A stretch of DNA of 64,000 nt, from contig CAMPHY010000002.1 of the NCBI GenBank assembly GCA_946886125.1, positions 1 through 64,000 of the forward strand. Direction: 5' to 3'. This DNA is from an uncultured Candidatus Saccharibacteria bacterium. GTDB lineage: Bacteria > Patescibacteria > Saccharimonadia > Saccharimonadales > UBA6022. The notes beneath the pieces were generated by a model. That model was not told the DNA's origin. It ran no database searches and saw only the letters and a list, made by a program, of their open reading frames with translations. Shown one piece after another: positions 1 to 64,000 of the stretch (its first letter is position 1; the number at the start of each line of letters is the position of its first letter). The translations under genes were made by a program, and so were the position numbers.

Positions 1-1245
1 ACGCTCGGCAATCACTCGTGGTGATTCATTATTCGTCAGCAATTCTATAAATATTTCTTTTGCAGCAGTACTACTTAATTCGTTAGCTTCAACCATTCTG
101 GCAAGTTCGATCAATCCAGCGGGATCGGTTATGTCAACCGCAGTAGTTGCTTGCTCGTCATCACCATGCCCAAGCGCACTTGCAAACCAATGCGCGACAC
201 GTTTGGCAATTGCATCTGTCGCTTGTTTCTGGATACTCGTAACCAGCGCAGCGTAGGTTTGATTTGCAAGTAACGAATCGACAACAGAACGGTCAAGCTC
301 TAGATTTACCCATTGCTTACGATATGCCGGAGGTAGCAACGGCACTTGCGCCTGGATGCTAGTAATCTCTTCCTGTGTCAAGATAATAGGAGGAATATCA
401 GCATCAGGCATATAGCGATAGTCTTGTGCATCTGCTTTGGAGCGCTGGCTTGTCGTCAATTGCTTTGCGTCATCCCAGCCACGCGTTTCCTGTACCACTT
501 CTTCACCTTTTTCCAGTATTTCAACTTGGCGACGGAATTCGTATTCGGCCGCTTTTTCAACGCTTTTAAACGAATTAAGATTTTTTACTTCAGCCCTCGT
601 GCCTAATTGACTAGCACCTTTTAGGGCGATTGACACATTGACATCAAATCGCATATTGCCATGATAGAGATCACCGTGCGTCACCCCTGCATACGTCATA
701 AGAAGATAAAGTTCAGTCGCGTACGCTTTTGCCTCAAGTGCTGAATGAATATCAGGCTCAGACACTATTTCAATTAATGGGGTACCTGCGCGATTAAGAT
801 CAACGAGGCTATGGTCGGCATAATGTGATAGTTTACCGGCATCTTCTTCCATGTGTGCGTGATGAATACGCACACGAGTTACTGTGCCATCTTCCAGTGG
901 TGCATCAATATATCCCTCTAAAATAATAGGATGATACATCTGTGTGGTTTGATAGCCTTTTGGAAGATCAGGATAAAAATAGTGCTTACGATCAAACCGA
1001 CTTACTTCTGCAATATCGGCATTCAACGCCTTGCCAGCTCTAATAGCAAGATCGACTGCCTTTCGATTCAAAACCGGCAACATACCAGGCAGACCAAAAT
1101 CAATTGGACTCACCACACTATTAGGAGATTGATCGCGCGCATCATTATTGGCACCGCTAAAAAGTTTTGTCTGCGTTGCTAATTGCACATGGCATTCAAT
1201 TCCAATCGTCATTTCATATCGACGCAACTGTTCATCAGTAATCAT
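1..1245 (-). CDS. gatB: Asp/Glu-tRNA amidotransferase subunit B, partial (C-terminus beyond the window)
   Basis: GatB carries the tRNA-binding and glutamyl/aspartyl-phosphate forming half of the GatCAB complex, which converts Glu-tRNA(Gln) and Asp-tRNA(Asn) to the amidated forms. The 415 codons present run without a stop to the left edge, so the C-terminal tail is missing. The start MITDEQLRRYEMTIGIECHV and the internal VDLNRAGTPLIEIVSEPD block (about residues 148-165) are typical of the family. The start codon overlaps the stop of the preceding gene by one base (TAATG), implying translational coupling. It is the last visible gene of gatC-gatA-orf139-gatB. Identification is secure. Confidence 0.95.
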   Translation of the reverse strand, partial: MITDEQLRRYEMTIGIECHVQLATQTKLFSGANNDARDQSPNSVVSPIDFGLPGMLPVLNRKAVDLAIRAGKALNADIAEVSRFDRKHYFYPDLPKGYQTTQMYHPIILEGYIDAPLEDGTVTRVRIHHAHMEEDAGKLSHYADHSLVDLNRAGTPLIEIVSEPDIHSALEAKAYATELYLLMTYAGVTHGDLYHGNMRFDVNVSIALKGASQLGTRAEVKNLNSFKSVEKAAEYEFRRQVEILEKGEEVVQETRGWDDAKQLTTSQRSKADAQDYRYMPDADIPPIILTQEEITSIQAQVPLLPPAYRKQWVNLELDRSVVDSLLANQTYAALVTSIQKQATDAIAKRVAHWFASALGHGDDEQATTAVDITDPAGLIELARMVEANELSSTAAKEIFIELLTNNESPRVIAER

Positions 1246-1664
1246 TAGATTGCCCCCATATCTTTCAGGGCCTGCTTAAAGCTCATCAATGCTCTGCGCG
1301 CATCGTCATAATTAACCTGTACGTCTGACTCGTGCGCCACTTGATTGCGTAATTTATGTGCCATCCAAACATGATTTGGACTCGTCCAGCTATCTTTTAC
1401 ATTCTTCATACGTTCGCCCATTGTCTCGCCCTTGACACCACGTTCTCGAAGTGCCGTATCGAGCAGTTTATCAGCATTAAGTACACATAAATGGTAACTA
1501 CTTATTTCATCACGCTTTAACTGCTGTTCGATTGCCAGCCACTTACTTCGATACTTATCCGTATCAAGCTTCGGGTCATCTTTTTTTGTCAGCGTAATAA
1601 TTGCAAGCAACAATCCTGCCACGATCAGTACGGCAGCAAAAAAGAATATAATTGTTTGATCCAT
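1245..1664 (-). CDS. small membrane-anchored protein between gatA and gatB
   Basis: 139 residues: one N-terminal membrane segment (about residues 4-24), then a basic linker and a soluble, mostly helical domain of about 110 residues containing WMAHKLRNQVAHES. The RNxxAHE pattern resembles the helical HEPN-type fold, but this is only a resemblance. It starts directly after the gatA stop (TAG then ATG), with a GGAGG ribosome site inside the last gatA codons, and its stop overlaps the gatB start. So it is translated as part of the amidotransferase operon. I do not recognise a named family; a role with GatCAB is suggested only by position. Confidence 0.8.
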   Translation of the reverse strand: MDQTIIFFFAAVLIVAGLLLAIITLTKKDDPKLDTDKYRSKWLAIEQQLKRDEISSYHLCVLNADKLLDTALRERGVKGETMGERMKNVKDSWTSPNHVWMAHKLRNQVAHESDVQVNYDDARRALMSFKQALKDMGAI

Positions 1665-3041
1665 CTATTTATCCTCCATTGATTGCGCCAAGGTCAACAG
1701 GGCTACATCTGATTTACGCGGTCCGATTAGCTGAACACCGACAGGTAGACCATGGCTCGTTACTCCAGCTGGCACGCTGAGCGCTGGAAGACCCGCTAAA
1801 CTTGGCGGCACTGTCATAATATCCGCAAGATACATACTAATTGGGTCATTGCTGTTTTCACCAAGAGCAAACGCCGCAGTTGGTGCAACCGGCCCAAGTA
1901 GTACATCGTAAGCATCAAACAGCTCATTGTATGCATTGATTAAAAGCGTACGGGCTTTTTGTGCTTGCTGATAGTAAGCATCGAAGTAGCCGCTTGAAAG
2001 GACATAACTGCCTATCATGATTCGTCGCTTATTCTCTGTCATAAAACCTTCATCGCGCGTTTTGCCATACAACTCAGCGAGCGTTTTTACACCTTCGGCT
2101 CGATAGCCATAGCGGATACCATCATAACGAGCTAGATTACTACTAATTTCCGCTGGGACGATAATATAATACATCGCCAGTGTATGCTTCACGATTGGCA
2201 TACTTACTTCCTCGACAACGTGCCCCGCGGAACGTAGCTTATCAGCGTATACCGTAACTCGCTCTCGCACTTCATCGTTAACATTCTCACCCATAAACTC
2301 TTTTATCAAGCCAATTTTTTGTGATGAATTGGCTGTATCGTTCGGATGGAAAAAATCCTCGAGTGTCGTCATGTCGCGCTCATCTTTGCCAGACATAACA
2401 TCCATCACCAACATGGCATCCAAGCTATTAGTTGCAAAGCACCCAATCGTATCGGTGCTATTCGCCATAGCTACGACACCATAGCGACTGACCGCGCCAT
2501 ATGTCGGCTTAACACCGACGACTCCATTAAAACTAGCCGGCTGGCGAATCGATCCGCCCGTATCGGTACCGAGCGCAAAAGGAACAATATCCAGCGCTGT
2601 AACAACCGCCGATCCCCCGCTACTCCCACCAGCTACTTTTGTAGTATCAACGGCGTTTTTGGTTGGACCGAACGCAGAATTTTCAGTGCTTCCACCGTGA
2701 GCAAATGCGTCAAGATTTGCCTTCCCGATACAGATCGCACCTTCAGCCTCAAGTTTTTCAACCGCAGTTGCCTGTAGCGGTGCCTGAAACTCCGCAAGCA
2801 TCTTACTCGCTGCTGTCGTCGGCGCACCAAATGCTAAGAAATTATCTTTGACGACAAACGGTACACCAGCTAGTCTACCTTTAATGTCGCCACTATCAAC
2901 TTTTTTAGCTCGTTCTAGTGCGCGCTCACTCGTCAAACTCAACAACGCATTATACTCTGTATAGTTATTCGCTTTTTCAAGCACAGCAACAATACTATCG
3001 TAGGTGGAAGGTTGGTTTAAAAAATCAGAAATATGACTCAT
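1665..3041 (-). CDS. gatA: Asp/Glu-tRNA amidotransferase subunit A
   Basis: GatA is the glutaminase subunit of GatCAB and belongs to the amidase-signature family. The Ser-cisSer-Lys triad is intact: K65 in VVKDN, S140 in AGGSSGGSA and S164 in TGGSIRQPAS. The spacings of 75 and 24 residues match the known family arrangement. Length (458 aa) is slightly short of the usual ~485 but covers the whole domain, ending in the family-typical GLPVGVQLIGP segment. It follows gatC by 3 nt and is followed immediately by orf139 and gatB. Presence of GatCAB implies indirect Gln-tRNA and/or Asn-tRNA synthesis in this organism. Confidence 0.97.
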   Translation of the reverse strand: MSHISDFLNQPSTYDSIVAVLEKANNYTEYNALLSLTSERALERAKKVDSGDIKGRLAGVPFVVKDNFLAFGAPTTAASKMLAEFQAPLQATAVEKLEAEGAICIGKANLDAFAHGGSTENSAFGPTKNAVDTTKVAGGSSGGSAVVTALDIVPFALGTDTGGSIRQPASFNGVVGVKPTYGAVSRYGVVAMANSTDTIGCFATNSLDAMLVMDVMSGKDERDMTTLEDFFHPNDTANSSQKIGLIKEFMGENVNDEVRERVTVYADKLRSAGHVVEEVSMPIVKHTLAMYYIIVPAEISSNLARYDGIRYGYRAEGVKTLAELYGKTRDEGFMTENKRRIMIGSYVLSSGYFDAYYQQAQKARTLLINAYNELFDAYDVLLGPVAPTAAFALGENSNDPISMYLADIMTVPPSLAGLPALSVPAGVTSHGLPVGVQLIGPRKSDVALLTLAQSMEDK

Positions 3042-3044
3042 TAT

Positions 3045-3335
3045 TTATAATACTTTCGGAACTTTTACTTGATTATTAGATGCTGCCGGCGCCAATGCCA
3101 GTAGTTGCTCGCGGGTCACACTACTACGAATAAGATCGTCATTACGCCATACGTTTGCAAGGTCTGTCACCTGATACGTCGGCTCTACGTTACTCGTATC
3201 CAACTCGCCTAATTGTTCGACATACGACAAAATATTAGCAATATCTGTTTGCAAATTATCAACTTCAGCATCATCAAGTTGCAAGCTACTTAAATGTGCA
3301 AGATGCTGCACATCGTCTCGGGAAATTTGTGTCAT
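3045..3335 (-). CDS. gatC: Asp/Glu-tRNA amidotransferase subunit C
   Basis: GatC is the small subunit that wraps around GatA and stabilises the GatAB interface. The 96-residue product starts MTQISRDDVQHLAHLSSLQL, a typical GatC opening, and contains DVEPTYQVTD-like sequence near residue 60 (SNVEPTYQVTD). An in-frame upstream start would add eight residues, but a TATAAT box sits only 7 nt before the chosen ATG, so the transcript probably begins at this codon. No Shine-Dalgarno sequence is present. First gene of the gat operon. Confidence 0.93.
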   Translation of the reverse strand: MTQISRDDVQHLAHLSSLQLDDAEVDNLQTDIANILSYVEQLGELDTSNVEPTYQVTDLANVWRNDDLIRSSVTREQLLALAPAASNNQVKVPKVL

Positions 3336-3342
3336 GTCATTT

Positions 3343-3348
3343 ATTATA
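3343..3348 (-). promoter_or_regulatory. -10 box of gatC (leaderless start)
   Basis: TATAAT read on the minus strand, 7 nt before the gatC ATG. Transcription would begin at or next to the A of the start codon. Confidence 0.6.
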
Positions 3349-3411
3349 ACGTACATCAATACTATGCTACAGTAAAACTATCTAATCCCTGTGTGGAGGA
3401 GGTGCCAAACT

Positions 3412-4047
3412 GTGGGTGAGAGAGACATCATTTTCATGAACGGTATGCCTGGAAGTGGTACAAGCCGGCTCGGACGCGCGCTTGTCGAAGAACTATCTCC
3501 AGATATTACGACTGAGCATATTTCAGTAGGCAATCGAATTCGTCAAATTGGACGTGGCGCTCTCCACTCACCTTACCAACAGGCGGTTCTTGATCATCTC
3601 AATGGAGATAAGATTCACACACCTCTCCATGATGAAATTGTATACGGCATTGTCGTTGAAGCGCTTGAAAGATATGACGAGACGCAACTTATATTGCTCG
3701 ATGGATACCCCCGCTATCAACATCAAGTTGAAGCAAGCCAACTACTCGCTATCATTGATTGGCGCACGCTTCACGGTATGATTATCACCGAAACCGACAC
3801 AGAAACAGCTCTGGCGCGAATGATATTGCGCGGTGAACGAGACGTTAACCGTACGATCACTCCAGCTCAAGCAAGCGATCGACTCGATACCTTTCTTCTG
3901 TCATTTGAAGCCGTAAAGTATGAGTGTGAACGCCGTCATATCCCCATTAAAACTGTCGATACTGGCGGCAGTCGTACTGTAAGTACACACTTAGGATTAC
4001 AAGCGGTCAAAGATCTATTAGACAACCCTACTTTGCACTTCAAATAG
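3412..4047 (+). CDS. adenylate-kinase-like P-loop protein lacking the Walker lysine
   Basis: The 211-residue product resembles adenylate/nucleoside monophosphate kinases: a glycine-rich loop near the N-terminus, an LLDGYPRY segment matching the LDGFPRT nucleotide-binding motif, and a RMILRGERD segment like the RLxGRxxxR lid edge. The P-loop reads GMPGSGTSR, with threonine where the catalytic lysine (GKT/GKG) should be. GTG at 3412 is chosen as start because GGAGGAGG lies 9 nt upstream; an earlier in-frame GTG at 3391 lies before that ribosome site. It is divergent from gatC. Either it is a degenerate kinase or a nucleotide-sensing relative; activity cannot be assumed. Confidence 0.75.
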   Translation: MGERDIIFMNGMPGSGTSRLGRALVEELSPDITTEHISVGNRIRQIGRGALHSPYQQAVLDHLNGDKIHTPLHDEIVYGIVVEALERYDETQLILLDGYPRYQHQVEASQLLAIIDWRTLHGMIITETDTETALARMILRGERDVNRTITPAQASDRLDTFLLSFEAVKYECERRHIPIKTVDTGGSRTVSTHLGLQAVKDLLDNPTLHFK

Positions 4048-4057
4048 TACAGGCGGC

Positions 4058-4654
4058 CTATATTGCTGGAATTGCGGCATAGCAAGTAGTGCTTGTCGCA
4101 TCCGTAAACCCGTATCCCGGAGTTGAAGTAGTACTCACGTACGTATTACTTGCCGTCGGTCGCACGGATTTCCCTACAGCACAATGCTGAGCATTCCCTT
4201 CAAGAAAATAAATAACAAAAACTGGATTTGAAACGCCATCCACCGTAAAGGCAGCATTGTATAGATAGACCGGCCCGAGCGCTTTGTATGACGCAGTTTG
4301 CACTGGAGGAGTTGTGTTATTGGGCAAAGAACTGATTTCGAGTAAACGATTATTAAACGTATTATTTACCGACGAAGGCGTGACACTATCAATACCCCAA
4401 CACTTATTATCAACAAATCCTGTTCCGATACAATTAACACCTGTCCATGGATATGAACCGTTTGCGGCTATATAGGCACTGATGGATTTTATAGCCGCGT
4501 TTGCGTTTGCAATCCTGGCTGTATTGTTTGACCGCACCTGTATTCCGTTGTACGCAACAATAGTAATCGCAGCCAATATACCAATCACCACAATAACAAT
4601 TAGTAATTCTACAATCGTAAAACCGGCGCCTTTTCGTGTTTGCTGATTAAGCAT
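4058..4654 (-). CDS. type IV pilin-like prepilin
   Basis: Prepilin with an 11-residue leader (MLNQQTRKGAG) followed by FTIVELLIVIVVIGILAAI, the classic class III signal with cleavage after Gly and Glu at mature position 5, then a globular domain of ~160 residues with four scattered cysteines. Longer in-frame starts exist up to 4690, but a TATGAT box lies 7 nt before this ATG. In this phylum type IV pili are linked to host attachment and motility (established for Saccharibacteria in general); which role this subunit has is unknown. It shares its N-terminal ~28 residues almost exactly with another pilin at 35528-36085. Confidence 0.85.
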   Translation of the reverse strand: MLNQQTRKGAGFTIVELLIVIVVIGILAAITIVAYNGIQVRSNNTARIANANAAIKSISAYIAANGSYPWTGVNCIGTGFVDNKCWGIDSVTPSSVNNTFNNRLLEISSLPNNTTPPVQTASYKALGPVYLYNAAFTVDGVSNPVFVIYFLEGNAQHCAVGKSVRPTASNTYVSTTSTPGYGFTDATSTTCYAAIPAI

Positions 4655-4665
4655 ATGCTTAATCA
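4644..4665. promoter_or_regulatory. 22-nt perfect palindrome over the pilin start codon
   Basis: Two 11-nt half sites (TGATTAAGCAT and its complement) meet exactly at the pilin ATG and run into the -10 box at 4662-4667. The position suits an operator for a dimeric repressor or an RNA hairpin that hides the 5' end of a leaderless message. Confidence 0.5.
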
Positions 4666-4701
4666 TAACACTAGACATGTAGCCGAACAAACCGCATTAA
4701 A

Positions 4702-4728
4702 AAAACGACCCCCAGAAGAGGTCGTTTT
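4702..4728 (-). terminator. terminator of the DEAD-box helicase gene
   Basis: Stem AAAACGACC/GGTCGTTTT with T-rich tail on the minus strand, between the helicase stop and the pilin gene. Confidence 0.8.
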
Positions 4729-4747
4729 CCCATGAAGACGCATAGGC

Positions 4748-5968
4748 TTAGCGTACTTCGATAAACGTATGCGCGTGCCCACTAGCACCAGCACGACCAG
4801 TTCGGCCAATACGGTGTACGTAGTCTTCGTACGTTTGCGGGGTGTCAAAATTAATAACATGAGACACATTTGGAATATCAAGTCCACGCGCCGCTACATC
4901 GGTCGCCACCAATACACGAACACGTTCATCTTTGAACTGCTTCAAAGCACGTTGTCGTTGTGACTGGTTTTTATTACCGTGAATTGCAGCAGATGGAATA
5001 CCACTATTGTCAAGGTGATCAGACAGACGCTGTACACCAAATTTCGTCTCACCGAAAACAAGTACTTTTCCATAAGCTTCAGTACGAAGCATATCGGTGA
5101 GTAGCTCAATTTTGTGTGTCTTATCACGTGCTTCAATAACATCTTGCTCAACGTGCTCACTGGTCTCGGCGGTACGTACAGAAACAGTCTCAGGGTCGTT
5201 CAAAAATGTATTTACCAGTGCCTGAATATCTGGCGTAATAGTAGCACTAAAGAATAGCGTCTGACGTTCGGCCGGCATTTCATTCACGATTTCACGAATG
5301 TCTGGCAAGAAGCCCATGTCGAGCATACGGTCAGCTTCATCAAGTACAAGCGTTGTCATGTTCTTAAGCTGCAATACGCGGCGCCTCATAAGATCTTTAA
5401 GACGACCGGGTGTTCCAATGATAAAGTGCGGGCGACGTTTGAGGTCACGAATTTGACGTTCAATATTTGCACCACCAACAATCAATGTTGAGTACAAACC
5501 AAGCCCCTTGCTAAAGTCACGGAACTGTTCGTCGATTTGCTGAGCCAACTCACGAGTTGGGGCAACAATAAGCACACTTGGTCGGAGCGTGATACCGCTT
5601 TGACGTTCAATAATTGGCAACAAGAATGCCGCCGTTTTACCTGTACCAGTGTTGGCAAGCCCAATCACGTCTTTGCCTTCAATAATATGAGGAATCGCTT
5701 GATCTTGGATTGCGCTTGGTGTCACATAGCCTTTATTGGCAATGTTATGATGTAGCTGTGAGCCAAATGGGAAGTCGGCAAACTTGTGCTTTGCTTCGTA
5801 TACCACTTCGTCTTTTTTCAAAACAGCTTTATTAATAAACTTTGATGGATGAATATACTTCTTTGCTGGTCCGCGGTTGCCGCCACCACGACGTCCACCG
5901 CCGCGATTAAATCCGCCTTGTGGGCGTCCTTGATTAGGGCGTCCGCCCCTTCGTTGTTGAAATGCCAT
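4748..5968 (-). CDS. DEAD-box ATP-dependent RNA helicase
   Basis: 406 residues from the ATG at 5968 (MAFQQRRGGRPNQG). The N-terminal ~40 residues are rich in Arg-Gly and probably bind RNA. The core motifs appear in order: ANTGTGKT (Walker A), PTRELA, TPGR, DEAD, SAT, then HRIGRTGRAG near the C-terminus. It ends shortly after the core without the C-terminal extension of DeaD/CsdA, so it is closer to the RhlE/SrmB type. A longer reading frame upstream to 6112 is not used because AAAGGG sits about 10 nt before the chosen ATG. A leader of roughly 150 nt follows a TATAGT box near 6121, as is common for cold-regulated helicases. Confidence 0.92.
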   Translation of the reverse strand: MAFQQRRGGRPNQGRPQGGFNRGGGRRGGGNRGPAKKYIHPSKFINKAVLKKDEVVYEAKHKFADFPFGSQLHHNIANKGYVTPSAIQDQAIPHIIEGKDVIGLANTGTGKTAAFLLPIIERQSGITLRPSVLIVAPTRELAQQIDEQFRDFSKGLGLYSTLIVGGANIERQIRDLKRRPHFIIGTPGRLKDLMRRRVLQLKNMTTLVLDEADRMLDMGFLPDIREIVNEMPAERQTLFFSATITPDIQALVNTFLNDPETVSVRTAETSEHVEQDVIEARDKTHKIELLTDMLRTEAYGKVLVFGETKFGVQRLSDHLDNSGIPSAAIHGNKNQSQRQRALKQFKDERVRVLVATDVAARGLDIPNVSHVINFDTPQTYEDYVHRIGRTGRAGASGHAHTFIEVR

Positions 5969-6153
5969 AGAAAATAACCCTTTCGTTATTCGGTTTGATA
6001 GCTGTTGCAGTCTGGTAGCTTTAAAAGCTAGAGAACAGCGAGAGGATATTTCGGTGGCTGCGCTTGTAGTCACGCTAGTCTTTGAAAGAGGCTCGACATT
6101 CATCGAATGCAATGTTATCTACTATAGCACAACAACTTTAAAATAGCAATTCA

Positions 6154-6972
6154 TTAGTCAAGCTTAATATTCACGGAGATTGCCCGATGATCTGAACCGC
6201 CGTCGGCTGCTATGCGATAATCTGACATCTGCAATACTGCTGTTGCAAGAATATGATCAATCGCAAGTAGCCGTATACTAGGCAGCCATTCAAAACCAAT
6301 CATTTTAGGCGTTGCCGTTGCACGATGTCGCGGATCTGCATCGTGCAATAATAGTCCTTTCACTAACACTTCCATCGTTTCTCCAAACGCCATTTCGTGT
6401 ACGCGCCTACCTATACCACCCATCACACCAGGCAATCGTTGCATCATCATACCAACTACCGGCTTTGCAAGCACTCGACTGATGCCTGCCGCGTGCATAG
6501 CATTGAAATCACCCATAAGCACTACTGGCACCGATACGTCAATCCATCGTATTAGTGCCTCAACCTGCTCAAGTCGTTGCCATTCCGAACGATCATCGAG
6601 ATGTACGCCGACTAGCTGTAGTATCTGACCATTCGTAGACTCCTTGACGCTCACCACTGGCATAGAGCGATCACCAAGACGAATCGTTTTTTGCGCCACG
6701 TATGACACGCGACTAATATAAACACTGTGTGTTGCTACTGCACTATGTAGATCACGCTGCTGTTCATCATACGAAACTTCGTATATCTTATATCCGAACT
6801 GTGTTAACCGCTTTTGTGCTGTCGCATCCATCATGCCCTTATAAGCTTCTGCCAGAAACACTACATCAGCATCAAGCAACAGAATACTATCAACGATTTT
6901 TAGCGGCACACCACGACCTGTTGCTTTTGTTGAACTCAACCGCCCTTCTACATTCCACGACGCAATTCGCAT
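6154..6972 (-). CDS. endonuclease/exonuclease/phosphatase (EEP) family protein
   Basis: 272 residues with the EEP metal-dependent hydrolase fold: SWNVEG at the N-terminus (Asn metal contact), an acidic residue in FLAEAYKG, VGVHLDD, LMGDFNAM in the middle, and DHILA...SDHRAISVNI at the end (the catalytic Asp-His pair). The family includes exonuclease III, DNase I and phospholipid or sugar phosphatases; no signal peptide is visible, so it probably acts in the cytoplasm. The substrate cannot be told from the sequence. It follows the membrane protein at 6982-7725 by 9 nt and is likely co-transcribed. Confidence 0.85.
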   Translation of the reverse strand: MRIASWNVEGRLSSTKATGRGVPLKIVDSILLLDADVVFLAEAYKGMMDATAQKRLTQFGYKIYEVSYDEQQRDLHSAVATHSVYISRVSYVAQKTIRLGDRSMPVVSVKESTNGQILQLVGVHLDDRSEWQRLEQVEALIRWIDVSVPVVLMGDFNAMHAAGISRVLAKPVVGMMMQRLPGVMGGIGRRVHEMAFGETMEVLVKGLLLHDADPRHRATATPKMIGFEWLPSIRLLAIDHILATAVLQMSDYRIAADGGSDHRAISVNIKLD

Positions 6973-6981
6973 TTATCACTG

Positions 6982-7725
6982 TTACCAATAGTATTGGTTG
7001 TCAATCGAACGCTCGCGGGCTGTTTCTTTGCGACTAAAATCATTTGTCGTATAGCCATCGTGTGCTTGAACTGCGACGGTAATGATTGTAAGTAAAACGA
7101 CAAGACTCGCCAAACCCACTAATACAAGAGAAAAAAGCCGACTGACATTACGCCCTTTAACAATTCGATACATAAAATACGATGCTAGCCCTGCAACAAA
7201 AGCAGCAAGTAATGCTGGGACAAACACCTGCATATATAGGTCAGCGACAGATGACTCCGAACCTATCAGAAGAAGTGATGATATCAGAACCGTCACAAGT
7301 GTAATAACACTAAGTAATAACTGACTTACTATAGCCGCAAACCCTACGTATGTGATTACCTTGTAACTCAAACGCGCTGTGTATGCACTACGGCTATGAA
7401 GTGCCCGACTAACTCGTGCAAAACAAATGAATGCAAGCACTGCCGTAATCAGACCTGCTAACGATAGCCATAACGTTCCTACATACCCTGAACCGACGCT
7501 CGCAAACCAGCTAAGTGGTGCGCCAACAGTTGCAAGCTTGTCGTCCATAATGGCAAATACCATCATTAACGCCGCACTTAACAATGTGACAGTCGCCACA
7601 CTTGCCCCTATGGCAACAATATACTCAAAAGTTAGAAAGCTACTGCGAGCTCGGACTATACGACCGAGTGCTTGTTGTGGTGATACGCCAGTTATTCCTG
7701 TTGCCTTTTGTGGTTGATGGTTCAT
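6982..7725 (-). CDS. multi-pass membrane protein of unknown function
   Basis: 247 residues with five likely membrane segments (about residues 34-60, 76-103, 124-150, 167-187 and 196-220) and short polar ends. The layout resembles small four- to five-helix proteins common in Patescibacteria, but I do not recognise a family. Start supported by AAGGGAG 8 nt upstream, with a TATACT box near 7755. Operon partner: the EEP hydrolase. Confidence 0.7.
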   Translation of the reverse strand: MNHQPQKATGITGVSPQQALGRIVRARSSFLTFEYIVAIGASVATVTLLSAALMMVFAIMDDKLATVGAPLSWFASVGSGYVGTLWLSLAGLITAVLAFICFARVSRALHSRSAYTARLSYKVITYVGFAAIVSQLLLSVITLVTVLISSLLLIGSESSVADLYMQVFVPALLAAFVAGLASYFMYRIVKGRNVSRLFSLVLVGLASLVVLLTIITVAVQAHDGYTTNDFSRKETARERSIDNQYYW

Positions 7726-7787
7726 GACTATAACTCCCTTAGATAGGTTTAGTATAAGCCATGCATCCTATTTCGACCAACTTTTGA

Positions 7788-9761
7788 CTATAATTTGGCG
7801 CGAATATCGGCAATCATATCTCGTAGCTCAGCCGCCTTTTCAAACTCCAAATTCGCACTCGCCAGCTCCATTTGCCCACTCAATTCCTTAATGAGCGACT
7901 TATACTCGTCTTTTGGAATTTTCTTCAAATCAAGCTTCTTTGGCTTGTCCTTTTCCTTATCTGGAATAATCGCTCGTAGACCCTCTCCAATTTCTTTTGA
8001 GACACCAGTTGGTGTTATACCATGCTCAGTGTTGTATGCTTCCTGAATACCGCGCCGTCGATTTGTTTCATCAATGGCAGCCTGCATAGAACGTGTAATT
8101 CTGTCGGCATACATATAAACCTTTCCGTGCTCATGACGAGCTGCACGGCCTATCGTCTGGATCAAAGCACTTTCACTGCGCAGGAAGCCTTCTTTGTCGG
8201 CATCCATTATCGCCACCATGCTCACTTCCGGGAGATCAAGCCCTTCACGCAGCAAGTTAATTCCAACAAGCACGTCGTACACCCCTAGTCGAAGATCCTT
8301 TAAAATGTCACCACGCTCTAGCGTATCAACTTCACTGTGAATGTAAGCCGTCTTAATATTTATTTCTTGTAAGTAAGTCGTTAAGTCTTCCGCCATACGC
8401 TTAGTGAGGGTCGTAACAAGCACACGCTGTCCAGCAGTTACCCGGTCGTTAATTTCAGAAACTAAATCGTCAATCTGCCCCTTTGTAGGACGAATAATAA
8501 TTTCCGGATCGAGTAGGCCAGTTGGACGAATAACCTGTTGCGCAGGTGCAGGGCTATGCGATAATTCATATTCACTTGGAGTTGCCGATACATAAATAGC
8601 CTTATTGATATGACGGTCAAATTCCTGAAAGGTGAGAGGACGGTTATCAAGGGCGCTCGGAAGACGGAAGCCATGCTCAACAAGCACCTCTTTTCGCGCA
8701 CGGTCACCGTTGTACATGCCACGAACCTGCGGTAGTGTCATGTGGCTTTCATCAACAAGGAGCAAGAAATCATCTGGGAAATAATCCATTAATGTTGCCG
8801 GTTGCTCTCCTGGTTCTCGGTTGGTTAAATAACGACTATAATTTTCAATTCCCTTAACGAACCCTGTTTCTTCCAGCATTTCAATATCATATTTAGTTCG
8901 CTGTGAAAGACGCTGAGCCTCAAGTAATTTATCGTGCTTCTCAAACCATTCAATTCGTTCTTCAAATTCTTTTTTGATGTTTGCAATTGCACGTTCAAGC
9001 TTTTGCTTCGGCGTGACGTAGTGAGAACTTGGAAATACTTGTAGTTCATCAGGTTCGCCACTGATTTCGCCCGTCAGCGGGTCGATACGAGTTATGCGGT
9101 CAACTTCATCGCCAAAAAATTCTATACGGTATGCAACGTCACTACCCGCAGGAAAGACATCAACCACATCCCCCTTCACCCTAAATGTACCACGCTGAAA
9201 ATCAATATCATTACGCTGATACTGAATGTCGGTTAAAAGACGAATGAGCTTATCTTGTTGACGCCGTTCACCTTTTTTAATTGTGATAGACATTGCCGAA
9301 TAATCATCTGGCGATCCGATACCATAAATACAGCTCACACTGGCAACAATAATCGTATCTCGCCTTGTTAATAATGCCATCGTCGCCGCATGACGCAAAC
9401 GATCAATCTCATCATTTATTTTTGAGTCTTTTTCGATGTACGTATCGCTACTCGCCATATACGCTTCGGGTTGGTAATAATCAAAATAACTTACAAAATA
9501 ATGTACTTCATTCTCAGGAAAATAGTTTTTGAATTCACTATACAGCTGAGCAGCTAAGGTTTTATTGTGCGCAAGCACAAGCGTCGGCGCCTGCCGATCC
9601 TGAATGACATTAGCCATGGTAAAAGTCTTACCAGACCCGGTTACACCTAAAAGAGTTTGCTCGCGCTCACCCTGATCAAGCCCTTCGATCAATTGCGCAA
9701 TTGCACTCGGCTGGTCTCCAGTCGGTAGATAGGTGGTTGCTAGCTTAAATTTTTGGCTCAT
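7788..9761 (-). CDS. uvrB: UvrABC system protein B
   Basis: UvrB is the damage-verifying helicase-like subunit of nucleotide excision repair. Walker A GVTGSGKT near residue 45, the beta-hairpin region with YYQPEAYM, the [10 protein letters not shown] motif, QTIGRAARH (motif VI) and a C-terminal UVR motif ([15 protein letters not shown]) are all present; 657 residues is a normal length. Two consecutive ATGs exist; the second (9761) is favoured because TATAAT lies 7 nt before it, the spacing seen for other genes in this window. Single-gene unit. Confidence 0.97.
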
Positions 9762-9768
9762 CATATCT

Positions 9769-9774
9769 ATTATA
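9769..9774 (-). promoter_or_regulatory. -10 box of uvrB (leaderless start)
   Basis: TATAAT on the minus strand, 7 nt before the second ATG of uvrB; decides the start. Confidence 0.6.
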
Positions 9775-9806
9775 CTACGAGCCGTATATTCTCAGTTGCC
9801 TGGTAA

Positions 9807-10415
9807 TTAGCCACGGCCGACGCGCTTGGCACTCAAGTGGCTGTCAGTACCATCGTCAGAGAACCCAACATACTTTTCATCTAACGCTTCAATCACTTTT
9901 TTCACTAAACGACTTGGATTTGTGTCATAAATAATATCTTTCGCGCCAGGTGCTTCGATATTTTGAAGTAATGTCGGCGTATAGTCAGCAAGACCACCGC
10001 TCCCCAGTAGTACACCACATACTTTTCGACTTTCAAGCGCTGTCGAAAGCTCATGGAGACTACCCATACGACCACCTACTGTTATGATTGCATCGCTACT
10101 GCGCACCAGGTGAACATCACGTCCTACATATTCCATACCCGTAAAGTTAATATAATCAAACTCTTTTGTTGGCAATTTGTACGTAGCAACGTGCTCGCGG
10201 AATGAACTTGCCGGCGAGAAGCCAACCGAGACACCCTTGCGACTCTTGACGCTAAAAGCCCCCATTGCAGCATAATGCGGCAGTCCTACGGTCGCGCCGG
10301 TGGTCAGTGTTTTTCCCTGCTCGGCAATCGCCTTACCAAGGTCATAAGCAAGTTGGTGTGATGCCTGCACCGTGTCTCCACTGGCCGCACCGGAAACACA
10401 TATTTGATATTTCAT
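9807..10415 (-). CDS. SLOG/LOG-family Rossmann nucleotide-binding protein
   Basis: 202 residues. The N-terminus ICVSGAASG, the TTGATVGLPHYAAMGA segment and IITVGGRMGSLHELSTAL match the lysine-decarboxylase-like (LOG/SLOG) fold, where the GGxxGxxxE loop binds a nucleotide or nucleotide-sugar. In LOG enzymes the motif is PGGxGTxxE; here it is VGGRMGSLHE, so cytokinin-type hydrolysis is not assured. It is the last gene of the carbon operon, 2 nt after the long PfkB-type kinase, suggesting a role in nucleotide or sugar-nucleotide sensing. Confidence 0.75.
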   Translation of the reverse strand: MKYQICVSGAASGDTVQASHQLAYDLGKAIAEQGKTLTTGATVGLPHYAAMGAFSVKSRKGVSVGFSPASSFREHVATYKLPTKEFDYINFTGMEYVGRDVHLVRSSDAIITVGGRMGSLHELSTALESRKVCGVLLGSGGLADYTPTLLQNIEAPGAKDIIYDTNPSRLVKKVIEALDEKYVGFSDDGTDSHLSAKRVGRG

Positions 10416-10417
10416 TC

Positions 10418-11926
10418 CTATAGTTCCTCCGTATGGTAATAATCTGGTGCTTGCTCAAGGTATGTCTCTAGTTCAGGCTGACGCAGCAAACCTGCCTGTG
10501 CCCCGAGCTTCTGCACGACGCTCATCGAGTTAATAGGCGCCCACCTTAGTGCCGTTTCCAGCGATTCGCCCATGGCAAGGGCCGCCGTCACTGTAGAGGC
10601 AAATGCGTCACCTGCGCCTGTGCGATCATAAGGCGCAGCAGGATCGGGATAATTTGGCATTTTCAAAATCTTTACGCCATCTGAAGCATACGCACCATCT
10701 GGCCCATCGGTAATGACGACAATATTCGGTCCAAGCGCATGCAATCCCTGGGCGAGTTCGGCGATTGACTTCAGGCCTTTGCCTGTTACAAGCGCTGCTT
10801 CTTCACGGTTCATGAAGACAATATGCGAACGAGCGTAGACTGCCGCTAATTTTTCGACACCCCATGAAAAGTGGAAGGTTCCCGGCTGGAAGACCAGCTT
10901 CGTTTCCGGATGCTTCTCTAGATACGCCAGCATATCTTCATGCAGCTGCCAGGCGGATTCGCTAATCATTGATAGATACAGCCAGTCAGGTACTTCTGCT
11001 GGCTCCTGCCAATTGTAAGCGTAATCTTCGTACTTAATAAGGATAGTTCGATCAGCCCCATACCTAAGTGCGTAATGATAGTTTGATTTAAAGCCATCCT
11101 GCACTGAAACAGCACGCGTATCAACATGCTCGGATGCAAGATATTTCATCGAGTCTTTACCCGGCTGATCATCTCCCAGAAATGCCATAAGTCCCGCGCG
11201 TAATCCTAAACGAGTAAACGCTACGGCAGCATTAGCCGAATTACCTACCGCTTGGACAATCTCTACACTTTCATACGGTGGCTTACTGCCAAATTCCATA
11301 CTCAAACGCTTGTTACCCTCTTCGTCTACCGTCACCTCCGCCTGATCGTCACGCAATTTGATAAAGGCATCTGTCACTATATCTCCAATAGCAAGTATGT
11401 ACGGCGTAGTTGTATCCGCCCTCTTTGGACGACTAATCGTCTCGTAATGCTCATCGTCCTCAACAACAAGGCCTGCATCTTTCGCAAGTTGTTGCGCAGC
11501 AGCAACGTCAACTTGCGAATGATCGAGATAACGACCCATAATTTCACCACGAAGCGCACGCTGCCCATGACTAATAATCCGATGCTCGTATGCAAGATCA
11601 TGGTGTGCATTTTCAATTACATCAATTAAATTAAACGATATCACCTGGCGATCATCGAAGGTCATCAAGACATAGTCGGTTTTAGATAGCACGTCTTCAG
11701 CCGCCCCCTGCTTAGCGCAAGCGCGCAAGCTCTGATACAACTCTTTTCCTGTTGTGTTAGCTGGTTCTAAGCCAAGCTGGCGCATGACATCATGCGCAGT
11801 GTGTGTAATGTCGGCAATGATTCGCGTATCAACGCCGCTGTGACCAGTTGCTTTTTCTAGCTGGCGTAACCCAACACTAAAAAGAGGCTCTTTAGCATCA
11901 AGTAATGTTTGTAAAAATTTAGCCAT
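10418..11926 (-). CDS. PfkB-family kinase with a unique ~170-residue N-terminal domain
   Basis: 502 residues. From about residue 180 (YILAIGDIVTDAF) onward it is a ribokinase/PfkB sugar kinase, with GNSANAAVAFTRLG (substrate loop) and DRTGAGDAF (anion hole and catalytic Asp) near residue 437. The first ~170 residues are helical, without a family I recognise, and are not part of normal PfkB proteins. It sits next to a second, standard-length PfkB kinase and downstream of class II aldolase, so phosphorylation of a sugar phosphate or nucleoside is likely, with the extra domain perhaps regulatory. AAGGAG lies about 12 nt before the ATG. Confidence 0.82.
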   Translation of the reverse strand: MAKFLQTLLDAKEPLFSVGLRQLEKATGHSGVDTRIIADITHTAHDVMRQLGLEPANTTGKELYQSLRACAKQGAAEDVLSKTDYVLMTFDDRQVISFNLIDVIENAHHDLAYEHRIISHGQRALRGEIMGRYLDHSQVDVAAAQQLAKDAGLVVEDDEHYETISRPKRADTTTPYILAIGDIVTDAFIKLRDDQAEVTVDEEGNKRLSMEFGSKPPYESVEIVQAVGNSANAAVAFTRLGLRAGLMAFLGDDQPGKDSMKYLASEHVDTRAVSVQDGFKSNYHYALRYGADRTILIKYEDYAYNWQEPAEVPDWLYLSMISESAWQLHEDMLAYLEKHPETKLVFQPGTFHFSWGVEKLAAVYARSHIVFMNREEAALVTGKGLKSIAELAQGLHALGPNIVVITDGPDGAYASDGVKILKMPNYPDPAAPYDRTGAGDAFASTVTAALAMGESLETALRWAPINSMSVVQKLGAQAGLLRQPELETYLEQAPDYYHTEEL

Positions 11927-11942
11927 GGTTATTATATGCTCC

Positions 11943-12908
11943 TTAGAATGGTTTTTCGCTCATTGGCATGTCGTGCAACACCGTACCTTTATGTAGAATA
12001 CCGGCTTTAGCGCCAATTTTTGTCACAACTGAAGTAGAGTTGGCACTTGCGAAAACAAGCGCTTCTTTTAACGATTTGCCTTGCGCCCATTGACTTAGAA
12101 ATCCCGAGCCAAAAGCGTCACCAGCTCCAGTACGGTCTGTCACCGGTACGTCTTCATACATACCAGCACGCACAATCGTCTGGCCATCCGATGCAACGAC
12201 ACCATTTGGACCATCACTTATAATCGCTACCGGTACGTAGTGAAGCGCATGACGCGTCAACTCTTCCAGCTCGCTCCCCTCAACAATCACCTGAATTTCT
12301 TCACGATTCACACAGAGAACATCAACATCTTCAAGCAAGCTTTTTAGCTTTTCTGGCTGCGATAATTCACCCTTGCCTGGATTGAACATAATCTTAATGC
12401 CGAACCGTTTTGCCTGGGTAAATATACTGTTGATAGCCTCCATACTCCCTGCCATGCTTGATACATAGAGCCATTGGGCGTTTGTTTGCGATAAATCAAA
12501 ATGCTTTGCATCGTAATGTGTCGACGCTCCACGGTATGTCAAAATGGTCCGTTCGCCATTCGGAGCAAGCAGGAGTACCGAATAGCCCGTGTTATATTTT
12601 TCAGAATAACTTACATGCGAGGTGTCAACGCCTTCATTATCGAGATCATCAAGCACCGCCTGGCCAGCTGGATCATGTCCAATCGTGCCCATAAACTGCG
12701 CATGAAGTCCCGCTCTTGCAAAGGTAACTGCCGCATTCGTCGCGCCACCACCTGTACTAAAATTGATGTTATTAACATCTGCTTTTGCGCCCAATTCAAG
12801 CTTCATGAAAACGTCATGAGGGTCATCGGTGACAGGCTTAAACTCATCACTATGGCTCAAAAAAACATCCTGAACAGCTGCGCCTATGGCTAAAATTTTA
12901 TGCGACAT
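11943..12908 (-). CDS. PfkB-family carbohydrate kinase
   Basis: 321 residues, normal ribokinase-family length. N-terminal ILAIGAAVQDVF, the GGGATNAAVTFARAG substrate loop, GERTILTYRGAS and the C-terminal DRTGAGDAFGSGF signature with catalytic Asp are present. Six nt after the aldolase gene and 16 nt before the long kinase. Because the operon has aldolase and pentose-phosphate enzymes but no PfkA-type 6-phosphofructokinase is visible, one of these two kinases may fill that step; that is an inference, and ribose, fructose or a nucleoside are alternatives. Confidence 0.85.
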   Translation of the reverse strand: MSHKILAIGAAVQDVFLSHSDEFKPVTDDPHDVFMKLELGAKADVNNINFSTGGGATNAAVTFARAGLHAQFMGTIGHDPAGQAVLDDLDNEGVDTSHVSYSEKYNTGYSVLLLAPNGERTILTYRGASTHYDAKHFDLSQTNAQWLYVSSMAGSMEAINSIFTQAKRFGIKIMFNPGKGELSQPEKLKSLLEDVDVLCVNREEIQVIVEGSELEELTRHALHYVPVAIISDGPNGVVASDGQTIVRAGMYEDVPVTDRTGAGDAFGSGFLSQWAQGKSLKEALVFASANSTSVVTKIGAKAGILHKGTVLHDMPMSEKPF

Positions 12909-12914
12909 ATCAGG

Positions 12915-13826
12915 CTACACCACCGCCTTATCGGTACTGCCGAATGCTTTTATTTTTTCTTCAACAACAGCCTGTACTGCACCGTACACTTCGGGCATCA
13001 GTTTCACGACAGCGTATTCATTAGGGTTTTCGACAAGAACACGTTCAAGATTTTTACGAAACGCAAAACGCATATCGCTATTGATATTTATTTTGCTTAC
13101 ACCGATACGCGCAGCCTCTTCGAAGTAATGGAGCGGTGTACCACTACCGCCATGAAGGCTAATTTGACAATCAATACTATCGCGAATCGTTTGCAAAAGT
13201 TCGAGATCTAGCTCTTTTGGCACAGGATATTTACCGTGCAAATTACCAACCGCCGCTGCGAACGTATCAATACCGGTTGCAGTAATAAAATCGCGCGCAC
13301 CTTCAGGAGTACTAAATGTTTTTTTAATTGCTTCATAATCAATGGCCTCTTCATGGACATTTGATGACCCGCCGAAATAGTGCGGCTCTGACTCAACTAA
13401 AGCACCGGTGAATTTTGCATAATCGACGACTTCTTTTGTTTTGGCGATAATTTCTTCCGTTGAGGCATTGTGATCTGCTTGTGAAATATCAATATGAATA
13501 AACTCAAAGCCAACATCAATCGCTCGCTTACAATCCTCGACAGTAGGGCTATGATCGAGGTTGATGTACATTTCAATACCATACTCGACTCGGTAGTTAT
13601 CAACCATATCACGAATATTTTCGAGACCAATAGCACTTACTTCGCCACTACTCACTTCCACTAAGACGGGAGCGTTTAACTTTTGCGCCGCACGCGCAAT
13701 AGCTATAAGTGTCTCTTGATTATCTATATTAAAAGCTCCAACCGCAAAGTGCTGGGCGCGTGTCCGCTGATAAAGATGTCGTGCTCTCGTCGTATTGTCG
13801 CGGATTTGCTTAATTGATAAACTCAT
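12915..13826 (-). CDS. fba: class II fructose-bisphosphate aldolase
   Basis: Zinc-dependent aldolase joining or cleaving fructose-1,6-bisphosphate into the two triose phosphates. 303 residues. Visible active-site elements are NLDHSPT (Asp91 proton donor, His92 zinc ligand), the ESEPHYFGG region, GNLHGKY (His197) and SLHGGSGT (His225). The tagatose-bisphosphate aldolase branch shares these motifs and cannot be excluded. Start supported by AAGGAG 5 nt upstream. Lies between the transketolase halves and two PfkB kinases in one operon. Confidence 0.92.
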   Translation of the reverse strand: MSLSIKQIRDNTTRARHLYQRTRAQHFAVGAFNIDNQETLIAIARAAQKLNAPVLVEVSSGEVSAIGLENIRDMVDNYRVEYGIEMYINLDHSPTVEDCKRAIDVGFEFIHIDISQADHNASTEEIIAKTKEVVDYAKFTGALVESEPHYFGGSSNVHEEAIDYEAIKKTFSTPEGARDFITATGIDTFAAAVGNLHGKYPVPKELDLELLQTIRDSIDCQISLHGGSGTPLHYFEEAARIGVSKININSDMRFAFRKNLERVLVENPNEYAVVKLMPEVYGAVQAVVEEKIKAFGSTDKAVV

Positions 13827-13835
13827 ATATTCTCC

Positions 13836-14834
13836 TTAATATTCTTGATGATAACGTGAGGTACTATCGATAAATTGTTTAGCCGTCTCGGCAATTGAGC
13901 TGCCATCAAGTTTGAAATAATTAATTAGCTCAGCTGGCTGACCACTCTCGCCAAATCGATCCTGCATACCGATTCTCTTTAATGGCGTAGGTAATTTTTC
14001 ACTCAAAAGTTCAGCAATCGCACCACCAAATCCACCTGCTACTTGTGCCTCTTCAGCCGTCACGACCCGTCCTGTCTTTCTCACACTTGCAAGAATTGTC
14101 CCTTCATCAAGAGGCTTAATCGTCGGCACATGAACAACCTCAGCCTGAATACCATACTGCTCGAGTTGCTTCGCCGCAGCGAGTAATTGATACGTCATCA
14201 TACCCGTTCCTAGGAGTGAAATATCATGACCTTCACGTAGTATATACGCCTTGCCAATCTCAAATGGTGAATCCTCAGTACTAAACACTGGTGTTTTTTC
14301 ACGAGCAAGACGTAAATACGTTGGTTTATTATTTTCTGCGAGCAATCGCGTTGCTTTTTCGGCCTCAAGACTATCGCCAGGAGCGATAACAATCATATTT
14401 GGCAAGACACGCATCAGAGCAATATCTTCAAGCATCTGGTGAGTAGCGCCGTCAGGTCCTACACTCACACCAGCATGTGAGCCAATAATTTTAACCGGCT
14501 GATTATTAAGTGCTATTGTTGTACGAATCTGCTCCCAATTCCTACCAGGACTAAACGCTGCGTAACTACTCGTAAAAGGGATTTTGCCAGCACGAGCCAT
14601 ACCGCTTGCTACGGTAACCAAGTTTTGTTCTGCGACACCTATTTCCACGAAACGTTCAGGAAACGCATCACGAAAAAGATGCATTTGCGTACTTTCGGTT
14701 AAATCTGCGCACAGCGCTACAATCTGTTCATTAGCTTCACCGGCCGCTTTCAAGCCACGGCCAAACCCCGCTCTAATTGGTTCATACTCAGCATTATCGG
14801 TAAATAAATCTGGGTGTAATGGAAAGTGGCTCAC
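13836..14834 (-). CDS. transketolase, C-terminal subunit
   Basis: 332 residues covering the pyrimidine-binding and C-terminal domains of transketolase: RFVEIGVAEQNLVTVASGMA (thiamine pyrimidine contact with the conserved Glu), SHAGVSVGPDGATHQ, and a C-terminal domain ending GESGQPAELI. With the next gene it makes a two-chain transketolase that moves two-carbon units between sugar phosphates. It starts at GTG, overlapping the stop of the N-terminal subunit by 4 nt (GTGA), with AGGAGCAGG upstream. A split transketolase is a known arrangement, so this is not a frameshift. Confidence 0.93.
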   Translation of the reverse strand: MSHFPLHPDLFTDNAEYEPIRAGFGRGLKAAGEANEQIVALCADLTESTQMHLFRDAFPERFVEIGVAEQNLVTVASGMARAGKIPFTSSYAAFSPGRNWEQIRTTIALNNQPVKIIGSHAGVSVGPDGATHQMLEDIALMRVLPNMIVIAPGDSLEAEKATRLLAENNKPTYLRLAREKTPVFSTEDSPFEIGKAYILREGHDISLLGTGMMTYQLLAAAKQLEQYGIQAEVVHVPTIKPLDEGTILASVRKTGRVVTAEEAQVAGGFGGAIAELLSEKLPTPLKRIGMQDRFGESGQPAELINYFKLDGSSIAETAKQFIDSTSRYHQEY

Positions 14835-15697
14835 GCACCTGCTCCTTCATGAATAATTTTTCCGTCTAATGTGCGCAGTTTTTCAAGCGCCTGTTTAGCC
14901 TGTTCTGAATTTGGCGGTGCTCCGTGCCACTTGTAGTCATACTCCATAAAATCAACTCCTTTACCAGGAATAGTATGGGCAATAATAACGCTTGGTTTAT
15001 TAGTAATCGCTCGGGCCATACTTGCGGCGTCAATAATACTTTCAATATTATGACCGTCAATCTCTTGAACATGCCAGCCAAAACTTTCCCACTTCGCACG
15101 AAGATCTTCGAGTGGCATGACATCTTCGGTCGTACCATCAATCTGGATATTATTACGGTCAATAAAACCAATCAGTTGACTTAACTTATACTTACCGGCA
15201 AACATAGCCGCTTCCCAAATATTTCCTTCGTTAAGCTCGCCGTCGCCCATGACCGTATACACAAACCGCTGTTTAACTTGATCGATATATTGCAAGCTAT
15301 AGGCATACCCAGCTGCCTGACTGAGTCCACTTCCTAAGGGGCCACTCGTGTTTTCAAGCCCTGGCAATTTTTCTCGCTCAGGGTGCCCTTGCAAGCGACT
15401 TCCAAGTTGACGCAAAGTTTGCAATTCTTCAAGATCAAAAAAACCTCGCTCAGCCATCGCGGCATACTGAACTGGCACCGTATGGCCATTGCTTAGGAAG
15501 AAAACATCTCTCTCTGGCCATTCAGGCTGTGATGGATCGATGTTAAGAATATTAAAATAAAGTGCAGCAAAAATGTCCGCTAGACCCAACGGACCAGCAC
15601 TATGTCCGCTCCCTGCATGTTCAAGGCTGCGAATAATATCCTTACGAATATCATTAGCCTTTTGCTCAAGCTGTACGACCGTTAGTTGCCCACTCAC
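14831..15697 (-). CDS. transketolase, N-terminal (diphosphate-binding) subunit
   Basis: 288 residues with the thiamine diphosphate module: AGSGHSAGPLG near residue 30, SNGHTVPVQYA, GPLGSGLSQAAGYA and the metal-binding GDGELNEGNIWEA. It needs the downstream C-terminal subunit for a complete active site. GTG start (15697) with a GGGGGA run upstream that overlaps the end of rpe. The pair works with rpe and rpiB in the non-oxidative pentose phosphate pathway. Confidence 0.93.
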   Translation of the reverse strand: MSGQLTVVQLEQKANDIRKDIIRSLEHAGSGHSAGPLGLADIFAALYFNILNIDPSQPEWPERDVFFLSNGHTVPVQYAAMAERGFFDLEELQTLRQLGSRLQGHPEREKLPGLENTSGPLGSGLSQAAGYAYSLQYIDQVKQRFVYTVMGDGELNEGNIWEAAMFAGKYKLSQLIGFIDRNNIQIDGTTEDVMPLEDLRAKWESFGWHVQEIDGHNIESIIDAASMARAITNKPSVIIAHTIPGKGVDFMEYDYKWHGAPPNSEQAKQALEKLRTLDGKIIHEGAGA

Positions 15698-15699
15698 GT

Positions 15700-16344
15700 C
15701 TAAATAATCCCCCGCTTATTGATTTCTTGTACCAGTGTAGCATAAGCAGTAGCAGGGTCGGCAGCCTTTTGAATCGCCGAGCCGACATTCAATGCATCAA
15801 CACCACCCTGGGTAAGACTATAGGCATTATCCGTAGCAACACCACCATCCCAGCCAATTTCTACTCCAGCATTAATGGCTTTGATAAGTCGCACTTTCTC
15901 TAATTGCATCATACTTGCTTTACCGCCAAAATGCCCCAATTCACCACTAAAAACCATGACATGATCAGCCTCTTCGATAAGAGTGGCAACCGTAGCAGGC
16001 ACAGTACTCCGCTGTAGTGCAACACCAACCTTTATATCAAATTTTTTTACATGCTTCAGGACTGTCAATAAATCTCCCTCAGCTTCAGCATGAAAGACAA
16101 TCATATGCGGCTTAAGACTCACGAGTGTCTCTACATAATCAGCTGGACGAGCCACCATTGCATGGATATCAATGATCCAATTCTCTGGCCACCAAATCTG
16201 AGCCGCGCCAACCGTGAAACTAGGTGCAAACTCACCATCAGAAATATCAATATGCACCCGCTCGGCAAATGGATGAATGCGTTCAACCTGCGTCTTATAG
16301 TCATCGGTCGTTTCAGCGAGAATCGTCGGAACAATTATACTCAT
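15700..16344 (-). CDS. rpe: ribulose-phosphate 3-epimerase family protein
   Basis: 214 residues, TIM-barrel epimerase interconverting ribulose- and xylulose-5-phosphate. The four metal ligands are recognisable: His31 and Asp33 in HIDISDGEF, His61 in DIHAMV and Asp166 in GWDGGV. The usual HxDxMDGxFVPN and DVHLMV motifs are altered (IDISDGEFAPS, DIHAM), so it is a divergent member. Three nt after rpiB and 2 nt before the transketolase N-terminal gene, in keeping with a pentose-phosphate role. Confidence 0.85.
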   Translation of the reverse strand: MSIIVPTILAETTDDYKTQVERIHPFAERVHIDISDGEFAPSFTVGAAQIWWPENWIIDIHAMVARPADYVETLVSLKPHMIVFHAEAEGDLLTVLKHVKKFDIKVGVALQRSTVPATVATLIEEADHVMVFSGELGHFGGKASMMQLEKVRLIKAINAGVEIGWDGGVATDNAYSLTQGGVDALNVGSAIQKAADPATAYATLVQEINKRGII

Positions 16345-16347
16345 AAA

Positions 16348-16797
16348 TTACAGCTCATCAATCTGCATATTGCGACGCTTAAAACGTGGGGCACTAGCAA
16401 ATGGCGTATTAAGCCAGGTTTCAATAATACCCTTCCATGCCGCGGCGTCTTCTTCAAGTGTTCGGGCAGGCAAACACAGCACGTTACTGTCATTGTCATT
16501 ACGTGTCATTTTAGCTTCGTATGCATCCCAAATTACACTTGCTCGGATACCCCGAAACCGATTTGCGGCCATAGCCATGCCTTGTCCGCCACCACAAAGC
16601 AAAATAGCGCGCGCATCGCCCTCTGGATCACCAATCACTTTTAGAGCTGCCGCCTGTGCAAACTCTGGGAAGTCGTCATCAGGATCAAGCGCCGTGTCTC
16701 CGACATCTTCTACGTCATAGCCATGCTTTGCTAGATAGGCAAATACTTTTTCTTTCATATGAAAGCCATTATGATCAGAGCCCAGATAAATCTTCAT
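16348..16797 (-). CDS. rpiB: ribose-5-phosphate isomerase B
   Basis: 149 residues from the ATG at 16797. MKIYLGSDHNGF holds the Asp8-His9 pair, and LLCGGGQGMAMAANRFRGIRA holds the catalytic-base Cys and phosphate loop (CGTGIG in most RpiB; here CGGGQG). A longer frame back to 16863 is rejected: it would run through the gap terminator, and TATACT sits 6 nt before the chosen ATG. First gene of the eight-gene carbon operon. Confidence 0.92.
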   Translation of the reverse strand: MKIYLGSDHNGFHMKEKVFAYLAKHGYDVEDVGDTALDPDDDFPEFAQAAALKVIGDPEGDARAILLCGGGQGMAMAANRFRGIRASVIWDAYEAKMTRNDNDSNVLCLPARTLEEDAAAWKGIIETWLNTPFASAPRFKRRNMQIDEL

Positions 16798-16803
16798 GTC
16801 ATA

Positions 16804-16809
16804 AGTATA
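16804..16809 (-). promoter_or_regulatory. -10 box of rpiB operon (leaderless start)
   Basis: TATACT on the minus strand, 6 nt before the rpiB ATG and just after the gap terminator. Confidence 0.6.
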
Positions 16810-16822
16810 AGCATTTTTGTCT

Positions 16823-16855
16823 GAAAACAAAAGGGTTCTCAGACACTGAGAACCC
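16823..16855 (-). terminator. terminator of gap
   Basis: 10-bp stem GGGTTCTCAG/CTGAGAACCC followed by TTTTGTTTT on the minus strand, separating gap from the rpiB operon. Confidence 0.85.
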
Positions 16856-16866
16856 ATGCGCATATT

Positions 16867-17883
16867 TTAGCGTTGAATTGAACGGCCAACATCCGCGACC
16901 AGTTCAACGAGACGGTTTGAATAACCCCATTCATTGTCATACCACACCATAATTTTGGCTAAGTTTCCGCCTACTACTTTTGTCAGCGCTAAGTCGACCA
17001 CACCAGAGTGACTGTTGCCGATATAATCCCGACTAACAAGTGGCTCGTCGCTTACACCAAGAATACCTTGGTAAAATGGCTCTTTCGACGCTTTTGTAAA
17101 TGCTTCATTAATTTCTTCGGGCGTCGTGTCTCGGCCTAACAGCACCGTGATATCGCTGATTGACACAACGGGGGTAGGAACCCGGATGCTCAAACCGTCA
17201 AATTTACCCGTTAACTGCGGCAACGTCTTCGTCACTGCAATAGCCGCACCGGTACTCGTTGGAACCATATTTTCAGCGGCATTACGGCCTTCACGCACAT
17301 CTTTTGCTGGTGCATCCTGGAGTGCCTGACTTGCCGTATAGCTATGTACGGTTGTAAGTAATGATTTTTCGACACCAAATGAGGCATCTAAAATCGCCAT
17401 TACCGCACCAAGTGAATTAGTCGTACAACTAGCATTACTAATCACACTACTAGCACCCTCAATCTTATCTTCATTCACTCCTAGTACGATCGTGTCGACG
17501 CCATCGCTCTTACTTGGACCAGAAATAACGACACGCTTTGCGCCAGCCGTAATGTGCATTTCAGCATCTTCTTTTTTTGTGAAGCGGCCGGTTGACTCAA
17601 TTACCAAATCAACACCTTCGCTCGCCCATGGCAATGCCGCAGGATCGCGCTCGGCTAATACCTTGACGTGCTTACCGTCAACGATAATACCAGCTTCATC
17701 ATAACTTACTTCGTGATGATAGGTCCCGTAGTTACTGTCATGCTTCAATAAGTACGCTAGTGTTTTTGTATCAGTCAAATCATTAATAGCTACGATCTTT
17801 ACATCGCTACGTTCAAACGCAATTTTAAATGCGTTTCGGCCAATTCGACCAAACCCATTAATGGCAATAGTTGTCACGCTCAT
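16867..17883 (-). CDS. gap: glyceraldehyde-3-phosphate dehydrogenase
   Basis: 338 residues. NAD-binding INGFGRIGR at the N-terminus with IND near residue 34 (Asp typical of NAD preference), the catalytic Cys153 in SNASCTTNSL, and the His in TVHSYTASQ. It oxidises glyceraldehyde-3-phosphate to 1,3-bisphosphoglycerate. Own transcription unit: a TATACT box at 17931-17936, a leader of about 40 nt and AAGGAG 10 nt before the ATG, so unlike rpiB it has a conventional ribosome site. A strong terminator follows. Confidence 0.97.
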   Translation of the reverse strand: MSVTTIAINGFGRIGRNAFKIAFERSDVKIVAINDLTDTKTLAYLLKHDSNYGTYHHEVSYDEAGIIVDGKHVKVLAERDPAALPWASEGVDLVIESTGRFTKKEDAEMHITAGAKRVVISGPSKSDGVDTIVLGVNEDKIEGASSVISNASCTTNSLGAVMAILDASFGVEKSLLTTVHSYTASQALQDAPAKDVREGRNAAENMVPTSTGAAIAVTKTLPQLTGKFDGLSIRVPTPVVSISDITVLLGRDTTPEEINEAFTKASKEPFYQGILGVSDEPLVSRDYIGNSHSGVVDLALTKVVGGNLAKIMVWYDNEWGYSNRLVELVADVGRSIQR

Positions 17884-18000
17884 TAAATTCCCACTCCTTT
17901 TTTACTAAGCTTTAGCATTTATCTGTTAGTATATACTGTTCTCTGTCTCAGCGCAAAATCATAAAAATAAACCACTGTATCACGCTGATTCGTTTTACTT

Positions 18001-18006
18001 TATACT
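18001..18006 (+). promoter_or_regulatory. -10 box of rel
   Basis: TATACT 10 nt before the rel ATG, leaving a leader of about 4 nt and no ribosome site. Confidence 0.5.
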
Positions 18007-18016
18007 ATAAAAGACG

Positions 18017-19555
18017 ATGAAAAAGAGTGAGTTACTATCCCGCGCCCAGCCTCATTACGACGAAGATACACTTCTCGAACTCGAACACGCCATTGATTTT
18101 GCTACTAAAGCACATAAAGGCCAGAAACGAAAAAGTGGTGAACCATATATCATCCACCCTCTTCATGTTGCGGATACGCTCATCGAATGGGGTATGGACA
18201 TCGACACCATTCTTGCAGGAGTACTGCACGATACCGTTGAAGATACTACTGCAACACTAGATGAGATTGAAAACTTATTTGGACGTGATGTCGCTTTTTT
18301 AGTGGACGGCGTCACTAAAGTGTCGCAAGCCCGTGCAGGAATGCGCGATCTTGCGAGCTATTTACCGCAAACAAAAGATAATTTATCAAAGCTTTTAATT
18401 GCCGTAGGGCAAGATGTGCGGGTGATTATTATTAAACTGGCCGATCGCTTACATAATCTCTCGACGCTCCAGCACATGAAACCAGAGAAGCAAACGAAAA
18501 TTGCGCGTGAAAGTCTTGAAGTATTTGCGCCAATGGCTGATCGTCTCGGTATGGGTCGAGTGCGTATGCAAATCGAAGAACTAGCCTTTAGCTACCTTGA
18601 TCCAGCTGAATTTAAAAGACTAAAAAGCCTTATGCAAAAGCGACTTGGCAAAAGTACCAGAAAATTAGGTATCGTCCGCCATGAAGTCGAGGTTGAACTT
18701 TCCAAGCAAGGTATTAAAGTCGAGGTCAACGGACGCGTCAAAAGCATCTACAGCTTACATAAGAAGCTAATGAAAGTTGATGGCAACATTGATGATATTT
18801 ACGACCTCATGGCTCTGCGTATTGTTGTCGAAACAAAAGAAGATTGTTACCGGGTGCTTGGAGTACTCCATGGCATGTATCAGCCAATGATTAGCCGTAT
18901 TAAGGACTATATTGCTATTCCAAAACCAAATGGATATCAAAGTTTACATACGACAGTTATTACCCCAAATAAGCAAATTGTTGAATTTCAAATTCGTACA
19001 TACGATATGCATAATTATGCCGAGCGTGGCCTTGCGGCAAGTTTTCACTATCATGAGCAAAAAAGTTCAAAAACCTACATCAAGAAACGCTCAGAAACGA
19101 CCAATTTACCAGCCCAACTCCAATGGATTACTCAGTTGCAAGAAATTGCACAACGTCTACGTTCTGGTGAGGATATTTCGCACGACCAGCTAAATATTGA
19201 TTTGTTCGGAAATCGGATATTTGTCTACTCCCCCAAAGGAGATTTATACAATCTCCCCGAAGGTGCCCTGCCGCTTGACTTTGCCTATTTAGTTCATAGT
19301 GATATTGGCAAACATGCCTACAGTTTTCGTGTAAATGGCAATATCCATGCTTTTGATAAACCTCTTTCAAACGGCGATGTTGTCGAAGTAGTGACCCGAA
19401 AACTGTCACAGCCCAAACAAGCTTGGCAGGAGCTCGTCACTACTACACATGCGCGCGCTAAACTCCGAGCGCACCTGCGTCAGCTTGGTATAATTGAAAC
19501 AATTAGCGGTGCAGCCGCGATTATTCGCGACAAAGCTAGTCGGAAGAAAAAGTAA
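18017..19555 (+). CDS. rel: bifunctional (p)ppGpp synthetase/hydrolase (short Rel)
   Basis: 512 residues. N-terminal HD hydrolase domain with HKGQKRKSGEPYI, AGVLHDTVEDT and KLADRLHNL; synthetase domain with RIKDYIAIPKPNGYQSLHTTV; then a TGS domain (DLFGNRIFVYSPKGDLYNL). The protein stops soon after TGS, so the zinc-finger and ACT domains of full-length Rel/SpoT (~730 aa) are missing. Both catalytic centres look intact, so it should make and break the alarmone; loss of the C-terminal regulatory part suggests altered ribosome control. Monocistronic, ended by a hairpin. Confidence 0.92.
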   Translation: MKKSELLSRAQPHYDEDTLLELEHAIDFATKAHKGQKRKSGEPYIIHPLHVADTLIEWGMDIDTILAGVLHDTVEDTTATLDEIENLFGRDVAFLVDGVTKVSQARAGMRDLASYLPQTKDNLSKLLIAVGQDVRVIIIKLADRLHNLSTLQHMKPEKQTKIARESLEVFAPMADRLGMGRVRMQIEELAFSYLDPAEFKRLKSLMQKRLGKSTRKLGIVRHEVEVELSKQGIKVEVNGRVKSIYSLHKKLMKVDGNIDDIYDLMALRIVVETKEDCYRVLGVLHGMYQPMISRIKDYIAIPKPNGYQSLHTTVITPNKQIVEFQIRTYDMHNYAERGLAASFHYHEQKSSKTYIKKRSETTNLPAQLQWITQLQEIAQRLRSGEDISHDQLNIDLFGNRIFVYSPKGDLYNLPEGALPLDFAYLVHSDIGKHAYSFRVNGNIHAFDKPLSNGDVVEVVTRKLSQPKQAWQELVTTTHARAKLRAHLRQLGIIETISGAAAIIRDKASRKKK

Positions 19556-19581
19556 CCAGCTAGATTAGCTGGTTACTTTTT
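19552..19581. terminator. bidirectional terminator between rel and NUDIX gene
   Basis: Stem GTAACCAGC/GCTGGTTAC followed by a T run on the plus strand; it overlaps the last codons of the convergent NUDIX gene. Confidence 0.8.
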
Positions 19582-19988
19582 ATATATTCAACCGCACTTT
19601 TGTAAAACGGCCGAAGTTCATGAGTCTCTAGTAGCGTGTCGAAATCAACCCATTCATACGCTTCATGCTCCCAGCTTAGTCTCACTTCTGGGATTACGAC
19701 TAAGCTTACGAGATACAATAACTTACTGACAGATTTATTTTCGTCGCCATAGAATTTTGTTTCAGCATAAGCAAGACTCACATGTTTGGGATCAAGCACA
19801 ATCCCGGTCTCCTCGTACACCTCACGAATAGCTGCTGTATGCTCAGATTCACCCAAGTCTACTAGTCCCCCAGGGAAATCTGGCTTATGTGCTTTTTCGG
19901 GGTGTTCTTTATATTCACCCGTAGTAAGTATCAGTGCTTCTCGTTCTTGATTTAATATCAATACTTTTGCGACCGACTCACGCTCCAT
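19560..19988 (-). CDS. NUDIX hydrolase
   Basis: 142 residues with an intact NUDIX box GLVDLGESEHTAAIREVYEE-TG (GX5EX7REUXEEXGU) at about residues 41-63. The family removes a nucleoside-diphosphate-linked group; the substrate is unknown. The preceding PDFPGG and the C-terminal WVDFDTLLE are standard. Directly follows the pyrophosphatase gene (1 nt gap), a sensible pairing because NUDIX reactions release phosphate or pyrophosphate products. Confidence 0.88.
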   Translation of the reverse strand: MERESVAKVLILNQEREALILTTGEYKEHPEKAHKPDFPGGLVDLGESEHTAAIREVYEETGIVLDPKHVSLAYAETKFYGDENKSVSKLLYLVSLVVIPEVRLSWEHEAYEWVDFDTLLETHELRPFYKSAVEYIKSNQLI

Positions 19989-19989
19989 A

Positions 19990-20520
19990 CTAGCGATTAT
20001 TCCAGCGCTCGATACAATCAGCCAGAATTTGCTTAGCTTCGGTTACGTCACCCCAACCCTTAACAATAGTAGTACCGGGCTTTTTTAGGTCTTTGTAGTG
20101 TGAGAAGTGATACTCTACTTGCTTCATCCAGCTACCAGGAATATCATCGAGTGAGTTAATAGTATTGCCGTTATGACGATCATCGGCTGGAACCACTACG
20201 AGCTTATCGTCAATCTCGCCATCATCTTCAAAGCGCATGACGCCAATGATTTTACCTTCAAAGAATACGCCAGTTGCAATTGGCTCGTGGCAAATCGTCA
20301 AAACATCTAGTTCGTCACCATCTTCATCAAGTGTCTGAGGAACGAATCCGTAGTTCATTGGCTTTACAAATAGTGCTGGCTCAACACGATCAAGCTGCAT
20401 GACAGCAAGATCGCGATTCCATTCAACTTTTAACGATGACCCCATCGGGATCTCATTAACAACATTAACGATTCCCGCTTCAACATCACCTGGTGTCAAT
20501 ATTTTATTAAAATCAGCCAT
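19990..20520 (-). CDS. ppa: inorganic pyrophosphatase
   Basis: Family I soluble pyrophosphatase, 176 residues. Visible are MNYGFVPQTL, DEDGDELDVL (metal-binding acidic cluster matching DxDPxD, with Glu for Pro) and VPADDRHN, plus KGWGDVTEAKQIL near the end. Drives biosynthetic reactions by hydrolysing pyrophosphate. AGGAG lies about 6 nt before the ATG. Operon with the NUDIX gene. Confidence 0.95.
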   Translation of the reverse strand: MADFNKILTPGDVEAGIVNVVNEIPMGSSLKVEWNRDLAVMQLDRVEPALFVKPMNYGFVPQTLDEDGDELDVLTICHEPIATGVFFEGKIIGVMRFEDDGEIDDKLVVVPADDRHNGNTINSLDDIPGSWMKQVEYHFSHYKDLKKPGTTIVKGWGDVTEAKQILADCIERWNNR

Positions 20521-20581
20521 ATAAGTATCTCCTAAAGTTTGCTCCCTACATCATAACAAATCTGATATGATGAGAGCAACG

Positions 20582-21280
20582 ATGTTAGTAATTGGTCACA
20601 GGGGCGCTGCTGGTTTAGCGCCTGAAAATAGCATAGAGGCTCTAAGGGCCGGCATGGAAGCTGGAGCTGACATGCTTGAATTTGATATTCGCCTGACCAA
20701 AGACCTGGTGCCAGTACTCATTCATGACTGGCGACTACTCCGCACCCACCATAATTCAGCCGCCATCAGCCAATTAACACTTAAGGAGCTTCGCAGTCAA
20801 ACAGAACACCAGCCAATTTCTACACTCGATGAAGTGCTTGACGAATTTTTTGGTGTGATTATGCTTAATATTGAGTGCAAAAGCCGTGGTGCAGGAGAAG
20901 TGGCCGCTAAGCTGATCGCCGAGCAATATGTGAAAAAAGATGATGACTGGGATAACATTATTTTCTCGTCATTTAAAGGTAGTGAGCTTGCAGTAATCCG
21001 CAAAATGAGCCAACACGCCAACCTCGCCCTTTTGCACAATAGAAATCCTTTCATATTCATTGCATACCACCGTCAACTCCGCCTTACTGCCGTAGGCTTT
21101 CACCGGCTATATACTAATATGTTCGCTCTTGAAATTGCTCGGCGCGCTGGTTTGTTTACGTACGTCTATACGGTCAATCGCCCACGTGCAGCGCTACTTC
21201 TGGCAGAAGAGGGTATTGATGGTGTTGTCACTGATCACCCAAATCGGATTCTTGCCGAAGTACAAAAAAAGAGCGCCTAG
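20582..21280 (+). CDS. glycerophosphodiester phosphodiesterase
   Basis: 232 residues, GDPD TIM barrel. MLVIGHRGAAGLAPENSIEA gives the catalytic His-Arg and Glu-Asn pairs; MLEFDIRLTKDLVPVLIHDW gives metal-binding Glu/Asp and the second His; LNIECKS and GVVTDHPNRIL complete the pattern. It hydrolyses glycerophosphodiesters to glycerol-3-phosphate; no signal peptide, so probably cytoplasmic. Start at 20582 rather than 20567 because the earlier ATGs overlap the TATGAT box (20566-20571). Confidence 0.92.
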   Translation: MLVIGHRGAAGLAPENSIEALRAGMEAGADMLEFDIRLTKDLVPVLIHDWRLLRTHHNSAAISQLTLKELRSQTEHQPISTLDEVLDEFFGVIMLNIECKSRGAGEVAAKLIAEQYVKKDDDWDNIIFSSFKGSELAVIRKMSQHANLALLHNRNPFIFIAYHRQLRLTAVGFHRLYTNMFALEIARRAGLFTYVYTVNRPRAALLLAEEGIDGVVTDHPNRILAEVQKKSA

Positions 21281-21293
21281 CTGCGCTCTTTTT
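21266..21293. terminator. bidirectional terminator between GDPD and trxB
   Basis: Stem AAAAAGAGCGC/GCGCTCTTTTT overlapping the ends of both convergent genes. Confidence 0.85.
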
Positions 21294-22215
21294 GATCGAG
21301 ATATTCTCGTATACTGAGTGCGGCGCTCGCGCCTTCTCCGACTGCACTGGCAATCTGCATTGTCGCACCACTACGTACGTCACCACTCGCATAGACTCCT
21401 GGTATAGATGTTTCTAGCTGCTCATTAGTCTTAACAAGCCCCTGCTCATCTAACTCAACACCGCTACCGGCAAGAAAACCAGTATTTGGCTTAAGGCCAA
21501 CAAACACAAAGACACCATCGGTTTCAAAAGATACCTCTTGCTCGTCTTTTTGCGCACTCACAGACGTAATTTTTCCATCTGTCGCCACAATCTCTTTTGT
21601 TGTTGTTTTCAAATGAATAGTAATTTTACCTTCATCTACGCTTTTTTGAAGCTCGTGCTGCAATACTTCGCTGGCTTTAATAGAGCTTCGAACCAGTAAG
21701 TCAATGTGCGTCGTAAAACGCGTAAGAAATAATGCCTCTTGTACTGCCGAGTTGCCACCGCCAATCACTACTAATCGCTTATCACGATAAAATGCACCGT
21801 CACACGTCGCACAGTAATGTACACCGCGACCATAATATTCGGCCTCACCTGGGACGCCAATCTTACTATAGTCACTGCCTGTCGCAATCAGCACCGTTTT
21901 AGCACGCACTTCTTGTCCGTCAACAACTACCACTTTTACGTCACCTTCATCACGTAGTGCTGACACATCACCAAACTCAATATCGGTTCCAAATCGTTCA
22001 GCCTGAGCCTGCAACTGACCCGCCAACGTCATTCCTTCAATACCATCCGGAAAGCCTGGGTAATTATCGACTTTGTCGGTAATCGCCGCCATACCGCCGA
22101 TTACTCCTTTTTCATAGACAACCGTATCAATATCTTCGCGAGTCGTATATACAGCAGCGGCAAGCGCACTCGGACCAGCACCAATCATAATCACATCGCG
22201 TATTTTTTGTTCCAT
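21277..22215 (-). CDS. trxB: thioredoxin-disulfide reductase
   Basis: 312 residues. FAD-binding IGAGPSALAAAVY, redox-active CATC (Cys135/Cys138), NADPH-binding GGGNSAVQEA and the C-terminal GVYASGDVRSGATMQIASAVGEGA are all present. It moves electrons from NADPH to thioredoxin. Two nt after the FKBP-type isomerase gene and probably co-transcribed; both proteins serve folding and redox care. Confidence 0.93.
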   Translation of the reverse strand: MEQKIRDVIMIGAGPSALAAAVYTTREDIDTVVYEKGVIGGMAAITDKVDNYPGFPDGIEGMTLAGQLQAQAERFGTDIEFGDVSALRDEGDVKVVVVDGQEVRAKTVLIATGSDYSKIGVPGEAEYYGRGVHYCATCDGAFYRDKRLVVIGGGNSAVQEALFLTRFTTHIDLLVRSSIKASEVLQHELQKSVDEGKITIHLKTTTKEIVATDGKITSVSAQKDEQEVSFETDGVFVFVGLKPNTGFLAGSGVELDEQGLVKTNEQLETSIPGVYASGDVRSGATMQIASAVGEGASAALSIREYLDQKERS

Positions 22216-22217
22216 CG

Positions 22218-22850
22218 CTACTGCCCCAATCCGCTTAAGTCTGGTACGGGTATTTCTTCTACTTTAGGAATGATCATAACGATAAACTTTAACGGAGTGT
22301 TGGGAGGAATATTATCACCCTGCCCTTGTTCTCCATATGCCTGTTCAGCTGGAATCGTAAGCAGGCGTACGCCACCAGTCTTCATACCAACTACGCCCTC
22401 ATTCCAGCCCTCAATTAGATTCCCGCCCGCAATCGGTGCCTTTAAACTTTCGCCATCAAACGAGCTGTCAAATACCTCTCCTTGAGGATTCCAACCAATA
22501 TAGTATGCACTGTATTCACTATCCTTAGTGATCACTTCGCCACTGCCGATCTTGAGATCTTTCGTTTCAAGTTTTGTCACATCGGCCTTATCGAATTCCG
22601 CTGGTACAGATTCGTATTGCGAGAATTCGTCATAGTATCTTTCAGATAATTCAGTCGCCTGAGCCGTAACCTGCTCCTGGTATGCATCAAGTGACTCTTG
22701 ATACTGTGCGTACTGCTCTTGAGCTCTCGCTTGATCCGCTTGTTGATTTTTCGGAGCCAAAATCATGACAGCAAAGCTACCAATTGTTCCGAATACGAGC
22801 GCACCAGCAATTATCCAAATGCCAATACGTTGCGTTGTTTTTGTTGCCAT
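22218..22850 (-). CDS. membrane-anchored FKBP-type peptidyl-prolyl isomerase
   Basis: 210 residues from ATG at 22850. N-terminal membrane anchor (about residues 9-30), a helical, glutamine-rich linker, then an FKBP domain: LKIGSGEVITKDSEYSAYYIGW, GEVFDSSFDG, LIEGWNEGVVGMKTGGVRLLTIP, AYGEQGQGDNIPPNTPLKF. It should speed proline isomerisation of exported proteins at the outer face of the membrane. GGGAG lies 11 nt upstream and TATAAT near 22900, so this gene has a leader with a ribosome site. Confidence 0.9.
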   Translation of the reverse strand: MATKTTQRIGIWIIAGALVFGTIGSFAVMILAPKNQQADQARAQEQYAQYQESLDAYQEQVTAQATELSERYYDEFSQYESVPAEFDKADVTKLETKDLKIGSGEVITKDSEYSAYYIGWNPQGEVFDSSFDGESLKAPIAGGNLIEGWNEGVVGMKTGGVRLLTIPAEQAYGEQGQGDNIPPNTPLKFIVMIIPKVEEIPVPDLSGLGQ

Positions 22851-23040
22851 CTTAAATAAGACTCCCTCTCTATGATCCAATATAGTTATTGCAATTATAC
22901 CATTTCTCGTAACCGTTCCATAGGCAATTCAGGGAGTGATAACGCTTATCTTTGACTTCTTTACACAATTCACCTATAACAACATACAGATTAGCGTCAT
23001 TCGACGACTAGTGTACCTTTCAGTTTCCATAGGAGTAACC

Positions 23041-24021
23041 ATGAAGCATTTCAGTGAACCCCACAATACTGCACGTATTGCGATTCACATTATAGCCGCA
23101 GGAATAACAGCGTTGTTGCTGCTTGTTGTATTTGAAAGCGTACCTGTGAACGTCATGATCGAGCTCATCATCTTCATTGTAGTTGAGCTTGCTGTATTTG
23201 TTATCAGTCATTACTGTCTGGTGACACACCTGCCGTCCGTTGAGATCCCACCTAAGCCGCGAACTTTGCCAACAATTTCGAAACGGAAACTTGGTAGTGC
23301 TATTGAGCTAAGTGCTTTTTCTGCAAAAAGAATCAACGAGAAAATAATTGGTATTCAAGATTGGGAGGCAACGTTTGAGCAACGTAAACCATTGCTCGAA
23401 TTATTTCTTCAAATTGAAAAACGCGAGCGTACTAGTAAAAATGTCCGTAAGCGCGGTGTATTTCGTCAACAGAAAGGTGAGTTAAGCAAAAAGAGTACAC
23501 TATACGAAGAGCTCTTTTACGTACTAATAAGCCTATTGGCGACGGTGTTGAGTTTCTGGCTAATCGCTCCCCTCTCCGCCCACCTCGAGTTTGGCGCATT
23601 GCTGCCACCGCTCATTGGTTTTATTGCTTTATGTTGGGCATTAACTAAGCTGTATAAAAAATGGGGGCGCGTTTATTACTACCGACTAATTGCCTTAAAG
23701 CAGTGCGATGAAGATGGCAACGTCGTCAATGCTCAACTTGTCGTTATCGATCAACCTCCCTATTTCAAAGGTGGCGGCGTTTATCCAATTGACTTTTCGC
23801 GCATTCGAATCGTTTACGGCGCAACCGTTAAAGACGCCGAAAAAGATGCGGACACTTGGCGTAGTAATCTTGCTGGAATGGTTCGCTATGAAGGTCTGAT
23901 TGTCGACACTTTTTCAGATAAAGATAAGGCACATAACTGGCTTGGACCTTTTTTCAATACACCTGAGCTTGTTGCAGAAATAAATTTTCTGAAAGATTCC
24001 GTGAGGTCAGAAGGATTATAA
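23041..24021 (+). CDS. membrane protein with two hydrophobic hairpins and a soluble C-terminal domain
   Basis: 326 residues from the ATG at 23041 (AGGAG 5 nt upstream; the frame opens earlier at 22936 but lacks a site there). Two membrane segments near residues 15-60, a basic cytoplasmic stretch of ~100 residues, two more near residues 165-205, then a beta-rich domain of ~110 residues (YYYRLIALKQCDEDGNVV, VVIDQPPYFKG) that resembles bacterial PH-like domains in layout. I do not recognise a family. Single gene with its own terminator. Confidence 0.7.
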   Translation: MKHFSEPHNTARIAIHIIAAGITALLLLVVFESVPVNVMIELIIFIVVELAVFVISHYCLVTHLPSVEIPPKPRTLPTISKRKLGSAIELSAFSAKRINEKIIGIQDWEATFEQRKPLLELFLQIEKRERTSKNVRKRGVFRQQKGELSKKSTLYEELFYVLISLLATVLSFWLIAPLSAHLEFGALLPPLIGFIALCWALTKLYKKWGRVYYYRLIALKQCDEDGNVVNAQLVVIDQPPYFKGGGVYPIDFSRIRIVYGATVKDAEKDADTWRSNLAGMVRYEGLIVDTFSDKDKAHNWLGPFFNTPELVAEINFLKDSVRSEGL

Positions 24022-24046
24022 CCTATGTAGAGACGCACGAAAGGAT

Positions 24047-24090
24047 AAAGGCCGAACACAGATTGAGTTATCTCTGTGTTCGGCCTTTTT
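24047..24090. terminator. strong terminator between membrane protein and DExH helicase genes
   Basis: 16-bp stem AAAGGCCGAACACAGA paired with TCTGTGTTCGGCCTTT, loop of about 10 nt; works for the plus-strand gene and, less clearly, for the convergent helicase. Confidence 0.85.
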
Positions 24091-24091
24091 G

Positions 24092-26410
24092 CTAATCACG
24101 ACGTCGATTAAACTTGCGCTTGTGCTGGGGGCGCCATGGACGACGCATGAAATGCCGCTTATCAGCATCTCGATGCGAGGTTCCCAGCTGCGCCATGAAA
24201 TTATTATCCATATACGTCTCAAGTTGCGAAAGCTTCTGCAATTCTGCACGCTGCTGCTTACTCAACGCATCAAGCGCGAGTTTACCATCTAGCACTGCGC
24301 GTACCCGCTGCTGTACAACACGAAGTGGAACGCCCGGGATGCGTCGACGATGTCTCACTTTGAGATCTTGTCGCTCTTTTTCCAGTCGAGCATGCACCCA
24401 TGCACCGTAGAGGTCACTAAACAAGCGACGATTACGCATTGTTGAATGGGTTACTGGTACGCCCGCACCTTCAACAACATGCCCGTTAAATGTTATGAGT
24501 TGACGTGTCGCCAACATGCCACGCTGGCTGTCAAAATACGTCTTTCCCGCCTTGATGGTAAATTGCTCAGGAGCAAGTTTTTCGAGCCATTCGGTTTTTA
24601 CGGCAGTTGCCCCTTGCACGAGATGGAGTGTCTCAAGACCGCCTTTTTGTGTGGGAATTTCAAGGTCAAACGGTGTCCCTGCAATTAGTTTCGGGTGCGC
24701 CACAACACTCCCACTTGATAATTCGCGCTGTTTTTTGCTGCTAATATGCGTTACTTTACCGTCTGATTGCACCGACCATAACTGATCTATTTGCCCGGCT
24801 ACAATACACCGCAACAGCGGCTCAAGCTCATCATCGGTTACTGGCGTGAGTGCTGTGGTGTCTATTCCTAAATCACGATCAAGCCGAGACATCACTTCTT
24901 GCGCCTTGGCAATATTTTTACCAATAATCCCAAGCTCCTCATATTCTTCTGGATCAATAGCTGGAAGCGCTAAGTAGACATCGTACTGCGCAATTAGATC
25001 CGATTGTGTTTGTTTTGTGTAGCGCCGCCAACCGCTAAAGCGCGTACTTCCTTTTACAATACCTCCTACTTCTTGCATCGCAATGATAGCAGCTAACTTT
25101 ACTTGTATAGATTTGTCATATTCGTCAGCTTCCACAAGCATTCGACCATAACTAGACTCTACCGGAAAGCGCTCCATGCGTCGTCCTATCGACGTCACTT
25201 CACCAGCTGACGTTAATGCTCCTAAACTTACGAGCGTTCGCTTGGCACGTTTTATCGCACGGATACTCGGGTCATGATAAAAATCAAGACGCTCAACATC
25301 AATTCCTACATTGGCGAGCCGTAGCGTAAGTCGATCTATATGCTTGCGCAAAATTTCCGGAATGGCGTATGCTGGTCGATCCTCAAAAGGAAGACACGGC
25401 ATATCATCAAGTGGCGCTAGGATATAAAGCCCCTCTTTAGTGCGTCCGGCACGGCCAGCACGCTGCATACAGTCAGCTTGAGAGACCTGTGCGATAAATA
25501 AACCTTCTACGCCATTTTGCACTTCACTCCGACGCTCTAATCCGGAATCAATCACTACATCGATGTCATCGATTGTCACACTAGTCTGCGCAATGTTGGT
25601 AGTTAAAATAACTTTACCATGTGGGTATGACGCAAATGCAAGCTGCTGAGCGCTCGCCTCTAATTGTCCATGCAACGGGATCACTGGCACGCCATACTGA
25701 GCAGCCTTTGCCTTTATCATTATGGCGACATTTTCAATCTCCGCCTTACCTGGCAAGAAAACCAACATGTTACTTGTGTCACCTTCGAGTTGCTGGTAGA
25801 TTTCCGAAATAATATCTTCACCCTGACGTTTTGTTACTTCGTAACTACGCCCAGCGACAGCTATTGTGGCCGCGCCCTCAAAATATTGAGCCAATAAATC
25901 AGCTTCAATAGTTGCACTCATCAACACAACTTTAAAGCGCGAGTCTTCCTGCGTACGTTTCTTAGCCCATGCAACAAGCACCTCCATGTTTTCATTCCAT
26001 TCATGAATTTCATCAAGGACTAAAATTTGCCGTTCGCCAGTACCACTACCTGTTATCTCACGTACCAGCTGGAGCCCATCGGTGCAATATAAAATAGCTG
26101 TGTCTGGCCCATCGTCACGCTCGTGCGCCGTACGATATCCAATTATTTCGTCTGAGTCCTTACCAGTTCTTAGCGCCCACTCTTCGCGTACGCGTCGCGA
26201 CAAATTACGTGCTGCAAGAATTCGCGGCTGGGTCACAATCACTTTTTTATAGCCATGTTCAGCCAGATATTGTGGCACTTGCGTACTTTTACCCGCACCA
26301 GTTTCGGCGGTAATTATTGTTACCTGATTGCTATCGACAGCTGATAATATCTCTTGCTGACGAGAATATACAGGAAGGTTATCGGAAAAGCCAGCATCAG
26401 ATATGGTCAT
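24092..26410 (-). CDS. DExH-box helicase of the HrpA/HrpB type
   Basis: 772 residues. Motif I AETGAGKSTQVPQ, motif II DEIHEW, motif III SATI, motif V TNIAQTSVTI and motif VI QRAGRAGR are in order; the winged-helix and ratchet (HA2) region follows (LNxGALTSAG-like: LGALTSAGEVTSIGRRM), then an OB-like region (SSGSVVAHPKLIAG). Such proteins remodel RNA or stalled ribosomes; HrpA is ~1300 aa and HrpB ~820 aa, so this is the shorter class. The C-terminus is very basic. TACAAT lies 6 nt before the ATG. Confidence 0.9.
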   Translation of the reverse strand: MTISDAGFSDNLPVYSRQQEILSAVDSNQVTIITAETGAGKSTQVPQYLAEHGYKKVIVTQPRILAARNLSRRVREEWALRTGKDSDEIIGYRTAHERDDGPDTAILYCTDGLQLVREITGSGTGERQILVLDEIHEWNENMEVLVAWAKKRTQEDSRFKVVLMSATIEADLLAQYFEGAATIAVAGRSYEVTKRQGEDIISEIYQQLEGDTSNMLVFLPGKAEIENVAIMIKAKAAQYGVPVIPLHGQLEASAQQLAFASYPHGKVILTTNIAQTSVTIDDIDVVIDSGLERRSEVQNGVEGLFIAQVSQADCMQRAGRAGRTKEGLYILAPLDDMPCLPFEDRPAYAIPEILRKHIDRLTLRLANVGIDVERLDFYHDPSIRAIKRAKRTLVSLGALTSAGEVTSIGRRMERFPVESSYGRMLVEADEYDKSIQVKLAAIIAMQEVGGIVKGSTRFSGWRRYTKQTQSDLIAQYDVYLALPAIDPEEYEELGIIGKNIAKAQEVMSRLDRDLGIDTTALTPVTDDELEPLLRCIVAGQIDQLWSVQSDGKVTHISSKKQRELSSGSVVAHPKLIAGTPFDLEIPTQKGGLETLHLVQGATAVKTEWLEKLAPEQFTIKAGKTYFDSQRGMLATRQLITFNGHVVEGAGVPVTHSTMRNRRLFSDLYGAWVHARLEKERQDLKVRHRRRIPGVPLRVVQQRVRAVLDGKLALDALSKQQRAELQKLSQLETYMDNNFMAQLGTSHRDADKRHFMRRPWRPQHKRKFNRRRD

Positions 26411-26416
26411 GGTACT

Positions 26417-26422
26417 ATTGTA
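26417..26422 (-). promoter_or_regulatory. -10 box of DExH helicase (leaderless start)
   Basis: TACAAT on the minus strand, 6 nt before the ATG. Confidence 0.5.
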
Positions 26423-26516
26423 CTACGAAATGATCGTGTTACGAGCCACGCTCGTATCGACGACTGGAGACAGTAAACAGGCTACTATCGTACTTTATGA
26501 TAATACGCCTATACCG

Positions 26517-29012
26517 CTAAACGACTCGCGCTCCAGTCTGGCTCGTCACCGCTGCAGTAACGATATCAATTATTTCAGTGACTTCATCACCATTCAATGT
26601 GCGGTCATGCGCAGTCAAGGAAATACGCAGTGTAATATTTTTTGTCTCCTTAGAATCGGGCTGATAAATATCAATTGGTGTGATACTTGTCTCCAGCAGC
26701 ACCTCGCTCAGCGCACTCTGCACTGCATCATATACTTCTTGATACTCAACTGTACTTGGTACTTGGAAGCAGATATCACGCTCCGTACCTGGATAACGAC
26801 TCAATGGACTGTAGCGATAACCTAGCTTCTCTGTCGCACGACGCAAAGCTTCAGGGCCAATTTCAAAACCGGCGACATATGACGGCAACTTAAATTGTCG
26901 CGTAACCGACTGCTTATATTCACCAATAATCCCAATGAATTCTCCCGATGCGACATCTGTCACTAGGGCGCTACGCCGATATTCAAACGGTGCTGCAACT
27001 GGTACATCGAGTTCTTTTTTGATAGTTTCATAACGAAATTCAAGCCCGAGTGATGTAGCGATGTAATCCAGGTACGCCCTTGCTTCATAATATGCCGAGC
27101 CAGCCTGAGCTTTTTTATGTGCAAGCGTAAGTGTTAAGAAATGTAGCTCACCTGGAACATTTTCCTCATTCAGGCCGTGCGCTTTATTATGGGCTTTATT
27201 CATTTCGAATAGCGCAAACTTTTCGTATCCAGCTTTAATATTCGGATGAATTAACTTCAATAAACTTGGCGTTAAAGATTGGCGGTAAAACTGAAGATCA
27301 GGACTGATACTATTTGTAATCCGGTAGGAATTTTCCGTTTTTTGGCCAGCTTTCTTTAGTATATCACCATGTACGAAACTATAGCTCAATACTTCATTGG
27401 CTCCAGCCCGTACTAAAATTTTTCGCAGATTCGCCCGAAGCATATCAAACGAACTTGGTTGAACTGCTGTAAAGTTTCGTATAGGTAGCGTAGGTGTAAT
27501 GGTGTCAAAACCACGCAGCCGGCCAATCTCTTCGATAATATCTTCAGGTATGTGAATGTCTGCACGCCAATACGGCACTTGTACCTTTAGCGTCGTCGAG
27601 TCATTACTCTCCGCAACAAATTCAACATGGCGTAAGATTTTTGAGGCTTCATTTTTACTAATGTTGCTGCCAAGTACACCATTTATTTTTTCAAGCGACA
27701 CAGAGAGAGTTACTGGCTTACGCTGGCTAGGATACGCTTCACAAATCGGTGAAGAAACGTTAGCACCTGCGTACTGCTGCAATAACGACACAGCCTCTCC
27801 GAGGACTGATGCAGTCAGTTCTGCCGGTTGACCTTTTGTAAAACGCGTAATAGCTTCAGAAAAAATACCATGACGCATTTGCGTCGCACGCAAATTATAT
27901 AGATTAAATGTCGCACTCTCTAAAATGATATTTTTGGTAGTACTGTCAATGACGGTATTAGCTCCGCCCATTGCACCAGCCAAACCGATTGCTGTTTCAC
28001 CCGCGCTAATGACAATATCCTCAGGAGCTAATTGAATCGTTCGACCATCGAGTAGCTCAAGTTGCTCGTTCGCGCGCCCGGCTCGTACATGAATATGTGC
28101 TTTTCCGCCACTCACCGCCAGTACTTTATCGTAATCAAACGCATGAAGCGGCTGGCCAGTCAGCATCATGAGATAATTTGTTACGTCTACTACTGCACTG
28201 ATTGGACGAACACCAACACGAGATAAATATGTCTGCAGCCAGAGAGGCGACTTTGCATTGCCGTCTGCGTTACTTAGAATGATGGCTTGATAACGCTCGC
28301 TTAATTTTAAATCATCAATTGTTACAATTGGCGGAGTGATAGCACTTTGCTGCACATCGATATCAACATTAGATTGCTGCAGCCAATCAGGGGTATGAAA
28401 AGCCTTGCCAGCAATTGCTGCTACTTCACGCGCAAAACCAATAATCCCAAAAGTATCAGGTCGATGAGTAAGAGATTTGTTTTCAATATCTAGTAGGTAA
28501 TCGTCAAGTTCATAGTATTTAGCAAATGATATTCCTGGCGTTAGGTCGCCCCCATCAAGTTCTAAAATGCCGTCATGCTCATCGTACAGAGCCAATTCTT
28601 TCGCGCTTGCAATCATTCCATTACTCATGACTCCGCGTAATTTACGCGCCCCGAGTACAAATGGTTCTTTATCCTCGTACGTTTCAGGCACAGTAGATTT
28701 TGGTGGCAACCATGCAACAAAAATTCCTTCACGGACATTTGGCGCACCACATACCACTTGGACATAGCCACTCTCATCACGTTCAACATCTTTTACCACA
28801 CCGCCATCGTCAAGTTTCGTCACGTTTAGGTGATCAGAATCTTCAAGCGGTCGTGCTTCAACCACACTCGCCACCACAACATCGCGATACTTAGCTCCAA
28901 GATCAATCACCTCTTCAATCTCGACTAGTCGAGAGCCAATGAGCGTCGCTAGCTCATCAATCGGCAAATCAATGTCCGTATATTTTTTTAGCCAGTTAGT
29001 CGAGATAATCAT
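26517..29012 (-). CDS. pheT: phenylalanine-tRNA ligase beta subunit
   Basis: 831 residues, usual length. N-terminal EMAP/tRNA-binding-like domain (VVVASVVEARPLEDSDHLNV...VVCGAPNVREG), B3/B4 editing domain, B5 domain with PxWRxDI (VPYWRADIHIPEDIIEEIGRLRG) and C-terminal anticodon-binding domain (SRYPGTERDICFQVPS). Works as the alpha2-beta2 enzyme with PheS. Its ATG overlaps the pheS stop by 4 nt. Confidence 0.97.
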   Translation of the reverse strand: MIISTNWLKKYTDIDLPIDELATLIGSRLVEIEEVIDLGAKYRDVVVASVVEARPLEDSDHLNVTKLDDGGVVKDVERDESGYVQVVCGAPNVREGIFVAWLPPKSTVPETYEDKEPFVLGARKLRGVMSNGMIASAKELALYDEHDGILELDGGDLTPGISFAKYYELDDYLLDIENKSLTHRPDTFGIIGFAREVAAIAGKAFHTPDWLQQSNVDIDVQQSAITPPIVTIDDLKLSERYQAIILSNADGNAKSPLWLQTYLSRVGVRPISAVVDVTNYLMMLTGQPLHAFDYDKVLAVSGGKAHIHVRAGRANEQLELLDGRTIQLAPEDIVISAGETAIGLAGAMGGANTVIDSTTKNIILESATFNLYNLRATQMRHGIFSEAITRFTKGQPAELTASVLGEAVSLLQQYAGANVSSPICEAYPSQRKPVTLSVSLEKINGVLGSNISKNEASKILRHVEFVAESNDSTTLKVQVPYWRADIHIPEDIIEEIGRLRGFDTITPTLPIRNFTAVQPSSFDMLRANLRKILVRAGANEVLSYSFVHGDILKKAGQKTENSYRITNSISPDLQFYRQSLTPSLLKLIHPNIKAGYEKFALFEMNKAHNKAHGLNEENVPGELHFLTLTLAHKKAQAGSAYYEARAYLDYIATSLGLEFRYETIKKELDVPVAAPFEYRRSALVTDVASGEFIGIIGEYKQSVTRQFKLPSYVAGFEIGPEALRRATEKLGYRYSPLSRYPGTERDICFQVPSTVEYQEVYDAVQSALSEVLLETSITPIDIYQPDSKETKNITLRISLTAHDRTLNGDEVTEIIDIVTAAVTSQTGARVV

Positions 29013-30019
29013 GCAAACTTCCTTAAGAATTGTAATTTACCAGATTCGAAGTGACGGAGATCTTCAATACCATATTTCAGCATCACGAGACGTTCTATAC
29101 CGCCACCCCACGCAAAACCTTGATATTTATTCGGATCAATACCCGCTTCACTCAGGACGTTGGGATGAATCATACCGCAACCAAGCATCTCCAGCCAATC
29201 ACCCGGCTTACCGCCAAGCGCCGCTGGTTTTTCAATAGCAAACTCTAGGCCAGGCTCAGTAAAAGGAAAATAAGCAGGCTGCGTTTTTATCTTTAAACTC
29301 TGGCCATAGTATGTCTCGAAAAATGTCCTGAGCGTACCAAGCATATCGCCAAGCGTGGCGTCACTTGAAACAAATACACCCTCGCACTGATAGAAGGTAT
29401 GCTCGTGCGTAGCGTCAACATCTTCATTGCGAAATACTCGGCCATAACTTACCGCTGCAATTTGTCCGCCAGCTTCAAGCTTTGCCTTACCAGCCTTTAA
29501 GATGCGGTGCTGCATCGTACTTGTATGAGCCGGTGGGATGAAACCTTCTTCAGTGCGAAACGTATCGTAGCCGTCACGAGCTGGATGATTTTCAGGGAAA
29601 TTAAGCGCACCAAACATATGATGGTCATCATCGATTTGGCGTGATTCGATTGCGGCAAACCCCATACGCGTAAAAATGTCGATAACCACTTCAAGCTCTC
29701 GTGTCAGTGGATGTTGTGTACCCTGAGCGGTGGGCAATAGATGAACTGGGCCAGTGTTAGCACTCCACGGCGCCGTCACATCCAACGATTCAACACTGCC
29801 ATCTTCTAACTCAGCTTCACGTTCTTCGACTGCCGCTTCGACTGCAAGTTTTAGTTGATTAACAGCTTTTCCATACTGACCACGCTCGCGCGGATCAAGT
29901 GACGGAATAGCGGCATATAGCTCTTTTATTTCAACGGCCTTTAAAACCTCGCGCGGCTGAGTGCTACTACGCACGCGCTCAGTGAGTTGAGTTTGTACTG
30001 CCTGAATTGCATCGTTCAT
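29009..30019 (-). CDS. pheS: phenylalanine-tRNA ligase alpha subunit
   Basis: 336 residues, class II catalytic subunit. Motif 2 appears as RVFRNEDVDATHEHTFYQCEG and motif 3 as GFAWGGGIERLVMLKYGI; FPENHPARDGYDTF is also typical. An N-terminal coiled coil for tRNA contact (residues 1-85) is present. A TATAAT box at 30031-30036 lies 11 nt before the ATG, so the leader would be only about 4-5 nt. Operon pheS-pheT. Confidence 0.97.
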   Translation of the reverse strand: MNDAIQAVQTQLTERVRSSTQPREVLKAVEIKELYAAIPSLDPRERGQYGKAVNQLKLAVEAAVEEREAELEDGSVESLDVTAPWSANTGPVHLLPTAQGTQHPLTRELEVVIDIFTRMGFAAIESRQIDDDHHMFGALNFPENHPARDGYDTFRTEEGFIPPAHTSTMQHRILKAGKAKLEAGGQIAAVSYGRVFRNEDVDATHEHTFYQCEGVFVSSDATLGDMLGTLRTFFETYYGQSLKIKTQPAYFPFTEPGLEFAIEKPAALGGKPGDWLEMLGCGMIHPNVLSEAGIDPNKYQGFAWGGGIERLVMLKYGIEDLRHFESGKLQFLRKFA

Positions 30020-30072
30020 AACTAGGGGTAATTATACACGACTTTAGTGGTAGTCACTAGAAATAGTAAGTG

Positions 30073-30309
30073 TTACAGTTGAAGCAGTAAAAAGATCACC
30101 GCTCCAACTGCCGCTATTGCAATAAGCACCCATACCCACGCAAGACTTGTTGTCGTCTTGGTATCTTTTAAATAATTAGAATCTACTACACCATCAGGAC
30201 GATCGTTCTTATCAAGTTCAGCCTGTTTTTTAGCCTTTTCGTTCAACTCGGCAGCAAGACGCTCTTGCAGCTTACTGCGATCACCGTTCTGATTAATAAA
30301 TAATGCCAT
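30073..30309 (-). CDS. small tail-anchored membrane protein
   Basis: 78 residues: a charged N-terminal half (LQERLAAELNEKAKKQAELDK, likely helical), a linker, and one C-terminal membrane segment (about residues 56-77). The type is common in Patescibacteria but the function is unknown. It is divergent from the aquaporin gene. Confidence 0.65.
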   Translation of the reverse strand: MALFINQNGDRSKLQERLAAELNEKAKKQAELDKNDRPDGVVDSNYLKDTKTTTSLAWVWVLIAIAAVGAVIFLLLQL

Positions 30310-30392
30310 GCCTTTATTATAGCACTCATGTTTCCCTCCTCGATTGTATGTTATACTTTAGCCATATTTCACTTAAGGAGGGAAATGAATCT

Positions 30393-31235
30393 ATGGCAAC
30401 CAAAAAAACAAGCCAAACGACAAAAAAAGCAGTAACCAAAAAACCTGTTGCTACAAAAGCGCCAACGGCCAATACTACTAAAGTACGGACCGTTACCGCT
30501 ACGGCAACACCAAAGCGTTCAATCCGTGCGCTCAACTTAAATCGCTCACCATTAATTGGTGCTGCTGTTGCTGAGTTTATCGGTACGTTCTTACTTGCTG
30601 CAGTCTTTATCGCTGGGCAGGGTCAACCGATTTTGATTTTGTTTGCGCTCGCTGGTATCGTACTGACAATCGGTGCTGTTTCCGGCGCACATATCAACCC
30701 AATTGTCACCATCGGTGCATGGGTAACACGCCGTATTAATGTGGCTCGTGCTGCTACGTACCTTGTTGCACAAGTACTTGGAGCGATGCTTGCTCTTGTT
30801 GTACTAACAGGCTTCGTAAACCAAGCACCTACCGTCACACCTGAAATGGCAGCATTCGGCCAAACAGCAGCCACACTATACAGCGCCGTACCGCTTCCTG
30901 AAGACAAGCAATGGGCAGTTCTATTTGCCGAACTTCTTGGTGCGACAATCCTAGGACTTGCCGTAGCGAGCGCACTTCGAGCGAAAGAAAAATTGACTGC
31001 TGCATTTACATATGGCTTTGGATTTTTCACTGCCTTGCTTATTGCCGGTTCAGCGGCAGTAATGGTTGGCGGAACCGCTATTCTCAACCCAGCAGTAGCG
31101 ATTTCACTACAGGCATTTAGCGACTTTAATTTCTGGGTATTTGCCGTTTATGCACTTGCTCCAGTTCTTGGTGGTATTATTGGATTCGCGCTGAGCGACC
31201 TCATCCATGGCACTACAAGTCGTAACGACGCATAG
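30393..31235 (+). CDS. aquaporin / MIP-family channel
   Basis: 281 residues. A Lys/Thr/Ala-rich tail of ~50 residues precedes six membrane segments. The first half-helix motif is SGAHINPIVT (NPI instead of NPA), the second GGTAILNPAVAI (NPA, without the usual Arg directly after it). This points to a water or small-solute channel with a modified selectivity filter. Start at 30393 is set by GGAGGG 8 nt upstream, with a TATACT box at 30352-30357. Monocistronic with a terminator. Confidence 0.9.
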   Translation: MATKKTSQTTKKAVTKKPVATKAPTANTTKVRTVTATATPKRSIRALNLNRSPLIGAAVAEFIGTFLLAAVFIAGQGQPILILFALAGIVLTIGAVSGAHINPIVTIGAWVTRRINVARAATYLVAQVLGAMLALVVLTGFVNQAPTVTPEMAAFGQTAATLYSAVPLPEDKQWAVLFAELLGATILGLAVASALRAKEKLTAAFTYGFGFFTALLIAGSAAVMVGGTAILNPAVAISLQAFSDFNFWVFAVYALAPVLGGIIGFALSDLIHGTTSRNDA

Positions 31236-31253
31236 TAGCATTCTGATTTATAT

Positions 31254-31284
31254 AAAATACCTCGCTGATTTAGCGAGGTATTTT
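31254..31284. terminator. terminator after aquaporin gene
   Basis: 13-bp stem AAAATACCTCGCT/AGCGAGGTATTTT; serves the convergent rmuC as well. Confidence 0.85.
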
Positions 31285-31311
31285 ATATAAACACTATTGA
31301 AGTTCGTCACT

Positions 31312-32388
31312 TTATTCAGTATCTTTTTGCGGGCGATCAATTAAAAGTGGCTCTATGCTGGGAGCGCTACCCGATATCCTTACGACGTCTTTGTCGATCT
31401 TCTTCAACTCTTTGTGTGCAGTATTAAAGTGCCCTACTGTCGTACCTAGGCTACCACCTAGTTTCTGCATAAAAGTATCATAAGCCGCCAAATGGCGCCC
31501 CAGCTGGCCAACGCGTATTTGAATCTCTTTAGCTTGTTCTTCAATCTGAAGACTACGCAGCCCTTGCATAACCGTTTGTAGGTACGCCATAAAGCTTGTT
31601 GGGCTTACGATGATTACTTTCTTATCCCGAAAGGCATACTCAATCAGATCACGAGCGCTCGATCCGGTTCCGACATCGCCGATAAGCAAGTCGTAATACA
31701 GTGACTCGCTAGGAATAAACATAAAAGCAAAGTCCATCGTGTTTTCATTAGGACGAATATACTTACTTGTTTCATCTATTCTTTGCTTTAAATCGGTACG
31801 TACTTTCGCAAGTAATTTTTCACGCTCAGGCTTACTCGACTCACCTACCATGCGATTGTAGTTTTCTAAGCTAAATTTACTATCAATCGGTAGCACTTGG
31901 CCTTTTTCAAGAAATACCGCAGCATCTACGATTTCCCCGTCAGAAAATTTGTATTGCATTTGGAAGTTTTTTGGCGGAAGGATATTATCAAGTACCGATT
32001 CTAGATAATATTCACCAAATACGCCACGCTGCTTAGGATTTTGAAGGACATTTTGTAGTGTCTTTAACTCGTCGGCAACATCCACTACTCGACGGTTTGT
32101 TTCGTCCAATTTTGTAAGGCGCTGCGACACATCTGAAACTAACTTTGCGCTTTCTGAAAGCTGTTTTTGCACGGATGTCTGCATGGCGTTACTACTGCGA
32201 TCGAGTTTATCGCCCATCGTTTGCTGCATCAAGGCAATAGTACGTGACAGTTCCGTTACATCACTTTTTAAAAACTCGACAGCGCTTGATTTTTTCATAT
32301 CTTTAAGGCGCTGATTAAGCAATATGATCACTAATCCAAAGCCAACAATAACGATAATTAATACAAGATAAAGAATAAGCTGTTCCAT
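31312..32388 (-). CDS. rmuC: RmuC-family DNA recombination protein
   Basis: 358 residues. One N-terminal membrane segment (residues 4-24), a coiled-coil region to about residue 110, then the RmuC nuclease-like core (GVFGEYYLESVLDNILPPKNFQMQ...VDAAVFL...PIDSKF...FMFIPSESLYY). RmuC limits rearrangements at inverted repeats in E. coli; the fold is related to restriction-type nucleases. TATACT lies 7 nt before the ATG. Confidence 0.92.
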   Translation of the reverse strand: MEQLILYLVLIIVIVGFGLVIILLNQRLKDMKKSSAVEFLKSDVTELSRTIALMQQTMGDKLDRSSNAMQTSVQKQLSESAKLVSDVSQRLTKLDETNRRVVDVADELKTLQNVLQNPKQRGVFGEYYLESVLDNILPPKNFQMQYKFSDGEIVDAAVFLEKGQVLPIDSKFSLENYNRMVGESSKPEREKLLAKVRTDLKQRIDETSKYIRPNENTMDFAFMFIPSESLYYDLLIGDVGTGSSARDLIEYAFRDKKVIIVSPTSFMAYLQTVMQGLRSLQIEEQAKEIQIRVGQLGRHLAAYDTFMQKLGGSLGTTVGHFNTAHKELKKIDKDVVRISGSAPSIEPLLIDRPQKDTE

Positions 32389-32395
32389 ACAGCTA

Positions 32396-32401
32396 AGTAT
32401 A
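32396..32401 (-). promoter_or_regulatory. -10 box of rmuC (leaderless start)
   Basis: TATACT on the minus strand, 7 nt before the ATG. Confidence 0.6.
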
Positions 32402-32404
32402 GCA

Positions 32405-32896
32405 CTAGAGTGCTGAGATAATGCGGGTAAGGATAACTAGAACAACAACCGCTGCTAGAGCAATCCAAAATACACGAATACGTGTGAGCCACGCAAAGGC
32501 AACGTAACTAATAGCATACAGTAGCCCACTCCAAATAAGGGCCCAATACCAATCCATTGCCCCTATCCATGTGCCAAGTCCCCACAGTACGATAGCCGAA
32601 GCTATCACTATAAGGAGTGGGCGATATACACCAAGCTTCACTAGTGCAAGTAGTCCAAGTAGTCCTGAGGCAATTGTCGCTAAGTTACTCGCCAAAACAC
32701 CACCCTGCGTACAGACGCTAAAGTTTGGCCCATCGGTCGTACAAAAAAGTGGATCAATAATAAAGCGACTCACCACCAAAGTAACTACCCAAGCAAATAG
32801 CCCGAGAACCAAGCCTGCTACAGCAACCTGCAAGTAAGTCTTAGGTGCTACATCAATAATCTTTGGTTTTGATTCAATTACATGAGTATCTGCCAT
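32405..32896 (-). CDS. membrane protein, four or five helices
   Basis: 163 residues with membrane segments at about residues 22-46, 68-88, 92-112, 117-136 and 140-162. An extracellular-facing loop holds two cysteines (CTTDGPNFSVC). No recognised family. GGGAG lies about 7 nt before the ATG. It is followed closely by rmuC, which has its own promoter. Confidence 0.7.
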   Translation of the reverse strand: MADTHVIESKPKIIDVAPKTYLQVAVAGLVLGLFAWVVTLVVSRFIIDPLFCTTDGPNFSVCTQGGVLASNLATIASGLLGLLALVKLGVYRPLLIVIASAIVLWGLGTWIGAMDWYWALIWSGLLYAISYVAFAWLTRIRVFWIALAAVVVLVILTRIISAL

Positions 32897-32929
32897 GGTG
32901 TCTCCCGGTTGTTTACTACATTTTACACA

Positions 32930-33436
32930 TTATTGCCGAAAACGCAAAGGACTAGTACTATCAGCCTTTTTTGTGCGTAACGCCTGAAAGTACCATAACG
33001 CCCCTACTGCAGCAACAATCGCCCCGCCTATGACGTCGAGCGGGGTATGTACTAGCGCCATGACGCGACCAAGTGCCATTAGAACAGTGAGTACGACAAG
33101 AATACCTGTAACTATTTTTAAGCGTGTTTCGAATAATACAGCAAAGGTAATTGCACTTGCCAGCAATACGTGGTCAGAAGGAAAACCAGGATTAGCCAAA
33201 AAAGATGCTCCCGCCTCTACTCCGAGTAGCTCAAATGGCCGCAGCTCAGCCGGTTGATACACTTGGCCGAGTAATTTAGCAACTAAAAATGCAGTGAGTC
33301 CTGCCATTAATATGCGAGTGTATGCCTCGTAGCGATGCCCTTTCGGTACTTTAAAAACAAGTGCCCAGCCCCCTAGTAGTATGATTCCTACTATTAAGCC
33401 GTCGGCCAGTAATTTTACAACCGTTTCGTCAATCAT
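32930..33436 (-). CDS. PAP2-family membrane phosphatase
   Basis: 168 residues, about five membrane segments. GFPSDHVLLAS matches the phosphatase PSGH motif (Asp for Gly), and GRVMALVHTPLDVIGG matches SRxxxxxHxxxD, giving both catalytic histidines and the Asp. The first motif KxxxxxxRP is not obvious (KLLGQVYQPAELRPFE may stand in). Likely hydrolyses a lipid phosphate such as undecaprenyl pyrophosphate. TATACT lies 8 nt before the ATG. Confidence 0.82.
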   Translation of the reverse strand: MIDETVVKLLADGLIVGIILLGGWALVFKVPKGHRYEAYTRILMAGLTAFLVAKLLGQVYQPAELRPFELLGVEAGASFLANPGFPSDHVLLASAITFAVLFETRLKIVTGILVVLTVLMALGRVMALVHTPLDVIGGAIVAAVGALWYFQALRTKKADSTSPLRFRQ

Positions 33437-33444
33437 ATCTGTTT

Positions 33445-33450
33445 AGTATA
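33445..33450 (-). promoter_or_regulatory. -10 box of PAP2 gene (leaderless start)
   Basis: TATACT on the minus strand, 8 nt before the ATG. Confidence 0.55.
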
Positions 33451-33474
33451 CTACGCCATTCAGCAGAGCAACAG

Positions 33475-33843
33475 TTACGACATGCGACTTGAGCGAGCTA
33501 GTAAATAGCTGTCAATTCGCTGCTTACTCCAACCTCTTTGGCGCAACTCATTTTTTAGCTTACCAAGTAGAGCGAGTCGAAAGGCATGTTCATTTGGAAA
33601 GCCGTAACGACGGACAATGGTAGCGTTATCCTGCTGATGCTGTAAATCCCGGAAGGTTAAAGCATCAATTCCCAATACTTCTGCTCGTAACTCACCTTTA
33701 CGGTCATGCTTATGCATAATACGATCAAACTTAGACTCTTTATGGCGCGATGTACACGTCATCAAGCGGCTGGCGCCAGGTACCGATACCGCGACTGACG
33801 TGAGTAGCACCAATGAAGCTAAGTTTTTAGTTGATATGCGCAT
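33475..33843 (-). CDS. small secreted protein of unknown function
   Basis: 122 residues. N-terminal signal-like segment (MRISTKNLASLVLLTSVAVSV) followed by a very basic, His/Arg-rich mature part (SRHKESKFDRIMHKHDRKGE) and a helical C-terminal region with ELRQRGWSKQRIDSYL. No family recognised. AAGGGGG 6-7 nt upstream supports the start; TATACT is near 33889. Confidence 0.65.
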   Translation of the reverse strand: MRISTKNLASLVLLTSVAVSVPGASRLMTCTSRHKESKFDRIMHKHDRKGELRAEVLGIDALTFRDLQHQQDNATIVRRYGFPNEHAFRLALLGKLKNELRQRGWSKQRIDSYLLARSSRMS

Positions 33844-33994
33844 TGCAAGACCCCCTTTTTTTATATCGCATGTGCTTAATGTAAGCTAAGTATAGAACAT
33901 TAATCTGAGAGTTTTCTGTATAAAAGTTCACTGACTCGTTGTTTTACCACCACGTAATATAAGAACGTACACTCAGTGATAAAGGAGGTAGAAA

Positions 33995-34240
33995 ATGATA
34001 GATGACCAACTTACAAGTGATTCTGATGAATGGAGTTCCGTACGCGAGCCAATGACCCAGGACCAACGAGTATACCTCGACACTCTAGCCCAACAAACAG
34101 GCGAACCCACTCCTGGTGACAATCTCACAAAAGATGAAGCTGATTTAAAAATCGCCGAACTTAGCAAGGAAGCAGGTGTTGAACTTGATAACGACGATGA
34201 CCTCGAAATGGGTGACGATGATCGCAGTCAAGAAGTATAA
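33995..34240 (+). CDS. DUF3072-like small acidic protein
   Basis: 81 residues. WSSVREPMTQDQRVYLDTLAQQTGE followed by LTKDEADLKIAELSKE matches the DUF3072 pattern (PMTxxQ...YL..L...GE...LTKxEAS..I..L). The tail is strongly acidic. The family is of unknown function and common in actinobacteria. AAAGGAGG lies 6 nt before the ATG and a terminator follows directly. Confidence 0.75.
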   Translation: MIDDQLTSDSDEWSSVREPMTQDQRVYLDTLAQQTGEPTPGDNLTKDEADLKIAELSKEAGVELDNDDDLEMGDDDRSQEV

Positions 34241-34241
34241 A

Positions 34242-34269
34242 AATACACCGAGTAATCACTCGGTGTATT
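34242..34269. terminator. terminator between DUF3072 gene and the basic micropeptide
   Basis: 12-bp stem AATACACCGAGT/ACTCGGTGTATT with a 4-nt loop. Confidence 0.85.
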
Positions 34270-34287
34270 AATGAAGAAATAATAAGA

Positions 34288-34374
34288 TTACTTCTTTTTT
34301 GCTTTAAGTGCTTTAAGCTTTTTCTTCAAAAGACGCTTGCGCGATGCGCCGTGCCAATTCTTGTGTTTCGCCAT
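34288..34374 (-). CDS. 28-residue highly basic peptide, possible ribosomal or RNA-binding micropeptide
   Basis: Reads MAKHKNWHGASRKRLLKKKL followed by KALKAKKK. About half the residues are Lys, Arg or His. The KRLLKKKLKALK pattern resembles the tiny basic ribosomal proteins of the bTHX and AURKAIP1/Cox24-like types, but identity to either is not established. GGAAAAAG lies just upstream and TATGAT at about 34403-34408. The shared terminator follows the stop. Nucleic-acid binding is a reasonable inference. Confidence 0.55.
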   Translation of the reverse strand: MAKHKNWHGASRKRLLKKKLKALKAKKK

Positions 34375-34429
34375 ACTTTTTCCAATCGTTATATATCTTA
34401 CTTATCATAACACATTATTGATGCCATTA

Positions 34430-34720
34430 CCCCTTGGTGCATCTTGTTGCCAACAAATTAATTTCTCTACATAAAGGAAAGTGATTATTTAGGTAGGGAG
34501 CCGATTGCTCGACCCCCTACCTAGGTTGAGTAGACAACGTGCTCACATATAGTAGTGGCAATAACGGCGACATTAAGAGTGTACTGCACTCAACCTGAAA
34601 CATTCACTCATGTCCACGTTCGTTGTTCGTGTACGCGGCGACTTAGCCACGGTATTGATTTCTTGCTAGCACTTAGCACAGCTTCATACACACTGTGGGG
34701 TTACTAGCTAAGAGATGGTC
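34430..34720 (-). ncRNA. structured non-coding stretch, candidate RNA
   Basis: About 300 nt without a gene. On the minus strand a 14-bp stem capped by a GCAA tetraloop (34491-34522) lies directly beside a second 9-bp stem (34523-34531 with 34588-34596). The 14-bp stem needs two G-U pairs that exist only if the minus strand is transcribed. Other inverted repeats (TTGTT/AACAA near 34445, CACAG/CTGTG near 34690) occur. No RNase P, tmRNA, SRP or 6S signature was found. It could be a separate RNA or the 3' region of the upstream membrane-protein message. Confidence 0.45.
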
Positions 34721-34721
34721 G

Positions 34722-35345
34722 TTACATTGCTGCACGATCATCACTTTTATCATAGCTGACATATGCCGCCTTATCAACTTTATGATGATATTGCTGACCT
34801 TTTTTACCACCAGCAATAGCAGCAAGAGCGGTTAAAATAAGTGCCAGAAGTGCAGTAACAATCCCTGCCGTCGTAAAGCTCTGACCATCTACCGGAATAC
34901 TTGGCACATTCAGCTGCTGCAATAGATTAAAGCTTGAGCCTAGTGCCGTCCCAGCTAAAGCCAAAAAGATTGTTATTATGAGAGCCATTAACCATACGCC
35001 AAACCCCTGCTTTACACCATCGAATCGCGACATCCGTCCCGCTACATATCCTCCGGCGAAATATGCTACACATAATGCAATCAACAATGCTATTGCACTG
35101 CCTATGCCGATAGTACTAGCATTATTTACTATCTCTTGTGAGTCGGTAGTATTGGCGACAGTCAAAGCCACGGCACCGCCAAGTGCTGTTAGTAATGAAA
35201 TAAGTAAGACTGTTACTGAGTTAGCGACCAACCACCCAAAAAAAGCAGCTCCAAAGTTAAAGCCTCCGTACTTTTCTTTTTGATTGAGCTCACCTTGATT
35301 GGTTAAATGAGTGCTAGTCGTATTCACTTCTTTAGTTTCTGCCAT
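34722..35345 (-). CDS. four-helix membrane protein
   Basis: 207 residues: polar N-terminus, KYGGFNFGAAFFGWLVANSV motif entering the first membrane segment, then segments near residues 75-95, 115-138 and 158-180, and a charged C-terminus (KSDDRAAM). The GGFxxGAAFFGWL motif recurs in actinobacterial membrane proteins of unknown function. GGAGG lies 8 nt before the ATG at 35345. TATACT and TATAGT boxes lie further upstream. Confidence 0.7.
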   Translation of the reverse strand: MAETKEVNTTSTHLTNQGELNQKEKYGGFNFGAAFFGWLVANSVTVLLISLLTALGGAVALTVANTTDSQEIVNNASTIGIGSAIALLIALCVAYFAGGYVAGRMSRFDGVKQGFGVWLMALIITIFLALAGTALGSSFNLLQQLNVPSIPVDGQSFTTAGIVTALLALILTALAAIAGGKKGQQYHHKVDKAAYVSYDKSDDRAAM

Positions 35346-35527
35346 GTGCATACCCTCCAGTTGGTTTATGGAGTTTACTATATGATTTACAATCCTGTTA
35401 GTATATAAAATAATTCACAAAATGGTTTATATATTATTTAGCAATCAGACAGCTTAGTAGACTAAGAGTTTGTTTGCGGTGCACCAAAAATGCTCGATAT
35501 ATTCCGAGCTGCGAACCGGTAAAAGCA

Positions 35528-36085
35528 TTAACCAATGCTAATAAAGCAAAGTGTTTTGCCTGCTGAGTTAGCAGCAGTATATCCGGTTGTTGGCGTTACG
35601 CCCCCTTCCCATGTACTCATAACGCCATCAACACCGCACTTTTGACTTGTACCATTTAACCAATAAAATATCATTGCAGGCTTCACCTGTCCGTTATATG
35701 TACGGGAAGATGTGTGGTTGTATATAATCCCATTTGCTACTGAGCCGGCATTAGGTACGCTCGAGGGCGGAGCGCCGACGGTCGCTATGTTTGTATTGAA
35801 AGTACTATTACTATTATCCACTCCACCAGTGTCACGAACACAACCCGATATTGTAGTTACACAAACGTTTGAAGCTCCCGTGTAAGGGTACTCGCCTTTT
35901 AATGCATGATACGCCTGAAGCGATTTCATCGTTTGACTCGCAGCGTTAACAATTGCCGCATTGTTCGCTCTCTGCTGTATGCCGTTGTAGGCAACGATTG
36001 TAATCGCGGCCAAAATACCAATTACCACAATGACAATAAGAAGTTCGACGATCGTGAAACCTGACTGTTTATGTTTTGCCCACAT
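35528..36085 (-). CDS. type IV pilin-like prepilin
   Basis: 185 residues: leader MWAKHKQSG, then FTIVELLIVIVVIGILAAITIV and a globular domain with four cysteines and a Gly/Ser/Thr-rich end. The first ~28 mature residues are nearly the same as in the pilin at 4058-4654, and both have YPxTG near residue 60, so they are probably paralogues. A TATACT box at 36097-36102 sits 11 nt before the ATG. A separate single-gene unit. Confidence 0.87.
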   Translation of the reverse strand: MWAKHKQSGFTIVELLIVIVVIGILAAITIVAYNGIQQRANNAAIVNAASQTMKSLQAYHALKGEYPYTGASNVCVTTISGCVRDTGGVDNSNSTFNTNIATVGAPPSSVPNAGSVANGIIYNHTSSRTYNGQVKPAMIFYWLNGTSQKCGVDGVMSTWEGGVTPTTGYTAANSAGKTLCFISIG

Positions 36086-36235
36086 AGTTAGTATTTAGTA
36101 TATCAAATGAAGTTCGTCTTCTGATAAAATCTATGTACTGTGCTTGCGGCTGGATATGATAGAGTCATGTATTTTTAGCTTAGTCAATACAACATTTCGA
36201 GCAACATGATATGGTCAAGAGTCAATTACCGTAAG

Positions 36236-36448
36236 TTAAAAAAAGTATTCTGAAATGAATCCTATTATGATAATCATGAGGAGTAAGATTAATGCGATTA
36301 GGACAAACTTAATTCCACTATGTAATTTAGGGTAATATTTCATAAATACTTTATTTAATATAAAACCAAATAGAATTACAATTATTATTCCAATAGCAAT
36401 TTGACTAATTAATATCCATATAAAATTTGGGTCAAAAATCGAAATCAT
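36236..36448 (-). CDS. 70-residue two-helix membrane protein
   Basis: Two long hydrophobic segments (about residues 9-33 and 46-69) rich in Ile, separated by a basic loop (KVFMKYYPKLHSG). The gene is clearly more AT-rich than its surroundings, which suggests transfer. TATAAT lies 6 nt before the ATG. Last gene of the tRNA-Gln-linked array. No family recognised; toxin-like or phage holin-like proteins have this shape, but nothing else supports that. Confidence 0.6.
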   Translation of the reverse strand: MISIFDPNFIWILISQIAIGIIIVILFGFILNKVFMKYYPKLHSGIKFVLIALILLLMIIIIGFISEYFF

Positions 36449-36454
36449 AATCGG

Positions 36455-36460
36455 ATTATA
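36455..36460 (-). promoter_or_regulatory. -10 box of the 70-residue membrane protein (leaderless start)
   Basis: TATAAT on the minus strand, 6 nt before the ATG. Confidence 0.6.
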
Positions 36461-36512
36461 TCATAACGCTCATAGTAAGCTGTGTATAGTGGATTTGCTC
36501 AGGAAGACTCAA

Positions 36513-36986
36513 CTAGTTATTCTCTTCGAAATCCTTTAATATTTGTAAATATTGCTGCTGCACCTCAGATGGAATACGCGGGTGAACCAACGGTGTAATT
36601 CGACCGTCGTTCTTTATGATTTTATTTATCTCATCAAAATAAAAGCCATCTAGTGTTGCGACAAACAAATACGACGGATTCCATGAAGCATGCATCTTTT
36701 CCGCTATCAGCTTTATATTAGCGACATTAATACTACGACGGTATTTAACTTCAACAAGCCTTACTTCTTTTGTTTCCTGATTTATAACCGCAAAATCTGG
36801 AGCGGTTCTCAGCGTTTCTATAATTGGATCTTCGTGCCCATGATTATATTGAAGTAAATCGGGAATGACTTTCTCGTAGCCAAATTCTAGCACTGTAAAG
36901 CATTCCGCGTTACGTAACATTTGAGAGAATATCGTCTCTGCAACTCGACCCTTTACTAGGTTTTTTGTAAATTTTGAAGCGTTCAT
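36513..36986 (-). CDS. PD-(D/E)XK-type nuclease-like protein
   Basis: 157 residues. GRVAETIFSQML near the N-terminus (conserved Glu), APDFAVI in the middle and VRLVEVKYRR give the spacing of PD-(D/E)XK nucleases and Holliday-junction-resolvase-like enzymes (Asp then E-x-K). Such small enzymes occur in restriction, phage and repair contexts. No methylase or specificity partner is adjacent. TAAAAT lies 7 nt before the ATG. Part of the tRNA-Gln array. Confidence 0.7.
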   Translation of the reverse strand: MNASKFTKNLVKGRVAETIFSQMLRNAECFTVLEFGYEKVIPDLLQYNHGHEDPIIETLRTAPDFAVINQETKEVRLVEVKYRRSINVANIKLIAEKMHASWNPSYLFVATLDGFYFDEINKIIKNDGRITPLVHPRIPSEVQQQYLQILKDFEENN

Positions 36987-36993
36987 GCTTGTT

Positions 36994-36999
36994 ATTTTA
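36994..36999 (-). promoter_or_regulatory. -10 box of nuclease-like gene (leaderless start)
   Basis: TAAAAT on the minus strand, 7 nt before the ATG and just after the preceding terminator. Confidence 0.5.
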
Positions 37000-37010
37000 T
37001 CAAATAAAAT

Positions 37011-37028
37011 AGACCTACGATGAGGTCT
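37011..37028 (-). terminator. terminator of the gene at 37133-37477
   Basis: 6-bp stem AGACCT/AGGTCT followed by ATTTTATTT on the minus strand. Confidence 0.65.
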
Positions 37029-37047
37029 GTTTTATACATAAACTCTA

Positions 37048-37076
37048 TGGCTGGGGCTAGTGGATGTGTTTCAGGA
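37048..37076 (-). repeat. tRNA-end-like 29-nt repeat, copy A
   Basis: Matches copy B (37570-37598) at 28 of 29 positions. On the minus strand it ends CCCCAGCCA, like the CCA end of the tRNA-Gln gene, and is followed by a spacer and a terminator. Confidence 0.85.
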
Positions 37077-37132
37077 CAAAATGCAATCTTATAGCTTGGA
37101 CGTCAATGATTTATCAAGTTTTCGTCGGCTAA

Positions 37133-37477
37133 TTATGTGCTGATTTTACCACCTTGAATGACTATCCGAACTCCTGATTCGGGCTCAAACTCCAAGTACT
37201 GGGAAATCTTCTCGTTCAACTTTGTTATTTCCTCATTGCGTAATACCGTCTTACGCGCATTTTTAGTAGTCCATACCTCATTGACCCAAACGCTGAAAGG
37301 ATCTTCATCCTCATTGTTAGCGGACGACATAATCACCGTGCCGTAATAAAACGACAAACAATCATCTTCTTTTTTCAGTATGAGAGTATATTCATCTAAA
37401 ATTTTAATTACTGCGTCGGTATAGCCAGGCTTACCGTAAGTATTGAGTATTCTCGAGACGCCGAAGTGATTTTGCAT
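37133..37477 (-). CDS. hypothetical protein in the tRNA-Gln array
   Basis: 114 residues, soluble and acidic, with no recognised family. It has a predicted alternating beta/helix pattern (DEYTLILKKEDDCLSFYYGT). TACACT lies 7 nt before the ATG and a terminator follows, so it is a self-contained unit. The gene carries the tRNA-end repeat copy A in its 3' untranslated part. Confidence 0.6.
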   Translation of the reverse strand: MQNHFGVSRILNTYGKPGYTDAVIKILDEYTLILKKEDDCLSFYYGTVIMSSANNEDEDPFSVWVNEVWTTKNARKTVLRNEEITKLNEKISQYLEFEPESGVRIVIQGGKIST

Positions 37478-37484
37478 ATAACTA

Positions 37485-37490
37485 AGTGTA
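37485..37490 (-). promoter_or_regulatory. -10 box of hypothetical gene (leaderless start)
   Basis: TACACT on the minus strand, 7 nt before the ATG. Confidence 0.5.
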
Positions 37491-37532
37491 CCATTGAGTT
37501 ATATAACATAAACCACTAATCGAAATAAAAAT

Positions 37533-37550
37533 AGATCTCGTGTGAGACCT
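37533..37550 (-). terminator. terminator of the kinase-like gene
   Basis: Stem AGGTCT/AGATCT (one G-U pair) followed by ATTTTTATTT on the minus strand. Confidence 0.65.
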
Positions 37551-37553
37551 ATT

Positions 37554-37577
37554 TTAAGCATAATCATCTTGGCTGGG
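37554..37577 (-). repeat. 24-nt direct repeat of the tRNA-Gln 3' flank
   Basis: Identical over 24 nt to 38146-38169, which covers the tRNA-Gln 3' end and its trailer. The two copies lie 592 bp apart and bracket the kinase-like gene, as left and right attachment sites would. Confidence 0.8.
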
Positions 37578-37598
37578 GTTAGTGGATGTGTTTCAGGA
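37570..37598 (-). repeat. tRNA-end-like 29-nt repeat, copy B
   Basis: One mismatch to copy A; overlaps the 24-nt tRNA-Gln flank repeat, so the array boundary and the tRNA end share sequence. Confidence 0.85.
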
Positions 37599-37605
37599 AA
37601 TAACT

Positions 37606-38106
37606 CTACTTCATCATCCGTGCAAGGATGTCATCTATAATTTCGTCAACTGATCTATCTGCCGGGATAAGTACTAATCCTTGCTTTTCAAATCTCGCTT
37701 GTTTATTGTAATGAACGGCAATCGCTTGTTCCTTTTCCTGTGCTGTGCGTAAATGTGCGTGGCTATCGAGCCGCTTTTGTAATGTTTCGGCACTAATGGT
37801 AAGGGCAAAGATTTTATCAAAAAGCGGGTAGAATTTTTGCTGATTACCAACGATAGCGCCAATGAAAATATCACTCTCACTCTGTAGTAAATTCCGTAAG
37901 CCAGCCTCTTGCCAGTTCCAGATATATTTTTTCCAGTTCACAACACCCTCTGGCCACGGTACTGGTTTCCCTGTCTCTTGTTCCTCTAGTTTTGTTATCT
38001 CGGGCATATCATCCGTGTTGAATGCTTGGAAGCCGCGTTGCTTCAATGATTCTATGACTGTCGTTTTGCCGCTACCAGGTCGTCCAGTAATTAGGTATTT
38101 TCCCAT
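37606..38106 (-). CDS. P-loop kinase-like protein
   Basis: 166 residues: YLITGRPGSGKTTVIESLKQRG is an intact Walker A loop, followed by FNTDDMPEIT, an ISAETLQKRLDSHAHLRT lid-like region and a C-terminal helix. It resembles small nucleoside or shikimate-type kinases and predicted AAA-type kinases; the substrate is unknown. TATAGT lies 6 nt before the ATG, immediately after the tRNA-Gln terminator. The gene is bracketed by the 24-nt tRNA flank repeats. Confidence 0.7.
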   Translation of the reverse strand: MGKYLITGRPGSGKTTVIESLKQRGFQAFNTDDMPEITKLEEQETGKPVPWPEGVVNWKKYIWNWQEAGLRNLLQSESDIFIGAIVGNQQKFYPLFDKIFALTISAETLQKRLDSHAHLRTAQEKEQAIAVHYNKQARFEKQGLVLIPADRSVDEIIDDILARMMK

Positions 38107-38112
38107 ATGCTC

Positions 38113-38118
38113 ACTATA
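38113..38118 (-). promoter_or_regulatory. -10 box of kinase-like gene (leaderless start)
   Basis: TATAGT on the minus strand, 6 nt before the ATG. Confidence 0.55.
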
Positions 38119-38124
38119 ACAAAA

Positions 38125-38145
38125 AGACCCCTACGAAAGGAGTCT
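38125..38145 (-). terminator. terminator of tRNA-Gln
   Basis: Stem AGACTCC.../...GGGGTCT followed by TTTTTG on the minus strand, 16 nt after the tRNA CCA. Confidence 0.75.
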
Positions 38146-38161
38146 TTAAGCATAATCATCT

Positions 38162-38236
38162 TGGCTGGGATGGAGGGATTCGAACCCCCGAATGCTGGTA
38201 CCAGAAACCAGAGCCTTACCACTTGGCGACATCCCA
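38162..38236 (-). tRNA. tRNA-Gln (anticodon CTG)
   Basis: Complete cloverleaf of 75 nt with encoded CCA: acceptor TGGGATG/CATCCCA (U1-A72 is typical of tRNA-Gln), anticodon loop TTCTGGT, canonical T-loop TTCGAAT. In a GatCAB organism it is probably charged with Glu and then amidated. Its 3' end and trailer are duplicated downstream. Confidence 0.95.
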
Positions 38237-38297
38237 CTAACAGTACAAATTGTAGCATTTCCGAGGGTATGACTCAAGAGGTAATCGTAAGGCAACG

Positions 38298-38825
38298 CTA
38301 TACGTCAATTACACCAGACTTGCGTCGATCATGGCGTGCAACACCGAAATATGAACGCACTTCAAACAATAGATACAACCCTACGCCGATCATAAGCAGA
38401 TTCCAAATAAAACTAATCGGCTCGAACGTAAATAAGAAACCAAGGCAAGTAAATACAATACCGATATTAGCTAAAAGAAAAAGCAAATACCATCCCCGCT
38501 GACGCAATTGCTTTAAATCAGATACCGCTGCACCAGCCAACACTAGTGCAATTAACAAGAAAGTCCCCAGCAGTAAAATCGCTATGCCAGCTATGCCCCC
38601 GATTAACGCACCGATAGGACCACCGAAAATTACTCCAATTCCTGCGACAAGGGTCGTAAAAAGTATGCCAAATAACAGTGTAAAAAATAGGCCTATGCCA
38701 AAAATAATTAACAGGGTCAAAATAAGCCACCATAGATTATAGGCTAGCCACGTACGACCGCTTGATGGCAAATGCGGCGCTTTACTAAACAGTTTTGCAA
38801 ATCGTGCTTCGAGTCTTTTTATCAT
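38298..38825 (-). CDS. membrane protein with about five helices
   Basis: 175 residues; a Gly-rich hydrophobic stretch (GVIFGGPIGALIGGIAGIA) spans two segments and the C-terminus is basic and soluble. No recognised family. Its start overlaps the stop of the next membrane protein gene by 4 nt; AAGGAG lies upstream. The two probably form a unit. Confidence 0.65.
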   Translation of the reverse strand: MIKRLEARFAKLFSKAPHLPSSGRTWLAYNLWWLILTLLIIFGIGLFFTLLFGILFTTLVAGIGVIFGGPIGALIGGIAGIAILLLGTFLLIALVLAGAAVSDLKQLRQRGWYLLFLLANIGIVFTCLGFLFTFEPISFIWNLLMIGVGLYLLFEVRSYFGVARHDRRKSGVIDV

Positions 38826-39340
38826 TTCTCTACTCCTTTTTCTGCTGCTACCCTTGCTACTACGTTATTTCGATGAATCGGCCAAATGCCCCAGCTAGCC
38901 CAAGCATGCAATACACCAAGCGCCGCCACAAAAAAGACTGACCACCAACCGACCGGTAGCGCAATCGGCGCACCGAGTAGCCCGTTATTACTACCGAAAC
39001 TATCCAACTGGGTATTTTGCCATATTTGTAGAAGCAGTAGAATAACGAACGCCAGCCAACCGCTGATCATGCTTACTATTCGCATTAATGAACTCACCCT
39101 CATCATAATGAGAAACGGCAAAGCGAACACCTCAAGTGTCACAATTAACGCAGCTAAGAACGTAGCAACGATCACACCACCTGGTAATTGATAACTTTCA
39201 AGTAGAGGAATAAATTTTTCAAAACTGAATAACTGCGCCACAACTAGTACTATTAAAAGTATGGCGAGCGACAAAGCCACCGTGCGAACGTCGTGGCGAT
39301 AAGGCTTCGATACTGAAGTAGAACGAGCATATAATTTCAT
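38822..39340 (-). CDS. DUF2975-like membrane protein
   Basis: 172 residues with four membrane segments, roughly residues 23-42, 54-78, 87-107 and 131-152. The four-helix layout resembles DUF2975 proteins, but the match is by shape only. TATACT lies 6 nt before the ATG, so transcription of the two-gene unit starts at its first codon. Confidence 0.6.
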   Translation of the reverse strand: MKLYARSTSVSKPYRHDVRTVALSLAILLIVLVVAQLFSFEKFIPLLESYQLPGGVIVATFLAALIVTLEVFALPFLIMMRVSSLMRIVSMISGWLAFVILLLLQIWQNTQLDSFGSNNGLLGAPIALPVGWWSVFFVAALGVLHAWASWGIWPIHRNNVVARVAAEKGVEK

Positions 39341-39346
39341 ATCTTT

Positions 39347-39352
39347 AGTATA
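39347..39352 (-). promoter_or_regulatory. -10 box of the two-gene membrane unit (leaderless start)
   Basis: TATACT on the minus strand, 6 nt before the ATG. Confidence 0.6.
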
Positions 39353-39394
39353 GGTGTAGTCAAAGAAATTTACAAAACGTTGTTTTTTTCATCA

Positions 39395-39544
39395 TTATGC
39401 TTGCGCTTTTTGCTCCACTGCCTTATTGTTACTGGTAGCGAAAGTTGCAAAAACAAACATAACTCCAAAACTATATGTTGTGACTGATCGCTCTACGACA
39501 TCCACCACAACACGAAATGCCTCACCTCTAGTGAGGTATTTCAT
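39395..39544 (-). CDS. 49-residue small protein coupled to trmD
   Basis: The ATG follows the trmD stop with no gap (TAAATG). Reads MKYLTRGEAFRVVVDVVERS, then a hydrophobic segment (VTTYSFGVMFVFATFAT) and a polar tail ending VEQKAQA. Complete frame of 49 codons. Its first codons lie in a 12-bp inverted repeat (39513-39542) that otherwise looks like a trmD terminator without a T run, so it may not be translated. No family recognised. Confidence 0.4.
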   Translation of the reverse strand: MKYLTRGEAFRVVVDVVERSVTTYSFGVMFVFATFATSNNKAVEQKAQA

Positions 39545-40198
39545 TTAGTCTGCTTTTAAGGAATTATCGTTGCGCCATTTTTGGATATTGGCATGGTTAC
39601 CACTCAAGAGCACCTCAGGCACTTTCATCCCGCGAAACTCTTCAGGGCGCGTATACTGGGGAAACTCTAGCGTTTTACCATCACTAAAACTTTCAATTGC
39701 CGTGCTCGTCTCACCACCCAGTACACCTGGAATCAATCGCACAATACTATCTATCATTGTCATAGCTGGTAATTCACCGCCTGTTAGCACGTAATCACCT
39801 ACGCTCACCTGTTCATCAACTAAAGCCAGTATACGCTCGTCATACCCCTCATAACGTCCACAGATGAAGATAATGCCACGACCATCATCAGCCCACCGCT
39901 GAGCAAGTGCTTGCTTCCACCGCTGGCCCCGTGGCGTCATAAGTACCACCTTCGCATCAGTATCGTACTTTTTTGCTGCTTCCACCGCAGCAAAAAGAGG
40001 CTCAGGCTTAAGGAGCATACCATCACCTCCGCCGTAGGGCGTATCGTCCACCTGTCTTCGTGGCCCTAAACCATATTCACGTAAATTAACCATCCGAAAT
40101 TCAACATGCGCCTTGTCCTGGGCCTTCCACATCATTGAATTTCCTAGGACACCCGTAAACATTTCAGGAAATAATGTTACTACTTGTATTTTTCTCAT
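39545..40198 (-). CDS. trmD: tRNA (guanine37-N1)-methyltransferase
   Basis: 217 residues of the SPOUT knot family. Methylates G37 next to the anticodon to prevent frameshifting. TLFPEMF, LREYGLGPRRQVDDTPYGGGDGMLLKPEP, FICGRYEGYDERI and SVGDYVLTGGELPAMTMID are all classic TrmD blocks. TACACT lies 7 nt before the ATG. It is close to, but not in an operon with, rpsP. Confidence 0.96.
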   Translation of the reverse strand: MRKIQVVTLFPEMFTGVLGNSMMWKAQDKAHVEFRMVNLREYGLGPRRQVDDTPYGGGDGMLLKPEPLFAAVEAAKKYDTDAKVVLMTPRGQRWKQALAQRWADDGRGIIFICGRYEGYDERILALVDEQVSVGDYVLTGGELPAMTMIDSIVRLIPGVLGGETSTAIESFSDGKTLEFPQYTRPEEFRGMKVPEVLLSGNHANIQKWRNDNSLKAD

Positions 40199-40205
40199 CT
40201 GTTAT

Positions 40206-40211
40206 AGTGTA
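40206..40211 (-). promoter_or_regulatory. -10 box of trmD (leaderless start)
   Basis: TACACT on the minus strand, 7 nt before the ATG. Confidence 0.45.
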
Positions 40212-40307
40212 CGGAATGTTTCTAGCTTTGTCTATCAAGCCGTCCTTGTGGAACGGTCAAACCCCACCTGTTATACTAATTTACAAATAGCGAGAGGACT
40301 TTTACTT

Positions 40308-40649
40308 ATGGAATTTGAAAATAAAAAAACAATTAGCGATGAAGATCGACGCCTAGCTGAGGCAAAGAAAATAACAATTGAACCGCTTCATGCAGACATC
40401 ACGCCAGAGTCAACGACAGGCAGCGACGCAGTTGCTGCTGAAATAGCCACTCGTCACACTCCTAATGTAAGTAATGATAGCGAAGACACGGTCCAGAATC
40501 ATCTAGTACAGCCTTCGAAGAGTATCCTCGACAAACCAACCGACTCCAAAACACGACAAATTAAAATACAGCCAGCAACTGCTTCCGCTCTTGGTATCGG
40601 TCTTATTAGCGCATGCGTCATAGTCTCTCTTTGGCTTGTAGCGCGTTAA
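40308..40649 (+). CDS. tail-anchored small protein
   Basis: 113 residues: a long hydrophilic, Thr/Ser/Asp-rich region without cysteines, then one membrane segment at the C-terminus (about residues 92-111, LGIGLISACVIVSLWLVA). Start set by GAGAGGA about 10 nt upstream and a TATACT box near 40272. No recognised family; a strong terminator follows. Confidence 0.6.
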   Translation: MEFENKKTISDEDRRLAEAKKITIEPLHADITPESTTGSDAVAAEIATRHTPNVSNDSEDTVQNHLVQPSKSILDKPTDSKTRQIKIQPATASALGIGLISACVIVSLWLVAR

Positions 40650-40675
40650 CTTACTTTTTAATAAATACACTCAAA

Positions 40676-40707
40676 ACAAAAACTGCCCTCAAAAAGGCAG
40701 TTTTTGT
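40676..40707 (+). terminator. terminator of the tail-anchored protein gene
   Basis: Stem ACAAAAACTGCC/GGCAGTTTTTGT. Confidence 0.85.
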
Positions 40708-40794
40708 CACAAATAAAGCTCTCAACAATATATTGTTGCTCGCATGAGCATGTTCTCGCAGTTCTAAGATTTTTTGCTTTCGAACTGTTTATGA

Positions 40795-41187
40795 TTATAT
40801 ATCGAGATCATCAAGTTCCGCAAGCTCTTTTCGAGAGTTTTTTGCATATGACGACTCGTTATCCACAACTTCATCTGGAGAGTTTTTCACAGACTGGCTA
40901 GGTAGGTCATCTGATGATACAGTATAGCCCTCACCGTCATTGTCATTGTTTACAATCTTTAGATTATAACGAGCATCATTTTTCGTCCCCAATGCACGTA
41001 GTAACGTACGTAAACTCTGCGCTGTCACGCCGCGCTTACCAATAACGCGACCGAGATCCTCAGGATTCACCGTCAGTGTCAGTAGGACACCTTTCTCATC
41101 AATCACTCGCTCTACTACCACATCATCAGGGTATCCCACGAGTGATTTAACGATATATTCTACAAATTGCTGGTCTATTGTTGACAT
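40795..41187 (-). CDS. khpA: KH-domain RNA-binding protein (KhpA type)
   Basis: 130 residues from the ATG at 41187, which has GGAGGGC directly upstream. MSTIDQQFVEYIVKSLVG and the GRVIGKRGVTAQSLRTLLRA loop (GxxG KH motif) match KhpA, usually ~80 aa. An extra acidic, Ser/Asp-rich tail of about 45 residues is added. rpsP-khpA is a known gene order. The rpsP terminator lies between them, so read-through or the TACAAT box near 41235 must supply transcript. Confidence 0.85.
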   Translation of the reverse strand: MSTIDQQFVEYIVKSLVGYPDDVVVERVIDEKGVLLTLTVNPEDLGRVIGKRGVTAQSLRTLLRALGTKNDARYNLKIVNNDNDGEGYTVSSDDLPSQSVKNSPDEVVDNESSYAKNSRKELAELDDLDI

Positions 41188-41291
41188 ATGCCCTCCGTCG
41201 TCAAGTTCGGTCTCTACATCTAATATCGTAATCCTATTGTACCATCTTTTCATTCTTAGATTTCACCCCACCAATATACATCCGATTTTTT

Positions 41292-41333
41292 GCATAAAGA
41301 ACACCCGCTAACTAGAGCGGGTGTTCTTTATGC
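41292..41333 (-). terminator. terminator between rpsP and khpA
   Basis: Long stem GCATAAAGAACACCCGCT/AGCGGGTGTTCTTTATGC with a 6-nt loop. Confidence 0.8.
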
Positions 41334-41342
41334 TGACCTTAC

Positions 41343-41690
41343 TTATTCAGCTGCTTCTTCAGTGGCAGCTTCTTCTTTTGGCTGATTTTTACGTAGTTTT
41401 TCCGTATTACGGATAGACTTCGTTTTTTGTTCAGCTTTTTTCACCCAATTTGGGAGCTTTACGCCAGCATCAGCTAGTAACTTAACGACACGCGGTGATG
41501 GTTGTGCGCCATTGTCAAGGTACTTCTGTGCTAGTTCAGTCTGCACATTAGAATCTTTTGTATGAGGGTTATAGGTGCCAACATAAGCAACGACACGACC
41601 ACTTGATGGGTGACGCTGAGCTTCTTGGACGGCGAGACGGTACACAGGGTAACCCTTGCGACCAACTCGTTGCAAACGAATTGCGAGCAT
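41343..41690 (-). CDS. rpsP: 30S ribosomal protein bS16
   Basis: 115 residues. MLAIRLQRVGRKGYPVYRLA and the VGTYNPHTK block identify bS16, which binds 16S rRNA early in small-subunit assembly. A Lys/Glu-rich tail extends it beyond the usual ~85-90 residues. AAGGAAG lies about 10 nt before the ATG. Downstream of rnc in a long processing/ribosome cluster. Confidence 0.96.
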   Translation of the reverse strand: MLAIRLQRVGRKGYPVYRLAVQEAQRHPSSGRVVAYVGTYNPHTKDSNVQTELAQKYLDNGAQPSPRVVKLLADAGVKLPNWVKKAEQKTKSIRNTEKLRKNQPKEEAATEEAAE

Positions 41691-41744
41691 AAAAATAAAC
41701 TTCCTTTAGTTAAACTCTTAAATGATTTTTACTCTTGAACAAGT

Positions 41745-42485
41745 TTACCCTTTTTTGGCGCTCTCGTCAATCTGTTTTGTGAGGCGGGCATATTCTTTAA
41801 GCGCAGCCTGGGCAGCTTGCTGTTGCGCCGTTTGCTTACTGTGCCCGGTTCCTTTACCCATCAACTTATCACCAACAAACACGCCAAGGGTAAATATTTT
41901 ATCATGATCAGGCCCCACTTCTTCAATCACCTTATAAAGCGGCGTGTGATTATCTAGTCGTTGCGACACTTCTTGAAGGTGAGATTTGGGATCACGCCAA
42001 CTGCCAGACTCAAGGATATCTTGCAACTTACTGATGATATGAGTATGTATAAATGTAGCAGCATCATCATAACCTCGCTCGAGGTAAATCGCACCAATAA
42101 CCGCCTCAAATGCATTCGCTAAGATTTGCTGACGCGCCCGGTTGCTACCATTTTTCTCACCGCGACTCATACGCACCAATGGCTCATACCCAAGCTTGTC
42201 ACCTGCTTCACCAATACTTTCTGTACGCACCAGTGCCGCGCGCCAACTTGTTAGAATTCCTTCTGGCTCATCATGATGACGGAATAAATAATCAGTTACA
42301 ACAAGTTCGAGCACCGCATCGCCCAAAAATTCACAGCGCTCATTGTGCTCCGAGACGCTCTTTTTATGTTCATTGACATAACTACGATGGGTCAGAGCTG
42401 TAATAAGTAGATGAATGTCTTTAAATTCAAATCCAAGCTTTGTGCGAGCAAATTCTTGGTATGGTTCGGTTTGCATGCCAGTCAT
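41745..42485 (-). CDS. rnc: ribonuclease III
   Basis: 246 residues. The catalytic signature NERCEFLGDAVLELVVTDYL is intact (near residue 45), with the second acidic centre ANAFEAVIGAIYLE; the C-terminal dsRBD is seen as DPKSHLQEVSQRL and ...GKGTGHSKQTAQQQAAQAAL. Cuts double-stranded RNA in rRNA and mRNA maturation. AGGAGA precedes the ATG. Downstream of a NUDIX gene by 2 nt. Confidence 0.96.
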   Translation of the reverse strand: MTGMQTEPYQEFARTKLGFEFKDIHLLITALTHRSYVNEHKKSVSEHNERCEFLGDAVLELVVTDYLFRHHDEPEGILTSWRAALVRTESIGEAGDKLGYEPLVRMSRGEKNGSNRARQQILANAFEAVIGAIYLERGYDDAATFIHTHIISKLQDILESGSWRDPKSHLQEVSQRLDNHTPLYKVIEEVGPDHDKIFTLGVFVGDKLMGKGTGHSKQTAQQQAAQAALKEYARLTKQIDESAKKG

Positions 42486-42487
42486 AA

Positions 42488-42985
42488 TTATAGATTCTCC
42501 TGTCGGATACGTTTCATTGCAAGCAACATTAACTTGCCGATATCCTCATACTCGATCGCATCCAGTGCGTCATGAAATGTAAACCATTTAATGCCATTCA
42601 TCCACTCTTCTTTTTGAATTGCATTTGTATCACCTTTAGCGCGAACTAAATATATCTGTGTGGTCATCAACACGAGTTTATCAATGCGACGGTACCGAAA
42701 GTGAATTTTACCAAGCCAGCCTAATACATCTGTTTCTGTCAAACCAGCTTCTTCGCCAATTTCACGCTGAGCGGTTTGCTGAGCCGTCTCGCCTTCTTCA
42801 ATATGCCCTTTTGGTATCGTCCAACGATCTTTAGCGTCTTGAATAAGTAGTATTTCTACCTGCCCCTTATCGTCACGACGAAAAACAATACCGCCAGCCG
42901 TTGGCTCACGAACAATCTCTTGTATTGATGGTTTACCTCGATTAAAATATTTCTTAAATCGATCAAACTTCGGTGCTGTTGCCAT
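42488..42985 (-). CDS. NUDIX hydrolase
   Basis: 165 residues. Intact NUDIX box [22 protein letters not shown] near residues 60-80; the N-terminal ~30 residues are very basic. Likely substrates include dinucleoside polyphosphates or RNA 5' ends; placement between nusB and rnc fits an RNA role, but this is inferred. Overlaps the 3' end of nusB by 23 nt. Confidence 0.87.
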
Positions 42986-43424
42986 GATTGGTACCTTCTA
43001 CGAGTGTACGATAGGCCGTGCCAAGCACGCCGTTGACGAACTTACTCGAATTATCAGAACCAAATGCTTTTGCGAGCTCGACTGCTTCATTGATAGCTAC
43101 TTTTGGCGGAACAATTTCACCACGGTGAATCAGTTCGTATATACCTATTCGTAAGATCGTACGGTCAATGCGTGCGATCTGATCAATTGGCCACTCAGGA
43201 GCGATAGGAGCTATCGTACTATCAAGCTCAGGCTGATGATCGATAACACCGTCAACCAACTCCTTTACAAAACTCTTATCATCAATTGCAGATTCATATC
43301 GCTCTAGATTACGACCAAGAATTTCTTCAATTGATACAGTCGAATCTTCTGACTGTGTCCGAAACTCAAATTCATATAGTGTTTGCAGTGCGACGATACG
43401 TCCTAGGTGACGATTAGAGGCCAT
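42963..43424 (-). CDS. nusB: transcription antitermination factor NusB
   Basis: 153 residues, all helical. [18 protein letters not shown] at the start and [17 protein letters not shown]...[27 protein letters not shown] at the end are NusB hallmarks. It binds boxA RNA with NusE in rRNA transcription. It is followed by the overlapping NUDIX gene, then rnc, consistent with an RNA-processing operon. Confidence 0.94.
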
Positions 43425-43493
43425 ATGTTTGGTTCTTTCTTCACTTATGTTTTGTTTAAGATGCGCTTTTCACTTAAAAATAGCAAAAAGATA

Positions 43494-43643
43494 TTATTTT
43501 GCGAGGGCTTTGCCGGTTTCGCGACGAGTTGTCTTCACCTTGACGGGTGATTTAGCATTCACGCGACGTGCAAGCTCAAGTCGCAGATGACTACGACGCA
43601 AGCCAGTCTTTCGTGGGCTGCTCTGTTTCTTTGGTTGTCCCAT
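43494..43643 (-). CDS. rpmF: 50S ribosomal protein bL32
   Basis: 49 residues beginning MGQPKKQSSPRKTGLRRSHL, with the basic, loop-rich composition of bL32 (usually ~55-60 aa). No cysteine pairs, so it is the zinc-free form. AGGAG lies about 8 nt before the ATG. It is read in the same direction as nusB, 69 nt upstream of it. Confidence 0.85.
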   Translation of the reverse strand: MGQPKKQSSPRKTGLRRSHLRLELARRVNAKSPVKVKTTRRETGKALAK

Positions 43644-43735
43644 AGTAAAGTTCTCCTTTTATAGGTATTTATTCTAAAACTTAGAGCTATTATAGCGAAT
43701 TACCGTCGATTTCTCAAGGTCAAATCATTAAACTA

Positions 43736-43764
43736 TTGACATTTATTAACATAAGTGGTATTAT
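43736..43764 (+). promoter_or_regulatory. near-consensus promoter of the LysM-like gene
   Basis: TTGACA, a 17-nt spacer and TATTAT; the ATG is 26 nt further, with AAGGAT upstream of it. Confidence 0.8.
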
Positions 43765-43790
43765 GTTAGCATAAATAAGGATATTATTTT

Positions 43791-44195
43791 ATGACTAATC
43801 CAAATATTGATCGACTACACGCTATTGAACACTCAGAAGATAACGAGCATCCTTTTCATTTGAATAAACGCGGACGACGCGCCGTTGCAGCCGTTGCACT
43901 TGTCGCATCGGTAAGCGCAGGCGCAAGCGTGCCTGTTGTTGCAGAACATGTTAGTAATTCAATTGATAAATTACAAAATCCCGTTGAGTTTTCAGAAAAT
44001 GAGACCACCTACACACTAGAGCAAGGTGAAGGTCTTGACCACGCGATTTATCATATCAATGGTATTGAGGGTGTAGAAGTCTACCCAGTCAAAGAGCACG
44101 TCAAAAACGACCCAGCTAATACCGAAGTATTCGCCGACAACATACTGCAGGTAGGTGAGTCTATCGTTATTCCCGAATCGGTTAGTAGTCGCTAG
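43791..44195 (+). CDS. membrane-anchored LysM-like protein
   Basis: 134 residues: short cytoplasmic part, one membrane segment (about residues 31-52, AVAAVALVASVSAGASVPVV), then an exported region ending in TTYTLEQGEGLDHAIYHI...NILQVGESIVIP, which has the shape of a divergent LysM (YTVxxGDTLxxIA...GxxLxIP). It would hold the protein near peptidoglycan. Own strong promoter; convergent with leuS. Confidence 0.7.
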   Translation: MTNPNIDRLHAIEHSEDNEHPFHLNKRGRRAVAAVALVASVSAGASVPVVAEHVSNSIDKLQNPVEFSENETTYTLEQGEGLDHAIYHINGIEGVEVYPVKEHVKNDPANTEVFADNILQVGESIVIPESVSSR

Positions 44196-46628
44196 TTAAA
44201 TAACGATATTCATTAGTCGACCAGGTACGTAAATGACCTTGGTCGGCTGTTTGTTTTCAAGAAACTTTACGACATTTGGCTCAACAACAGCGAGAGCCTG
44301 CACTGCTTCCCCAGTGGCATCAGCTGCAACATCGAGCTTGGCGCGTAATTTGCCGTTTACCTGTACGATAATAGTGACGGTATCGCTAGTTATCAAATTG
44401 CTGTCCCAATTAGGCCATCCAGCTTGTTCCAGCATTGATTCATTGCCTAACTGCTGCCAAAGCTCAGCACTCATATGCGGAGCAAGAGGGGCAAGTAGCT
44501 GTACGAGAACGCTAAGCGCCTCACGCCAAATTTCATCAGAAAAGCCAACTACTTTCAGCTTGTAAAGCTCGTTGGTATACTCCATTAACGCAGAAATTGC
44601 CGTATTGAAACTAAGTCGATGATAGTCATCTGTCACCTTGCGTACTGTTTTATGCTGTAAACGTCTGACCATTTCATCATGCTGAGTATTATCTTTCTTA
44701 TCCGCGTCAAACTCTTGAGCGAGCACCCAGACACGATTCAAGAAACGATAAATACCAGCGATGCCACGCGAATCCCATGGGGCGTCCAATTCAATCGGCC
44801 CCATAAAGAGCACGTAAGTGCGTAGTGCATCAGCTCCATAGCCTTGATTGATAACTTCCAGTGGATCAATCACATTACCCTTACTTTTACTCATTTTCGT
44901 GCCATCTTCAGCATTGATATAGCCGTGATAGACCAATTTTTTCACCGGCTCTTTAAAATCGGTAAGTCCCATGTCGCTAAATACGTGAGTCCAGAAGCGT
45001 ACGTAAAGCAGGTGCGCGACGGCATGATCACCGCCCACGTAGTAATCAACTGGCGCCCAATAGTTCGCTTTTACAGGATCCCATGCTTGTGTATCATTTT
45101 GCGGATCAGCATAACGAAGCAAATACCAGCTACTACAAGCATAGCCGTCCATCGTGTCAGTTTCGCGTTTCGCTGGACCTCCACAGGTAGGGCACGTCAC
45201 ACTGACCCATTCATCCACCCCAGCAAGTACCGATTTACCGTCACCTTTTGGAGCATATTCTTTTACTTCGGGTAACATAACCGGTAGTTGATCATCTGGT
45301 ACGGCAACTGCGCCATGCTCGGAGCAGTGAATAATAGGAATAGGTGCTCCCCAATAACGTTGCCGACTGATCAACCAATCGCGCATTTTATACGTTGTTT
45401 TCGATGCACCAATCTCCTGCTGTTCGAGCCACGCCATTACTTCTTCACGAGCCTCGCTCGTATTCATACCATCAAAATGACCGCTATTAATGACGGTTCC
45501 TTCGCCGTGATACACGCCTGTTTCGCTACTCTCTTCAGGTTTTTCAATGACTTCAATAATAGGAAGTGAAAACTTCTCAGCAAATGCAAAATCGCGTTCA
45601 TCATGTGCCGGCACTGCCATAACAGCGCCCGTGCCATAGCCACTCAGTACATAGTCGGCAATCCAAATTGGCATTTTTTCACCAGTTGCCGGGTTTATTA
45701 CATAACGACCAGTAAATACTCCTGATTTTTCGCGAGTGTCATTCATACGCTCGATCTCAGATTTTTTTATTGCCTCACCAATATATGCCTCGACAAATTC
45801 TTTATGGTCGCCAATAGCCATTTTTTTTGCAAGCGGATGTTCAGGCGCGAGCACGACAAATGTCGCACCACAAATAGTGTCAGGTCGAGTCGTAAACACA
45901 GTTATATGCTCGTCGCGGCTTTCAATTTTGAAACGTATTTCAGCACCCTGTGATCTACCAATCCAGTTCGTTTGCGCCGTTTTAATTTTTGCCGGCCAGT
46001 CAAGGTCTTCAATTTCCTCAAGCAACGCATCTGCGTACTGTGTAATCTTAAAAAACCACTGGTTCATTGGTTTTTTGATAACTTCTGTGCCACATCGCCA
46101 ACATTTACCGGTCTCGACTTGCTCATTAGCGAGTACCGTTTTATCAACTGGACACCACCACTGCAAACTATCTTTCTGGTATGCCAAACCACGTTCAAAA
46201 AACTTTGTAAATATCCACTGCGTCCAGCGATAGTATTCAGGATCTGACGTATTAAATTCGCGTTGCCAATCAATACTGACACCCATTCGTTTGAATTGGG
46301 TTTTAAAATTCTCAATATTTACTTTGGTAACTTCGCTGGGGGCCGTACCTGTTTTTATTGCATAGTTCTCTGCTGGTAGGCCGAATGTATCCCACCCCAT
46401 TGGGTTAAGGACATTCTTCCCATGCTGACGATGAAATCGAGCAATTGCATCAACAATTGAATAACTAAATGCATGGCCGGTATGCATACCAGCACCACTT
46501 GGATATGGAAACATACCAGAAACGTACATTTTCTGCTTAGCATCATCAGCTTCAACATGATACGTTTGCTGCTCATCCCAAATAGCCTGCCACTTAGGTT
46601 CGATGTCGGAGGGATTATAACGCTTCAT
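44196..46628 (-). CDS. leuS: leucine-tRNA ligase
   Basis: 810 residues. The HIGH motif lies in FPYPSGAGMHTGHAFSY (HTGH), KMSKSKGN is intact in the C-terminal half, the CP1 editing domain is present (TTRPDTICGATFVVLAPEH), and zinc-type cysteine pairs occur (CWRCG, CPTCGG). A TATACT box at 46639-46644 is 10 nt before the ATG. Single-gene unit. Confidence 0.97.
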   Translation of the reverse strand: MKRYNPSDIEPKWQAIWDEQQTYHVEADDAKQKMYVSGMFPYPSGAGMHTGHAFSYSIVDAIARFHRQHGKNVLNPMGWDTFGLPAENYAIKTGTAPSEVTKVNIENFKTQFKRMGVSIDWQREFNTSDPEYYRWTQWIFTKFFERGLAYQKDSLQWWCPVDKTVLANEQVETGKCWRCGTEVIKKPMNQWFFKITQYADALLEEIEDLDWPAKIKTAQTNWIGRSQGAEIRFKIESRDEHITVFTTRPDTICGATFVVLAPEHPLAKKMAIGDHKEFVEAYIGEAIKKSEIERMNDTREKSGVFTGRYVINPATGEKMPIWIADYVLSGYGTGAVMAVPAHDERDFAFAEKFSLPIIEVIEKPEESSETGVYHGEGTVINSGHFDGMNTSEAREEVMAWLEQQEIGASKTTYKMRDWLISRQRYWGAPIPIIHCSEHGAVAVPDDQLPVMLPEVKEYAPKGDGKSVLAGVDEWVSVTCPTCGGPAKRETDTMDGYACSSWYLLRYADPQNDTQAWDPVKANYWAPVDYYVGGDHAVAHLLYVRFWTHVFSDMGLTDFKEPVKKLVYHGYINAEDGTKMSKSKGNVIDPLEVINQGYGADALRTYVLFMGPIELDAPWDSRGIAGIYRFLNRVWVLAQEFDADKKDNTQHDEMVRRLQHKTVRKVTDDYHRLSFNTAISALMEYTNELYKLKVVGFSDEIWREALSVLVQLLAPLAPHMSAELWQQLGNESMLEQAGWPNWDSNLITSDTVTIIVQVNGKLRAKLDVAADATGEAVQALAVVEPNVVKFLENKQPTKVIYVPGRLMNIVI

Positions 46629-46647
46629 AACTGAGCTTAGTATACCA

Positions 46648-46678
46648 AAACTCGCCTCTCGAGGACAGAGGCGAGTTT
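46648..46678 (-). terminator. terminator of the gene at 46702-47901
   Basis: 12-bp stem AAACTCGCCTCT/AGAGGCGAGTTT with T run on the minus strand; just upstream of the leuS promoter. Confidence 0.85.
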
Positions 46679-46701
46679 GAATGATTGTCTTTTACGAACA
46701 T

Positions 46702-47901
46702 CTACGCAGCTAGTTCAGCTTGCTCTGACGCATCTTGTAGTCGCTCAAGCGCCTGGTTTTCACTGGCTTGCATCTCCTCTATGAGCTGCTCTTGATAAGC
46801 CATCATTGCCGCTTCAATCTGCGCTTGTAGCTCTTCGAATGTCATAGCGTCTTGCGGCACCTGTACGCTTACATCAGTATTGAAATCCGTATTAAGGACC
46901 AGCTCACCCTGACTATCGGCGCTATCAATATCACTGACTTTTACTTGTGTAAGCTCATGTCCCCAGCGGCTTATATACACAGCAAATGATGGTAAGCTGG
47001 CTGGCTCGCCATTAAGCTCTGTCTCGTCATCACTTTCACATGCTTTAAGTATTTCTACCTTCGGTATGTCGCGTGCTTTATCTGAAAAGTCCTTCAACAC
47101 TTGTTGATTGATGGTTAAACGATATCCTAAACTATCGACTCCATTAATCGTTGCATCATCAAGACTCTCGTCAATATCAATGAAGGAATGCTCCCTATAA
47201 AGCTTGGCCAATTCATCTTGAGCATCACCGTTAGCTTGTAAGAGTTTTATGCTATCGATACAGCTTGTCATTTTTTGATTATCTGCATCTGCATACTGAG
47301 TAAGATCATCGGCATCAATGCGAATCCACTGGCCATCAACAATGTCAATAACGCTGCTAAACGACGGTGGTAGCATCGCCATACCCATACCACCAAAAAG
47401 GCTAGAGGCTAGCTCACCGACGTTACCAAGTTGTACGTATACATCACCCTCTTCGGCAATCAACGCCTTGCCGCTGAGTGTAATGTCCTGCCCATTCATA
47501 TCGCTTGTAAGCTTCACGTTTACTGCTCCAGATTGCCTGGTCGCCTCTCCGTCGAAAGTTATCTTCATTTCGGCGCCACTGCTCGTCCCGCTCATGGTGC
47601 CGCTGTAGCTATACGAATCTGCCTGAAGCGCATTGCTCAGTGCATCAGCGACAACCTTGTCAGGATTTTGGTACCAAAACTTATAAACTAGCACCGCACC
47701 CGCGCTTAATAATAAAATAACTGCAGCCACGATAATAATAAGTGTTTTTTTCGTTATTTTTCGTTTTTTTGGCGTCATAGTCATTGGTTGCACATCTTCG
47801 AGCGACCGACCGAGCTCTGCATTACCTTGAGTTGGTTGTTCTTGTTCGATCGTATTTAACGCATTCAGATCTTCTTGCGTTTTTGGATTATCATCGGGCA
47901 T
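46702..47901 (-). CDS. membrane-anchored extracytoplasmic protein, LppX-like layout
   Basis: 399 residues from the ATG at 47901 (GAAGGAGCGGAC upstream). Cytoplasmic N-terminus of ~55 residues, a basic patch (KKRKITKK), one membrane segment, then a 300-residue exported domain with SYSYSGTMSGTSSGAEMKITFDGEA and many short beta-strand-like repeats, two cysteines and a Gln/Glu-rich helical C-terminus. The exported part resembles LppX/LprG or DUF6612-type lipid carriers in layout only. Function unknown. Confidence 0.65.
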   Translation of the reverse strand: MPDDNPKTQEDLNALNTIEQEQPTQGNAELGRSLEDVQPMTMTPKKRKITKKTLIIIVAAVILLLSAGAVLVYKFWYQNPDKVVADALSNALQADSYSYSGTMSGTSSGAEMKITFDGEATRQSGAVNVKLTSDMNGQDITLSGKALIAEEGDVYVQLGNVGELASSLFGGMGMAMLPPSFSSVIDIVDGQWIRIDADDLTQYADADNQKMTSCIDSIKLLQANGDAQDELAKLYREHSFIDIDESLDDATINGVDSLGYRLTINQQVLKDFSDKARDIPKVEILKACESDDETELNGEPASLPSFAVYISRWGHELTQVKVSDIDSADSQGELVLNTDFNTDVSVQVPQDAMTFEELQAQIEAAMMAYQEQLIEEMQASENQALERLQDASEQAELAA

Positions 47902-47955
47902 GTCCGCTCCTTCGGTATTTATATCTACCAAAAGCTTACCATAAAAGCATAAGCC

Positions 47956-49239
47956 TTAGACAAATTTAGAAAAAAAGTTTGATTTTGTCCGTAGCCATTG
48001 TTGCGACTGGCGCACAAGTTGCGCTTCTTCTTCTGTTGAATGCAATACGACCTTCAGAGCTTCTTCACAGTAAATATCACCCTGTGAGCCTTTAAATAGG
48101 ATAGCAGCACCACTTTCAAGTATTTTATGCACAAAAGCACCAGCCTCAAGTGCGTTATGGAAACTTTTTACCTGGCAACCTTGTGCACGAGCGGCTGGAG
48201 CTAAACAGCGCTCAGCTTCTTCACCAACCGTAATTACCCATGCAAGCATATTAGGATCACACATATTACCTAATTTTTCATGCTCTGGAGCCGATGTAGC
48301 GCCGAGCTCGTTCATACTTCCAAGTACCGCAATACGTTGCGGTACTTGCAGGCTATAGAGTGTCTGAAGGGCAAGTGCAGCAGCAAGCGGACTTGAATTA
48401 TAGGTGTCATCTATCAAAATAGTATTTTCTACACCACGTAATACATTCATGCGACCATGAACAGGTCGTATTGCTTGAAGACCACTAGTAATTTCTTCCG
48501 CAGACAAGCCGAGTTTAAGTCCCACAGTAGCCGCTCCAATTGCTGGACGTAAGTTATGCTCACCAATCACGCGGATTGTTGCCGGTATCCCGTCTGGCAA
48601 CTCGGGAGCTACCAAAAAACCCGAATGACCATTCTCAAGCGAAAAGTCTTCATTTACAAAGCGATACTCAGCAATACCACTCGTTCCATAGGTCGTCAAA
48701 TTACTGTTTGTTAGATAAGTAGCAAATCTTCCTTCGATATCATCACGGTTTATAATGACTGCTTTACTAAATTGCGCGACCATCAACTCTTCCTGGGCGA
48801 CAGTTTCTATCGTCTGAAAGGCCGCCATATGTTCTGGTGTTACGGCAGTCACAATGGCAATATCAGGAAGTAAGAAACGACCAAATTGCGCCATTTCACC
48901 CACCTCATCAATACCCAGTTCCTGGATAATAACGTCAACGTCACTTGGGCTTTTAATACGACTCCGCGCCGCACGGAATACGGATAACCAGGCACCAAAA
49001 TTTTTTACCCTACCAGGATAATCAATACCTAAAATAGCTAGGGGCGCGCTCAGTAGCGTGTTGTGGTTCCCTTCATGTAGTCGGACTTTGTAACGCTGAG
49101 ATAAAACAGTAGCGATAGCTATTTTAGTGCTGGTCTTACCCACACTCCCCGCCACCACAACTAGCTTCACCTCGGGATGTTTTTTGAAGTACTGACGTAC
49201 ATATTTTTCTAATTTTTTCTGAATATATTTTTTAAACAT
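47956..49239 (-). CDS. Mur-ligase-like ATPase lacking the usual N-terminal domain
   Basis: 427 residues from ATG at 49239. VVVAGSVGKTSTK is the Mur-ligase P-loop; NHNTLLSAPLAILGI, TAVTPEHMAAF, GEHNLRPAIGAATVG and DDTYNSSPLAAALAL follow the MurF order. The P-loop is at about residue 30; in MurF it lies near 110, so the UDP-binding N-terminal domain is replaced by a ~25-residue basic helix (FKKYIQKKLEKYVRQYFKK). It may be a MurF variant or a relative with another substrate. Directly downstream of the PilX/RCC1 gene. Confidence 0.78.
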   Translation of the reverse strand: MFKKYIQKKLEKYVRQYFKKHPEVKLVVVAGSVGKTSTKIAIATVLSQRYKVRLHEGNHNTLLSAPLAILGIDYPGRVKNFGAWLSVFRAARSRIKSPSDVDVIIQELGIDEVGEMAQFGRFLLPDIAIVTAVTPEHMAAFQTIETVAQEELMVAQFSKAVIINRDDIEGRFATYLTNSNLTTYGTSGIAEYRFVNEDFSLENGHSGFLVAPELPDGIPATIRVIGEHNLRPAIGAATVGLKLGLSAEEITSGLQAIRPVHGRMNVLRGVENTILIDDTYNSSPLAAALALQTLYSLQVPQRIAVLGSMNELGATSAPEHEKLGNMCDPNMLAWVITVGEEAERCLAPAARAQGCQVKSFHNALEAGAFVHKILESGAAILFKGSQGDIYCEEALKVVLHSTEEEAQLVRQSQQWLRTKSNFFSKFV

Positions 49240-49265
49240 AATGAGTTCTTCCAATAGTACCAATT

Positions 49266-51161
49266 TTAGAACGATACGCCCATACGAGGAATCCGGACAA
49301 CTTGAGGGGTCGCTGTAGCGGTGTCTGAAACTGTACCATTACCAAGCTGACCATTGTGGTTACGGCCTGCTGCATACACACGTCCATCATCTCCTAGTAT
49401 ATAGCTCGTATACTCGTCGACATTAGAAAGTGCGACCGCCTTTACGCGCTCAGTGCTACTTCCTGGCGCAAGAGGCAAGAGCACCTGGCGCGGCTGGCTA
49501 TTGCAGGACTGAAGCGGATGAGTAGTGCCAAGCTTACCATACGTATTATCTCCTGCCGCATAGACTTTTCCGCTTTGGGTAATGACCATGGTTGAGTTCA
49601 TTTGATAACCGGCACCCTCGTTAATAACCGGCTTTGCCGCCTCTCCTGCTGGTAGCCCATACACCTGCCAATAACCTTGATTACTACATGTTCCGTCCCC
49701 TAGTTGCCCCATGGCATTTCGCCCCATGCACCATACCATGCCAGGATTAGGGTTTCTACGTATCGCGCACACTGCGCTATGCGGATCCCCCTCCATACCT
49801 ATACTCATAATTGACTCATATTCGTACCCCGACGTAGTCGCCTGTCTTGGGGACGTATAGGCTACCGTGTGAGTATTCGCCTGTCCATCATCAGCAGTAC
49901 CTAACGCGTTACTACCAGTCATATACACCGTACCGTTTGTACCTAAATAATGTATCGTATGTGAGCCAGCATGGTGAGTAAATTTTATATCTTCTACTCC
50001 AGTCGGGAGTGGTACTTTAGCTGGCACCGAGTGACCTAGGCCAGTGTTCATCACCGTACTGCCACGTCCCAATTGCCCCCAATCATTACGCCCAGCACAC
50101 CAAGCTTCATTTGCGGAAGTAATGATACAAGTGTGATAGTCTTTCGTCATAATCTTCTTCGCATCAATTGTTGTCGGCACCGCAAAGCGCACTGGACTTG
50201 CTAGTGGTACAACACCTGAGCTAGTCGTACCGGCACCTAAAGATCCAAAATAATTTTCTCCCGCACAATATGCATCTGAGTTTGACGCAACGACACATAC
50301 ATTATTACTTCCCCAACCGTCAATATCTAATTGAACCGCAGATAAACCAGATGGTAAGCCAAATTGCTGCCACGTCGGGCTACCAATCTCACCGTCCCCG
50401 CGACAATACACTTGATCATTACTTCCAATAATACAAATCATTGAGGCACCTTGTCCCGAGCTGGCTATTTTCTTGACTCTCGTCACACCAGTAGGAAGAT
50501 TCATAGCTACAGGTATCGTCACCTCGGTACCTAAGCTTACATCACCAATTTGGCCTTGGTCGTTATCACCCCAACCATAAAGAATACCGGTGCCCGATAA
50601 AAAGTAGCCGATATGTCCGCCCGTTTTCCAACCAGCACCACCGCCAAGCTGCGGGTTGTCAACATAGGTACTTTGATTGACAATAGTTTGCTTATATTCA
50701 CGCCATACCAAAGATGTACCAGTACGAAGCAATTGCACTGTGCCAGTCGCTTTCACGCGCACCAACCCACCTGCATCTCCACTACCAGGTGCAGTGACGA
50801 CTTCAAATGTCGTACGAAAAGTGCCATTTTCAAGTACATACTGAGACCGTCCACTGTTTACATTTCCGTTGCAACTACTTTGTGGCTGCAATTTTCTCAA
50901 AGAACTTGTGGCGTTATTATCCCATACAGTCCTGTAATCGTTTTGTCGCAAGCAAAGCGTAGCAAGCGCCACACCCGACTCTGCCGCTTCTTGAGCTAAT
51001 TGATTGTAATATTGATCGTTTAAACTTGTACGAATTGAAGATGTCGCCGTCACAGCCGTCAACATGAGAGTCATCATTATCAATGATGTCACAAGCACCG
51101 TCGGCAAAGCAAACGCTCGTTCTGCGCGATGACATGCACTACCAATTTGAAACCACTGCAT
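49266..51161 (-). CDS. PilX-like minor pilin fused to an RCC1-type beta propeller
   Basis: 631 residues from the ATG at 51161. The N-terminus has a hydrophobic helix preceded by RAERAFALPTVLV and followed by TSLNDQYYNQLAQEAAESGVALA, like PilX/PilW minor pilins. From about residue 185 there are seven repeats of about 55 residues built round GxNxxGQLG (GWGDNDQGQIG, CAGENYFGSLG, CAGRNDWGQLG, CMGRNAMGQLG, AAGDNTYGKLG and others), i.e. an RCC1 propeller. A propeller on a pilus tip could act as an adhesin. It follows the pseudopilin by 64 nt. Confidence 0.82.
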   Translation of the reverse strand: MQWFQIGSACHRAERAFALPTVLVTSLIMMTLMLTAVTATSSIRTSLNDQYYNQLAQEAAESGVALATLCLRQNDYRTVWDNNATSSLRKLQPQSSCNGNVNSGRSQYVLENGTFRTTFEVVTAPGSGDAGGLVRVKATGTVQLLRTGTSLVWREYKQTIVNQSTYVDNPQLGGGAGWKTGGHIGYFLSGTGILYGWGDNDQGQIGDVSLGTEVTIPVAMNLPTGVTRVKKIASSGQGASMICIIGSNDQVYCRGDGEIGSPTWQQFGLPSGLSAVQLDIDGWGSNNVCVVASNSDAYCAGENYFGSLGAGTTSSGVVPLASPVRFAVPTTIDAKKIMTKDYHTCIITSANEAWCAGRNDWGQLGRGSTVMNTGLGHSVPAKVPLPTGVEDIKFTHHAGSHTIHYLGTNGTVYMTGSNALGTADDGQANTHTVAYTSPRQATTSGYEYESIMSIGMEGDPHSAVCAIRRNPNPGMVWCMGRNAMGQLGDGTCSNQGYWQVYGLPAGEAAKPVINEGAGYQMNSTMVITQSGKVYAAGDNTYGKLGTTHPLQSCNSQPRQVLLPLAPGSSTERVKAVALSNVDEYTSYILGDDGRVYAAGRNHNGQLGNGTVSDTATATPQVVRIPRMGVSF

Positions 51162-51225
51162 ATTACTCCAAAGTATGAAGCATGAGCGACATCGGGTCAA
51201 GCGACCAATGCAACATTAAAGCGCA

Positions 51226-51735
51226 CTAATACGTGTAGTTGCCAGCTACCCAATCCGCTTCAAGATTCCAATCACGAGATGCGCAGGTAAACCCTGAGCC
51301 GTTATTCCTATCACTCGTAGCTTCCAAATCCATTACCATAAATACATAAAATGGACCACGACTGGCATCACAGCCACCACTACCAGCCGGGTATAAGTGA
51401 TACCTATAATACGTTCCGCCGCTATTAATAGGATCTACAGGGACTTCACTCATGACGTTCGCATCAACCAAAGCACTCATAAATGTATTGGTCGATGAAC
51501 TCATCTCCCAGCCAGAAGTTCCTTCCTCAGGGTAGCTACCCATTCGCGATTTATGAATTTCAAGAGCCTTTACTATTGATTTCGCGTCAGTGAGGCGTGC
51601 TGAATCACGTGCTCCTTCTTGTATATTTGTATACGCCACAATGGTAATCGCTGCTAAAATCCCAATTACCGCAATCACAGTTACTAATTCTACGATTGTA
51701 AAACCTGTCTGTTTTGGTATCCACGTCTTTTTCAT
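51226..51735 (-). CDS. type II secretion/type IV pseudopilin-like prepilin
   Basis: 169 residues from ATG at 51735. Leader MKKTWIPKQTG then FTIVELVTVIAVIGILAAITIV; the C-terminal part has a conserved pair of cysteines (GGCDASRG...FTCASRD). YPEEGTSGWEM resembles PulG/GspG. It is the first gene of a pilus-related unit with the PilX/RCC1 protein. The start is chosen because the prepilin leader is short; a longer frame to 51786 has no support. Confidence 0.87.
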   Translation of the reverse strand: MKKTWIPKQTGFTIVELVTVIAVIGILAAITIVAYTNIQEGARDSARLTDAKSIVKALEIHKSRMGSYPEEGTSGWEMSSSTNTFMSALVDANVMSEVPVDPINSGGTYYRYHLYPAGSGGCDASRGPFYVFMVMDLEATSDRNNGSGFTCASRDWNLEADWVAGNYTY

Positions 51736-51795
51736 ATTTCTTATGGTAGCATCGGTTAGTACTGAGGACAAATTACTACAGAACAACCTAACATC

Positions 51796-51842
51796 CCACC
51801 ATAGAAAAACTCCGGTTCAACACCGGAGTTTTTCTATGGTGG
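51796..51842. terminator. 21-bp inverted repeat/terminator covering the tRNA-Ala 3' end
   Basis: Perfect 21-bp stem (51796-51816 with 51822-51842, 5-nt loop). Part of it is the usual terminator core AACTCCGGT/ACCGGAGTT with T run; the outer part copies the tRNA CCA end and part of the acceptor stem. Confidence 0.8.
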
Positions 51843-51913
51843 AGCATAGCGGATTCGAACCGCTGACCTCTTCGCTGCCAGCGAAGCGCTCTAGCCAACT
51901 GAGCTAATGCCCC
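51837..51913 (-). tRNA. tRNA-Ala (anticodon GGC)
   Basis: 77 nt with encoded CCA. Acceptor GGGGCAT/ATGCTCC, anticodon loop CTGGCAG, canonical T-loop TTCGAAT and G18G19 in the D-loop. Reads GCC (and GCU by wobble). Its 3' end is part of a 21-bp inverted repeat. Confidence 0.95.
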
Positions 51914-51954
51914 ATAATTAAGCAAATAGCCCGCATGAGAACTTGCTTATTGTA

Positions 51955-52084
51955 GCAAAAACTCGCTCTGCGTGTCGAGAGCGAGTTTTATAGCTGTTGC
52001 GCGCCCACCCTGGGGCACTGATTCTTTTGTTTTAAAACTGTTTGTTTTTATACGCTGGAGGTGCCCCTCCGTTGCGCACCAGCT
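51955..52084 (-). ncRNA. candidate small RNA with own promoter and terminator
   Basis: A TTGCAC-17-GATAAT promoter (52092-52120) leads to a start near 52084. The RNA folds as an 11-bp closing stem (52074-52084 with 51992-52002, one mismatch), an internal loop, a 7-bp GGGGCAC/GTGCCCC stem (52012-52018, 52061-52067) and an A/T-rich loop. It ends in a 12-bp terminator with a five-T run. Length about 130 nt. No SRP, 6S, tmRNA or known riboswitch consensus was found. Confidence 0.55.
51957..51989 (-). terminator. terminator of the candidate small RNA
   Basis: 12-bp stem AAAACTCGCTCT/AGAGCGAGTTTT followed by TTTTT on the minus strand. Confidence 0.8.
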
Positions 52085-52091
52085 TATGTTT

Positions 52092-52120
52092 ATTATCCCC
52101 CTTTTGATCCAATTGTGCAA
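52092..52120 (-). promoter_or_regulatory. promoter of the candidate small RNA
   Basis: TTGCAC, 17-nt spacer, GATAAT on the minus strand, ending about 8 nt before the predicted 5' end. Confidence 0.6.
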
Positions 52121-52122
52121 GT

Positions 52123-52301
52123 ATTTAACACTCGTGCTAGTGTTTTTTCCGTAAACATGCTTAAATAGGATAGTTCAGAAGCATACGCATAGTAGCATAC
52201 GAAGCGAGTGTCCCCTCTTTTTAGCAGGTACCTCTCTCTTCAACTATCGACGCATGGTCGATCTGACAGTACATCAGTAAGAAGAAAAGAGTACCTATTT
52301 T
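52123..52301 (+). promoter_or_regulatory. structured leader of the RRM gene
   Basis: Between the small RNA and the RRM start: a short hairpin with T run (AACACT/AGTGTT, 52126-52149), direct repeats of AGCATACG near 52180-52200, a 6-bp hairpin ATCGAC/GTCGAT (52245-52261) and an imperfect ~15-bp inverted repeat from about 52226 pairing with the purine-rich stretch just before the ATG. The ribosome-facing GAAGAAAAGAG sequence is in that stem, so translation may be opened or closed by temperature or a bound factor. Confidence 0.4.
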
Positions 52302-52634
52302 ATGGCACAGCAAAATCTTTTCATCGGTAGCTTGGCTTACGCCACTAACGATGATGGTTTGAAGGCTCACTTTGAGCAAATCGGTGAAGTCGCTAGCGCC
52401 CGTGTTATTACTGATCGCGATAGCGGTCGTAGTAAGGGATTCGGATTCGTAGAATTCGTAGACGAAGCGAACAACCAAAAAGCCGTTGATCAACTTGATG
52501 GCAAAGACCTTGATGGTCGCACTATCAGCGTTGGCCTCGCTCGTCCAAAGGAAGATCGACCTCGTCGTGACTTCGGCGACAACGATCGTGGCGGCAACGG
52601 TGGCGGCGGTTCATTCCGTCAACGTAGCTGGTAA
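52302..52634 (+). CDS. RRM-domain RNA-binding protein
   Basis: 110 residues. RNP2 is LFIGSL and RNP1 is KGFGFVEF, the two aromatic RNA-binding motifs of a single RRM; a glycine/arginine-rich tail follows (RGGNGGGGSFRQRSW). Small RRM proteins of this type serve as RNA chaperones, often cold-induced, in cyanobacteria and others. The long structured leader supports post-transcriptional control. Terminator directly downstream. Confidence 0.92.
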   Translation: MAQQNLFIGSLAYATNDDGLKAHFEQIGEVASARVITDRDSGRSKGFGFVEFVDEANNQKAVDQLDGKDLDGRTISVGLARPKEDRPRRDFGDNDRGGNGGGGSFRQRSW

Positions 52635-52651
52635 TTTATTACCAACAACCA

Positions 52652-52683
52652 AAAAATACCTCGTCACATGGCGAGGTATTTTT
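52652..52683. terminator. terminator of the RRM gene
   Basis: 12-bp stem AAAAATACCTCG/CGAGGTATTTTT, followed by a T run. Confidence 0.85.
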
Positions 52684-52685
52684 GT

Positions 52686-53060
52686 TTAGTAAAAGAACGG
52701 TAGAGGTGAACGCACCCACTCCCAACCTAAATTAAAGAAATCATTGATAAGACCGTATCCGTTAAGTAGATAAATCGTTGTTACCACGACTAAACAAGTT
52801 AAAATCCAAAAAACCGCCTTAACGTGAAGCGGTTGGCGCTTCAACCAATACTGCCACCTCTCGTAACGCTCCTTTACCTGATGCAAGAGACGCTGCGCCC
52901 ACTCAAATTCTGTCGCTAATATAGCAAGTCCCGCAAGTACCGTTAGCCATCCAGGGCCTGGGTATGGGATTGTTAGTAAGCCGAAGAGAAGCACGACTCC
53001 ACCAACAACTCCAATAAGTATCCGTTTTAACTGACGCTTTGCACTTTGTATTCTCGACAT
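52686..53060 (-). CDS. PGPGW-motif membrane protein
   Basis: 124 residues. IPYPGPGWLTVLAGLAILATEFEWAQRLL is the signature block of the putative PGPGW transmembrane family (function unknown). Three membrane segments are predicted; the last is near residues 82-102. ATG upstream context is unremarkable. Convergent with the RRM gene. Confidence 0.82.
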   Translation of the reverse strand: MSRIQSAKRQLKRILIGVVGGVVLLFGLLTIPYPGPGWLTVLAGLAILATEFEWAQRLLHQVKERYERWQYWLKRQPLHVKAVFWILTCLVVVTTIYLLNGYGLINDFFNLGWEWVRSPLPFFY

Positions 53061-53169
53061 TCAAGATACCTTTCTGCAGTTACAACAAAATCCTGCCGTC
53101 TATTGGCTTCATTATAACACCCGCATTACATACTAGTCGTATGATATCAGTGCATGCAGCGTGATATGT

Positions 53170-56254
<3,085 letters not shown>

Positions 56255-56274
56255 TATATTCACTTCTCAACGGC

Positions 56275-57150
56275 TTAGAAAGTATCGGCGTTTTTTCGAA
56301 GCCGAGCAATCCGCTCCTCTAGCGGTGGATGACTACTAAATAATTTACTAAAAAATCCCGACTTTAATGGATTACTTAAAAACAAATTAGCTGATGCGCT
56401 ATGCTGGCGCTTCATAGGATGACCATATTGCTGCAATTTTTCAAGTGCACTTGCCATACCCTCAGAATCACGGGTAGTGAGCGCGCCAGTGGCGTCGGCG
56501 AGATATTCACGCTGACGGCTAACCGCCATCTGTACGACCGCTGCAACAATGGGTGCCAAAATAATAACGACGATACCAACGACATATACGATAGGGTGTA
56601 CGTTTCGATTATCACTACTACCAAAGAAAAACATATGTAAAATAATGTCAGACAGCACGCCAATTGCACTGACAAGTCCAAATGAAATCATACTTACTCG
56701 AATATCATAGTTCTGCACATGCCCCATTTCGTGAGCCATAACTGCCTCGAGCTCACGGTCATTCATAACGTCCATTAACCCAGTCGTCACGCCCACGATA
56801 GCGTGCTTCGGATTACGTCCAGTTGCAAATGCATTAGGCGCAGTATCATTAATTACATATACTTTTGGCGTTGGCATACCCAACGTAATAGCAAGGTTTT
56901 CAACAATCCGATACAGTCGCGGATTATCACGCTTTTCAATCTGCTTGGCACCGTTCATGGCAACAGCTAATTTACTTGCCATGAAATATTGAATCAATGC
57001 GTAAATTGCCGCTCCTGCAATGACAAACGGTGTAATCGATGTATTGCCGTAATAAAGACTTACAACGTACCCTATGGCGCCAATGATGCCAACAAACACC
57101 GCCATCACTAAGATGGTGTTGCGTTTGTTGGCAGCGATCGCTTTATACAT
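56275..57150 (-). CDS. htpX: M48-family zinc metalloprotease HtpX-like
   Basis: 291 residues. AVMAHEMGHVQNYD gives the HExxH zinc site, with the third ligand expected in the ...YLADATGAL... helix (EYLADA); two N-terminal and two central membrane segments are visible. HtpX cuts damaged membrane proteins. It follows lemA by 42 nt; the lemA-htpX pair is a common neighbourhood. Confidence 0.92.
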   Translation of the reverse strand: MYKAIAANKRNTILVMAVFVGIIGAIGYVVSLYYGNTSITPFVIAGAAIYALIQYFMASKLAVAMNGAKQIEKRDNPRLYRIVENLAITLGMPTPKVYVINDTAPNAFATGRNPKHAIVGVTTGLMDVMNDRELEAVMAHEMGHVQNYDIRVSMISFGLVSAIGVLSDIILHMFFFGSSDNRNVHPIVYVVGIVVIILAPIVAAVVQMAVSRQREYLADATGALTTRDSEGMASALEKLQQYGHPMKRQHSASANLFLSNPLKSGFFSKLFSSHPPLEERIARLRKNADTF

Positions 57151-57192
57151 ACTAAAATGTCTCTCTAAAAGTTATTTGTTACAGATAATCTA

Positions 57193-57762
57193 TTAAAACT
57201 GTACTTCAACTGGTTTTTCAGCTGTTTTTTGCTCAAGCTCATCGAGTTCAAAGAATTCACGCTCAGAAAAACCAAGCATCTTTGCAAACAAATTATTTGG
57301 AAAGACCTGGATTTTTGTATTTAAATCACGAATGCCACTGTTATAAAAACGGCGTGATGCTTGGATTTTATCTTCAGTATCAACTAATTCTTGCTGGAGT
57401 TCGACAAAGTTTTGGCTCGCCTTAAGATCTGGATAGGCCTCAGCTACAGCAAACAAGCTCTTAAGTGTAGACTCAAATTGGTTTTCCGCCGCAGCTGTCT
57501 CTTGTACACCTTGTGCGTTTAAGGCATTTGATCGTGCCTCTGTGACTGCGTTAAACACGCCACTTTCGTGTGCAGCATAGCCCTTAACAGTGTTAATAAG
57601 ATTTGGAATCAGATCCAAGCGTCGCTTTAGTTGAATTGTAATATCACTCCACGCTTCATCGACGCGCATGCGCAGCGTTACAAGTGAGTTGTACGTTACC
57701 CAAAGAAAAATACCGAATACGACGAGCAGTCCCAGTACGATCCATAGCCACAAAAATTCCAT
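57193..57762 (-). CDS. lemA: LemA family protein
   Basis: 189 residues: one N-terminal membrane segment and a long helical bundle with VDEAWSDITIQLKRRLDLIPNLINTVKGYA, RRFYNSGIRDLNTKIQVFPNNLFAKMLGF and ENQFES. Exact function unknown; linked to membrane quality control through the neighbouring HtpX protease. Confidence 0.92.
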   Translation of the reverse strand: MEFLWLWIVLGLLVVFGIFLWVTYNSLVTLRMRVDEAWSDITIQLKRRLDLIPNLINTVKGYAAHESGVFNAVTEARSNALNAQGVQETAAAENQFESTLKSLFAVAEAYPDLKASQNFVELQQELVDTEDKIQASRRFYNSGIRDLNTKIQVFPNNLFAKMLGFSEREFFELDELEQKTAEKPVEVQF

Positions 57763-57818
57763 TCTTTGTTTTCCCCTTTACTGTAGTTTATTGTGTCACA
57801 ATTATAACAGTTTGAAGC

Positions 57819-57848
57819 AAAAAATTCGACTCCCGAGGAGCCGAATTA
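57819..57848 (-). terminator. terminator of the tRNA-Cys/tRNA-Leu unit
   Basis: Stem ATTCGGCTCC/GAGTCGAAT (one mismatch or G-U) with a run of T on the minus strand. Confidence 0.75.
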
Positions 57849-57855
57849 ATCATCT

Positions 57856-57943
57856 TGGTGCGCAGAGCGGGACTTGAACCCGCACGACCGTAATGGCCAA
57901 GAGATTTTAAGTCTCTCGTGTCTACCAATTCCACCATCCGCGC
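57856..57943 (-). tRNA. tRNA-Leu (anticodon TAA)
   Basis: 88 nt with encoded CCA and a class II long variable arm. Acceptor GCGCGGA/TCTGCGC (with one non-Watson-Crick pair), anticodon loop CTTAAAA, canonical T-loop TTCAAGT. Its 3' trailer begins AAGATGATTA, the same 9-10 nt found after tRNA-Gln. Confidence 0.94.
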
Positions 57944-58016
57944 ATATATACATGATACACGATCCCTGTTTACGGCTATCTATCCGTAGCCACTATCAGT
58001 GTATACTATTATTTTT

Positions 58017-58090
58017 TGGAGGCACGTACGGGTAACGCTCCCGTCTTCCTGGTTTTGCAGACCAGTGCCTAACTTCTCGGCCAACGCGCC
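58017..58090 (-). tRNA. tRNA-Cys (anticodon GCA) with an aberrant T-loop
   Basis: 74 nt with encoded CCA and discriminator T as in other tRNA-Cys. Acceptor GGCGCGT/ACGTGCC, anticodon loop CTGCAAA, five-pair T-stem ACGGG/CCCGT. The T-loop is AGCGTTA instead of TTCRANY, and the D-loop carries A18-G19 instead of G18-G19. All four stems pair well, so it is not an obvious pseudogene. TATAAT lies just upstream. Confidence 0.88.
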
Positions 58091-58131
58091 ATCTCGAATC
58101 ATTATACCAGAAACTATCCTGAGTGCACCTC

Positions 58132-58160
58132 TTGCAAATACGGGGGCGATTGCTTATAAT
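58132..58160 (+). promoter_or_regulatory. promoter of the tRNA-Gly/tRNA-Phe unit
   Basis: TTGCAA, 17-nt spacer, TATAAT; the tRNA begins 12 nt after. Confidence 0.85.
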
Positions 58161-58171
58161 CCTTAGAGCAT

Positions 58172-58247
58172 GCGGGTGTAGCTCAGTTGTTAGAGCGCTT
58201 CCTTGCCAAGGAAGAGGTCGAGAGTTAGAGTCTCTTCACCCGCACCA
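58172..58247 (+). tRNA. tRNA-Gly (anticodon GCC) with a T19-A56 swap
   Basis: 76 nt with encoded CCA. Acceptor GCGGGTG/CACCCGC, anticodon loop TTGCCAA, T-stem GAGAG/CTCTT with one G-U. The D-loop is AGTTGTTA (G18, then T19 instead of G19) and the T-loop TTAGAGT (A56 instead of C56), so the universal G19-C56 contact becomes U19-A56. Confidence 0.93.
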
Positions 58248-58266
58248 AATTGCGCATTTACAATTC

Positions 58267-58342
58267 GGCTCTTTAGCTCAGTTGGTAGAGCAGAGGCCTG
58301 AAGAGCCTTGTGTCCCCAGTTCAAGTCTGGGAGGAGCCACCA
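58267..58342 (+). tRNA. tRNA-Phe (anticodon GAA)
   Basis: 76 nt with encoded CCA. Acceptor GGCTCTT/AGGAGCC, anticodon loop CTGAAGA, T-loop TTCAAGT, G18G19 present. A normal tRNA in the same unit as the unusual tRNA-Gly, with 19 nt between them. Confidence 0.95.
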
Positions 58343-58380
58343 AAGAAAAACACCGATCAATGAATCGGTGTTTTTCTTTT
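58343..58380. terminator. terminator after tRNA-Phe
   Basis: Stem AAAAACACCGAT/ATCGGTGTTTTT with long A and T flanks; also ends the convergent pilin-like gene. Confidence 0.85.
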
Positions 58381-58382
58381 TA

Positions 58383-58835
58383 CTAGCATCTATGCATAGG
58401 TAGGACGATATTCGTAACACCATCATGCGCTGGCGATATGCGCAAACTATCCTGTCTACACAAGTTAGTTGCGATCTCACCTTCATTCTCATCAATATAG
58501 TACGGGCTCCCCCATGGATCACCGCGCTTAAGTTCCGACAAATCAACTCCAGAGGCAACAGATATTTTATCTATAGCCGCATCAGTACGCACTTTATTTC
58601 CGCAAGTACACCCATAACCAGTAATCTGATAAAGAGTCTGATTGGTGCGAACACGGGCAATTTTAATGGCATCGGCAATTTCACTCAGCTCTTCATTAGC
58701 TCGCGCAACTTTGGCATTTTCCTGAATGCCGTTATAAGCGACGATTGTAATCGCCGCTAAAATGCCGATTACAGCAATAACCACCACTAGCTCAACTATG
58801 GTGAAACCCTTAGATGTTATGTTTGCTTTTCGCAT
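58383..58835 (-). CDS. GspG-like pseudopilin
   Basis: 150 residues: leader MRKANITSKG then FTIVELVVVIAVIGILAAITIV, a helical stalk (IADAIKIARVRTNQTLYQI) and a C-terminal GDPWGSPYYID segment like the calcium loop of GspG/PulG major pseudopilins. Three to four cysteines (CTCG, LCRQ, HRC). TATAAA lies 7 nt before the ATG. Confidence 0.86.
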   Translation of the reverse strand: MRKANITSKGFTIVELVVVIAVIGILAAITIVAYNGIQENAKVARANEELSEIADAIKIARVRTNQTLYQITGYGCTCGNKVRTDAAIDKISVASGVDLSELKRGDPWGSPYYIDENEGEIATNLCRQDSLRISPAHDGVTNIVLPMHRC

Positions 58836-58842
58836 TATCTTA

Positions 58843-58848
58843 TTTATA
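58843..58848 (-). promoter_or_regulatory. -10 box of GspG-like gene (leaderless start)
   Basis: TATAAA on the minus strand, 7 nt before the ATG. Confidence 0.45.
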
Positions 58849-58899
58849 GCACTTTTCTCCTTTAAAGCACAAGCAGTACAGTTTCGCTTGATATGACGC

Positions 58900-58905
58900 T
58901 ATAAT
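58900..58905 (+). promoter_or_regulatory. -10 box of rarA (leaderless start)
   Basis: TATAAT, 6 nt before the rarA ATG. Confidence 0.65.
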
Positions 58906-58911
58906 AAAAAT

Positions 58912-60084
58912 ATGGAACGAACACCACTCGCAGAACGTATGCGCCCCACGACACTTGATGATGTTATTGGTCAAACGCATTTACTTGGCGACGGCGAAAT
59001 CTTAAAACAAATCGTAAAAAACAAAGAGCCAGTCAGCTTAATACTTTGGGGTCCACCGGGGAGCGGCAAAACAACACTTGCACGTATTATTGCCCACGAA
59101 ACAAATGCAGAATTCGTTGAGCTATCCGCAGTAACAAGTGGAAAGAAAGATGTAGAAAAAGTTGTCGAACACGCTCGCCAAAACTGGAATCTACAACTAC
59201 GAACGCTTTTATTTGTTGACGAAATTCATCGCTTCAATAAAGCACAGCAGGATGCATTTTTGCCTCACGTCGAATCGGGGCTCATTACTCTTATCGGTGC
59301 CACGACAGAAAATCCTAGCTTTGAGATAATTACTCCGCTACTTTCTCGCAGTCGTGTTCTTGTTCTCGAGCCCCTCCATAAGAATGAGATCATCACCATT
59401 CTAAAGCGTGCTTTGAAAGATGAAAAAAAATTAAAAAGCGTAACTCCCAAAGCACTCGACTACCTAGCTGAGCTGTCAGGTGGAGATGCTCGTGTTGCAC
59501 TCGGTAACCTGGAATTATCTCTTTCACTTGGTAAAAAAGTGACACCGGAAATTGTAAAAGTTGCCGCTCAAAAGCGCGTGCCTGGATATGATAAAAAAGG
59601 CGACATGCACTATAATGTCATTTCTGCGTTCATCAAGAGTATGCGCGGCAGCAATGTCGACGCGACACTCTATTACCTTGCTCGAATGTTAGACGCTGGT
59701 GAAGACCCAAAGTTTATCGCTCGCCGTATGCTCATATTTGCCTCTGAGGATATTGGCCTAGCTGGTAATGGCGCATTAGGATTAGCGCTGACTGCGTTTC
59801 AGGCGGTTGAACGAGTCGGCATGCCTGAAAGTAACTATATCTTGTATCACGTCGCAACAGCCCTTGCTAAAAGCGAAAAGTCTCGACGCACCACCGATGC
59901 GATGATACGTGCTCAACAACTCGCTAAACAATACGCCGATGCTCCAGTACCACTTCACTTACGCAATGCCCCCACAAAGCTTATGCAAGATCTTGGCTAC
60001 AGTAAAGACTATAAATGGCAAGCTGATTTTAAACACCAAAAAGGCTTTCTACCCGACGAACTCAATGATGTCACTATTTTTTAA
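58912..60084 (+). CDS. rarA: replication-associated recombination protein RarA (MgsA)
   Basis: 390 residues. Clamp-loader-like AAA+ ATPase: [15 protein letters not shown], Walker [13 protein letters not shown], Walker [18 protein letters not shown], sensor 1 GATTENPSF and the C-terminal tetramerisation block ([21 protein letters not shown]...). Acts at stalled forks. The last codons overlap the end of the convergent glycosyltransferase gene by 11 nt. Confidence 0.95.
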
Positions 60085-61258
60085 GTCGTGGTAGTGAACG
60101 TTTTACTTTGTAAATATTTTTAATAAAATTACCCTTACTGACAACTGACGGCGTAGGCGTAATCGCGAGTAATTCACAAAATGCTTGCTCGTATTGATCA
60201 ATCATACGCTCGTAAGAGAAGGCCTTTATTACTCGTTCGCGACAATCCCTTCGTTTAATTTGATCAATTTTTTGGACAGCTTCAATCATCTCACCTACAC
60301 TCTGTACGACAAAACCACTTTTACCATCTTCAATAATTTCCGGCGCAGCTCCTCTATGTAAAGAAATCACAGGCGTACCGCAGGCCATCGCTTCAACCGT
60401 TGTTAATCCGAATGGCTCTTCCCACTGCACAGGAGTCAACAACGCTTTTGCTTTTTGGTAATATGTCGTTAGCTGATCCTGATCCATACGACCCAAATAA
60501 AGAATATTTTCATTTAATTCAGGCTTAATGTGTTGATCGAAGTAATCTTGACTACCGTGATTAACAGGACCAATTATTAATAGTCGATGTCCTGATTCAT
60601 TTGCAACCTGTATCGCCTCCTTCACGCCTTTTTCGGGTGTAATGCGGCCTGCAAACAACAAATAGTCTTCATGTTCTTCAGAGAAATTAAATAAATCGAC
60701 ATCAGTACCGTTGTATACAGTTGCTAAATATGGCAAATCTGGTGCATCACGTCGTTGGTTGTTCGAAATAGAAATAAAGTGTTGATTTGAGCTTGAAAAT
60801 AACTCGTATAGTTCTTTATACCAGGGGTAAATAGGATCGTGGATAGTATATACGGTTTTTACATTTGGATGCTCAGTCGCAGTAGATAGCGCAGATTCAG
60901 GATGGTGGAAATACAATAAATCAAATTCACCAGCCGCAGCTCGTTTGTACATCTCATTTGCCATATAACTGTCCCAGAGCCAGGGTTGGCCATGGGCAAG
61001 CACGTCAGTATTATTAAGTAAATCTTCAAATTCTGACTGATTATGTACAAGAGGTCGGAGATTCATTGTCTCAACGGTAACATTTTGACCATACACCTCA
61101 GTACCAAGCGGAGAAAAAAGAGTTACCTGATGACCGCGAGCGCCAAGTCCCTTTGCAATCGCAATAGCTAAGTCAATTGGGGCGTAGATCATATCGCTAG
61201 GTCGCGGCATTGGAATAAATGAGCGCACCATAATAGCAATTTTCATTGGTTTATTCAT
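60074..61258 (-). CDS. GT4-family glycosyltransferase
   Basis: 394 residues, GT-B fold. N-terminal acceptor domain (IAKGLGARGHQVTLFSP), GRITPEKGVKEA at the hinge to the nucleotide-sugar domain, and EEPFGLTTVEAMACGTPVI, the E-x7-E donor motif. Transfers a sugar from a nucleotide donor to an unknown acceptor. It lies just downstream of the trehalase gene, 50 nt apart, so a carbohydrate or surface-polymer role is plausible. Confidence 0.9.
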   Translation of the reverse strand: MNKPMKIAIMVRSFIPMPRPSDMIYAPIDLAIAIAKGLGARGHQVTLFSPLGTEVYGQNVTVETMNLRPLVHNQSEFEDLLNNTDVLAHGQPWLWDSYMANEMYKRAAAGEFDLLYFHHPESALSTATEHPNVKTVYTIHDPIYPWYKELYELFSSSNQHFISISNNQRRDAPDLPYLATVYNGTDVDLFNFSEEHEDYLLFAGRITPEKGVKEAIQVANESGHRLLIIGPVNHGSQDYFDQHIKPELNENILYLGRMDQDQLTTYYQKAKALLTPVQWEEPFGLTTVEAMACGTPVISLHRGAAPEIIEDGKSGFVVQSVGEMIEAVQKIDQIKRRDCRERVIKAFSYERMIDQYEQAFCELLAITPTPSVVSKGNFIKNIYKVKRSLPRLKK

Positions 61259-61308
61259 AAACTACATACTATTTTATCACGTTTTGCTGATAATTGTTGT
61301 ATTTTATG

Positions 61309-62877
61309 CTAGTCTTCGGCAAGTAACGCAGCGAGGACGCCGTTTGTCCAACCAAAGCCGTCCTGTAATTGGTACTCACCACCCTTACCTAGCTCACCAC
61401 TTCCAACCACATTATACTTTTCAAACATCTTTCCTTCGCGCTTAAACATCATGACGTTTGTCTCTACCCATCGATGTTTGATTTGATTAGCTAAATGGTT
61501 ATAGCCGTAGTGACGCAGCCCTTCAATTGCAACCCATTGAAGAGGTGCCCATCCGTTAGGCGAATCCCACTGCTGACCATTTTCTTCCAGTGTCGTGACA
61601 AGCCCACCTTCTTTTAAAAAGTGGGTTTCAATTTTATGAGCAACTGCTGCAGCTTGCTTAGTACTTGCAATGCCAGCATAGAGCGGAAAGACTGCGGCAA
61701 GAGTAAGATGCGCCGTCTGTTGACCTTTATGAAAATTATAATCCTCGTAAAAGCCACTTTCCTCGTTCCAGCAATATTCGTTAATTGCTCGGGCTCGCCG
61801 CTCGGCTAAACTATGAAATTTACGAGCAAGCAATGGCTGCTTCAGGAAACGGTATGCTTCTGCAATCGTCATCTCAAGTTGATACAATAAGCTATTTAAG
61901 TCAACTGGTACAATATCGGCGGTATGGACCGTACGAATATCTTGTGGATCTTCGAACCAGCGAGAACTAAAATCCCATCCAGACTCTGCAGCCGCTCGCA
62001 AATGCAAATACAGGCGATCAGCCCTGCGACCTGGCGCTCCAGCAGCGGTTTCAGTGTCTTCATGAAGAGATTCTGGACGTGGAGTGGTCTTATTGTCATA
62101 GTAACGGTTAAGCAGTGTCCCATTTGGCATTTCTGCAACGCGTCGATACGCCTTATGCTCCTGTTTACTAAGAGACTTACGCCCCTTCATCCAAAAACGA
62201 TATTCCATGAGCATATACGGCAAATATTCTGCTAATACATGCCGACCTTTATGGCGGGCCAAGAGTTTTACCATGTGCGCAAAAAAGGGCGGCTGAGAAC
62301 GACTTAAAAAATACGTGCGATTAGCAGTCGGAATGAAGCCAAATTTTCGAATCATATAGGCATAATTCTTAATCATATTTTCAATCATTGACCATTTACC
62401 ATCAGCTGCGAGCCCCAGCATAATAAAATAGCTATCCCAGTAGAACTGCTCGGAAAAGCGACCACCCGGTACGATATAGGAGTACGGTAGCGTAACAAGT
62501 GAACCCCGATCACGCCTATTGCGTCGTTCTAAAACATCCCAAAGTTCAGTAATGTGCTCGCGCGGTGTCATTGTTAAGTCTGTGACGTAATCGGTTTTTT
62601 GTGGACTAAACTGGTAAAAGTGCCGTGTAACAAAATCCCGAAGGTCAAAGTGCGGATCATGTTTTTGGAGATTATATTCCTGTTGAATTTGCTTTACACG
62701 GCCACGCGGCACAAGATCAACAAACATTTTTCCATCGGCATAAATGCGTTGTTTTTGCACCTGAGCAAATAATTCACCCAGCGCCTCGTCCGGACTCTTG
62801 CGAGTACGAAGCAGAGTGCCCGTCGTAGTTACGAGTGCTGACTTTATTTTATCGTCTTTTGGTATTCGCAGATTCAT
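61309..62877 (-). CDS. trehalase (GH37)
   Basis: 522 residues from the ATG at 62877. Both GH37 signatures are present: PGGRFSEQFYWDSYF near residue 150 and QQWDSPNGWAPLQW near residue 445; the catalytic Asp/Glu (WDF region and E near the C-terminus) fit. No signal peptide, so it is a cytoplasmic enzyme splitting trehalose to two glucoses. A longer frame to 62937 is rejected: TATACT sits 7 nt before the chosen ATG. Trehalose handling is notable in a small host-dependent genome. Confidence 0.92.
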   Translation of the reverse strand: MNLRIPKDDKIKSALVTTTGTLLRTRKSPDEALGELFAQVQKQRIYADGKMFVDLVPRGRVKQIQQEYNLQKHDPHFDLRDFVTRHFYQFSPQKTDYVTDLTMTPREHITELWDVLERRNRRDRGSLVTLPYSYIVPGGRFSEQFYWDSYFIMLGLAADGKWSMIENMIKNYAYMIRKFGFIPTANRTYFLSRSQPPFFAHMVKLLARHKGRHVLAEYLPYMLMEYRFWMKGRKSLSKQEHKAYRRVAEMPNGTLLNRYYDNKTTPRPESLHEDTETAAGAPGRRADRLYLHLRAAAESGWDFSSRWFEDPQDIRTVHTADIVPVDLNSLLYQLEMTIAEAYRFLKQPLLARKFHSLAERRARAINEYCWNEESGFYEDYNFHKGQQTAHLTLAAVFPLYAGIASTKQAAAVAHKIETHFLKEGGLVTTLEENGQQWDSPNGWAPLQWVAIEGLRHYGYNHLANQIKHRWVETNVMMFKREGKMFEKYNVVGSGELGKGGEYQLQDGFGWTNGVLAALLAED

Positions 62878-62884
62878 TATATCT

Positions 62885-62890
62885 AGTATA
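62885..62890 (-). promoter_or_regulatory. -10 box of trehalase gene (leaderless start)
   Basis: TATACT on the minus strand, 7 nt before the ATG; decides the start. Confidence 0.6.
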
Positions 62891-62926
62891 GAGGTTACGC
62901 CTGTTGCCCGCAATGATGTTTCTACA

Positions 62927-62967
62927 GAAAAAAACACTCTGCCTTATGACGTACAGAGTGTTTTTTA
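62927..62967. terminator. terminator of typA
   Basis: Stem AAAAAACACTCTG/CAGAGTGTTTTTT with a 12-nt loop, downstream of typA on the minus strand. Confidence 0.85.
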
Positions 62968-62983
62968 AGATTCAGTCTTGCGA

Positions 62984-64000
62984 CTATTTCTTGTTGCGCT
63001 TGCGTTGATTCGGGTCAAGAAATCGCTTGCGAAGGCGTAGTGACTTTGGTGTCACTTCAAGCAACTCATCGTCTTCGATAAAGTCGATACACTGCTCGAG
63101 ACTTAGTTCCGTAAACGGTGTTAGCTGCACAGTGCCATCACTCGAGGATGTTCGCATATTAGTAAGCTGCTTACCGCGACACACGTTGATATCAAGGTCA
63201 CCCTGGCGATTATAGACACCGACAATCATACCCTGATATACCGTTGTGCCTGGGCCGACAAATAGCTCACCACGCGAACCTGCCGTATCAAGAGCATAGG
63301 CGGTAGTCGTACCAGTTTCAGTTGCAAGCAACGCACCATTACGTGTCTGCTGTAGTTTTGGACCAAGTGGCTGGTAGCCGTGCGGAAGACTGTTCATAAT
63401 GACCGTACCTTTTGTAGCGGTAAGAAGCAAGTTACGCAAACCAATCATGGCACGAGTTGGCAAAATATACGTTGTACGAGAAGTACCACTACTCGTTTGC
63501 TCTTGCTTAGTCATAGCAGCGCGACGCGTACCCAACTCCTGACTCACGGCGCCAAGGAACTCAGGGCCAACTTCAACGAGCAATTCTTCGACCGGCTCCA
63601 TAGTTTGACCGTCTTGTTCAATCGTCACTACTTGCGGACGGCCAACTTCAAACTCAAATCCTTCACGGCGCAGCGTTTCGATTAATACAGACAAGTGCAG
63701 CTCACCACGACCGCTAACAACAAAGCCAATACCGTCTTCTGTTACACGTAGCGAGACATTGGTTTCTAATTCTTTCTTTAGTCGATCACCTATCTGACGA
63801 CTTGTATTAAATTCGGCTTCTTTGCCTTTCATTGGGCTGGTATTAGGCCCTAGATACATACTTAGAGTTGGCGCTTCTACATCGATAACCGGCAATGCCT
63901 CTGGGTTTTCCTTGTCGGCAATTGTTTCACCGATGTGTGCATCACCAATACCCGTAAGGGCAATGATGTCACCCGCACCAGCTTCATCGATCTCTTCGCG
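62984..64000 (-). CDS. typA: ribosome-associated GTPase TypA/BipA, partial (N-terminus beyond the window)
   Basis: 338 residues of the C-terminal part: domain II end (GDAHIGETIADKENPEALP), domain III (GRGELHLSVLIETLRREGFEFEVGRPQV), domain V and the TypA-specific C-terminal domain (RMxGxLxxD-like DTAGSRGELFVGPGTTVYQGMIVG). The GTPase domain lies outside. TypA is a ribosome-assembly and stress GTPase. The C-terminal end is Arg/Lys-rich (LRLRKRFLDPNQRKRNKK). Confidence 0.95.
   Translation of the reverse strand, partial: REEIDEAGAGDIIALTGIGDAHIGETIADKENPEALPVIDVEAPTLSMYLGPNTSPMKGKEAEFNTSRQIGDRLKKELETNVSLRVTEDGIGFVVSGRGELHLSVLIETLRREGFEFEVGRPQVVTIEQDGQTMEPVEELLVEVGPEFLGAVSQELGTRRAAMTKQEQTSSGTSRTTYILPTRAMIGLRNLLLTATKGTVIMNSLPHGYQPLGPKLQQTRNGALLATETGTTTAYALDTAGSRGELFVGPGTTVYQGMIVGVYNRQGDLDINVCRGKQLTNMRTSSSDGTVQLTPFTELSLEQCIDFIEDDELLEVTPKSLRLRKRFLDPNQRKRNKK

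What the first reader, a model, noticed from the sequence alone, without database searches (positions are those of the whole stretch)
36236..38236. A tRNA-Gln-linked array of single-gene units with repeated tRNA-end sequence
Downstream of tRNA-Gln lie four small genes in the same direction (P-loop kinase-like, hypothetical, PD-(D/E)XK-like, two-helix membrane). Each has its own -10 box 6-7 nt before the ATG. The kinase-like and hypothetical genes are each followed by a 29-nt sequence ending in CCCCAGCCA (28 of 29 positions shared), a spacer and a hairpin terminator. The kinase-like gene is also bracketed by an exact 24-nt direct repeat: the tRNA 3' end plus trailer (38146-38169) and 37554-37577. 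Direct repeats of a tRNA 3' end are the usual mark of site-specific integration (established for islands). Here the pattern repeats for small units, like stepwise capture of promoter-gene-terminator cassettes. No integrase is in the window, so it would act in trans or be lost.
Basis: partly seen in the sequence, partly recalled or inferred. Interest (0 to 1): 0.8.

Follow-up and report, generated by a model that had tools for sequence, protein, structure and literature searches.

The report
tRNA-anchored gene cassette array in Saccharibacteria
Behind a glutamine tRNA gene of a tiny Saccharibacteria genome sits a row of one-gene cassettes, each ending in the same short recombination site; related genomes carry different cassettes at the same spot, which looks like an integron-like gene-collecting system probably run by serine recombinases.

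Summary
The window is Saccharibacteria. Behind tRNA-Gln(CTG) lie three units, each with P' arm, terminator, -10 box, gene and site, plus a fourth gene. The site is an 18-nt arm (CCTGAAACACATCCACTA) plus nCCCCAGCCA, the tRNA 3' end. A relaxed site pattern occurs 73 times in 30 of 362 genomes of the class, against 1 reversed-control hit. Of 76 distinct sites, 54 have tRNA-Gln upstream on the same strand and 0 have it downstream. Orthologous loci carry different genes. In two related genomes the same 3.1-kb element starts at the tRNA CCA in one and at a cassette site 1,353 bp away in the other, with the break at the core. So cassettes join at the tRNA 3' end. Two integrative elements at tRNA-Gln and one at a cassette-like site end in the same arm; each encodes a large serine recombinase (LSR) of one clade; a fourth member lies beside a cassette array. 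The LSR role is inferred; only 4 of the 30 site-bearing genomes showed such an LSR. My searches found no earlier description.

The parts
38162..38236 (-). tRNA-Gln(CTG); its 3' end CCCAGCCA is the integration target
   Evidence: ARAGORN, Rfam
38145..38161 (-). P' arm AGATGATTATGCTTAAA behind the tRNA; the same arm follows tRNA-Gln or sites in other genomes (e.g. L157, L172, L169, L269)
38121..38144 (-). terminator hairpin of unit 1
   Evidence: read
38113..38118 (-). -10 box TATAGT, 6 nt before the ATG of gene 1
37606..38106 (-). cassette 1 gene, P-loop kinase-like, 166 aa
   Evidence: AAA_28 29.1 bits, cut-off 27
37570..37597 (-). cassette site 1: CCTGAAACACATCCACTA-ACCCCAGCCA
37553..37569 (-). 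P' arm AGATGATTATGCTTAAA of unit 2 (second copy of the 25-nt repeat with 37570-37577)
37485..37490 (-). -10 box TACACT, 7 nt before the ATG of gene 2
37133..37477 (-). cassette 2 gene, hypothetical, 114 aa
37048..37075 (-). cassette site 2: CCTGAAACACATCCACTA-GCCCCAGCCA
36994..36999 (-). -10 box 7 nt before the ATG of gene 3
36476..36503 (-). decayed cassette site 3
36455..36460 (-). -10 box TATAAT, 6 nt before the ATG of gene 4
   Evidence: read
36236..36448 (-). gene 4, 70 aa, probable membrane protein (from its sequence); no recognisable site behind it

Best explanation
The array is a row of mobile, single-gene, separately expressed cassettes inserted one after another at the 3' end of tRNA-Gln. 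Each unit runs P' arm, terminator, -10 box, gene, P arm, core. The core (CCCAGCCA) equals the tRNA 3' end, so each insertion rebuilds the tRNA and leaves a new site next to it; newest cassettes lie nearest the tRNA. Shown by sequence: site, layout, anchoring, different cargo at orthologous loci, a junction at the core. Inferred: recombination is done by a large serine recombinase clade whose own elements sit at tRNA-Gln or at a cassette-like site and end in the same P arm; it would act mostly in trans or have been lost. How cassettes arise and travel is unknown.
For: Spread and specificity: CCTGAAACACATCCACTANNCCCAGCCA with up to 2 mismatches gives 34 matches in 16 of 392 genomes, reversed control 0. 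The relaxed pattern gives 73 in 30 of 362, control 1. Anchoring: 54 of 76 distinct sites in held loci have tRNA-Gln upstream on the same strand within 12 kb, 0 downstream; of the 19 without a tRNA upstream, 13 have under 5 kb of upstream DNA. Layout: of 52 intervals up to 1.1 kb, 36 hold one forward ORF filling half or more and 9 a reverse one; in the 36, 21 leaders are 54-62 nt; a TANNNT box lies 4-8 nt before the ATG in 22 of 31, letter-shuffled mean 7.4. Junction: G181 has tRNA-Gln then an LSR element; G312 has tRNA-Gln, two cassettes (1,353 bp), then the same element, 86% identical over 3,091 bp, starting at the core. Nine further rows shift sequence from a tRNA end to a site or tRNA-end copy: seven at tRNA-Gln (three on L165, two on L169) and two at tRNA-Asn (both on L260). 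Six of the seven involve a short segment of 163-204 bp that itself recurs behind tRNAs, so they weigh less. Enzyme: two LSR elements run from tRNA-Gln to an arm matching 17 of 18 positions; a third lies between two such sites; these and the LSR beside the G123 array form one supported clade with R8, S10 and DRxxR in place. The four genomes with a full-length LSR of at least 59% identity (392 genomes) all carry sites (30 of 362).
Against: Of the 30 site-bearing genomes only 4 appear with an LSR of at least 59% identity. I cannot tell that all other 26 were in the sample, which scored at most 3 candidates per genome and did not list 287 genomes without a match. A fifth genome, G182, has a broken relative at tRNA-Pro (71% over the first 105 residues) and no site. 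In two of the four LSR genomes (G286, G262) a site counted is the end of the LSR element itself. The LSR element of L269 ends in a diverged arm. The P' arm of LSR elements (ATTTTGACTTT...) differs from that of most cassettes. Six site-bearing genomes (G122, G146, G168, G233, G312, G375) have a second tyrosine recombinase match; by coordinates none lies beside a site, the nearest about 40 kb away (G122). Symmetry of the site is weak (11 of 25). Some tRNAs ahead of sites are followed by a plain terminator instead of a P' arm (L153, L156, L166, L167, L179, L185), and 19 of 76 sites lack a tRNA upstream. The arm alone gave 51 matches in 26 of 392 genomes but also 8 reversed-control hits. The window's own genes were not found as cassettes elsewhere: kinase relatives in 5 of 40 genomes and the gene-3 relative in 1 of 40 show no convincing site nearby. 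Clearly shared cargo between genomes is rare. No circle or excision was seen. No genome is held for the window.
Confidence: 0.68

Rival explanations
1. A tyrosine recombinase moves the cassettes: the chromosomal Xer, as Xer enzymes move dif-like modules elsewhere (recalled), or a second tyrosine recombinase present in some genomes.
For: 21 of 29 genomes tested have at most one PF00589 match, and some site-bearing genomes have exactly one (G002, G004, G008, G320); 6 of 21 site-bearing genomes have a second. The trailer ATTATGCTTAAA recalls a dif half-site (from memory, not tested).
Against: A PF00589 match is found in 28 of 29 genomes whether or not sites are present, while sites are patchy (30 of 362). 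In 4 of 7 loci looked at the Xer gene lies next to an undecaprenyl-diphosphatase-like gene (named from its sequence). No tie to tRNA-Gln or to the arm was seen, while LSR elements carry the arm at their own end.
Confidence: 0.14
2. The units are shrunken remnants of ordinary integrative elements that piled up at tRNA-Gln by tandem integration and lost everything but one gene; single-gene cassettes as such were never mobile.
For: LSR elements of 4.4 and 9.5 kb use the same tRNA and arm; several intervals are longer and ragged; site 3 of the window is decayed.
Against: Uniform compact build in many genomes (21 of 36 leaders of 54-62 nt, one gene, stop codon within 20 nt of the site or inside the arm in 21 of 36), functionally assorted cargo, and two compact cassettes between tRNA and an LSR element that is directly at the tRNA in a relative do not look like independent decay.
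Confidence: 0.14
3. The repeat is a transcript-end or RNA-processing signal, spread by duplication and inherited vertically.
For: It follows genes, ends in CCA and is followed by a terminator.
Against: Gene content differs at orthologous loci, a two-cassette difference between relatives ends at the core, and seven tested sites do not fold better than shuffles as DNA (RNA folding not tested).
Confidence: 0.03

Closest known systems
Integron gene cassettes (and CALIN, arrays without an integrase)
   Same: Tandem rows of compact one-gene units with a shared recombination site at the 3' end of each gene; entry at one anchored end; diverse small enzymes as cargo; rows without a nearby recombinase. 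Integron features from passages of PMC8618304.
   Different: No IntI found: the five tyrosine recombinases examined are Xer-type and score under the integron-integrase cut-offs. Seven sites tested show no attC-like fold. Anchor is a tRNA 3' end, not attI. The units bring their own promoter and terminator; of integron cassettes only some have their own promoters.
Staphylococcal cassette chromosome (SCC) with Ccr large serine recombinases and pseudo-SCC
   Same: Serine recombinase of the same broad kind (CcrA model 62.8 bits, far under its cut-off of 700); insertion at a conserved housekeeping gene; direct repeats; elements without their own recombinase (passages of PMC10581047).
   Different: Target is a tRNA gene, not rlmH; units are mostly 0.3-1.1 kb with one gene, against 18.2 and 26.6 kb for the SCC elements of that paper.
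tRNA-borne genomic islands
   Same: Insertion at a tRNA 3' end that keeps the tRNA whole.
   Different: According to the Islander abstract (PMC4383910, search listing) these are catalysed by tyrosine integrases; here LSR genes lie antisense at tRNA ends, and units are single genes in rows.

Membership tests
Integron | IntI-type tyrosine recombinase | tested here: not met
   Five tyrosine recombinases, all from site-bearing genomes (G001, G004, G008, G146, G312), score 126.7-148.4 bits on TIGR02249 (cut-off 265), highest on XerC/XerD models though under their cut-offs; over its cut-off of 220 is NF040815, archaeal XerA, whose description also reads integron integrase. Second tyrosine recombinases and the window's genome were not tested.
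Integron | attC sites that fold into hairpins | tested here: not met
   Seven sites folded as single-stranded DNA: z from -1.25 to 1.46 (the eighth sequence given, from L269, was not a site and is left out).
Integron | tandem single-gene units with a shared site behind each gene | tested here: met
Integron | cassettes enter at one anchored end | tested here: met
   L162 against L235; here the anchor is tRNA-Gln. Loss in the other genome would look the same.
SCC / Ccr elements | Ccr recombinase | tested here: not met
   L165 LSR: CcrA 62.8 of 700, CcrB 46.5 of 900, CcrC 34.3 of 900 bits
SCC / Ccr elements | insertion in rlmH | tested here: not met
   54 of 76 sites lie behind tRNA-Gln; rlmH itself was not searched for
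Large serine recombinase integrative elements | Resolvase, Recombinase and zinc-ribbon domains; catalytic R8, S10, DRxxR | tested here: met
   domains for the L165 LSR, residues for four LSRs; not for the window
Large serine recombinase integrative elements | recombination of these sites by the enzyme | not testable with these tools
   needs a bench assay
tRNA-borne genomic island | direct repeat of the tRNA 3' end at the far junction | tested here: met
   8-9 nt core shared by tRNA and sites

The most novel reading that the evidence does not exclude
Saccharibacteria own a second kind of integron: a gene-cassette platform evolved independently, run by serine recombinases that read tRNA 3' ends, with ready-to-run cassettes (terminator, promoter, gene, site) shuffled between these very small genomes. 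LSR clades at tRNA-Asn, -Trp, -Gly, -Lys, -Pro and -Ser may each serve their own cassette pool.
Probability: 0.4. Interest if true: 0.92.

Novelty: new variant of a known kind. Interest (0 to 1): 0.82.

Why it matters
Integrons are the standard example of a bacterial gene-cassette platform, and they rest on one tyrosine recombinase family and folded attC sites. A look-alike built on tRNA 3' ends and probably serine recombinases would show that cassette capture evolved more than once, and would give the reduced, host-dependent Saccharibacteria a defined route for taking up single genes. Because the units bring their own promoter and terminator, they could be expressed wherever they land. The recombinase and the sites are short and can be tested in ordinary laboratory strains.

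Tried and rejected
Phage or plasmid source of the cassettes: exact scans of viral contigs with two site patterns gave 0; an LSR search there gave one 39%-identical relative on a viral contig without a tRNA or site in the 21 kb held; in plasmids 100 records match the window region, and the 20 listed do so only over about the first 80 bases of the query, which are the tRNA.

Shared cargo with the window: none of the four genes had a relative in the loci held; relatives of genes 1 and 3 found in 40 genomes show no convincing site within their 3.5-kb loci. Genes 2 and 4 were not searched in whole genomes.

attC-like folding: not found in seven sites. Two-fold symmetry of the site: weak, not used as support.

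Defence function for the window genes: only weak PADLOC matches of the kinase (about 17 bits or less).

Rfam for the short non-coding element behind tRNAs: only tRNAs found in five loci at gathering scores.

Literature: eight searches of an open-access library. As judged from titles and abstract beginnings, nothing listed describes such arrays, but three searches listed only 12-20 of 38, 314 and 572 papers, and PMC8550312, which holds the words Saccharibacteria and serine recombinase once each, was not opened. Passages were read in three papers. Most subscription papers and all bioRxiv preprints are outside the library.

Rows dropped or uncertain: L306 was dropped because it overlaps L269 (76 to 73 intervals). 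In one search near-copies were removed, which dropped L224 and L235, both at tRNA-Gln, and a 250-nt limit left out L276, so 24 of 40 is a low count; the 40 LSRs are those I fetched, not a random sample. Single arm matches include chance hits (8 control hits). Pfam was run on 30 of the 34 cassette proteins listed.
Full report
WHAT IS IN THE WINDOW. The window is a Saccharibacteria chromosome: of the 80 TrmD loci kept, 72 have titles naming Saccharibacteria, Patescibacteria or an unnamed bacterium and 8 are Bacillota; the best is a Saccharibacteria genome at 82% identity. tRNA-Gln(CTG) lies at 38162-38236 (-). Four small genes follow on the same strand. Genes 1 and 2 are each followed by CCTGAAACACATCCACTA-nCCCCAGCCA, and gene 3 by a decayed copy that is the third-best match in the whole window. 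The last nucleotides, CCCAGCCA, are the 3' end of the tRNA; the 18-nt arm before them is not tRNA sequence. After the core comes a second arm, AGATGATTATGCTTAAA, identical behind the tRNA and behind gene 1, then a hairpin terminator, a -10 box 6-7 nt before the ATG, and the next gene. The unit is therefore P' arm, terminator, promoter, gene, P arm, core.

THE SITE IS WIDESPREAD AND SPECIFIC. In 392 genomes of the class the 28-nt site (up to 2 mismatches) has 34 matches in 16 genomes, and its reversed control 0. The arm alone (up to 1 mismatch) has 51 matches in 26 of 392 genomes of the order, with 8 reversed-control hits, so some of its single matches are chance. A relaxed pattern, AAACACATCCACTAnCCCCAGCCA with up to 3 mismatches, has 73 matches in 30 of 362 genomes, control 1. 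Two arm subtypes appear, TTCCTGAAACACATCCACTA and AAAAGTTCTAAACATATCCACTA. Rows of several sites occur, for example in L152, L164, L167, L185, L293 and L294.

IT IS ANCHORED AT tRNA-Gln. Of 76 distinct sites in the window and held loci, 54 have tRNA-Gln as nearest upstream tRNA on the same strand within 12 kb (33 within 3 kb), three have another tRNA (one is tRNA-Trp 627 bp away, where the core reads CCCTTGCCA; two are tRNA-Gly over 8 kb away), and 19 have none; 13 of these 19 have under 5 kb of upstream DNA. None has tRNA-Gln downstream on the same strand within 12 kb. Arrays stand behind both tRNA-Gln(CTG) and tRNA-Gln(TTG).

THE UNITS ARE CASSETTES. After dropping L306, 73 intervals between successive marks remain; 52 are up to 1.1 kb. 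Of these, 36 hold one forward ORF filling half or more of the unit, and 9 a reverse one. In the 36 the median unit is 590 bp, 21 leaders are 54-62 nt, and in 21 the stop codon lies within 20 nt of the AAACA motif or overlaps the arm. A TANNNT box lies 4-8 nt before the ATG in 22 of 31 units against a mean of 7.4 in letter shuffles. Of 30 cassette proteins scanned with Pfam (of 34 listed), 15 had a match at 1e-4: NUDIX (3), P-loop kinase (2), GNAT, NADAR, DUF952, methyltransferase, nucleotidyltransferase, trypsin-like, DUF2268, Exo_endo_phos, MazG and tRNA_edit. Clearly related cargo in different genomes is rare: a NUDIX cassette in G312 and G001 (71% identical) and a kinase in G257 and G339 (42%), besides weaker NUDIX similarities; a further pair (74%) lies in one genome, G312.

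SAME PLACE, DIFFERENT GENES. The genes upstream of the window's tRNA-Gln are conserved next to tRNA-Gln in several relatives (L001, L005, L006, L015, L021, L165, L169, L177), while none of the window's four downstream genes was found in any locus held. In L021 the tRNA is followed directly by a terminator, and that genome, G010, has no site.

JUNCTIONS. The clearest case is a pair of related genomes. In L235 (G181) tRNA-Gln ends at 8243 and a serine-recombinase element follows at once. In L162 (G312) the flanks are 74-81% identical, tRNA-Gln ends at 5125, two cassettes follow, and the same element (86% over 3,091 bp) begins at the core of the second site, 1,353 bp from the tRNA. Either two cassettes were inserted in front of the element or they were removed; in both cases the joint is the core. 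A comparison of segments behind tRNA-Gln, -Trp and -Asn gave nine further rows in which sequence that starts at a tRNA end in one genome starts at a site or a tRNA-end copy in another. They are weaker and not independent: seven are at tRNA-Gln, three of them on L165 and two on L169, and six of the seven rest on a short segment (163-204 bp) that itself recurs behind tRNAs; two are at tRNA-Asn, both on L260, and involve a full tRNA-end copy, not the arm.

THE LIKELY ENZYME. Of 29 genomes searched for PF00589, 21 have at most one match (20 have one, that of G269 partial; G232 has none) and 8 have more (G009, where the two are neighbouring fragments, G012, and six site-bearing genomes). By coordinates the second matches of these six lie on other contigs than the sites or, in G122 and G146, tens of kilobases or more away. 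Five of the proteins were examined and are Xer-type; in 4 of 7 loci the Xer gene lies next to an undecaprenyl-diphosphatase-like gene. Large serine recombinases are common: 23 of 29 genomes match PF07508. Many lie antisense at the 3' end of a tRNA, with the reading frame running into the tRNA: 24 of 40 distinct fetched LSRs, a low count, for Gln, Asn, Trp, Gly, Lys, Pro and Ser. Two elements at tRNA-Gln, in L165 (4.4 kb) and L224 (9.5 kb), end with the cassette arm at 17 of 18 positions plus the core. L168 has a relative between a cassette-like site and a full site, with no tRNA called there, between genes that look like trigger factor and clpP by my reading. In L269 a relative lies between tRNA-Gln and a row of sites of the second arm subtype, though its own far end is a diverged arm. 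These four form one supported clade, 99/99, together with a broken relative at tRNA-Pro (L279), and have R8, S10 and DRxxR in place (residues for Bxb1 from a passage of PMC12884075). The four genomes with a full-length LSR of at least 59% identity all carry sites, although in G286 and G262 a site is the end of the LSR element itself. In G146 an array at tRNA-Gln lies about 115 kb from the LSR, so it would act in trans there.

WHAT SPEAKS AGAINST. Only 4 of the 30 site-bearing genomes appear with such an LSR (one search lists neither all genomes without a match nor more than three scored candidates per genome); G182, with a broken relative, has no site. The P' arms of LSR elements and cassettes differ. 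Several arrays stand behind a tRNA that still has a plain terminator, so not every row fits simple growth at the tRNA. Symmetry of the site is weak. The window's own genes were not found as cassettes elsewhere, and no movement was observed. The genomes are one per species and many are drafts; the array of L001/L190 is in a complete genome (CP011211.1).

COMPARISON. It works like an integron but fails the tests for one that could be run: no IntI among the five enzymes examined, no folding site among seven. It shares recombinase kind and housekeeping-gene targeting with SCC, but the enzyme is not Ccr and the units are far smaller. I file it as a new variant of a known kind, a cassette platform, and keep the stronger reading as the novel case. 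Searches showed no earlier description among the papers listed. On rechecking, the count of genomes with at most one tyrosine recombinase fell from 24 to 21 of 29, for which I moved the main confidence from 0.70 to 0.68 and the tyrosine rival from 0.12 to 0.14.

Noticed in passing
behind tRNA-Gln or a site in L003, L010, L016, L165, L166, L169, L171, L179, L224: A short non-coding element (about 150 nt plus a terminator) in two sequence types sits behind tRNAs and in many copies ends with a second copy of that tRNA's 3' end; 17 and 13 distinct matches at E 1e-4 in held loci, one behind tRNA-Ser in L310. No Rfam match beyond tRNAs in five loci. It may be a gene-less mobile unit or an unknown RNA.
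   Followed up: partly
L165, L219, L220, L222, L230-L236, L269-L288: Large serine recombinases antisense at the 3' ends of many tRNA kinds in Saccharibacteria (24 of 40 fetched), although tRNA integration is usually credited to tyrosine integrases.
   Followed up: partly
L285 (G256) and L288 (G067); L225 (G016) and L231 (G320): Nearly identical LSRs in different species genomes (branch lengths about 0.003 each, and 0.011 and 0), which suggests recent transfer.
   Followed up: no
L257 or L283 against L260: At tRNA-Asn a 1.5-1.6 kb segment that starts at the tRNA end in two loci starts 1,425 bp away in a third, behind a full copy of the tRNA 3' end, so tRNA-Asn is also a stacking site.
   Followed up: no
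L293 (G217) 7934-11996: Six sites with the same arm and core, AAGTACGTCCACTATCCCCAGCCA, in one array, which points to recent growth or homogenisation.
   Followed up: no
L167 (G146) 6168-9062: Two successive units each hold a 471-aa type IV pilin-like gene ending 10 nt before the site, a possible cassette duplication.
   Followed up: no
L168 2559-8611: LSR element with no tRNA called beside it, between genes that look like trigger factor and clpP, flanked by a cassette-like site GTTCGAATCCACTAGCCCCAGCCA and a full site.
   Followed up: partly
window 35528-36085: A pilin-like gene (N_methyl) lies just beyond the array; no site was recognised between gene 4 and it.
   Followed up: no
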